Shown piece by piece: positions 1-33,330 of a stretch of 33,330 nucleotides of DNA; positions within the stretch are counted from its first letter, which is position 1; each line of letters begins with the position of its first letter. The notes beneath the pieces are model-generated. The model ran no database searches and had not been told where the DNA came from. It saw only the letters and a program-made list of their open reading frames with translations. This DNA is from Chloroflexota bacterium. Lineage in GTDB: Bacteria; Chloroflexota; Dehalococcoidia; DSTF01; RBG-16-68-14. The stretch is from the NCBI GenBank assembly GCA_022562155.1, contig JADFPV010000029.1, positions 1 to 33,330 of the forward strand, in the 5' to 3' direction. The position numbers and the translations under genes were made by a program.

Positions 1-372
1 GGCCTGGTGCCGGGCGACGGGGGCGCGGTCATCTGGCCGCTGCTCGTCGGTCCCGCCCGCGCGAAGGAGTATCTCATGACGGGCGACCTGATCCCGGCGG
101 CGGAAGCCGAGCGCATCGGGCTGGTGAACCACGTCGTCGCCGACGACAAGGTGCTCGACGATGCGCTCGCGTTCGCCGGGCGCCTCGCCGACGGCCCGAC
201 GATGGCCATTCGCTTCACCAAGCTCTCGATCCAGCGCACGATTCTCCAGCAAGCGCTTCAGTCGATGGACATCGGCCTCGCGCTCGAGACGATCACCGGT
301 ACGAGCCACGACTACAAGGAAGCAACGACAGCCTGGAGCGAGAAGCGCACCCCTAAGTTCAAAGGCCGCTAG
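1..372 (+). CDS. enoyl-CoA hydratase/isomerase family protein, C-terminal part (5' truncated by window edge)
   Basis: Open frame from base 1 (GLVPGDGGAVIWPLLVGPARAKEYLMTGDLIPAAEAERIGLVNHVV), typical crotonase C-terminal half; stop at 370-372. Confidence 0.9.
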   Translation, partial: GLVPGDGGAVIWPLLVGPARAKEYLMTGDLIPAAEAERIGLVNHVVADDKVLDDALAFAGRLADGPTMAIRFTKLSIQRTILQQALQSMDIGLALETITGTSHDYKEATTAWSEKRTPKFKGR

Positions 373-381
373 CGCCAGCAC

Positions 382-1539
382 ATGGACTTCCGGTTCGACG
401 CGGAGGACGAGGCGTTTCGCCGCGAGATTCGGGCGTTCCTTGCGTCCGAGTGGTCCGGCGGCACCGGCGACGCCGCCGTCGACAGCGAGGAAGAGTACGA
501 GGCCGAGCGCGCGTTCGAGAAGAAGCTCGCGCAGCGCGGCTGGCTGACGCTCGCCTGGCCGGTCGAGTACGGTGGGCAGGGCGCGACGAACGTCCGGCAG
601 GCGATCATGAAAGAGGAGTGCTCGTACGCCCGCGCGCCGATTGGCGGCGGGCCCGGCGGCCAGGCGACGGGTCTCGTTGGCCCGGCCGTGATGGCGCACG
701 GCACCGAGGAGCAGAAGCAGCGCTTCCTCCCGCCCATCGCCGCCGGCGACGTCTCCTGGTGCCAGGGCTTCAGTGAGCCCGACGCCGGCTCCGATCTCGC
801 CGCCGTGCAGACGCAGGCCGTGCGCGACGGCGATTCGTACGTGCTCAACGGCCACAAGGTTTGGACTTCCGGCGCGGCTTACGCCGATTGGATTCACGTC
901 CTCGCCCGCACTGACCCGGACGCGCCGAAGCACAAGGGCATTTCGTACTTGCTCGTCGACATGAAGTCGCCCGGCATCAGCCACACGCCGATCCAGGAGA
1001 TGACGGGCCGCTCCGGCTTCTACGAGACGCACTTCGACGACGTCGCGGTGCCAGCCACGAACCTGCTGGGCGAAGAGAACCGCGGCTGGTACGTCGCGAC
1101 GACAACCCTGGGCTTCGAGCGCTCCGGCATCGCCCGCGTCGGCGCGATCACGCGCTCGTTCGACGACCTCGTCGCGCACCTAAGCGGGCAGACGTCACCG
1201 GCGCTCAGGCACAAGCTCACCGAGCACCGCATCGAGATCGAGGTCGCGCGCTGGCTCGCCTATCGCGTCGCCTGGATGCAGGACCACGCGCTCGCCCCGA
1301 CGTACGAGGCGTCGCTCTCCAAGCTGTACGCCACGGAGGTCGCCCAGCGGCTGGCGAACACAGCGGTCAACGCGCTCGGCCTGAGGGGGATGTTGGACCT
1401 GGATTCCTATCGCGCGGCCATGGACGGGTTGCCCGCGTTCACCTACCTGCTCACGATGCACTGGACGATCTCGGCTGGCACGAGCGAGATCCAGCGCAAC
1501 ATCATGGCCCAGCGCGGGTTTGGTCTGCCCAGGGAATAA
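382..1539 (+). CDS. acyl-CoA dehydrogenase
   Basis: 385 aa; WCQGFSEPDAGSDLA and TISAGTSEIQRNIMAQRGFGLP signature motifs. Confidence 0.95.
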   Translation: MDFRFDAEDEAFRREIRAFLASEWSGGTGDAAVDSEEEYEAERAFEKKLAQRGWLTLAWPVEYGGQGATNVRQAIMKEECSYARAPIGGGPGGQATGLVGPAVMAHGTEEQKQRFLPPIAAGDVSWCQGFSEPDAGSDLAAVQTQAVRDGDSYVLNGHKVWTSGAAYADWIHVLARTDPDAPKHKGISYLLVDMKSPGISHTPIQEMTGRSGFYETHFDDVAVPATNLLGEENRGWYVATTTLGFERSGIARVGAITRSFDDLVAHLSGQTSPALRHKLTEHRIEIEVARWLAYRVAWMQDHALAPTYEASLSKLYATEVAQRLANTAVNALGLRGMLDLDSYRAAMDGLPAFTYLLTMHWTISAGTSEIQRNIMAQRGFGLPRE

Positions 1540-1617
1540 ACTCTAGTTCTAGAAGCAGCACTGCTCGTGATCAGTGTCACCACGATCCGACTAGCGGTTC
1601 GCTACGCTGATCTCAAC

Positions 1618-3072
1618 ATGCGATTCAGCAAGAGGTACGCTGCAACGGCCCTGATCGCCTTCGCCGTCATCGCCGTGGCCTGCGGCAGCACAGGCGGCTC
1701 GGAATCCGCCACCGGCACGCCGAGTGACGATGACGTGCGGGATGAGCCCACGGCCCCGCCCGATCCTGGCGTCCTCAACTCCGGCGGGTCGGAGTCCGCC
1801 ACCGGCACGCCGAGTGACGGTGACGCACGGGACGAGCCCACGGCCCCGCCCGATCCAGTCGTCCTCAACTCCGACTCGTCGGAGTCCGCTTCCGGCACGC
1901 CGAGCGACGATGGCGTCCAGGACGAGCCCACGGCCCCGCCCGATCCAGGCGTCCTCAACCCCGATGAGTCGGAGTCCGCCACCAGCACGCCGAGCGACGA
2001 TCACGCACAGGACGAGCATTCCGACCGCCTCGATCCACGCGTCCTTAACTCCGATTGGAGCACGGACTTCTCGATTCACTCCGTCCCGCTTGGCGACTTC
2101 CTCTCTGGAGGCCCTCCTAAGGATGGCATTCGCTCGCTGGAGAACCCGGCCTTCATCAGCATCGAAGAGGGCAACCAGTCGTTCGTGGACAACGAGCCCG
2201 TCATCGCCTTCTCGATCAACGGCGATGCCCGTGCCTACCCGCTCGGCATCCTCACCCAACACGAGATCGCCGACGACGTTGTCGGAGGCGTGCCTGTGAC
2301 CGTCACATTCTGCCCGCTCTGCAACTCTGCCATCGTCTTCGAGAGCACGCTCGATGGCGTCGTCTACGAGTTTGGCGTCTCCGGCGTGCTGCGCAACAGC
2401 GACCTCGTCATGTACGACCGCACGACCGAGTCCTGGTGGCAGCAGTTCACCGGCGAAGCCATCGTCGGCGAACTAACAGGAGCCCTCCTAGAGGTCGTGC
2501 CGTCCTCTCTCGTCTCATGGGGCGACTTCAAAGACACGTACCCCGCCGGCCAGGTCATGTCGACGGAGACGGGCTTCGGCAGGGACTACGGCCTCAACCC
2601 CTACGTCGGCTACGATAGCGACACCTCGCCCTTCCTCTTCCGCGGCGAGCCGGACCCCCGGCTCGGCCCCGTCGACCGGGTTGTAGCGCTCGACATCAAT
2701 GGAGACCCGATCGCCTACACCTACGACTCTTTGGAGGACGAAGGCGTCATTCACGACACGGTCGGTGGCGAGGATATCGTCATCTTCTTCCAGTTCGGCA
2801 CCGCATCCGCACTCGATGGCCGGAATATCTCCGAATCACGCGATGTCGGTGCGACGGGAGTCTTCCGGCCCGTCGCTAATGGACAGTCCCTCACCTTCAG
2901 CGCCGACGGCGACGACATTGTCGACGACCAAACCGGCAGTCGTTGGAACCTCCTCGGCCTCGCCACGGACGGCGAACTCGCCGGCACGCAGCTCGAACTC
3001 GTTCCCCACGCGAACCACTTCTGGTTCGCCTGGGCCGCGTTCAAGCCCAACACTCGCATCTACGGTACGTAG
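1618..3072 (+). CDS. DUF3179-like lipoprotein with N-terminal 30-aa tandem repeats
   Basis: Start ATG 1618 gives MRFSKRYAATALIAFAVIAVACGS (lipobox-like signal); C-terminal part has AYPLGILTQHEIADDVVGGVPVTVTFCPLCNSAIVF typical of DUF3179. Confidence 0.85.
   Translation: MRFSKRYAATALIAFAVIAVACGSTGGSESATGTPSDDDVRDEPTAPPDPGVLNSGGSESATGTPSDGDARDEPTAPPDPVVLNSDSSESASGTPSDDGVQDEPTAPPDPGVLNPDESESATSTPSDDHAQDEHSDRLDPRVLNSDWSTDFSIHSVPLGDFLSGGPPKDGIRSLENPAFISIEEGNQSFVDNEPVIAFSINGDARAYPLGILTQHEIADDVVGGVPVTVTFCPLCNSAIVFESTLDGVVYEFGVSGVLRNSDLVMYDRTTESWWQQFTGEAIVGELTGALLEVVPSSLVSWGDFKDTYPAGQVMSTETGFGRDYGLNPYVGYDSDTSPFLFRGEPDPRLGPVDRVVALDINGDPIAYTYDSLEDEGVIHDTVGGEDIVIFFQFGTASALDGRNISESRDVGATGVFRPVANGQSLTFSADGDDIVDDQTGSRWNLLGLATDGELAGTQLELVPHANHFWFAWAAFKPNTRIYGT
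1699..2058 (+). repeat. four tandem 90-bp in-frame repeats (30-aa unit SESATGTPSDDDVRDEPTAPPDPGVLNSGG)
   Basis: Unit starts (TCGGARTCCGC) at 1699, 1789, 1879 and 1969, exactly 90 bp apart; fourth unit is the most diverged. Confidence 0.95.
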
Positions 3073-3100
3073 CGAGCACTCTCCCCAGCGCTTCGCTCTT

Positions 3101-3173
3101 GATCTCGGCGGGCACGAGCGAGATACAGCGCAACATCATGGCCCAGCGCGGGCTCGGCTTGGCGAGCGAGTAG
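3101..3173 (+). pseudogene. orphan 3' end of an acyl-CoA dehydrogenase gene
   Basis: Encodes ISAGTSEIQRNIMAQRGLGLASE*; about 62/73 nt identical to 1467-1539, with 50/52 in the first 52 nt; no upstream ACAD body. Confidence 0.8.
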
Positions 3174-3252
3174 GGGTGCAGCAAGTGAATCCAGTGGCAG
3201 CGTCTGCAGGACGGTCTAGTGCTCGTTGTTTCCTTGGAGTATTGGCTGTGCG

Positions 3253-3924
3253 CTAGCCTGCAGGCAGACCAGTGGGAACAACCAGCGGCGGTGGTGCTTC
3301 GGTTAAGTGGAAACTTTTAGGACTAGGAAATGAGGCTTGAAAGTGTCTCTCCAACCCGTTCGCGATTCCACTAAAAAATGGCGGTCGTTGCTTGATGAGG
3401 TACTTGGCTTTTCTGAGCGGGTCGTTGCCTCTGTCGGCCGCTCCCATGCGGACATCGTCGGCTAACGACTCCAGTTTGGTAAGAAGCCTCTTCAATTGGC
3501 TCGCCTTCTCCTTGACCTCAATGCACCAGACCAGTTCTTCTCCCCGGCGAACAGCGAGATCCATCAGCTTGTCTTCAAAGACCGGAGTTAATTCCTCTTG
3601 GAGGCAGGGCTCCCAAATCCGGACTAGATAGGCCACCTGGACGTAGTATTCCCAATTCACCTGCGGGGACTTAGCATCGTTGCGCTTGCTGAACCATTTG
3701 TAGGGACCTTTGTGCGGCTGATTCTGGGCCACATTGAATCGTAGGCCTTCTGGTTTCACGATCTCCCTCTGCAAGCCAAACCCGATCCAAGAGAGAGTAG
3801 CGTCACCAAGACGGTCGATTACTCCCGCATAGAAGGCATCCGTAGGAGCGGGGTAGTCCCACTCCCGACAAGCGTCAACGACCCACATCTTGAAGTGCTC
3901 CATGAACAGGTCTAAGTGACTCAT
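3253..3924 (-). CDS. hypothetical protein, possible PD-(D/E)XK nuclease-like
   Basis: 223 aa; FEDKLMDLAVRRGEELVWCIEVKEKASQL contains D...ExK spacing; lower GC than neighbours. Confidence 0.6.
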   Translation of the reverse strand: MSHLDLFMEHFKMWVVDACREWDYPAPTDAFYAGVIDRLGDATLSWIGFGLQREIVKPEGLRFNVAQNQPHKGPYKWFSKRNDAKSPQVNWEYYVQVAYLVRIWEPCLQEELTPVFEDKLMDLAVRRGEELVWCIEVKEKASQLKRLLTKLESLADDVRMGAADRGNDPLRKAKYLIKQRPPFFSGIANGLERHFQASFPSPKSFHLTEAPPPLVVPTGLPAG

Positions 3925-3932
3925 GCTGCCGT

Positions 3933-5168
3933 CTAAATAACCCCGCCGTCACGAAGCTCTGTTATCTTCTCCCAGTCGAAGTCCAGTTCCTGCAGGATCT
4001 CTTCGGTGTGCTGGCCGAACTCCGGCGCTTCGCTCTGGATCTTTGCGGGCGTCTTGCTGAAGCGCACCGGGTAGCCCATCGCCTTGATCTCGCCGGCCTC
4101 CGGATGCTCGAAGTTCACGACGTAGTCGTTCGCCAGTACCTGTTCGTCCTCCAGCACGTCGTAGTAGTCCTGCACCGGCGAGTAGGCGAACGGCACGTGC
4201 TGTTCCTCGAAGATGCGCACCCACTCGTCGCGCGCCTTGGTCGCGAGTGTCTTGTCGAGGATCTCGATCAGCTCCACCGCGTGCTCTCGACGTCCGCCGC
4301 CATCAGGGCCGCCCAGGGCAGTTGCGAAGCGTTCGTCTTCGACTAGTTCGTCGAGGCCGAGCGCCTTACAAAACTCCGGCCAAAAGCGGTCGGCCTGGAT
4401 CTCCGCGAAGAGGATCCACTTGTCGTCGGCGCAGCGGTAGTGGTTCGTGAGCGGGTTGGGTGCCTTCTTGCGCGCGTGCCGCGCCCAGGACTTGCCTCGA
4501 AAGCTCGTCACGCTCAGGCCCATGTACTGCAGGTGGAGCATGCTGCCGAGTAGGGAGCTGTCGATCAGCTGGCCGATGCCCTGCCGCTCGCGAGCGACGA
4601 GCGCGGCCAGGATGCCCTGCACGAGGATCGTCGCGCCCATCTGGTCGGCGACGCCGGAGACCGTCTGCACGGGCTCCGGCATATCGCGTTCGCCCATCGC
4701 GAACATCAGCCCGCTGCGCGCCTGCGCGGTCTGGTCGAAGCCGCGACGCTCCGCCCACGGGCCTTCCGGCCCGTACGTGCTGGAGACCGCGTAGATCAGC
4801 TTCGCGTTCTTGGCTGAGAGCGTCTCATAGTCGGCCTTCAGGTCCCTGGCGACGCGACGCGTGTAGTTCGTGAAGAAGACGTCCGTCTGTTCGACCAGCT
4901 TGTAGAGTATCTCGCGGCCCGCGTCCTGCTTGAGGTCCAGCGTCATGCTGCGCTGGTTGCGGTTCACCGCCTCGAACCCGGCGTGGCGTCCGCCCTTCAT
5001 CGACATCGCGGAGCCGTACATGGTCCCCATGCCGCGATAAGCGTCGCCTTGTACCGGGTGCTCGATCTTGATGACGTCGGCGCCCAGATCGCCCAGGATG
5101 TAGCCGGCGCTGGACGGCGTGAACTGCGACCAGTTAAGGACTCGGATGCCGTCGAGCGGGCCTGGCAT
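3933..5168 (-). CDS. CaiB/BaiF (type III) CoA-transferase
   Basis: 411 aa; LDGIRVLNWSQFTPSSAGYILGDLGADVIKIEHP; Asp retained in SGVADQMGATILVQGILAAL. Confidence 0.93.
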   Translation of the reverse strand: MPGPLDGIRVLNWSQFTPSSAGYILGDLGADVIKIEHPVQGDAYRGMGTMYGSAMSMKGGRHAGFEAVNRNQRSMTLDLKQDAGREILYKLVEQTDVFFTNYTRRVARDLKADYETLSAKNAKLIYAVSSTYGPEGPWAERRGFDQTAQARSGLMFAMGERDMPEPVQTVSGVADQMGATILVQGILAALVARERQGIGQLIDSSLLGSMLHLQYMGLSVTSFRGKSWARHARKKAPNPLTNHYRCADDKWILFAEIQADRFWPEFCKALGLDELVEDERFATALGGPDGGGRREHAVELIEILDKTLATKARDEWVRIFEEQHVPFAYSPVQDYYDVLEDEQVLANDYVVNFEHPEAGEIKAMGYPVRFSKTPAKIQSEAPEFGQHTEEILQELDFDWEKITELRDGGVI

Positions 5169-5183
5169 GATGGCGGTTGGGTC

Positions 5184-6098
5184 CTAGAAGCCCAGGTCTT
5201 CCCAGCGCTTCTCGCGCTCCGCGAACGCCGCGGTCGTCCCGACCTGGCCGCGACGCTTGAGGAAGTTGAACTCTTCGTCTTCCCACTTGAGGTTGGTGAA
5301 GAGCGGGTAAGCCAGGGCGCCGGCCGTGAACTGGCCGTTCATACCCAGCAGATCGAACATCATGTGCAGGTGCGTTTTGGCGATCATGAGGCTGTCCGCC
5401 GGGTTGAGCGCCACGGCCTTCGCATAGCGCATCACTTCATCTTCCAGTTGGTCGTCCGGAACGATCTGGTTGATCACGCTCCACTCCTTGGCCTCTTCGG
5501 CGTTCAGCGTGCGGCCGGTGAGCTGCCACTCGCGCATGCGCTTGTAGCCGATCGTCAGGAGCTGGATGTGCTGCCAGCCCATCGAGAGACCGCCGAAGCC
5601 CGTGCGCTGCTGGCGCTGGCTGAAGACCGCGCTCTCGCCGGCGATGGCGATGTCGCAGCACATGAGGATCGCGAGGCCCACGCCGATCGTCCAGCCGTGT
5701 GCCTGGCAGATGATCGTCTTCGGGCAGTACAGCAGCGTGCGGTACATGCCGTTGAGCCACGTGTGCATCGCCTTCACGCGAATGCGCTGCGACGGCTTCA
5801 CTCCGGGCGCGCCGCCGTACGTGTCGTACGGCGCAAGGTTGAGGTCGTCGCCGGAGCAGAACGACTTGCCGGCGCCCTTCATGATGATGCACTTGATGTC
5901 GTCATCGTCGACGGCCATGGCGATCTTGCGGGAGATCTCGTTGAACATGTCCGGCGGGAAGATCGCGTTGTGCTTCTCGGGACGGTTCAGCGTGATCGTG
6001 ACGATGTCCTTGGTCGTCTTCTCGTACAGGACCGTTTCGTCCAGCGGCTTCTCTAGCGTGTACTTGGCCTTGGGTGGGGCCTTCTCCTCAGTAGTCAT
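5184..6098 (-). CDS. enoyl-CoA hydratase/isomerase family protein
   Basis: Start at MTTEEKAPPK with AAGGAGAGGG Shine-Dalgarno just upstream; VTITLNRPEKHNAI and KGAGKSFCSGDDL motifs. The longer ORF start at 6179 would run through the predicted promoter. Confidence 0.92.
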   Translation of the reverse strand: MTTEEKAPPKAKYTLEKPLDETVLYEKTTKDIVTITLNRPEKHNAIFPPDMFNEISRKIAMAVDDDDIKCIIMKGAGKSFCSGDDLNLAPYDTYGGAPGVKPSQRIRVKAMHTWLNGMYRTLLYCPKTIICQAHGWTIGVGLAILMCCDIAIAGESAVFSQRQQRTGFGGLSMGWQHIQLLTIGYKRMREWQLTGRTLNAEEAKEWSVINQIVPDDQLEDEVMRYAKAVALNPADSLMIAKTHLHMMFDLLGMNGQFTAGALAYPLFTNLKWEDEEFNFLKRRGQVGTTAAFAEREKRWEDLGF

Positions 6099-6150
6099 CG
6101 TTTCCCTCTCCTTAGCTCTATTGATTGACAGAAGTATTCGGGGCGTGCAC

Positions 6151-6179
6151 AGCATAATAGAGCCGCGAGAACACGTCAA
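6151..6179 (-). promoter_or_regulatory. sigma70-like promoter TTGACG-N17-TATGCT for the 5184-6098 gene
   Basis: Minus-strand TTGACG (6174-6179) and TATGCT (6151-6156), 17-nt spacer. Confidence 0.65.
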
Positions 6180-6224
6180 CTAGACTCCCAGGATGGTAGT
6201 GGGTCAGTTTGACGGCCCACGCCG

Positions 6225-6428
6225 TCAATCGCCCTCGTAGGTAAAGATGGAATACCACAGCACAAGAATGTAGGCAACGGCTGCCGCGAAAGGCATCAAG
6301 AGTAGAGCCCACTTCCAATCCCAGCCTCGACCGGCCTTGGGCCAGACCTTCACCAACCCGACGACGAAGCCGCCCAGCGCGATTAGGGAGATTAGGAAGA
6401 ATATGGTGAAGAACGCCACTATCGACAT
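6225..6428 (-). CDS. small two-TM membrane protein
   Basis: 67 aa, MSIVAFFTIFFLISLIALGGFVVGLVKVWP...WALLLMPFAAAVAYILVLWYSIF; two hydrophobic stretches. Confidence 0.55.
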   Translation of the reverse strand: MSIVAFFTIFFLISLIALGGFVVGLVKVWPKAGRGWDWKWALLLMPFAAAVAYILVLWYSIFTYEGD

Positions 6429-6566
6429 TGGTTGGCCTCTATTGACGACGCCCGCCGCTTCAACAACGAGATGTGCCGAAGCCGTGACGTAAACCGATGA
6501 CCCCGACAGCTTTCGGTGCCATTGTAGCTTGAGTCGCAGGGGAAGGGCACGTCAGGCCGTGTTCCA

Positions 6567-6596
6567 TTGACACCCCTTTCCACGTCCACCTACCAT
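6567..6596 (+). promoter_or_regulatory. promoter TTGACA-N18-TACCAT directly upstream of ATG 6604
   Basis: TTGACA 6567-6572, TACCAT 6591-6596, ATG 7 nt further on with no Shine-Dalgarno. Confidence 0.5.
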
Positions 6597-6603
6597 ACCC
6601 ACC

Positions 6604-7689
6604 ATGTGCGCCCTGGAAGACCTCCGTGTAGTCGAACTCAGCGAGACCGCGGCCGCCGCGTTCGCCGGCCGGCTTTGTGCTGACGCCGGCGCGGAGGTCG
6701 TGCTGGTCGAGCCTCCAGAAGGCCATCCGCTGCGGCGTGAAGGGCCGTTCTGCGGCCCCGCCAGTCAAAATGTCTCCGCCGTCCATCTCCACGTCAACGC
6801 AGGCAAGCGCTCCGTCACGCTCGACAGCGAGACCCAGGCGGATGAACTACGCGCGCTCGTTGATTCTGCCGACGTGTTTCTTACGGACTGGGCTACGTCT
6901 GCGCTCGAGCCGTTGGCTCTCGATACCGGCGCGTTGCAGAAACGCGCTCCGAGGCTCGTGATCACACAGGTCACGCCGTTCGGCGATACTGGGCCGTATC
7001 GAACTTACGCCGGCACGAACATTGTTGAGCTTGCGTTGGGCGGGCAACTCAAGATCACCGGCGATCCCGATAAGCCGCCGCTCTCCAACTACGGCTCCCA
7101 GGCCGAGTACCAGGCCGGGCTCTCCGCGTTCGCCGGCACCGTCGCCAACGTGTTGCTTCGCGATGCGAGCGGAGAGGGAGAGTACCTCGACCTCTCGATC
7201 CAAGACGTCGTCGCGACGCACTCTGAGCACCGGGGGCCTGCGCTGAACCTCGGTGCCGTCGCCAATCGGGCCGGTCTCAGCGTCAGCGCGACGTACGGCG
7301 TCTACCCATGCGCGGACGGCTTCGTGTACCTCACCGCGTTCGCGCCGCCGCTCTGGGAGCGGCTGAAGGCCGTCGTCGGCCTCGATGAGCTGGAAGACGA
7401 GCGCTTCGCGACGCAGGCCGCGCGGCTCGAACACAACGACGAATTGCAGGCCGTCCTCACCGGCTGGACGCTCGGCAAGACCAGCGATGAGCTGCGTACG
7501 TTCGCCCGTCGCGGCGATCCCATGACGGTCATGGAGACGCCCGAACGCCTCCTCGCTTCAGAGCAGTGGCGCAATCGCGGCGTTGCTCATGAAGTAGATC
7601 GTGTCACCGTGCTCGGCCCACCCTGGCCGCATGAGGAGCCACCAAGGCATGCACCTGCGCTGGGCGATGCGAACGAGGCGCAGCTCTAG
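6604..7689 (+). CDS. CaiB/BaiF (type III) CoA-transferase family protein
   Basis: 361 aa; LEDLRVVELSETAAAAFAGRLCADAGAEVVLVEPPEGHPLR. Confidence 0.9.
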   Translation: MCALEDLRVVELSETAAAAFAGRLCADAGAEVVLVEPPEGHPLRREGPFCGPASQNVSAVHLHVNAGKRSVTLDSETQADELRALVDSADVFLTDWATSALEPLALDTGALQKRAPRLVITQVTPFGDTGPYRTYAGTNIVELALGGQLKITGDPDKPPLSNYGSQAEYQAGLSAFAGTVANVLLRDASGEGEYLDLSIQDVVATHSEHRGPALNLGAVANRAGLSVSATYGVYPCADGFVYLTAFAPPLWERLKAVVGLDELEDERFATQAARLEHNDELQAVLTGWTLGKTSDELRTFARRGDPMTVMETPERLLASEQWRNRGVAHEVDRVTVLGPPWPHEEPPRHAPALGDANEAQL

Positions 7690-8972
7690 TGGATTGGAAG
7701 ACCGGCAGGTTGCCCTTGACGGGCATGCGGGTTGTCGATTGGACGGTCTACTGGGCCGGCCCCTTCCTCGGCATGATGCTGCACGACCTCGGCGCCGAGG
7801 TCATCAAGGTCGAGTCGCCGTCGAACTGGGACTCGATGCGTACCGTCATCGACGTCAACCGCTACGCCGGGGACAAGAAGCGCCCGATGACGGCCCAGGA
7901 GCGCGCAAACGTCAACCAACACTACAACGAATGGAACCGGGGCAAGCTCAGCCTCGGAGTCGAGCTGAGAGAAGAGCGCGGACGTCAGATCGTGCTCGAC
8001 CTGGCGGCCAAATCGGACATCTTCATCGAAAACCACAGGCCGGGCGCCAAGCATAAACTGGGCGTAGCGTACGAAGACGTGAAGGCAGTGCGGCCAGACG
8101 TCATCTACCTATCGCTCTCCGGCTACGGCCAGACCTTGCCCGAGCGCGACGCCATGGCCCTCGGCGCGCCCGTGGAGCTGGCCAGCGGCCTCTTCTCCCT
8201 CAATGGCTACCTGAATGACGACACGCCCGCGAAGACCGGCTTCAGCTACGGCGACCCCGTCGGTGCGCTGGCCGCCCTCTCGGCGCTCCTGCTGGCTGTC
8301 CGCCACCGGCGGAAGACCGGCGAGGGTCAGTACATCGATGTCGCCATGCGCGACGCCCTTTCGTTCGGCATCGGCGCGGCGTTCACGGACTGGTCCGCGA
8401 ATCACACAGAGCGCCCCCGTCGCGGCAATCGACATCCGGTCTACGCGCCACAGGGTGTCTATCGCGCGCAGGGCGAAGACGCCTGGGTCGCCATCAGCGT
8501 CCGCGACGATGCCGACTGGGCAGCGCTTGGCCTCGCGCTCGGCTCACCGGACTGGCACGGCGACGCGCACTACGCAGACGCACAGGGCCGCCGCGATCGC
8601 CACGACGAGATCGACGGCCACATCGAGGCCTGGACCTCGCAGCGCTCCGCCCGCGAATGTGAGACGCTGCTGCAGAACCACGGCGTGCCCGCGGGCGCCG
8701 TGCTCGATCTGCAGCAGGTCGGCGAGGACCCGCAGCTCGCGGCCCGTGGCGCGTTCCAGGAGATTGAGCATCCGGCCTTTGGCACAGAGGTGCGCGCCTC
8801 GTCGCAATGGGGCAGGGGAGACGAGCCGCAGCCTATCGACATGCCCGCGCCGTGCTTCGGCCAGCACAACCACGACGTCCTCTCGCGCATCCTCGGCATG
8901 GATGGCGCGGCGATAGCAGAGCTTGAGCGCGACTGCGTCATCTCCGATGAGATCAGCGCGACCGACGACTAA
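7689..8972 (+). CDS. CaiB/BaiF (type III) CoA-transferase
   Basis: 427 aa; GTG start overlaps previous TAG by 1 nt; MRVVDWTVYWAGPFLGMMLHDLGAEVIKVESP. Confidence 0.93.
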   Translation: MDWKTGRLPLTGMRVVDWTVYWAGPFLGMMLHDLGAEVIKVESPSNWDSMRTVIDVNRYAGDKKRPMTAQERANVNQHYNEWNRGKLSLGVELREERGRQIVLDLAAKSDIFIENHRPGAKHKLGVAYEDVKAVRPDVIYLSLSGYGQTLPERDAMALGAPVELASGLFSLNGYLNDDTPAKTGFSYGDPVGALAALSALLLAVRHRRKTGEGQYIDVAMRDALSFGIGAAFTDWSANHTERPRRGNRHPVYAPQGVYRAQGEDAWVAISVRDDADWAALGLALGSPDWHGDAHYADAQGRRDRHDEIDGHIEAWTSQRSARECETLLQNHGVPAGAVLDLQQVGEDPQLAARGAFQEIEHPAFGTEVRASSQWGRGDEPQPIDMPAPCFGQHNHDVLSRILGMDGAAIAELERDCVISDEISATDD

Positions 8973-9016
8973 GCAGGCTCGCCGAGTGGAAGAGAGGAAG
9001 CAACGTCTGAGGTGGA

Positions 9017-9040
9017 GGGCTAGACTCCTCGCTTCGCAGG
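9017..9040 (-). repeat. degenerate palindromic repeat arm (R-type)
   Basis: gggctagactcctcgcttcgcagg, about 22/26 nt match to gggctagacccctcgctgcgctcggg at 9422-9447. Confidence 0.6.
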
Positions 9041-9074
9041 GCGGCTTGGTTGTTGTTCCAGGTACGTTACGGTG

Positions 9075-9110
9075 CCCGTCATTCCGAGCGCAGCGAGGAA
9101 TCTGATCCTC
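9075..9110 (+). repeat. palindromic dispersed repeat (L-type), gtcattCCGAGCGCAGCGAGGaatctgatcctc
   Basis: Core CCGAGCGCAGCGAGG (9084-9098) is the exact reverse complement of 9432-9446; in-frame translation is HSERSEESDP. Confidence 0.85.
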
Positions 9111-9115
9111 GGCTG

Positions 9116-9451
9116 ATGCCTGACTACTACGTCTACATCATGACCAACAACTCAGGAACGCTCTACACGGGCGTGACGAACGATCTTGAGCGAAGGGTCG
9201 CGGAGCATCGATCGAAACAAGGAGCGGCGTTCACGACGAAGTACCAGATCAACCGTCTTATGTACTACGAGGCTGTATCCAGCATCAACGACGCGATAGC
9301 AAGGGAGAAGCAGATCAAGAGTTGGCGACGGAGAAAGAAGATTGACCTCATCGCATCCTTCAATCCACGTTGGAAGGACCTCGCAGCCGATTGGTACGAG
9401 GATTCGAGTGTCCTACCCGAGGGGCTAGACCCCTCGCTGCGCTCGGGGTGA
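9116..9451 (+). CDS. GIY-YIG nuclease family protein (small, UPF0213/YhbQ-like)
   Basis: MPDYYVYIMTNNSGTLYTGVTNDLERRVAEHRSKQGAAFTTKY; stop codon lies in the downstream repeat. Confidence 0.9.
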   Translation: MPDYYVYIMTNNSGTLYTGVTNDLERRVAEHRSKQGAAFTTKYQINRLMYYEAVSSINDAIAREKQIKSWRRRKKIDLIASFNPRWKDLAADWYEDSSVLPEGLDPSLRSG

Positions 9452-9456
9452 CAGCG
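9419..9456 (-). repeat. palindromic dispersed repeat (R-type) overlapping 3' end of the GIY-YIG gene
   Basis: GAGGGGctagaCCCCTC hairpin (9419-9435) followed by CCTCGCTGCGCTCGG (9432-9446) and ggtgacag. Confidence 0.8.
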
Positions 9457-9491
9457 GTCGGCCGGTCACTGCGTGGGCGGCAAGACATACC

Positions 9492-9553
9492 CCTGTCATT
9501 CCGAGCCCTTCGACCTCGCTCAGGATAAACTCCGCGAGGAATCTGATCCTCCG
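9492..9553 (+). repeat. L-type repeat interrupted by 27 nt
   Basis: cctgtcattccgagc-[ccttcgacctcgctcaggataaactcc]-gcgaggaatctgatcctc; outer parts match 9075-9110. Confidence 0.8.
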
Positions 9554-9565
9554 GTGACCCTCCTG

Positions 9566-9593
9566 TTGACGGTTGCCACATCCCACCTATAAT
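9566..9593 (+). promoter_or_regulatory. promoter TTGACG-N16-TATAAT for the molybdenum hydroxylase operon
   Basis: TTGACG 9566-9571, perfect TATAAT 9588-9593, ATG at 9603. Confidence 0.7.
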
Positions 9594-9602
9594 TGAGCGA
9601 TC

Positions 9603-10469
9603 ATGAAGCCCGCGCCGTTTGAGTACTACGCGCCCACGAGCGTCGCCGAGACGGTGGCGTTGCTTGAGCAACACGGGCCCGAAGCCAAGCTCCTGGCGGG
9701 CGGCCAGAGCCTCGTCCCGCTCCTCAACATGCGCCTCGCGCGGCCGACGGTCGTTGTCGACGTGGGGCGTGTGGCCGGCCTCGACTACGTCCGCGAGGAG
9801 GACGGCGCGCTCGCCATCGGCGCGATGACGAGCCAGCGGACGATCGAACGCTCCGAACTGGTCGAGCAGCGGCTGCCTCTGCTTCGCGCCGCCACGCGCC
9901 TCGTTGGCCATCCGCAGATACGCAATCGAGGCACGGTCGGCGGTTCGATCGCCCACGCCGACCCCGCTGCTGAGTATCCGGCCGTCGCGCTCGCGCTCGA
10001 CGCGCAGATGCGCGTCGCAGGGCCTGGCGGCGAGCGTGTCATTGAGGCCGCCGACTTCTTCGTCACCTACCTGACCACCGCCCTCGAGCCGTCGGACGTG
10101 CTCACTGAGGTACGGATGCCGTTGCTGCCCGGAGGGGCGGGCTGGTCCATCGTCGAGATCGCCCGGCGCCACGGCGACTTCGCGCTCGCCGGCGCGGTCG
10201 TCACGCTGTCCGTTGATAGCGGGTCAATCAAGGACCCGCGCGTCGTTCTCTTCGGGGTCGGCGCGACGCCGATCCGTGTGAGAGAGGCCGAGGAGCGCCT
10301 TGCAGGCGAGTCGCCAAGCGAGGCGCTGTTCACGGAAGCCGGTAAGCTCGTCAGCGAAGTGATCGATGAGCCGCTCTCCGATATTCACGCGACCGCCGAG
10401 TTCCGCCGCCATCTGGCCGGCGTCATGGCACAACGAGGACTGGCCGAAGCAGCCGGGCGCGTCGCTTAA
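9603..10469 (+). CDS. xanthine dehydrogenase/CO dehydrogenase family FAD-binding (medium) subunit
   Basis: LLAGGQSLVPLLNMRLARPTVVVDVGRV and RNRGTVGGSIAHADPAAEYPAV motifs. Confidence 0.95.
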   Translation: MKPAPFEYYAPTSVAETVALLEQHGPEAKLLAGGQSLVPLLNMRLARPTVVVDVGRVAGLDYVREEDGALAIGAMTSQRTIERSELVEQRLPLLRAATRLVGHPQIRNRGTVGGSIAHADPAAEYPAVALALDAQMRVAGPGGERVIEAADFFVTYLTTALEPSDVLTEVRMPLLPGGAGWSIVEIARRHGDFALAGAVVTLSVDSGSIKDPRVVLFGVGATPIRVREAEERLAGESPSEALFTEAGKLVSEVIDEPLSDIHATAEFRRHLAGVMAQRGLAEAAGRVA

Positions 10470-10951
10470 TGATCTCCCAACGAGACATTCGCCTCACCGT
10501 CAACGGCGTGTCATATGAAGGCAGCGCCGAGCCGCGCATGACACTCGTCGATTTTCTGCGACACGAGCTAGGGCTGGTGGGCACGCACGTCGGCTGCGAG
10601 CATGGCGTCTGTGGCGCCTGCACCATACTCATGGACGGTAAGGCCGTGCGCTCATGCATCATGCTGGCCGCTCAGGCCGACGGCGCCGACCTCATGACCG
10701 TCGAGGGGCTGGCGAAGGACGCGGAACTGCACCCGATTCAGCAGGCGTTCATGGAAGAGCGGGGCCTCCAGTGCGGCTTCTGCACGCCCGGCTTCATGAT
10801 GTCCATTCACGAACTGCTGCAGACGACGACCGATCCCAGCGATGAGGAGATCAGGGACGCGTTGGGCGGCGCGATCTGTCGCTGCACCGGCTACGAGTCG
10901 ATTCTGAAGTCGGTGCGCAACGCGGCGGCGAAGTTGAGGGCGTCAACCTGA
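10469..10951 (+). CDS. xanthine dehydrogenase/CO dehydrogenase family [2Fe-2S] (small) subunit
   Basis: GCEHGVCGACTILMDGKAVRSC and CGFCTPGFMMS...GGAICRCTGY cysteine motifs; overlapping start/stop with 9603 gene. Confidence 0.96.
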   Translation: MISQRDIRLTVNGVSYEGSAEPRMTLVDFLRHELGLVGTHVGCEHGVCGACTILMDGKAVRSCIMLAAQADGADLMTVEGLAKDAELHPIQQAFMEERGLQCGFCTPGFMMSIHELLQTTTDPSDEEIRDALGGAICRCTGYESILKSVRNAAAKLRAST

Positions 10952-13368
10952 TGGGGGGTTTCGAGTTCCCCAAATCGATCGACGACCTGCCGGTAACCAA
11001 CCCGAAGTGGGTGGGCCGGCCGGTCAAACGCGTCGAAGACCCGCAGCTTATCACCGGACGCGCGGAGTTCATCGACAACGTCGAGCTTCCGGGCATGCTG
11101 CACTGCGCAATTCTGCACAGCCCGCACCCGCATGCGCGCATTAAGTCGATCGACATGAGCCGCGCGGCGGCGATGCCGGGCGTCGTTACGACGCTCACCG
11201 GCGAGGATGCCGAGCGCTGGACCCGAAAAAGCTATACGACGCCGGAAGGGTGGGGGACGTACGTGTTGGCGACCGACAAAGTGCGCTTCGTCGGCGAGCC
11301 GGTCGCCGCCGTGGCTGCCACGAGCCGCTACATCGCCGAGGACGCGCTCGAGTTGATCGACGTCGAGTACGAGCTACTCGACCCGATCGTCGACGCGTTC
11401 GCCGCCGCGCAGCCCGACAGTCCAAAGGTCTTCGATGAACACGAGAACAACATCATGTACCAGCGGAAGTTCACCTGGGGTGAGGTCGACGAGGCCTTCG
11501 CACAGGCCGGCCACACGTACACGGAGAAGTTCCGCTGGCATCGCGTGGGCGCGAACCCGCTTGAGACGTTCGGCGTCATCAGCGAGTGGGATTTGGTCGA
11601 GGACACGCTGACGTGCCGCGGCTCGTTCCAGACGCCGTCCTACATGGCGATGGGCCGCGCCGCCACGTTCCGGCTGCCGTCCAACAAGGTGCGTTTCATC
11701 GGCCAGCCGCACGGGGGCAGCTTCGGCGGCAAGGGAGGCGGCCGCGGCACTGACATCACGGCCATGCTCTCGCGAAAGGCCGGCGGACGGCCCGTCAAGT
11801 GGATCGAGGACCGCATCGAGTACCTGACGGCCGGCGGCAGCCAGGCCTGGGACCGTCATTACGAGGTGTCGATCGCTGTCAAGAACGACGGCACCGTCAC
11901 GGCGCTACGCGTCAAGCTCCTCGACGACCTTGGCGCGACGGCCGAGGGCTTTGGCGCAACTGGCGCCGTCAAGCCGATGGCGTCATTCACGGGTTGTTAC
12001 GCTATCCCCGCCGCCGAATACGATCTTACGCTCGTCGCGACGAACAAGCTGCCGGCCAGCCCCTACCGCGGCATGGGGCCCCCGCCGCATAACTTCGTGC
12101 TGGAACAGATGATGGACATCGCCGCCCGCGATCTTGGCATTGACCCCGCCGAGATCCGGCGTCGCAACTTCATCCCGCCCGACCAGTTCCCATACATCAT
12201 CCCCAGCGGCAACGAGTACGACAGCGGCGAGTACGAGGCCGCTCTCGACAAGGTGCTGGAGATGTCAGGCTACGAGGAGCTGCGCAACGAGCAGGAAGAG
12301 GCCCGAGCGCAGGGCCGCCTCATCGGCGTCGGCGTCGTCAGCACGATCGAGCCCGGCGTGTTCGATTGGAACGCCTACACCGTGATCGGCACGCGCGGCA
12401 TCGGCATCCCGGAAGGCGTGAACGTCAGCATCGACACGATGGGCAAGATCACGGCCCGCGTGGGCTTCGCGCTCGAGGGGCAGGGCCAGTACACGGTCGT
12501 GACCCAGCTGCTCGCCGACTACTTCTGCGTGGAGCTTGAGGACGTGCGTGTGGTGATGGCCGACAACCTCTCCGCGCCGCCCAACTTCGGCCCCGGTGGC
12601 AGCCGCCTCGGTGTCGCGATCACGGGGGCCGTGCTCGGCGCGGCGCAGCGCCTTACGGAGAAGCTGGTCAAGGTCGCGGCGAAGCTGTTCGAGGTGCAGC
12701 CGGAGGACGTCGAACTGCTCGACGGAGAGCTGCGCGTGAAGAGCGTTCCCGAGTCCAAGATCTCAGTGCGTAACGTCGTTGGCATCATGCTCAACCGCAG
12801 CGACATGCTCCCGCCGGACGTCGACCCCAGCCCGGAGGCCACCTTCGCGTGGACCGCGCCGGGCCGTGTCGAGCCCGACGAACAGGGGAGGGTGAAGAGC
12901 TACCTGACGGCGGCCAACGCCTGCCACCTTGTGATGGTGGAGGTCGATCCCGACACCGGCATGGTCGAGATCCTCAAGTACTACATCGCCGACGACTGCG
13001 GCACGCGCCTCAACCCGGCCAACGTCGACGGCATGATCCAGGGCGCGCTCGCGCAGGGCGTCGGCGCGGCGTTGCTAGAGGAGTACGTCTACGACGAGAA
13101 CGCGCAGCCGCTCACGGCGTCGTTCATGGATTACCTGCTGCCGACGATCCACGAAGTGCCGATGCCGGAAAAGGCCTCGCTCGTTACGCCCTCGCCGTTC
13201 ACCCCGCTGGGCGCAAAGGGCGCGGGCGAGAGCGCGATCCACACGACGCCCGCGGCCATCATGTGCGCCATCAACGACGCGCTGCTGCCGCTCAAGGTGC
13301 GCGCCACGGAGGTGCCCGCCAGCCCTAACCGCGTCTGGAAGCTGATCCAGGACGCTCAGCAGCAGTAA
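10951..13368 (+). CDS. xanthine dehydrogenase/aldehyde oxidase family molybdopterin-binding large subunit
   Basis: 805 aa; GRPVKRVEDPQLITGRAEFIDNV, GQPHGGSFGGKGG, C-terminal GAKGAGESAI with the catalytic-type Glu. Confidence 0.95.
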   Translation: MGGFEFPKSIDDLPVTNPKWVGRPVKRVEDPQLITGRAEFIDNVELPGMLHCAILHSPHPHARIKSIDMSRAAAMPGVVTTLTGEDAERWTRKSYTTPEGWGTYVLATDKVRFVGEPVAAVAATSRYIAEDALELIDVEYELLDPIVDAFAAAQPDSPKVFDEHENNIMYQRKFTWGEVDEAFAQAGHTYTEKFRWHRVGANPLETFGVISEWDLVEDTLTCRGSFQTPSYMAMGRAATFRLPSNKVRFIGQPHGGSFGGKGGGRGTDITAMLSRKAGGRPVKWIEDRIEYLTAGGSQAWDRHYEVSIAVKNDGTVTALRVKLLDDLGATAEGFGATGAVKPMASFTGCYAIPAAEYDLTLVATNKLPASPYRGMGPPPHNFVLEQMMDIAARDLGIDPAEIRRRNFIPPDQFPYIIPSGNEYDSGEYEAALDKVLEMSGYEELRNEQEEARAQGRLIGVGVVSTIEPGVFDWNAYTVIGTRGIGIPEGVNVSIDTMGKITARVGFALEGQGQYTVVTQLLADYFCVELEDVRVVMADNLSAPPNFGPGGSRLGVAITGAVLGAAQRLTEKLVKVAAKLFEVQPEDVELLDGELRVKSVPESKISVRNVVGIMLNRSDMLPPDVDPSPEATFAWTAPGRVEPDEQGRVKSYLTAANACHLVMVEVDPDTGMVEILKYYIADDCGTRLNPANVDGMIQGALAQGVGAALLEEYVYDENAQPLTASFMDYLLPTIHEVPMPEKASLVTPSPFTPLGAKGAGESAIHTTPAAIMCAINDALLPLKVRATEVPASPNRVWKLIQDAQQQ

Positions 13369-13404
13369 GTCTTAAGGAAAAGCCTAAACCAAAGCGCCTC
13401 CGGC

Positions 13405-14559
13405 TTACCTGGGTAGCCCCAGCCCTCGCGTTGCGATAATCGTGCGCTGGATCTCTGACGTCCCGGCGATGATGGTCGCCGTGGTCGAGTTAATCAGCGT
13501 CTGGACGACGCGCCCACCCAGTAACGAGCGCTCGTCTTCATGTGTCAGGTTCCCGCGCTCTCCCGCGATGCGCTGCGCGGTGGCGCCCAGCCGCTGAAAC
13601 GCCTCGCTCATGAAGAGCTTCGCCTGCGAGGACTCGCGGTCTGGTAGCTCGCCCGCGGCGTGCTTGCTCACGACGCGCAGCGTCAGCAGCCTGCCAATGT
13701 GCCAGTCAATCTCGTGCCCGACGAGCATGTAGCGGGCGAGGTCGCTCAGCTTCGCCGTCATCTGTGCCAGGTCGCGCAGCATGCGCGAGAACTGGCCGAT
13801 GAAGAGCGCATCGCCACGTTCGTACTGAAGCAGGCTGGTGGCGTACTTCCAGCCTGCGTTCTCCTCACCCACGCGTTGTTCCACGGGGATCTCCACGTCC
13901 TCGAAGAACACCTCGTTGAGCATGTGTTCGTTCGTGGCGTCGTATACGGGCCGGATGGTGATGCCCGGTGCGTCCGTCGGCAGCAAGAAGAGGCTCAAAC
14001 CACGGCCACGTGAGTCTTCGTCGCCCGTTCGCGCCAGCAGGATCATCCACTTCGACCAGTGGGCCATGCTCGTCCAGAGCTTGTGGCCGTTGACGACGTA
14101 GACGTCGCCCTTGCGGGCCGCCTTCGTCTGCAGCGACGTCAGGTCGGAGCCCGCCCCAGGCTCGCTGAATCCCTGGCACCAGACCAGGGCGTTATTCGCG
14201 ATCGCAGGCAGGTGCTGCGCGCGCTGTTCGTCGCTGCCGTAGAGGATCAGGACCGGCCCGACGAGGTCGACCGAGATCGTGGTCAGCCGGGGCGCCAGCG
14301 CGTAGCCCAACTCCTCGTAGAGCGCGAACTGCTCGTACGGCGTCAGGTCGCGGCCGCCGTAGGCCGACGGCCAGGCCGGCGCGATCAGGCGTTCTGCCGC
14401 GAGGCGCTTATCCAGTGCCTGCGCCAGCTCCCGATGTTCCGGTCGCACGTCCATCGGCAGGAAGCCGCTTCCCTGCCAGCCATCGGGCAGCTCCTCCGCG
14501 AGCACCTTCCGGATTTCGACGCGGATGCGTTCCATCTCCGGCGTTTGCGCGAAGTCCAT
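13405..14559 (-). CDS. acyl-CoA dehydrogenase
   Basis: 384 aa; WCQGFSEPGAGSDLTSLQTKA, IIAGTSEIQRTIIATRGLGLPR. Confidence 0.95.
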   Translation of the reverse strand: MDFAQTPEMERIRVEIRKVLAEELPDGWQGSGFLPMDVRPEHRELAQALDKRLAAERLIAPAWPSAYGGRDLTPYEQFALYEELGYALAPRLTTISVDLVGPVLILYGSDEQRAQHLPAIANNALVWCQGFSEPGAGSDLTSLQTKAARKGDVYVVNGHKLWTSMAHWSKWMILLARTGDEDSRGRGLSLFLLPTDAPGITIRPVYDATNEHMLNEVFFEDVEIPVEQRVGEENAGWKYATSLLQYERGDALFIGQFSRMLRDLAQMTAKLSDLARYMLVGHEIDWHIGRLLTLRVVSKHAAGELPDRESSQAKLFMSEAFQRLGATAQRIAGERGNLTHEDERSLLGGRVVQTLINSTTATIIAGTSEIQRTIIATRGLGLPR

Positions 14560-14561
14560 AG

Positions 14562-14978
14562 TTAGCGTCTGCGGAAGACGACGAGCGTGACGTCGTCGCT
14601 GATGTCCTCGAAGTCGGCCCGCAACGCCATGCCGATCTCGTAGTCCTCGCTGGCGTCGTCGACGAGGTTCGTCGCCATCCGCGGGCCCTCCTCAAGCTGC
14701 ACGACGGCCAGCGGCCACGGCGCGCGTTCCATGAAGTAGGGGAGTAGTGGTGGATGAGCTTCGGTCCACGTGTACAGCTCGGCCCGTCCGCTCACCTTCG
14801 TCCATGTGGCCAGCATCGAGCCGCAGGCCGCGCAGCCGTACTCGGGCGGAAAGCGAAACGTCCCGCAGCCGTCGCAGCGTTGGATTTCCAAGCGGCGGTC
14901 CTTAGCCGCCGCCCAGAACGGTTCGGTCAGGTCGGTGATCTCCGGGAGCGGGCGTGAGGCGATCATGTCTTGCGTCAT
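14562..14978 (-). CDS. DUF35/OB-fold zinc-ribbon protein (thiolase/aldolase partner)
   Basis: CDGCGTFRFPPEYGCAACGS zinc ribbon then OB-fold region; adjacent to thiolase. Confidence 0.9.
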   Translation of the reverse strand: MTQDMIASRPLPEITDLTEPFWAAAKDRRLEIQRCDGCGTFRFPPEYGCAACGSMLATWTKVSGRAELYTWTEAHPPLLPYFMERAPWPLAVVQLEEGPRMATNLVDDASEDYEIGMALRADFEDISDDVTLVVFRRR

Positions 14979-16144
14979 GGCGCCTTCCTCAGGATCAGCG
15001 CGCTCGACGGCACGACTGCGGCCGCCGCGACGAGCGCGGTCGATGCGTCCTCTACCTGGCAGGTCGACGTGCCGCGGATCTGACGCACACCCTCCAGCAC
15101 GTGGTTGAAGCCGTGCACGTACGCCTCCGAGAGGCTGCCGCCGTGCGTGTTCACCGGAATGTCGCCGTCCGGCCAGTCGATGCGGCCCTCTTCGACGAAC
15201 GCGCCCGCTTCACCGCGCTTGCAGAAGCCGTACGCCTCCAACTGCCACAGCACCATCGGGCTGAAGACATCGTAGAAGAGCGCCACGTCCATGTCTGCCG
15301 GTCCTAAACCGGCGCTCGCGTAGACGTCTCGCGCGGCATAGATCGAGGGCAGGTCGAACGGGTCCTCTTTATAGAGCAGCCCGTTCATCATGTAGTGGCG
15401 CGGCCCCATCCCCTGCGATGCGCCGGAGATGTAGGCCGGCGTTTGCTGCAGGTCGCGGGCGCGCTCGGCGCTCGTGACGACGACAGCGCAGGCGCCGTCC
15501 GTCTCCAGTGAGCAGTCCAGCAGGTGCAGCGGGTCGGCGATCATGCGTGACGAGAGCACGTCCTCGACCGTGATCGGGTCGCGGAAGAACGCTCGCGGGT
15601 TGCGGGCCGCGTTCTGTCGCTGCGTCACGGAGACGCGCGCGAACTGCTCCGATGTCGCGCCATAGTCGTGCATGTAGCGACGCGTTACCAGCGCTAGCTG
15701 CTGGACAGGGCTCACCAGCCCGTACGGCGCTTCGAACGCTGCCGTCTCACGCACGCGGGCGCCCATTTTCGACCATGGCCTCGCGCCCGACCCGCGATTC
15801 CGCGCGCGGAACGCCACCGCGACCGACGCCATGCCGGTCGCAACAGCCATCGCCGCGTAGACCACCGGCGCGCACGCGCCTCCTCCTCCGTACCCGAACC
15901 CGCCCCAGGCGCGCAGGTTGTCCGCGCCCAGGTTCCGCGCGACGTTGAGTTCGCTGTTGCCGTCCTCGCCCGGCGTTTCGATCTTGTAGATCGCGTCGAC
16001 CTCCGCCGGCGTCAGGCCCGCTTCGTCGAGCGCCTGGTGGATCGCCTCCAGCGATGTCTCCAACTCAGAGCGCCCGATGTTCTTCACGTACTCCGTCGTG
16101 CCGATGCCGACGATGGCCGTCTTGTCCCGGATCGACTCGGTCAT
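14975..16144 (-). CDS. thiolase-family / lipid-transfer-like (Ltp2-like) protein
   Basis: DKTAIVGIGTTEYVKNIGRSELETSLEAIHQALDEAGL; NTHGGSLSEAYVHGFNHVLEGVRQIRG. Start at ATG 16144 overlaps upstream stop (ATGA). Confidence 0.9.
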   Translation of the reverse strand: MTESIRDKTAIVGIGTTEYVKNIGRSELETSLEAIHQALDEAGLTPAEVDAIYKIETPGEDGNSELNVARNLGADNLRAWGGFGYGGGGACAPVVYAAMAVATGMASVAVAFRARNRGSGARPWSKMGARVRETAAFEAPYGLVSPVQQLALVTRRYMHDYGATSEQFARVSVTQRQNAARNPRAFFRDPITVEDVLSSRMIADPLHLLDCSLETDGACAVVVTSAERARDLQQTPAYISGASQGMGPRHYMMNGLLYKEDPFDLPSIYAARDVYASAGLGPADMDVALFYDVFSPMVLWQLEAYGFCKRGEAGAFVEEGRIDWPDGDIPVNTHGGSLSEAYVHGFNHVLEGVRQIRGTSTCQVEDASTALVAAAAVVPSSALILRKAP

Positions 16145-18636
16145 GAAGGCACCCACGCCTCCACGACTTCACTGTCGATGAGCGTCTCGACCTCGCTCTC
16201 GCTGAAGCCTAGCTCGTTCAGGATCGACCGCGTGTGTCCGCCGAGCGGCTCCCACGGCCCGAACGTGAGCGTCTCGTCGGAGAACTTCTGGAGCGCGCCG
16301 TGTCTGCGGTACGTGCCGTAGACGGGACTCTCGACCTCAACCATGTGGCCCAGCTCCCGCATCGTCTCGTCCTCCAGGCAGAACCTGCCGGGGTCTCGCG
16401 TCTCGACGGCGACGAGAGGCACGTCATGCTCGGCGAGGGTTCGCTCCCACTCATCAGCGGGTCGCGTCCGGAAGACCGCCGCGATCTCGTCTGCGAGGCT
16501 GTCGTCGCTCTTAGTGGCCAAGTCTGGCCGCTCGACTGCCTGGCAGAACGCCTCCCACTCATGCTCTCGCGGGCAGGCCAAAAATACCCAGCCGTCCTTG
16601 GCTTCGTATAGGCGGTAGCGTGGCCCCAGGCCGTAGAGGTTCGCGTCCACGCGCGGCGGCTCTGGAACCCCATCGTAGTCGATCAGCTCGTCCGTGTTGG
16701 CGTACATGTTGGAGCAGAGCATGCTCGTCAGCAGCTCCTGGCCGCTGCCGCTCTTGTCGCGAGCGTGTAGGCCCAGCAGCAGCGCGGTCGCGGAACCCAG
16801 CGCCGCGATCGGGTCGGCGTTCCACTCGGCGGCCTTGAGCAGCCGCCAGGCCTCGTCCTTGAGATCGTTGATCGGCAATGCTTCGCTGCCCGGGCGCGGG
16901 TGGCCTTCGCCGGCCTGCCGCATCTGGTTGCCGCCGTTCGCGGCCGCGATCGCGTAGAACGCCGGCCGGCGGCAGTCCGGCCCGCTGTCGCCGTACGACG
17001 CCGCGTTGAGGTAGAGCGCGCGCGGGTTGAGTCGCTTGCACGTCTCGTAGTCGATGCCGAGTCTCTCCGCGACGCCCGGCCGGAAGTTGTGCAGCACCAT
17101 GTCAGCCTGCGCGATCAGCTTGTGCGCGACCTCGCGCCCTTCAGGCCGCTTCAGGTCGAGCGCGAGGCTCTCCTTGCCTTGTGTCATCGGGAATGAGAGC
17201 AGGCCGTCCGTCGAGTAGCGGCTGAAGTCGCCGCCCGGCACCTCGACGCGGATCACGCGCGCGCCCATGTTCGCCAGCACGCCGGTCGAGTACGGCGCCG
17301 CGATCCATTGCGAGAAGTCGACAATCGTCACGCCGGCCAGCGGCCCGTCTCCCGTCGCGTGGTCGCCGCCGTTTGTTGATGTCGACTCTCCATCGAACGT
17401 TGCGTTCGCGTGCTCGTCGAGCTGCGGCGCCGCTTTCCCGATGACCGCCTCGTTTGCCGAGAAGCGTACGAGCGGGCCGATCTGCTTCGTCGGCTGGCCG
17501 TCGAGGCCTGGCACGTCGACGACGTTGCCGTTGTGCAGCACCTGCCGGTGCTCGAGCGCCTCCCGTGGCCAGCGGACGCGTTCGACGGCGACGTTCTCAT
17601 ACTTGTCGAAGATCTCCGTCCACTCGGCGTACGTCTTGGAGCGCACACGCTCCAGCACGATCTCCCAGAGCGCCTCGGAGTCGGCCTCATCGCCGACGGC
17701 CGGCAGCTTGGCGAAACGTTCATCTTCGTAGACATGGACGAGGTCGAGCGCCTGCATCTGCGCGAAACAGAGGTGGTCGATCGTGTTCGCGAACTGGAGC
17801 CAGACGCCGTCCTTCGTGACCGCTGTTAAGTAGTTCGGACGCGGCACACGGAAGGATGGCCGGTGAACCTCGCGCGGGTTATAGGTTTTCGACTCGTCGC
17901 CACCGTCCTTACCCAACTGCTGTCGTCGCCCCATCAACTGCTGCAGGTACATGTTCGCGGTCTGGCCTTCCGCTTCCGGCCCCTGTTCACGCAGCTGGTG
18001 GCCGATCCACAGGATCAGGTCGTACGGTATCAGCGACGCCAGCAGCGAGACGCTGACCTTCTGCCCGCGTCCGGTCGATTGGCGCTTGTGGAGCGCTGCA
18101 AGGATGCCTTGCACGGTGAGCATCGCGGCTGAATAGGAAGCGCAGGGGACGGCCGGATAGCCGGGACCGTTCCGGTCCGCGATGCGTTCGAACATCATCA
18201 TCCGGCCGAACTTCGCGCAGACGAGCGCCTCGTAGCCCTTCAGGTGGGCGAACGCGCCCTCTTCGCCGTAACCGGTGATTGCCGCATAGATCGCGGCCGG
18301 GTTTGCTTCTCGCACCTGCTCGTAGCCGATGCCGAGTCGCTCTGCAACGCCGGGCCTATACGACGTCACGACCGCGTCCGCGTCGCGAATGAGTTCCAGC
18401 GCCCGCTCCTGACCGGCGTCCGATTTCAGGTCGAGCGCGACGCTCCTCTTGCCGCGATTCCAGGTCTGGAACGCCGGCTGGCTGCGGGCGGGATCGCCTT
18501 CCGGTGGCTCGACCTTGATAACGTCGGCGCCGTTGTCGGCGAGGACCATCGTCGCCAGCGGTCCTGCCATCCAGGTACTGAAGTCGACGACCCGCAGGCC
18601 GTCGCACGCCCCGCCGCCGCTTGCGGCGGACCTCAT
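16141..18636 (-). CDS. fused tandem CaiB/BaiF (type III) CoA-transferase, two domains in one polypeptide
   Basis: GLRVVDFSTWMAGPLATMVLADNGADVIKVEPPEGD and, later, GVTIVDFSQWIAAPYSTGVLANMGARVIRVEVPGGD; ATG 18636 overlaps upstream TGA. Confidence 0.93.
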   Translation of the reverse strand: MRSAASGGGACDGLRVVDFSTWMAGPLATMVLADNGADVIKVEPPEGDPARSQPAFQTWNRGKRSVALDLKSDAGQERALELIRDADAVVTSYRPGVAERLGIGYEQVREANPAAIYAAITGYGEEGAFAHLKGYEALVCAKFGRMMMFERIADRNGPGYPAVPCASYSAAMLTVQGILAALHKRQSTGRGQKVSVSLLASLIPYDLILWIGHQLREQGPEAEGQTANMYLQQLMGRRQQLGKDGGDESKTYNPREVHRPSFRVPRPNYLTAVTKDGVWLQFANTIDHLCFAQMQALDLVHVYEDERFAKLPAVGDEADSEALWEIVLERVRSKTYAEWTEIFDKYENVAVERVRWPREALEHRQVLHNGNVVDVPGLDGQPTKQIGPLVRFSANEAVIGKAAPQLDEHANATFDGESTSTNGGDHATGDGPLAGVTIVDFSQWIAAPYSTGVLANMGARVIRVEVPGGDFSRYSTDGLLSFPMTQGKESLALDLKRPEGREVAHKLIAQADMVLHNFRPGVAERLGIDYETCKRLNPRALYLNAASYGDSGPDCRRPAFYAIAAANGGNQMRQAGEGHPRPGSEALPINDLKDEAWRLLKAAEWNADPIAALGSATALLLGLHARDKSGSGQELLTSMLCSNMYANTDELIDYDGVPEPPRVDANLYGLGPRYRLYEAKDGWVFLACPREHEWEAFCQAVERPDLATKSDDSLADEIAAVFRTRPADEWERTLAEHDVPLVAVETRDPGRFCLEDETMRELGHMVEVESPVYGTYRRHGALQKFSDETLTFGPWEPLGGHTRSILNELGFSESEVETLIDSEVVEAWVPS

Positions 18637-19700
18637 ACGCTCGCCTCGCGGACCGGCAGCAGGAGCGTCGCGCTGCACGGCGTCACTGGCCCTTCTTGCG
18701 TCGCGATCGTCACGTCGACGTCGACGCGATGTTCGCCGGCCTCTTCGTACTTCTTCGTTATCTTGCCGGTGATGATCATGTCGTCGCCCGCGCAGACGTT
18801 GCCCCGCATCGCGACCTTCATCCGGCGTACCGTGCTCTTCGGCCCGCCCCAGTCGGTCAGAAAGCGCGACACCATGCCCATGTTGAACGGTGTGTTCACG
18901 AAGACGTCTTTAGCCTTCGATCGCTCCTGTGCGTAGTCGCGGTTCGAGTGCTGCGGCGAGAAGTCGCGCGTAGCCGATGCGAGATACGCCGCCCGCGTTG
19001 TGGTGAACGGCATGACCAGTTTCGGCAGTTCGTCTCCCTCGCTCACGTCGTCCCAGTAGCGGTCGACGTACTGCGGAGGCTGGTAGCCGGTCTTCTCGCC
19101 TTCGATCGCTTCTTCGACGGCGGGGCTCCAGCCTGCGCTCGATGCTGCGCTGGACGATTCTGCTTCGCGGCCGTAGCCGAACCCCGTCATGCGCTCTCGC
19201 ACGATCAGTTCGCCGCTCTGGTTGCGATAGAGCCGGTCCATCGTCCAGAAATGTCCTTCGCCGAGCTTCGTCTTCTTCCATGGCGAGATCGATACGAGCC
19301 GCTGGCTGACGCTGATCCGGTCGCCCGCCACGGCGGGACGTGCGAACTCCAGCTCGACGTCAGAAATGATGCCGACGGGCAGGTTCAGCAGCTCTTTGAT
19401 CGTGTAGTGGATATGCGGCGCCGGTTCACGTCCGTCCGGCGGCCATGGCCAGCGGAACGGCATGCTGAACGTCGTCATGATCGATCCCGGCGGCGCGACG
19501 AGGCCGCCGTGCCCCTGCGATCTCGCGTACGCCTTGTCCAGGTAGAGGGGGTTGCCGTCCTCCAGCGTCTCGCACCAGTGGCGGATCAGGTACTCACTGA
19601 CCTCCAGCGGCGCCGCTTCCGGCTCCGACTCTTCGGTCAGGGCCTGGAGGCGCTGCTTCGTCTCTTCGGACAGGTCATCGGGGATGTAGTCCAGCGCCAT
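18633..19700 (-). CDS. MaoC-like double-hotdog hydratase/dehydratase
   Basis: MALDYIPDDLSEETKQRL start; C-terminal ATRDFSPQHSNRDYAQ (MaoC Asp/His-type motif); N-terminal FAS1_DH-like region. Confidence 0.85.
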   Translation of the reverse strand: MALDYIPDDLSEETKQRLQALTEESEPEAAPLEVSEYLIRHWCETLEDGNPLYLDKAYARSQGHGGLVAPPGSIMTTFSMPFRWPWPPDGREPAPHIHYTIKELLNLPVGIISDVELEFARPAVAGDRISVSQRLVSISPWKKTKLGEGHFWTMDRLYRNQSGELIVRERMTGFGYGREAESSSAASSAGWSPAVEEAIEGEKTGYQPPQYVDRYWDDVSEGDELPKLVMPFTTTRAAYLASATRDFSPQHSNRDYAQERSKAKDVFVNTPFNMGMVSRFLTDWGGPKSTVRRMKVAMRGNVCAGDDMIITGKITKKYEEAGEHRVDVDVTIATQEGPVTPCSATLLLPVREASV

Positions 19701-19702
19701 CG

Positions 19703-20839
19703 CTAGCGGTCCAAGATCTCCTCGGCGATGATGTCCTCCCAGAAGCCGGAGTCGCCCATCGAGAGTTGGTACTGCTTGCCGCGCCGGAGGAAGAGCGTCG
19801 TGTCCATGTCTTCGTCGTAACCGATGCCGCCGTGGATCTGGGCGCCAATGTCCGAGGCCTTGCGGAACGTGTCGCCGGCAAACGCTTTGGCTGTTGCCAC
19901 GATCTCGCGGGACGGCTCTCCTTCGTCCAGCGTCCATGCCGCGTAAAACGTTGTCGTGTCTGCCGCGATGATCTCGGTAATCGAGAGCGCAAGGTAGTGC
20001 TGGATCGCCTGGAAGCTGCCGATCGGGTGGCCGAACTGGACGCGTTCCTTCGCGAACGCCGTAGCCATCTCGTGGATGCGCTCGGAAGCTCCCACCATGT
20101 AGCCGCATAGCGCGACGACGCCGCGTTCGATCACGCCTTCGAGCGACTCCCAGGCCTTACCCGGCTCGCCGATGACGTCCGCGGTTGCGACCTTCACGCC
20201 GTCGAGCTTCATCTGGAACTGGCGGTCGCGGGCCACGGTGTTGAGTGGCTCCATGCGTACGTTTACGTCGTTCGGGTCGACCAGGAACATCGACAGCCCG
20301 TCGGTCTCAGGCGGCGATCCCGCCGTCCGCGCGACGACGAGGACGCGGTCAGCCGCCGTCGCGAACTCGACGAACATCTTCGTGCCGTTTAGCACGTAGC
20401 CGTCACCCTCGGGCACGGCTGTCGCGTGGACGCTGCGAGCGTCGTAGAACGTGTTCTCCTCTTGCAGTGCGAACGCGATCACCGTTTCGCCGGAGATCAT
20501 GGCGGGCAGCCAACACTGCTTCTGTTCATCATTACCGGCGGCGGCGATGGCCCCGCCCGCCAGGATGACAGTCGGGATGTACGGACTGGGGCAGAGCGAA
20601 CGCCCCATCTCCTTCGTCAGCACGACAAGCTCGACGGTACCCATCCCGGACCCGCCGACGTCTTCGTTGTGCGGCAAGCCGAACCAGCCTAGGTCGGCCA
20701 TCTTCTTCCACAGGTCGCGCGAGAATCCATTTTCGTTGGACTCCATCTCTCGCGCCATGCTCAACGGGGACTCTGTCGAAAGAAACGACCGCGCCGTGCT
20801 TTGCAGCGTCTTCTGTTCTTCGCTGAACTCCATGTCCAT
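19703..20839 (-). CDS. acyl-CoA dehydrogenase (possible catalytically divergent subunit)
   Basis: 378 aa; FSEEQKTLQSTARSFL, QIHGGIGYDEDMDTTLFLRRG; atypical C-terminus. Confidence 0.92.
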   Translation of the reverse strand: MDMEFSEEQKTLQSTARSFLSTESPLSMAREMESNENGFSRDLWKKMADLGWFGLPHNEDVGGSGMGTVELVVLTKEMGRSLCPSPYIPTVILAGGAIAAAGNDEQKQCWLPAMISGETVIAFALQEENTFYDARSVHATAVPEGDGYVLNGTKMFVEFATAADRVLVVARTAGSPPETDGLSMFLVDPNDVNVRMEPLNTVARDRQFQMKLDGVKVATADVIGEPGKAWESLEGVIERGVVALCGYMVGASERIHEMATAFAKERVQFGHPIGSFQAIQHYLALSITEIIAADTTTFYAAWTLDEGEPSREIVATAKAFAGDTFRKASDIGAQIHGGIGYDEDMDTTLFLRRGKQYQLSMGDSGFWEDIIAEEILDR

Positions 20840-20849
20840 AAGGCTTCTC

Positions 20850-22022
20850 CTAAGACGCCGGCAGGCCGAGGTAGCGGCGCGCGATGATGTTCTTCGAGAT
20901 ATCGACTCCGGCTGCCGCGACTCGCTGGTGGCCCGCCCAGAGGTAGTCGTCCACCATGTCGCCGTCCATCGGCGCGTGGCCGCCGTTGTGCCAGAGGTAG
21001 CCGTACGGCCCCATGATGTCCAGCGCTTCGTCCGTCAGGACCGTCTCGGCGATACCGCCCCACATCTTGTTCATCGCCGCCTCGTTCGCGGGGACGTAGT
21101 CCGGCCGCACCGCTTCGCAGACGCAACGCAGATCGAGCATCCTGCCCGCCTCGACGACCATCGCCAGTTTCGCGATCTTGCGGCGGACGACAGGGTCGTC
21201 CCTGAGTGGCTTGCCGTTCAGCTCCGTGTCCTTCACCCACTGGACGAGCCGGTTGAACTTGCGGATGGTGGGCGCGAACGACGTCATCGCGAAGCGCTCG
21301 TATGTGAGTGCCTCCGTGATGTAGCGCCAGCCCTCGTTCAGTTCGCCGACGAGGCGTTCTTTAGGCACGCGCACGTCGTCGAAGAAGACGTCGTTGGTCT
21401 GTTCTCCGATCACGGTATTCATCGGCGAGAGCGTCATGCCCGGCGTCGGCACGTCGATGATCAGCAGGCTGATGCCCTTGTGCTTGGGCGCGTCCGGATC
21501 GGTGCGCACGCCCGTCCACATGTAGTCGGCAAAGTGCGCCGACGTGATGAAGCGCTTCTGCCCGTTCAGGACGTACTCGTCGCCGTCCAGTTCGGCCTTC
21601 ATCTGCATGTTCGCGAGGTCGGAGCCGGCCTCAGGCTCCGTGTACGCGAGCGCCCACTGGATCTCGTTCTTGAGGATGCGCGGGATGAACTCCTGCTTCA
21701 GCTTCTCGCTGCCGTTGTGCAGCAGCGTGTTCACGACGACGCCGAGGTTCTTGCCCACGATAGGCGCCTGCGCCTTATGCAGCTCGTCGTTGAGGATGTA
21801 CTGCGCCAGCGGCATCGATTCGCCGGTGCCGCCGTACTCCTTCGGGAAGCCCATCGAGAGCCAGCCGCGCTTCGACATCTTCGTCACGAACTCCTGCCGC
21901 TCCGGAGTGTCGAGCAGCCCGCCCAGCCATTTCGACCGGATGGTGTCCGTCATGTTGGCTTCAATGAACTCGCGTACCTCTTTGCGGAAGGCCTCTTCCT
22001 CCTCGCTGAATCGAAAGTCCAT
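20850..22022 (-). CDS. acyl-CoA dehydrogenase
   Basis: 390 aa; QWALAYTEPEAGSDLANMQMKA; GAGGAGG Shine-Dalgarno upstream of ATG 22022. Confidence 0.94.
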   Translation of the reverse strand: MDFRFSEEEEAFRKEVREFIEANMTDTIRSKWLGGLLDTPERQEFVTKMSKRGWLSMGFPKEYGGTGESMPLAQYILNDELHKAQAPIVGKNLGVVVNTLLHNGSEKLKQEFIPRILKNEIQWALAYTEPEAGSDLANMQMKAELDGDEYVLNGQKRFITSAHFADYMWTGVRTDPDAPKHKGISLLIIDVPTPGMTLSPMNTVIGEQTNDVFFDDVRVPKERLVGELNEGWRYITEALTYERFAMTSFAPTIRKFNRLVQWVKDTELNGKPLRDDPVVRRKIAKLAMVVEAGRMLDLRCVCEAVRPDYVPANEAAMNKMWGGIAETVLTDEALDIMGPYGYLWHNGGHAPMDGDMVDDYLWAGHQRVAAAGVDISKNIIARRYLGLPAS

Positions 22023-22061
22023 GCTGCTACCTCCTCGGTGGCGTTGGTGGTTCGGTTCTCA

Positions 22062-22086
22062 GGCGAGGCCGCGGGAGAGCCTCGCC
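22062..22086. other. 8-bp perfect inverted repeat GGCGAGGC-N9-GCCTCGCC between two operon genes
   Basis: 22062-22069 and 22079-22086 are exact reverse complements; no T-tract follows on either side. Confidence 0.5.
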
Positions 22087-22093
22087 GTGTTGT

Positions 22094-23263
22094 TCAGGCG
22101 ATCGCCTCGCTGCGGCGCAGCGCTTCGATGGCCGGTTCGTCGTAACCAAGCTCGCTTAGGATATCAGGTGTGTCCTGTCCTGCCTCTGGGCCGGGGCTGC
22201 GTATCGAACCGGGCGTCTCGGACAGCTTGGCCATCACGCCGACCTGAGTGCGCGTGCTGCCGTCGCCCTGTTCGACGTCGACGATCAGCTCGCGATGGCG
22301 CAGGTGCGGGTCGTTGACCACCTCATCGATGCCCAAGACCGGGCCCACGCACGTCTCGCCCGGCATCAGCAGCTCGACCCACTCATCGCGCGTCTTCGTG
22401 AGGAACGCCTCGCGAAACGCTCCAAAGACCGCCTGCTGCTGCTCCTCGTCGCCGTACTGGTGCGGGATTAGGTCCTCACGCTCCAGCAGCTTGCAGAGGT
22501 TTTCGTAGAACCACGGTTCGATAGCTCCGACCGAGACGTACTTTCCGTCCTTCGTCTCGTAGATGCTGTACCAGGGATAGAGGCCGGTCGTGATCGTCCC
22601 GCCCCTGTGCGGTACCGCGCCTGTCGTTAGGTGCTCTTCGATCGGGAAGAACATCATGGTGACCAGGCCGTCCACCATGGCCATGTCGATGTACTGGCCC
22701 TTACCCGTGCGTTCGCGCGCCAAAAGAGCACCTAATACGCTGATGGCGGCGTTCATGCCTCCACCCGCGTTGTCCGCGATCGTATTGCCGGGGATCATCG
22801 GCGGGCCGTCGCGGTCGCCCGTCATGTCCAGCATGCCGGTGATGCCCTGGTAGTTGATGTCGTGGCCGACGTAGCTGCTGTACGGCCCCTCTTGGCCGTA
22901 TCCGGAGAGTGAGGCGTAGACGATCTCCGGCCGGACCGCCTTCACGGCTTTGTAATCAACACCGAGGCGCTTTACGACCCCCGGCCGGAAGCCCTCCGTG
23001 ATTACATCCGAAGTCGCCGCAAGGGCGAAGAAGACCTTCTTGCCTTCGTCAGTCTTTAGATTGAGACTAATGCTGCGTGAGTTGCGCCGGATGGCGGAGT
23101 CGCCTGGAAGGTTGATCATGCGCCCTGCTCGCGGCCCTTCCTTCGGCTCCGGCGCTTCCACCCGGATCACGTCTGCTCCCATATCGGCCAGGATCTGGGA
23201 ACAGTGCGGTCCCGGGCCCAACCGGGCCATATCGATGATGCGGATTCCCTCTAGGGCGAGCAA
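22094..23263 (-). CDS. alpha-methylacyl-CoA racemase-like CaiB/BaiF family protein
   Basis: Probable TTG start (LLALEGIRIIDMARLGPGPHCSQILADMGADVIRV) behind AGAAGGAGAGAC; GHDINYQGITG and DNAGGGMNAAISVLGALLARERTGKGQ resemble AMACR His/Asp regions. Confidence 0.85.
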   Translation of the reverse strand: MLALEGIRIIDMARLGPGPHCSQILADMGADVIRVEAPEPKEGPRAGRMINLPGDSAIRRNSRSISLNLKTDEGKKVFFALAATSDVITEGFRPGVVKRLGVDYKAVKAVRPEIVYASLSGYGQEGPYSSYVGHDINYQGITGMLDMTGDRDGPPMIPGNTIADNAGGGMNAAISVLGALLARERTGKGQYIDMAMVDGLVTMMFFPIEEHLTTGAVPHRGGTITTGLYPWYSIYETKDGKYVSVGAIEPWFYENLCKLLEREDLIPHQYGDEEQQQAVFGAFREAFLTKTRDEWVELLMPGETCVGPVLGIDEVVNDPHLRHRELIVDVEQGDGSTRTQVGVMAKLSETPGSIRSPGPEAGQDTPDILSELGYDEPAIEALRRSEAIA

Positions 23264-23296
23264 ATCGTCTCTCCTTCTGTTGTTTGGCCGCACGTT

Positions 23297-23326
23297 GTTG
23301 TAGCGTGTTCTTTGCGAGACCGTCAA
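23297..23326 (-). promoter_or_regulatory. candidate promoter TTGACG-N18-TACAAC for the 22094-23263 gene
   Basis: Minus-strand TTGACG (23321-23326) and TACAAC (23297-23302) in the divergent intergenic region. Confidence 0.35.
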
Positions 23327-23344
23327 ATCGAAAGGAAAGACTAC

Positions 23345-24961
23345 GTGTCAGACTCGGATCAGAAGTGGGACCTGGAGGCGGACGTTGTCGTCGCGGGCTC
23401 CGGTGGCGCCGGGCTGACGGCAGCCATCCTCGCGCACGACCAAGGCGCGAACGTTGTCGTCATCGAACGCTCCGACAAGGTCGGCGGCACAACAGCCGTG
23501 TCCGGCGGCGGACTCTGGATCCCGATGAACGACCACATGTCCGAAGTCGGCGCGACCGACTCTCGTGACGAGGCGCTGGCATATTGCTTGGCGCTTACAG
23601 CCGGGCAAGCGCCGGCCGAGCTGGTTGAGACCTTCGTCGACACTGCACCTGTGATGGTTCGATACCTGGAAGAGCACACGCCGCTCAAGTTTACCGCCAC
23701 GCAAATGCCCGACTATCGCGCCGAGGAACAGGGCGCGAAACTAGGCGGCCGCACCCTCGATCCCGAGATGCTGCTCAAGTCCGAGTTGGGCGAATGGGCG
23801 GACAAGCTCCGGCCATCGCCGCTCATGTTCGTCCCGCTCAAGATTGAAGAGTCGCTAAAAGGGATGTCCCAGCCCAAGTCGATTCCGGTCGCCGTCGTCG
23901 TCGATCGCATGAAGAAGGGCATCGTCGCGTCTGGCAACGCGCTCGTCGGCAGGCTGCTCAAGGGCTGCATCGAACGAAACATTACGATCATGCTCGAAAC
24001 GCGCGCCCGAGAACTCGTCCGCGAGGGCGGCGCTGTGGTCGGCCTCAGCGCTGATCGTGATGGCCAGCCGTACAGCATGAGCGCCAAGGGCGGCGTGATC
24101 CTCGCCTGCGGCGGCTTCGAGTGGAACGACAAGCTCCGAGAAGAACACCTGCCCGTGGACGTGGCCGGTCACTGCAGCCCCGCCTCCAACGAAGGCGACG
24201 GACTCGCGATGGCGCTGGAGGCCGGCGCGGAGATCGGCAACATGGACCAGGCCTGGATCTACCCCGGCGGCACCGTCCCGAGCGAGGAGCACGAAGGGCG
24301 GCCGGTCAGCCGCTGGATCATGGCCGAACGTACGTTGCCCCACGTGATCCTCGTGAACAAGGCGGGCCGTCGCTTCGCGAACGAGGCGCAGAACTATCAC
24401 GACCTCGGCAAGTCGTTTTCGGACGAAGCCAACCTGCCTTGTTGGGCGATTCTTGACGGCCAGTACCGCTCGAAGTACCCGATCCTCACCATCATGCCCG
24501 GCGACCCGGACCCCGACTGGCTCACGAAGGCCGGTTCCTTGGAGGAGCTCGCGAGCGTTCTCGGCATCGATGGCGGCGGGCTTAGGTCGACCGTCGAGCG
24601 CTGGAACGAGATGGTCGGGCAGGGCAAGGACACCGACTTCGGTCGCGGCGAAGGCGGTTACGAACGCTGGTTGGGCGATCCGGAAGCGCCGCATCCCAAC
24701 CTTGGTACGATCAAGGAGCCTCCCTTCTACGCGCTGCCCGTGCATGCGCATTCAGCGGGAACGAAGGGCGGGCCCAAAACAAATAGCAAGGGCGAGGTCA
24801 TCGACGCGCAGGGGAACGCTATTCCAGGCCTCTACGCGGCGGGGAACGTCATGGCCAACATCGCCGGGCCCGGTTATTATGGCGGCGGCGGCACGATTGG
24901 AACGGCGATGACGTGGGGTTATCTCTGCGGCATCAACGCCGCTAAGGCCGCGCAAACGTAA
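23345..24961 (+). CDS. FAD-dependent oxidoreductase, 3-ketosteroid delta1-dehydrogenase/fumarate reductase flavoprotein family
   Basis: GTG start behind GAAAGGAAAG; DVVVAGSGGAGLTAAILAHDQGANVVVIERSDKVGGTTAVSGGGLWIPMN; GPGYYGGGGTIGTAMTWGY. Confidence 0.88.
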   Translation: MSDSDQKWDLEADVVVAGSGGAGLTAAILAHDQGANVVVIERSDKVGGTTAVSGGGLWIPMNDHMSEVGATDSRDEALAYCLALTAGQAPAELVETFVDTAPVMVRYLEEHTPLKFTATQMPDYRAEEQGAKLGGRTLDPEMLLKSELGEWADKLRPSPLMFVPLKIEESLKGMSQPKSIPVAVVVDRMKKGIVASGNALVGRLLKGCIERNITIMLETRARELVREGGAVVGLSADRDGQPYSMSAKGGVILACGGFEWNDKLREEHLPVDVAGHCSPASNEGDGLAMALEAGAEIGNMDQAWIYPGGTVPSEEHEGRPVSRWIMAERTLPHVILVNKAGRRFANEAQNYHDLGKSFSDEANLPCWAILDGQYRSKYPILTIMPGDPDPDWLTKAGSLEELASVLGIDGGGLRSTVERWNEMVGQGKDTDFGRGEGGYERWLGDPEAPHPNLGTIKEPPFYALPVHAHSAGTKGGPKTNSKGEVIDAQGNAIPGLYAAGNVMANIAGPGYYGGGGTIGTAMTWGYLCGINAAKAAQT

Positions 24962-24973
24962 GAGGGGAAAGCT

Positions 24974-26677
24974 ATGGCACAGGTCGACTACAGCGCAAAT
25001 ATTAACGTCCCGCGGCCCACGGTCTGGGAGTTCGTTCGGGATATGAATAACTGGGCGCCCTTTGCGACCGGGTATCAGGAACACGAAGTCATCAACGACC
25101 GCGAATCCGTCTGGACCGTCAAGGGAGAGGTGGGACCGATCTCGCGCGTTACGAAGTTCAAGGTCGTCATCACCGAGTGGGTAGAGCAAGAGAAGGTCGC
25201 CTTCACGCTGGAGGGCATTAACGAACCGATCACGGGCGGGGGCGCCATCCTGCTCACGGACGGCGACGGCCACGGCACCGACATTCGCGCCGATGCGGAG
25301 CTGGAGTTCGGCGGGAGCCTGGGCCCAATCATCAGTCCCCTTATCGGCCCCTGGATCAAAGCCGGCGCTGACGAACTGATCACAAAGATCGCCGTCGCGC
25401 TCCAGCCCGACTATGTGAAGCCGAAGAGGCCATTCTTCGTCGCCGCCTGGCTACAGGCGCTCATGCGAACGTTCCGTTTCATGTTCGGCGACGCAACCGC
25501 CAGCGACGCAGGTACCGCGGTTCAAGAGCGGCCGGGCGCGACTGCTGTAGCCGAACGGCCCTCCGTGGTCACCATGCCCGCTCCGGAGAGTCTCAAAGAC
25601 GATGCGTCATCTGGTCTCCGCGTCGAGACGCTGCTGCTTGGGCCCAGCCTTGAGCAGTACAGCGGCTCGAGCGCTGGTATCGCCGAAATCGGATCCATCC
25701 GCGACGCCGCGCGGCTGATCGAGGAGTTGGGCTTTGACGGGGTGACCACGCCGGAGGCCGGCCACGACCCCTTCCTGCCGATCATGATCGCCGCCGAACA
25801 CACGGACCGCATTCTGCTTGGCACCAACGTCGCGATCGCGTTCCCGCGCAGCCCGATGATCACGGCCCAGATCGCCTGGGACCTGCAACGCTTCTCCGGC
25901 GGACGCTTTCGCGTCGGGCTGGGCACGCAGGTGAAGGGCCACAACGAGCGACGCTACGCGGCGCCCTGGCTTGGCCCGCCGGGTCCTCGCCTGCGTGACT
26001 ATCTGCTCTGTATGAAGGCGATGTTCCACACGTTCCAGACGGGTGAGCCGCCCAGCTACGAGGGAAAGTATTATCGATTCACGCTCATGTCGCCGTTCTT
26101 CAGCCCCGGCCAGATCGACCACCCCGACATCCCGATCTATATCTCGGCGCTCAATCCCTACATGGCGCGCCTCTCCGGAGAGCTATGCGATGGTGTGCGG
26201 CTCCATCCGCTGGCCACCTATGAGTTCACGCGCGACGTTGTCATGCCGGCAATCGAAAAGGGCGCGGAAAAGGGAGGCCGCCAGCGTTCGGACGTCGATG
26301 TCGTTGGCTCGCCGTTCCTCGTATCAGGAAAAGATAAAGCTGAGGTCGAGGCGGCGAAGGCCGGCGTCAAACAGCAGCTCGCGTTCTATTCGTCGACGCG
26401 CACCTACCACTCGGTGCTGGAACATCACGGCTGGGGTGAGGTTGGCCGCACGCTCCACCAGCTTTCCATCGAAGGCAAGTGGCAGGAGATGGCGGACCAG
26501 ATCACGGACGAGATGCTGGAGACCTTCGCGACGATCGCGACCTACGATGACCTCGTGCCGAAGCTGAAGGAGCGATGGGGAGAGTTCTGCGACACGATCT
26601 TCCTGGGCTTCCCGCCACAAGTGCTCGCGGACAAGATATTGGTCCGCGGCATCGTTGACGGTCTACACCAGAGCTAG
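24974..26677 (+). CDS. fusion of N-terminal SRPBCC (CoxG-like) domain and C-terminal LLM-class F420-dependent-type oxidoreductase
   Basis: N-term MAQVDYSANINVPRPTVWEFVRDMNNWAPFATGY; C-term IEELGFDGVTTPEAGHDPFLPIMIAAEHTDRILLGTNVAIAFPRSPMITAQIAWDLQRFSGGRFRVGLGTQVKGHNERRY. Confidence 0.88.
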   Translation: MAQVDYSANINVPRPTVWEFVRDMNNWAPFATGYQEHEVINDRESVWTVKGEVGPISRVTKFKVVITEWVEQEKVAFTLEGINEPITGGGAILLTDGDGHGTDIRADAELEFGGSLGPIISPLIGPWIKAGADELITKIAVALQPDYVKPKRPFFVAAWLQALMRTFRFMFGDATASDAGTAVQERPGATAVAERPSVVTMPAPESLKDDASSGLRVETLLLGPSLEQYSGSSAGIAEIGSIRDAARLIEELGFDGVTTPEAGHDPFLPIMIAAEHTDRILLGTNVAIAFPRSPMITAQIAWDLQRFSGGRFRVGLGTQVKGHNERRYAAPWLGPPGPRLRDYLLCMKAMFHTFQTGEPPSYEGKYYRFTLMSPFFSPGQIDHPDIPIYISALNPYMARLSGELCDGVRLHPLATYEFTRDVVMPAIEKGAEKGGRQRSDVDVVGSPFLVSGKDKAEVEAAKAGVKQQLAFYSSTRTYHSVLEHHGWGEVGRTLHQLSIEGKWQEMADQITDEMLETFATIATYDDLVPKLKERWGEFCDTIFLGFPPQVLADKILVRGIVDGLHQS

Positions 26678-27426
26678 CCGCTCTCCGCGCGCACCTCGGC
26701 CATCGTAACGACGCGTCCCGTATAGTCCACCTCGCGAGACGCTATCCAGCGAACAGCCTCTGCCGCCGCCTCCGGCTGCTCCCACTCCGTATCGACGCCG
26801 GGGTCGGCGAGCCGGGCGCCCTCGGTAGCGATGGCGCTCTCGATCCGCAGGCAGTTCACCGCGATGCCGCGCGGTAGCAGCTCCAGCGCCAGCGCTTCAG
26901 TCAGCGCTTCCACCGCGGCCTTCGAGACCGCGTACGGAATGATGCCTAGCCTCGCTGTCGCCTCGGCGTCCGTCACGGCGCCAGACGAGATGTTGATGAT
27001 CCTACCTGCCCCTTGTTCGACCATCTGCGGCAGCACCGCCCGCGAGCAAAGCATCGTGCCGCGGAGGTTCACGTCCAGCATCAGGTCCCAGCGTTTGGTT
27101 GTGATCTCCGCGAACGGCGCGGGCGCGACCACGGCTGCGTTGTTCACCAGCAGGTCGAGACGGCCAAACGCGTCGATCGTCTGAACGATCATGGCGTCGA
27201 CTTGCGCTTCGTCTCTGATGTCACACGCCACCGCGAGCGCCCGCCCGCCGAGCGCCTCGATCTGCTCTGCCGTCTCCTCGATCGTGCCGGGCAGCTTGGA
27301 GGGCGCGTCCTTCGTCGAGCGGGCCGCGCAGACGATGTCCATCCCGTCCCGCGCCAGCGCGAGCGCGATGTAGCGTCCGATGCCACGCGAGGCGCCGGTG
27401 ACGACTGCGACAGTTGTTTCGGGCAA
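26674..27426 (-). CDS. SDR family NAD(P)-dependent oxidoreductase
   Basis: VAVVTGASRGIGRYIALALARDGMDIVCAAR, LVNNAAVV, YAVSKAAVEALT; TTG start behind GAAAGGAACACA. Confidence 0.93.
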   Translation of the reverse strand: MPETTVAVVTGASRGIGRYIALALARDGMDIVCAARSTKDAPSKLPGTIEETAEQIEALGGRALAVACDIRDEAQVDAMIVQTIDAFGRLDLLVNNAAVVAPAPFAEITTKRWDLMLDVNLRGTMLCSRAVLPQMVEQGAGRIINISSGAVTDAEATARLGIIPYAVSKAAVEALTEALALELLPRGIAVNCLRIESAIATEGARLADPGVDTEWEQPEAAAEAVRWIASREVDYTGRVVTMAEVRAESG

Positions 27427-27464
27427 TGTGTTCCTTTCTGGTTTCGACGTGTGCTATATCTACG

Positions 27465-27517
27465 TGCGATAGATTATCGCATCGGTGCGAACATTATCGC
27501 ATGGGTGCGATATCGTA
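27465..27517. promoter_or_regulatory. operator-like array of TGCGA(TA)/(TA)TCGCA half-sites
   Basis: TGCGATAgatTATCGCA (27465-27481), TGCGAacattaTCGCA (27486-27501), TGCGATATCGTA (27506-27517). Confidence 0.75.
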
Positions 27518-27551
27518 ACCCAACCAACAGCGAGATAGCGAGGTGGTCGCA

Positions 27552-28376
27552 ATGTCTGAAGAAGAGCACGTCCTATTCGAAATCGATGACGGCGTCGGGG
27601 TCGTCACACTCAACCGGCCGGACCGGATGAACGCCGTTCACTGGGACATGGCCGAGCAGCTCGTCAACCTCTTTCGCGATATGCGCCAGAACGACGACGT
27701 GCGGACCATCGTGCTCACGGGCGCCGGCGGCCGCGCATTTTGCGCCGGCGGCGACGTGACCTGGCTCAGCGGCGGCACGGACCGCCCGATCCCGGGCCTC
27801 TCCGACCTGCCCGTGCCGCGTTACCAGCGCAAGACGCCTGGCGGTCCGTTCTCCGAGTTCACGAAGGCCATCATCGACGTCGAGAAGCCTGTCATCGCGG
27901 CCATCTCCGGCGTGGCGGTCGGCGCGGGCCTCGCCTACGCCTGCGCCTGCGACCGGCGCTTCGCGGATAAGAAGTCGCGCTTTTCAGCCATCTTCGTCAA
28001 GCGTGGGCTCGGCCCCGACTGTGGAATCAGCTACTTCTTGCCGCGCATCATCGGGTTGCCGAACGCGCTGATGATGATCGAGACCGCGAAGATGCTCAGT
28101 GCCGAAGAAGCGTATGAGATCGGCGTTGTCGACGAGCTGGTAGAAGAAGGCGAGGCGCTCAACGCCGCGATGGCGTACGCGAAAGAGCTGGCGAAGGGAG
28201 CGAGCGTAGCCATCGACCTTGGCCGCCGCTACGTTCACAAGTCGCTGACGTCAACGCTCGACGAGATGCTCGACTACGAGGCGGTCGCGTCAGTGATGAC
28301 CGCCGCGACGTTGGACGCGAAAGAAGGCACGACGTCTTTCATCGAGAAGCGCGACGCGAAGTTCGTTGGGCAGTAG
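27552..28376 (+). CDS. enoyl-CoA hydratase/isomerase family protein
   Basis: GVVTLNRPDRMNAVHWDMAEQL, GAGGRAFCAGGDV motifs; start MSEEEH. Confidence 0.93.
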   Translation: MSEEEHVLFEIDDGVGVVTLNRPDRMNAVHWDMAEQLVNLFRDMRQNDDVRTIVLTGAGGRAFCAGGDVTWLSGGTDRPIPGLSDLPVPRYQRKTPGGPFSEFTKAIIDVEKPVIAAISGVAVGAGLAYACACDRRFADKKSRFSAIFVKRGLGPDCGISYFLPRIIGLPNALMMIETAKMLSAEEAYEIGVVDELVEEGEALNAAMAYAKELAKGASVAIDLGRRYVHKSLTSTLDEMLDYEAVASVMTAATLDAKEGTTSFIEKRDAKFVGQ

Positions 28377-28406
28377 GCTCCGGCAGCCGCTCGCAGCAGG
28401 TTGGCC

Positions 28407-29804
28407 TTACTCGGCGTCGACCTCGGCCAGCAACTTCTGGAGGTTGGTGATCGCTCCTGCAGCGTTCTCACCGAGCTTCCCCAAAATCTGGAGCAGAGCG
28501 GGGCTCGGCTCGCCGCGCCCGGCAAAGCTGCTGTTGACATCGAGACGAGAACCAGCTAGCCAGGCGCTCAACTCTGGATCGCTGCGCCAGCGCGCTGTGT
28601 TGACGGCGTTCCCGAGCGTTATCCGTAGCCAGTCGACGTCCGAATTCGGATAAGGGACCGGCGTGCAGAGTTCGTTCTTCTGCGTGTCATCCGTGTAGCT
28701 GGCTTCCACATGGCCCGTCAGTCCAGCACTGAACGTTGGCTGGCAAACGCGGATATTCTGGAGTGTGATCCGGTCGCCTTCGAACACGGGAACCGCCGGC
28801 CGCCGCGCCAGACCGTCGGCCGTGCAATCGATGTGGAGCACCTCTGGGCCGGTGGGGATCGATCCGTTCTCCAGAACGATCTCGTCGGCGCTAATGGATC
28901 GCACTCGCCCCAGCCGCACTACGTTGTCGATCCGACGCAGCTCCTCGAGTTCGGCGATGGACACAGTCGAGCAGCGGTACGTGGTTGGGCGGACGGTGTC
29001 GTCGAGCCGGAGCAGCTGGCCAGTCGCCTCCAGCCGCTCGAATAGATCATCGATCGACGTGGCGAGTGCGGAGGCTTCCATCTGCAGCGCGAAGCCGCCG
29101 ACCGTGCTGTCGAAGAAGTCTGGGCCAGGCTGGATCTTGGCCCGATCTAGGATCCAGGGGTCGCGCGGCAGGATCCAGGCGATGTCTTTGGGATCGACGC
29201 CCGCGTCTAACAGCCAGAGGCAAGCGTCAATTCCGGTCTTGCCCGCGCCAATGACGACGTAGCCGGAAGGAGTCTCGTCGATAGTGTTCAGTGCGTTGGG
29301 TGGAACGCAGCGAACGTCGTCAGCGACATCGTAGGCCGGTGGCCGCATTGAGGGCACTGTCACCTGCGAGTAGGTGGCATCGACGATCTTCTTCCCCGTG
29401 ACCTCGTGGCGTTCGCCCGAAGCGAGCGAGACGATGGCCCCGCCTTCCGCATACTCGCACATCGGGAAGTAGTGAACCCGCCCAGTGGGGAGGAACTGTT
29501 GGTTCATGACCTGGTCGAAATAGGCGACGACCTCGGAGCCTGACGCTAGCTCGAAGAGGCCGGCGTTCCCACCCCTCGTGTCCTTGGTGTTGCGGCCTAG
29601 CGGCTTTGAGTTCACACCGTAGAACGCCGAGGGCTGATGCAGGCGCACATGCGGGTACGCGCGAGTCCAGTGCCCGCCGGGGCTGCCGTAACGGTCAACG
29701 ATCGCGATCGTAGCGTCGGTCTCGGTCAGCAGCGCATCGGCGAAGGCCATGCCCATCGCGCCCGCCCCGACGATCAGATAGTCTGCTTCGATCATCTTAC
29801 TCAC
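28407..29804 (-). CDS. NAD(P)/FAD-dependent oxidoreductase (flavin monooxygenase-like)
   Basis: ADYLIVGAGAMGMAFADALL and second Rossmann GYVVIGAGKTGIDACLWLLDAG. Confidence 0.85.
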   Translation of the reverse strand: MSKMIEADYLIVGAGAMGMAFADALLTETDATIAIVDRYGSPGGHWTRAYPHVRLHQPSAFYGVNSKPLGRNTKDTRGGNAGLFELASGSEVVAYFDQVMNQQFLPTGRVHYFPMCEYAEGGAIVSLASGERHEVTGKKIVDATYSQVTVPSMRPPAYDVADDVRCVPPNALNTIDETPSGYVVIGAGKTGIDACLWLLDAGVDPKDIAWILPRDPWILDRAKIQPGPDFFDSTVGGFALQMEASALATSIDDLFERLEATGQLLRLDDTVRPTTYRCSTVSIAELEELRRIDNVVRLGRVRSISADEIVLENGSIPTGPEVLHIDCTADGLARRPAVPVFEGDRITLQNIRVCQPTFSAGLTGHVEASYTDDTQKNELCTPVPYPNSDVDWLRITLGNAVNTARWRSDPELSAWLAGSRLDVNSSFAGRGEPSPALLQILGKLGENAAGAITNLQKLLAEVDAE

Positions 29805-29816
29805 CTCCGTGGCCAG

Positions 29817-30995
29817 CTAGCGCTTGAGAATCGCGGCGGTACCGTTGCCGCCGAGGCCGAGCGTCTGGGCTAGTCCGACCTTCGCGTTGGGCACCTGACG
29901 TTCTCCCGCCTCGCCGCGGAGCTGCCAGGCCAGTTCGCAGATCTGGAAGACGCCCATCGCCGTCGTCGCCTCCCCGAACGACAGAAAGCCGCCGCTCGGG
30001 TTGATCGGCATGGATCCCACCGGCGTCGTCTCGCCCTTTTCGACGAGCGACTCAGCCTCACCAGGCTCGCAGAGGCCCCACTCTTCAGGGAACGCCAGCT
30101 CGTAGTAGACCGTATTGTCCTGCAACTCGACGAGGCTAACATCTTTCGGCCCCACACCTGCGTCGTCGAACGCCTTGCTGACGGCCAGCTTGGCTTCACT
30201 GTGGAGCGTCCTGCCTTTCGGCACCACGGATGCCAGGCCCCTTGGGATGCCGTCGTCGTAGCGATACGTCGCGACAGTGCTGGACGCGAGCCAGACAGGC
30301 CTGGTCGTGTGCTTGCGAGCCACTTCGGCAGAGCAGAGCACGACGGCCGCCGCGCCGTCGCTGATGGGACAGATCTCGTAGAGCCGCAGGGGATAGCTCA
30401 CCATCTTCGAGTTCAGCACGTCCTCCAGCGTGAACTTCTGGCGGAAGCGGGCGTTCTCATTGTGGACGGCGTTCTCGTGGGCCTTCACAGCGATCCGCGC
30501 GAGCTGCTCCTCAGTCGTTCCATATTCGTCCATCCGCTGGGTGCAGAGCATGCCCCAGAAGGCCGGGCCCGGCATACCAACCGATATCTGGCGCAGGTAC
30601 TCAGGGTCGGTCTCCTCTTCTACGCCTGATGTTTGGATCATGCCCTTCGGCATCTTCTCCGCGCCGAACACAAGCACGCGATCGTAGAGGCCGCTTGCGA
30701 CGAGCGTGTAGCCGATGTTGAGCGCGTTGCCGCCCGCCGCGCAGCCGGCCGAGAGGTTGTAGACGGGGACGCCGTTCGACCCCATCTCTTCGACGATATC
30801 GTTGCCGTTTAGGCCCCAGCCCTTGCCGCCGGAAAAGCGCGAGCTGGCGGCGGACACGGCCTCGATCTCCGGCCAGGCGATCCCCGCGTCCCGAAGCGCC
30901 GCCTCTACCGCCTCCCGGGAGAGGTCTGTGATCGACTTGTCTTCGAACTTACCCCAGGGGTGCATGCCGACACCCAGGACCGCGACATCTCTCAT
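29817..30995 (-). CDS. thiolase-family protein
   Basis: VAVLGVGMHPWGKFEDKSI, YNLSAGCAAGGNALNIGYTLVASG, INPSGGFLSFGEATTAMG. Confidence 0.9.
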   Translation of the reverse strand: MRDVAVLGVGMHPWGKFEDKSITDLSREAVEAALRDAGIAWPEIEAVSAASSRFSGGKGWGLNGNDIVEEMGSNGVPVYNLSAGCAAGGNALNIGYTLVASGLYDRVLVFGAEKMPKGMIQTSGVEEETDPEYLRQISVGMPGPAFWGMLCTQRMDEYGTTEEQLARIAVKAHENAVHNENARFRQKFTLEDVLNSKMVSYPLRLYEICPISDGAAAVVLCSAEVARKHTTRPVWLASSTVATYRYDDGIPRGLASVVPKGRTLHSEAKLAVSKAFDDAGVGPKDVSLVELQDNTVYYELAFPEEWGLCEPGEAESLVEKGETTPVGSMPINPSGGFLSFGEATTAMGVFQICELAWQLRGEAGERQVPNAKVGLAQTLGLGGNGTAAILKR

Positions 30996-31020
30996 CGTGG
31001 TTGGCCTCCGTCCGTTTCGA

Positions 31021-31446
31021 TTATGACTGTCTGAACTTGAACGTCACGACTTCGTTGCCGTCCGCGTTCGTGTGGAGCTTCTCGATCACCAACTGAACGT
31101 TCCCGCCCACTTCGATCGCTTCGATGTCGTCCGCGGTCACCTTGGAAAGCACCCGCAGCCCTTCGGGCAGGTCAATCAGGCCGAGCGCGTACGGCTCGAA
31201 GGGCTCGTCGTACTTGGCGGGCGGCGGCGGTGGATAGTACTGGACCGTGTAGCTCCAGAGCGTGCCGTTCGGGCCGAACTCGGCGTCCTCGAGCTTCGAG
31301 TCGCTGCAGTTCGGGTTGTGGCAGATGGCCGCCTTGGGGAAGTACGGCGTTTCGCACGTCGCGCACTTCGAGCCGAGCAAGCGCGGCCCGTCCGCTGTCT
31401 CGGCGAACAGCCCTTCCGCTACTGGAATCTGGTTCGACGTTGTCAT
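31021..31446 (-). CDS. DUF35/OB-fold zinc-ribbon protein
   Basis: CATCETPYFPKAAICHNPNC zinc ribbon; immediately upstream of thiolase; start GTG 31449 or ATG 31446. Confidence 0.9.
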   Translation of the reverse strand: MTTSNQIPVAEGLFAETADGPRLLGSKCATCETPYFPKAAICHNPNCSDSKLEDAEFGPNGTLWSYTVQYYPPPPPAKYDEPFEPYALGLIDLPEGLRVLSKVTADDIEAIEVGGNVQLVIEKLHTNADGNEVVTFKFRQS

Positions 31447-31461
31447 CACGATGCCTGCGAG

Positions 31462-31490
31462 AGCATAGCTTTCGACATGACGGGTGTCAA
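31462..31490 (-). promoter_or_regulatory. promoter TTGACA-N17-TATGCT for the DUF35/thiolase genes, -35 overlapping the etfA stop codon
   Basis: Minus-strand TTGACA (31485-31490) and TATGCT (31462-31467), 17-nt spacer. Confidence 0.65.
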
Positions 31491-32452
31491 CGTGCCTTCA
31501 CGGCGTTGGTCAGTTCGGTGAGCAGCTCGATGCAATCGCCAACGATACCGTAGCGAGCATAGCGGAAGATCGGCGCGTCCGGATCGCGGTTGATCGCGAC
31601 GATCGTCTTCGCCGCCGAACAGCCTGCCATGTGCTGGCTCGCGCCAGAGATTCCGGCGGCGATGTAAAGCGCCGGCCGGGCAACCTTGCCCGTAAGCCCG
31701 ATCTGGCGTGAGGGGTCAGCCCAGCCATCGTCGACGATCGGTCGCGATGCCGCAGCCATCCCGCCAAGCGCCTCAGCGAGATCCTCGACGTGGTGGAACT
31801 TGTCTGCGGAACCGAGACCGCGGCCACCCGCCACGATGATGTTCGCGTCCTCCAGCCGAGGGCCTTGTTCTGGCGTTCGTTCGACGATGCGGATGCGCTC
31901 TTCGATTCGACTCAGGTCCACCGAGACGTCGTTGATGACGGGTGTCGCACCTGACGAGCGTTCCGGGGCCGTCGCGTTCGCCATTACGCCGATAACGTGC
32001 GGACCGTCGCCGGTCAGTTCGTAGACGGCTCGGGTATCGCCGCCATAGGCCGAAACCGTCACGCGAACTGTGCCAACGTCGTTCTCGACATCGACCGCGT
32101 TCATCATGACCGTCGCGTTTACACGTCCGGCCAATCGCGGCGCGACGAGCCTAGCATCGAACGTCTGGCTCAGTAGCAGTGTTGCTGGTGGCCGGCTGGC
32201 GCAGTACTGCGCCAGCGCCTCTACCGAGGCGTCCGGCGCCGCGCCCTCGAGCTTCGGATCGTCTATGCGGTCGACAGTCGCTACGCCATACGCTGCGGCT
32301 AACTCTTCTACGGCCGCGCGCGGCGCCGAGCCGGCCACAAGCCATCGTAGGTCGGAAGCGTTCGATTCGCTGAGCCGTCGCGCTAGCGTTAGCAGCTCCT
32401 CGACTTCGCCCGACGCCGTCGGATCGCCGAACGTGCACGCCACGATCGTCAC
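31487..32452 (-). CDS. etfA: electron transfer flavoprotein subunit alpha
   Basis: NIIVAGGRGLGSADKFHHVEDLAEALGGMAAASRPIVDDGWADPSRQIGLTGKVARPALYIAAGISGASQHMAG FAD-binding region. Confidence 0.96.
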   Translation of the reverse strand: MTIVACTFGDPTASGEVEELLTLARRLSESNASDLRWLVAGSAPRAAVEELAAAYGVATVDRIDDPKLEGAAPDASVEALAQYCASRPPATLLLSQTFDARLVAPRLAGRVNATVMMNAVDVENDVGTVRVTVSAYGGDTRAVYELTGDGPHVIGVMANATAPERSSGATPVINDVSVDLSRIEERIRIVERTPEQGPRLEDANIIVAGGRGLGSADKFHHVEDLAEALGGMAAASRPIVDDGWADPSRQIGLTGKVARPALYIAAGISGASQHMAGCSAAKTIVAINRDPDAPIFRYARYGIVGDCIELLTELTNAVKAR

Positions 32453-33252
32453 GGCAGCACCTGGTCGGCACGTAGGCGTTCGATGAGGTCGCTCGCGATC
32501 TGCGCTGGCGAATCGCCGGATAGCATCTCGCAGTTACCCTGGACCTGTGGTACGAACTGCTTCGTCAGCGCCACTCTCGGCTGTAGATCGTCCGGCGTAA
32601 GGCCCAGATCGTCCGGCGACAGCACGTTCGCTTGCATCCGCCGAGCTGCAATGCGGCCTGCCGTCGTCGGATAGCGAGGCAGGCCGAGTTCGTTGCTGAT
32701 CGTCACGACTGCGGGCAGGTCCGCCTCGACGATCTCTTCGCCGTTGGGCGTCACGCGCGTCACGCGAGCGGCGTCCGAGGTGACTTCGACGGCACGTGCG
32801 ATCGTAATCACCGGTATCCCCAGCGCCTCGCCTATGAGAGCGGGAACCACGCCTTGGTCGTCGTCGGATGCCTGGCGTCCGCACAAGATCAGATCGGCGC
32901 CCCCGCTGTGTTCGACGTAGGCCGCCAGCAGCCGCGCGGCCACGTGGTAGTCGACGGTCGACGTATCGACGGTGATCGTCGCGATCTCGTCAGCGCCCAT
33001 CGCGGCGGCCTGCTTGAGGACGTCGGCTTGGTCGCCCCCCACCGATACGACCGCGATCGTGCATTCGACACCGGCATCGCGGATGCGCAGCGCGGCCTCG
33101 ATCGCCTGCTCGTCGTAGGCATTCATCAGGCGCGGGATCGCGGCCTGCGTGATCGTGCGGCCGTCTTCGCCGATCTCCAGCCGCCCGGCCACCGCATAGC
33201 TGTTGACGGCGTCCGGATCGAGCACCTCTTTGGCGCAGACGACGATGCGCAT
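32449..33252 (-). CDS. etfB: electron transfer flavoprotein subunit beta
   Basis: MRIVVCAKEVLDPDAVNS start at ATG 33252; LILCGRQASDDDQGVVPALIGEALGIPVIT; ATGA-type overlap with etfA. Confidence 0.95.
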   Translation of the reverse strand: MRIVVCAKEVLDPDAVNSYAVAGRLEIGEDGRTITQAAIPRLMNAYDEQAIEAALRIRDAGVECTIAVVSVGGDQADVLKQAAAMGADEIATITVDTSTVDYHVAARLLAAYVEHSGGADLILCGRQASDDDQGVVPALIGEALGIPVITIARAVEVTSDAARVTRVTPNGEEIVEADLPAVVTISNELGLPRYPTTAGRIAARRMQANVLSPDDLGLTPDDLQPRVALTKQFVPQVQGNCEMLSGDSPAQIASDLIERLRADQVLP

Positions 33253-33253
33253 G

Positions 33254-33330
33254 TTAGGAAGCTTCGTTGGTGACGAAGAGGTTGCCTGACTCACACCAGA
33301 CGGTTGTGTCGCTGTAGCCTTCCGGCTTGA
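33254..33330 (-). CDS. C-terminal end of an unidentified upstream gene (truncated by window edge)
   Basis: Minus-strand open frame ...KPEGYSDTTVWCESGNLFVTNEAS* ending just before etfB. Confidence 0.4.
   Translation of the reverse strand, partial: KPEGYSDTTVWCESGNLFVTNEAS

Follow-up and report, generated by a model that had tools for sequence, protein, structure and literature searches.

A small gene for a GIY-YIG nuclease, enclosed by inverted copies of a repeat in the genome of a Chloroflexota bacterium, raises the question of whether gene and repeats together form a mobile element, and by which enzyme repeats of this kind are moved. REP sequences and REPINs are palindromic doublets mobilised by RAYT transposases of the Y1 HUH kind, GIY-YIG nucleases occur in homing elements, and few bacterial repeats are as widespread as the CGTC-tagged REPs. 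The latter "lack a dedicated transposase" (Di Nocera et al. 2013, PMC3733652), and the lack of an enzyme for their mobility has been explicitly recognised as an unsolved question since 2013 (PMC3733652). Here, we propose that the locus is probably a minimal mobile element made up of two inverted CGTC REP arms and a GIY-YIG nuclease specific to the REP type, with cutting, host repair and mobilisation in trans being inferred. That arms and gene move together, with a nuclease specific to the repeat type, is held with greater confidence than the proposal as a whole; that the nuclease cuts at the tags could be put about evenly either way, no cleavage or transposition having been observed.

The nuclease gene and its repeat arms

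The window, that is, the whole stretch of 33,330 nucleotides analysed here, carries the features collected in Table 1.

Table 1. Repeat arms, tags and genes at the nuclease locus of the window
Feature	Positions	Strand	Remarks
Intergenic stretch	8973-9602		630 bp, between the genes for a CoA-transferase (7689-8972) and an FAD-binding subunit (9603-10469)
Degenerate R-type arm	9017-9037	-	left of the unit; 19 of 21 positions match the R arm
L arm	9077-9103	+	CGTC-tagged REP, CGTCATTCCGAGCGCAGCGAGGAATCT; left end of the moving unit
CGTC tag	9077-9080		
15-mer CCGAGCGCAGCGAGG, L copy	9084-9098	+	
GIY-YIG nuclease gene	9116-9451	+	111 aa/codons
Second hairpin	9419-9435	+	GAGGGGctagaCCCCTC; inner edge of the R arm; conserved in the same-genus copy L016
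R arm	9426-9453	-	inverted REP, AGACCCCTCGCTGCGCTCGGGGTGACA; right end of the moving unit
15-mer CCGAGCGCAGCGAGG, R copy	9432-9446	-	
TGTC tag, complement	9450-9453		
Second, longer L-type arm	9494-9544	+	TGTCATTCCGAG...GAGGAATCT, larger loop
TGTC tag	9494-9497		

Several claims of an earlier note on this DNA concern the anatomy of the locus. The L core is, as it held, the exact reverse complement of the R core along a 15-mer, of which there is no other exact copy in the 2.77-Mb genome. The repeat also supplies the last codons and the stop of the nuclease, whose reading frame ends with EGLDPSLRSG* inside the R arm (in the GTGAC of the tag), the arm itself ending with GGGGTGACA, and the hairpin described in the right-hand R is likewise real. 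All four flanking arms are present where they had been placed; the order of an R arm followed by an L arm on each side does not stand, as the unit is an inverted pair, L-gene-R, outside of which lie two outer half-units, a degenerate R on the left and a longer L on the right. The former is probably the remnant of an earlier copy. The latter (1192-1253 of the element query) gave many BLAST matches in five genomes (G000, which is the window's own, G001, G002, G027 and G044) and is thus a dispersed repeat. The L and R cores of the window differ (ATTCC vs ACCCC), a mismatch that is frequent across loci. Elsewhere in the window, 90-bp tandem repeats occupy positions 1609-2054 inside an open reading frame (1567-3072).

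The product of the gene matches the GIY-YIG domain profile (PF01541, E=4.6e-16), and in an alignment of 28 relatives the residues Y7, YTG (17-19), R27, H31, E64 and N83 are invariant or nearly so and of catalytic type, the active-site set of the superfamily (the GIY and YIG tyrosines, Arg, Glu and Asn) being present. Comparison with the L016 copy gave a dN of 0.16 against a saturated dS of 3.7, by which measure the window nuclease is under purifying selection. The nearest folds to a structure model (pLDDT 83) are UPF0213, Slx1 and the GIY-YIG domain of UvrC; Slx1 is a branched-DNA nuclease and the UvrC domain a repair nuclease. Phage relatives are distant.

The repeats are CGTC/TGTC-tagged REPs of the CGTC super-family in the broad sense. 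The terminal tag CGTC (or TGTC/CCTC) is present in the arms of the window and of relatives. The stem bases vary together with their matching partners (ATTCC, ATTCT, ATCCT, ATGCT, ATTGC, ATCCC, ACCCT and others), the constant tag reading GTCA. Compensatory change has maintained the palindromic stem: in a set of 59 different arms, selected solely for their tag and loop, 44 had at least four of the five stem pairs, with many pair types represented. The arms share with the published CGTC REPs (PMC3733652) the CGTC/TGTC tag, a stem starting with AT, dispersed intergenic copies and pairing in opposite orientation, and the criterion of inverted head-to-head pairs in intergenic DNA is met. The classic REP form, with a stem of 8-9 bp, a loop of 4-5 nt and a CCA tail, is not met by the window arms, in which an outer stem of 5 bp is combined with a longer loop (GAGCGNAGCGA) and a CTGAT tail; given the shorter outer stem, the longer loop and the lack of a CCA tail they constitute a further core family. 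Arms in L087, L188, S. meliloti and A. lipoferum resemble the classic form. The folding energy of the single L arm was no better than that of its own shuffles, and folding energy was therefore left out as evidence. A strict pattern detected no gene-less doublet in the window's own genome, in which a degenerate inverted pair of this kind is nevertheless present (L012:1500-1619).

Recurrence in relatives and covariation with the repeat stem

Taken by itself, the window shows an inverted match across the gene that is only moderately unusual, its score of 16 being reached at 5 of 780 control positions; the force of the association comes from relatives. These were sought in one genome per species, which gave at least 570 protein relatives; the best 80 loci, from many phyla, were used and had been picked by protein alone, not by repeats. 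A motif-free inverted match of at least 12 spanned the gene at 60% of 78 loci and at 2.2% of the 2,517 positions that served as controls in the same DNA. Tags of the form GTCA[TC]nnY stood on both sides of 58 of 77 nuclease loci and of 7 of 158 control genes or ORFs, and the order L-gene-R was found at 32 of the former and at none of the 158 control ORFs. Where stem cores could be compared within a locus, L and R were identical in 24 of 45 cases (7.4 expected; at most 17 in 10,000 shuffles). An R arm that carries the stop codon is seen at several relative loci as in the window, a paralogue in the own genome (C87) has the same L-gene-R anatomy, and the combination of nuclease and inverted pair extends over about 18 named phyla (among 74 rows). 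About a quarter of the nuclease loci had no recognisable tag on one or both sides, and the controls disregard shared ancestry, the tree tests below excepted. These comparisons establish the anatomy as a recurrent one. Small GIY-YIG genes of the UPF0213 kind in the same genomes had CGTC arms of any sort in only 2 of 10 cases, so that flanking arms are a trait of this nuclease subfamily.

The CGTC REP family includes dRS3 of Neisseria and RPE-4/RPE-6 of Rickettsia, and S. meliloti, A. lipoferum and Neisseria are among its named hosts (PMC3733652); no nuclease genes were reported near the repeats (Di Nocera et al. 2013, PMC3733652). In S. meliloti, A. lipoferum, Sphingobium, Shinella and N. gonorrhoeae, GIY-YIG genes are bordered by REPs of the classic CGTC form. 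Records of S. meliloti, A. lipoferum, Neisseria, Rhizobium, Shinella, Sphingobium, Novosphingobium and Aeromonas contain a relative of the nuclease that has REPs such as CGTCATCCTCGGGCTTGACCCGAGGATCCA next to it or on either side. Of 12 such named records, 9 scored higher than all local controls. The gene of A. lipoferum is located between sufB and sufC.

Nuclease type and repeat stem type covary, as judged on a tree of 78 nuclease proteins from which the repeat-encoded tails had been removed and which comprised only 96 columns. The division into ATTGC-type and other stems required 2 changes on this tree against 14.7 with shuffled labels, and in Chloroflexota alone 1 change against 5.5. An EKxIK-[AG]GS motif was found at 13 of 15 ATTGC-type loci and at none of 55 others (p=2e-12, uncorrected for ancestry), and a W follows the EKxIK helix at 55 of the 56 non-ATTGC loci with a readable motif. 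Outside the ATTGC clade the last stem base (C or T) tracks the tree (10 changes vs 15.8), and finer stem types follow it weakly (29 changes vs 33.1). With some reserve, we favour the wider proposal of an element class spanning phyla, in which a stand-alone GIY-YIG nuclease would replicate its own CGTC-REP pair and, in trans, gene-less REPs, with repeat specificity in the motif after EKxIK (W vs [AG]GS) and with the classic alphaproteobacterial and neisserial REPs included.

Filled and empty sites

The same-genus copy L016 (genome G002, contig QIFC01000070) lies at a different locus from the window copy, and the homology between the two starts at CGTCATTCC and stops at GGGGTGACA, which is exactly at the two tags. 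BLAST matches of the element in other genomes start at window positions 9075-9077. At the window locus itself, the same-genus genomes G001 and G002 have kept both neighbour genes with only about 80-120 bp between them and harbour neither the nuclease gene nor repeats; conservation of the gene in place without repeats, which the earlier note would have taken as a refutation, is thus not what is seen. A filled site in G002 (C71) is empty in the window's genome (G000:C55; 3 bp vs 442), and the C87 site of the window's genome is empty in G002 (G002:C16; 8 bp vs 378), where the right junction lies directly behind GGTGAC. Since the empty alleles at all three sites are also without repeats, gene and arms came or went together, and on this comparative evidence arms and gene move as one unit. 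In two filled/empty pairs the left junction falls beyond the L tag, at a distance of 20-60 bp, and the two pairs that could be aligned show no target duplication. The criteria for a MITE or IS (terminal inverted repeats, target duplication and a transposase) are not met, and there is no transposase at the locus.

Another explanation is that a free-standing nuclease gene of the homing type invades pre-existing REP pairs as its target, the REPs themselves having spread otherwise. REPs are known as targets of insertion sequences (PMC1525189, PMC3733652) and some of the genes, for example that of A. lipoferum, lie between two complete doublets. However, the empty alleles at the three polymorphic sites are without any REPs that could have been invaded, and the moving unit includes the arms and ends at their tags, which makes this explanation unlikely. 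In the mobile element that we propose instead, the nuclease would recognise the palindromic arms, probably when they form hairpins on single-stranded or cruciform DNA close to a replication fork, and would cut at or near the GTCA tags; host break repair may then copy or re-insert the L-gene-R segment elsewhere, and L-R pairs that carry no gene would also be moved, in trans. Both the cleavage of the arms and the mobilisation of gene-less repeats are inferred. Re-insertion by host break repair would explain the absence of a visible target duplication.

Other arrangements of the gene were encountered as well. A relative from the same class (G025, loci L188-L207) has more than a dozen copies or fragments of the GIY-YIG gene, the majority in an element of ~650 bp with the terminal inverted repeats GGTTCCTTCTCAAACTGAGTGGGTAA / TTTACCCACTTGAAATGAAAAAGAGCC and no transposase, where CATTCCGACGAAAGTCGGAATCCAG arms around the nuclease gene are found inside the longer terminal inverted repeats. 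Two copies (L120 at G003:C65 and L125 at G005:C165) have the downstream SDR gene on one side and a short degenerate copy of a part of it on the other, as though some of the target had been duplicated on insertion; as a signature of target duplication these partial duplicates are too few. A nuclease gene with an internal stop (L025) and two adjacent copies, one of them with a stop (L217, G002:C4:25300-27600), are each located within a repeat array, and such decayed or doubled genes are expected of an element degenerating in place.

Candidate enzymes and known systems

In 60 genomes of the class the repeat was present in 18 of 24 with a strong nuclease match and in 13 of 36 without (Fisher p=0.004), so that the repeats are not distributed independently of GIY-YIG genes, the other outcome that would have told against the earlier note. 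Nine of the 36 genomes without a strong match had at least 5 repeats, some genomes being incomplete. No association was found in the same 60 genomes between the repeat and Y1_Tnp (p=0.32). The module had been described as one without a Y1 transposase, and correctly so, since there is none at the locus and the single weak Y1_Tnp gene of the own genome is without CGTC arms. The suggestion that the repeat family is maintained by a GIY-YIG nuclease is supported as regards the association and the REPIN-like behaviour; maintenance of gene-less repeats in trans is still an inference.

These data also bear on the possibility that Y1 transposases (RAYT/TnpA-REP) mobilise the repeats in trans and that the GIY-YIG gene is a passenger between two REPs. 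The logic by which RAYTs mobilise GTAG REPs is a related one, and besides the weak gene of the own genome, Y1 genes occur in 29 of the 60 relatives. Yet a perfect-stem REP was found beside 4 of 20 Y1 genes, never on both sides, as compared with 17 of 22 GIY loci, 10 of which had one on each side. Likewise, Y1 genes were found unflanked by CGTC REPs in the study of Di Nocera et al. (2013, PMC3733652). Y1 presence does not track the repeats, four near-complete genomes (G012, G044, G046 and G048) have repeats and nuclease and no Y1 match, and covariation with the repeat stem is not expected of a passenger; this possibility is accordingly regarded as quite unlikely. That the nuclease is a host-protecting enzyme which resolves or cuts REP hairpins and is kept adjacent by selection, with no role in mobility, fits the resemblance of its fold to the Slx1 and UvrC domains and is very improbable all the same, as housekeeping predicts a stable place and the gene is at different loci in congeners, absent in many and multicopy in some.

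Recurrence of the pairing over about 18 phyla makes the nuclease of the proposed mobile element the best candidate for the missing mover of a widespread bacterial repeat family. Like the REPIN/RAYT system (REPtron, GTAG REPs), the element combines a small single-domain DNA-processing enzyme flanked by REPs with inverted doublets and with coevolution of enzyme and repeat. The REPIN/RAYT criterion of a Y1 HUH transposase gene flanked by REPs is not met, the enzyme being a GIY-YIG nuclease, of a different fold, and not a Y1 HUH tyrosine transposase. The element thus works like a REPIN/RAYT replicon but with a GIY-YIG nuclease, and since no covalent bond between protein and DNA arises with such a nuclease, host functions must be responsible for re-insertion. 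With the GIY-YIG homing endonucleases (I-TevI type, free-standing Seg genes) it has in common the catalytic fold, the residues and a gene mobility driven by a nuclease; it differs from them in having no intron, no homologous target gene and no separate DNA-binding domain (111 aa), and in carrying palindromic arms of its own into unrelated intergenic sites. The homing criterion, a cognate site of a homologous gene or intron, is not met, the loci of congeners being different and the empty sites mutually unrelated.

No earlier description linking GIY-YIG genes and REPs was found in the open-access literature that was searched, preprints and most subscription papers being outside this scope. The association provides a concrete enzyme that can be tested, a predicted cleavage site in the GTCA tag of the hairpin and a candidate specificity residue. 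The wider proposal, if true, would supply the enzyme that one of the two REP super-families has lacked, and a way for repeats to disperse without a transposase. The association would also imply that replicons of the REP type have more than one origin, with enzymes unrelated to each other, and would assign a function to a large and mostly unassigned set of small "GIY-YIG nuclease family proteins".

The nearest relatives with known structure, in sequence as well as in fold, are the small GIY-YIG proteins of the UPF0213/YhbQ type (PDB 1zg2, 1ywl), which differ in being mostly without CGTC arms and often at tRNA genes. A second, UPF0213-like GIY-YIG group directly adjoins tRNA genes both in the own genome (L006, L007 and L008) and in relatives (L153, L155, L157 and L256-L259). 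At several of these ORFs a copy of the 3' part of the tRNA is found on the far side (about 60 nt for tRNA-Arg; matches of 38/40 and 31/31 for Asn, 21/21 and 18/18 for Ile). From these copies the group looks like another GIY-YIG mini-element, one that may duplicate its target.
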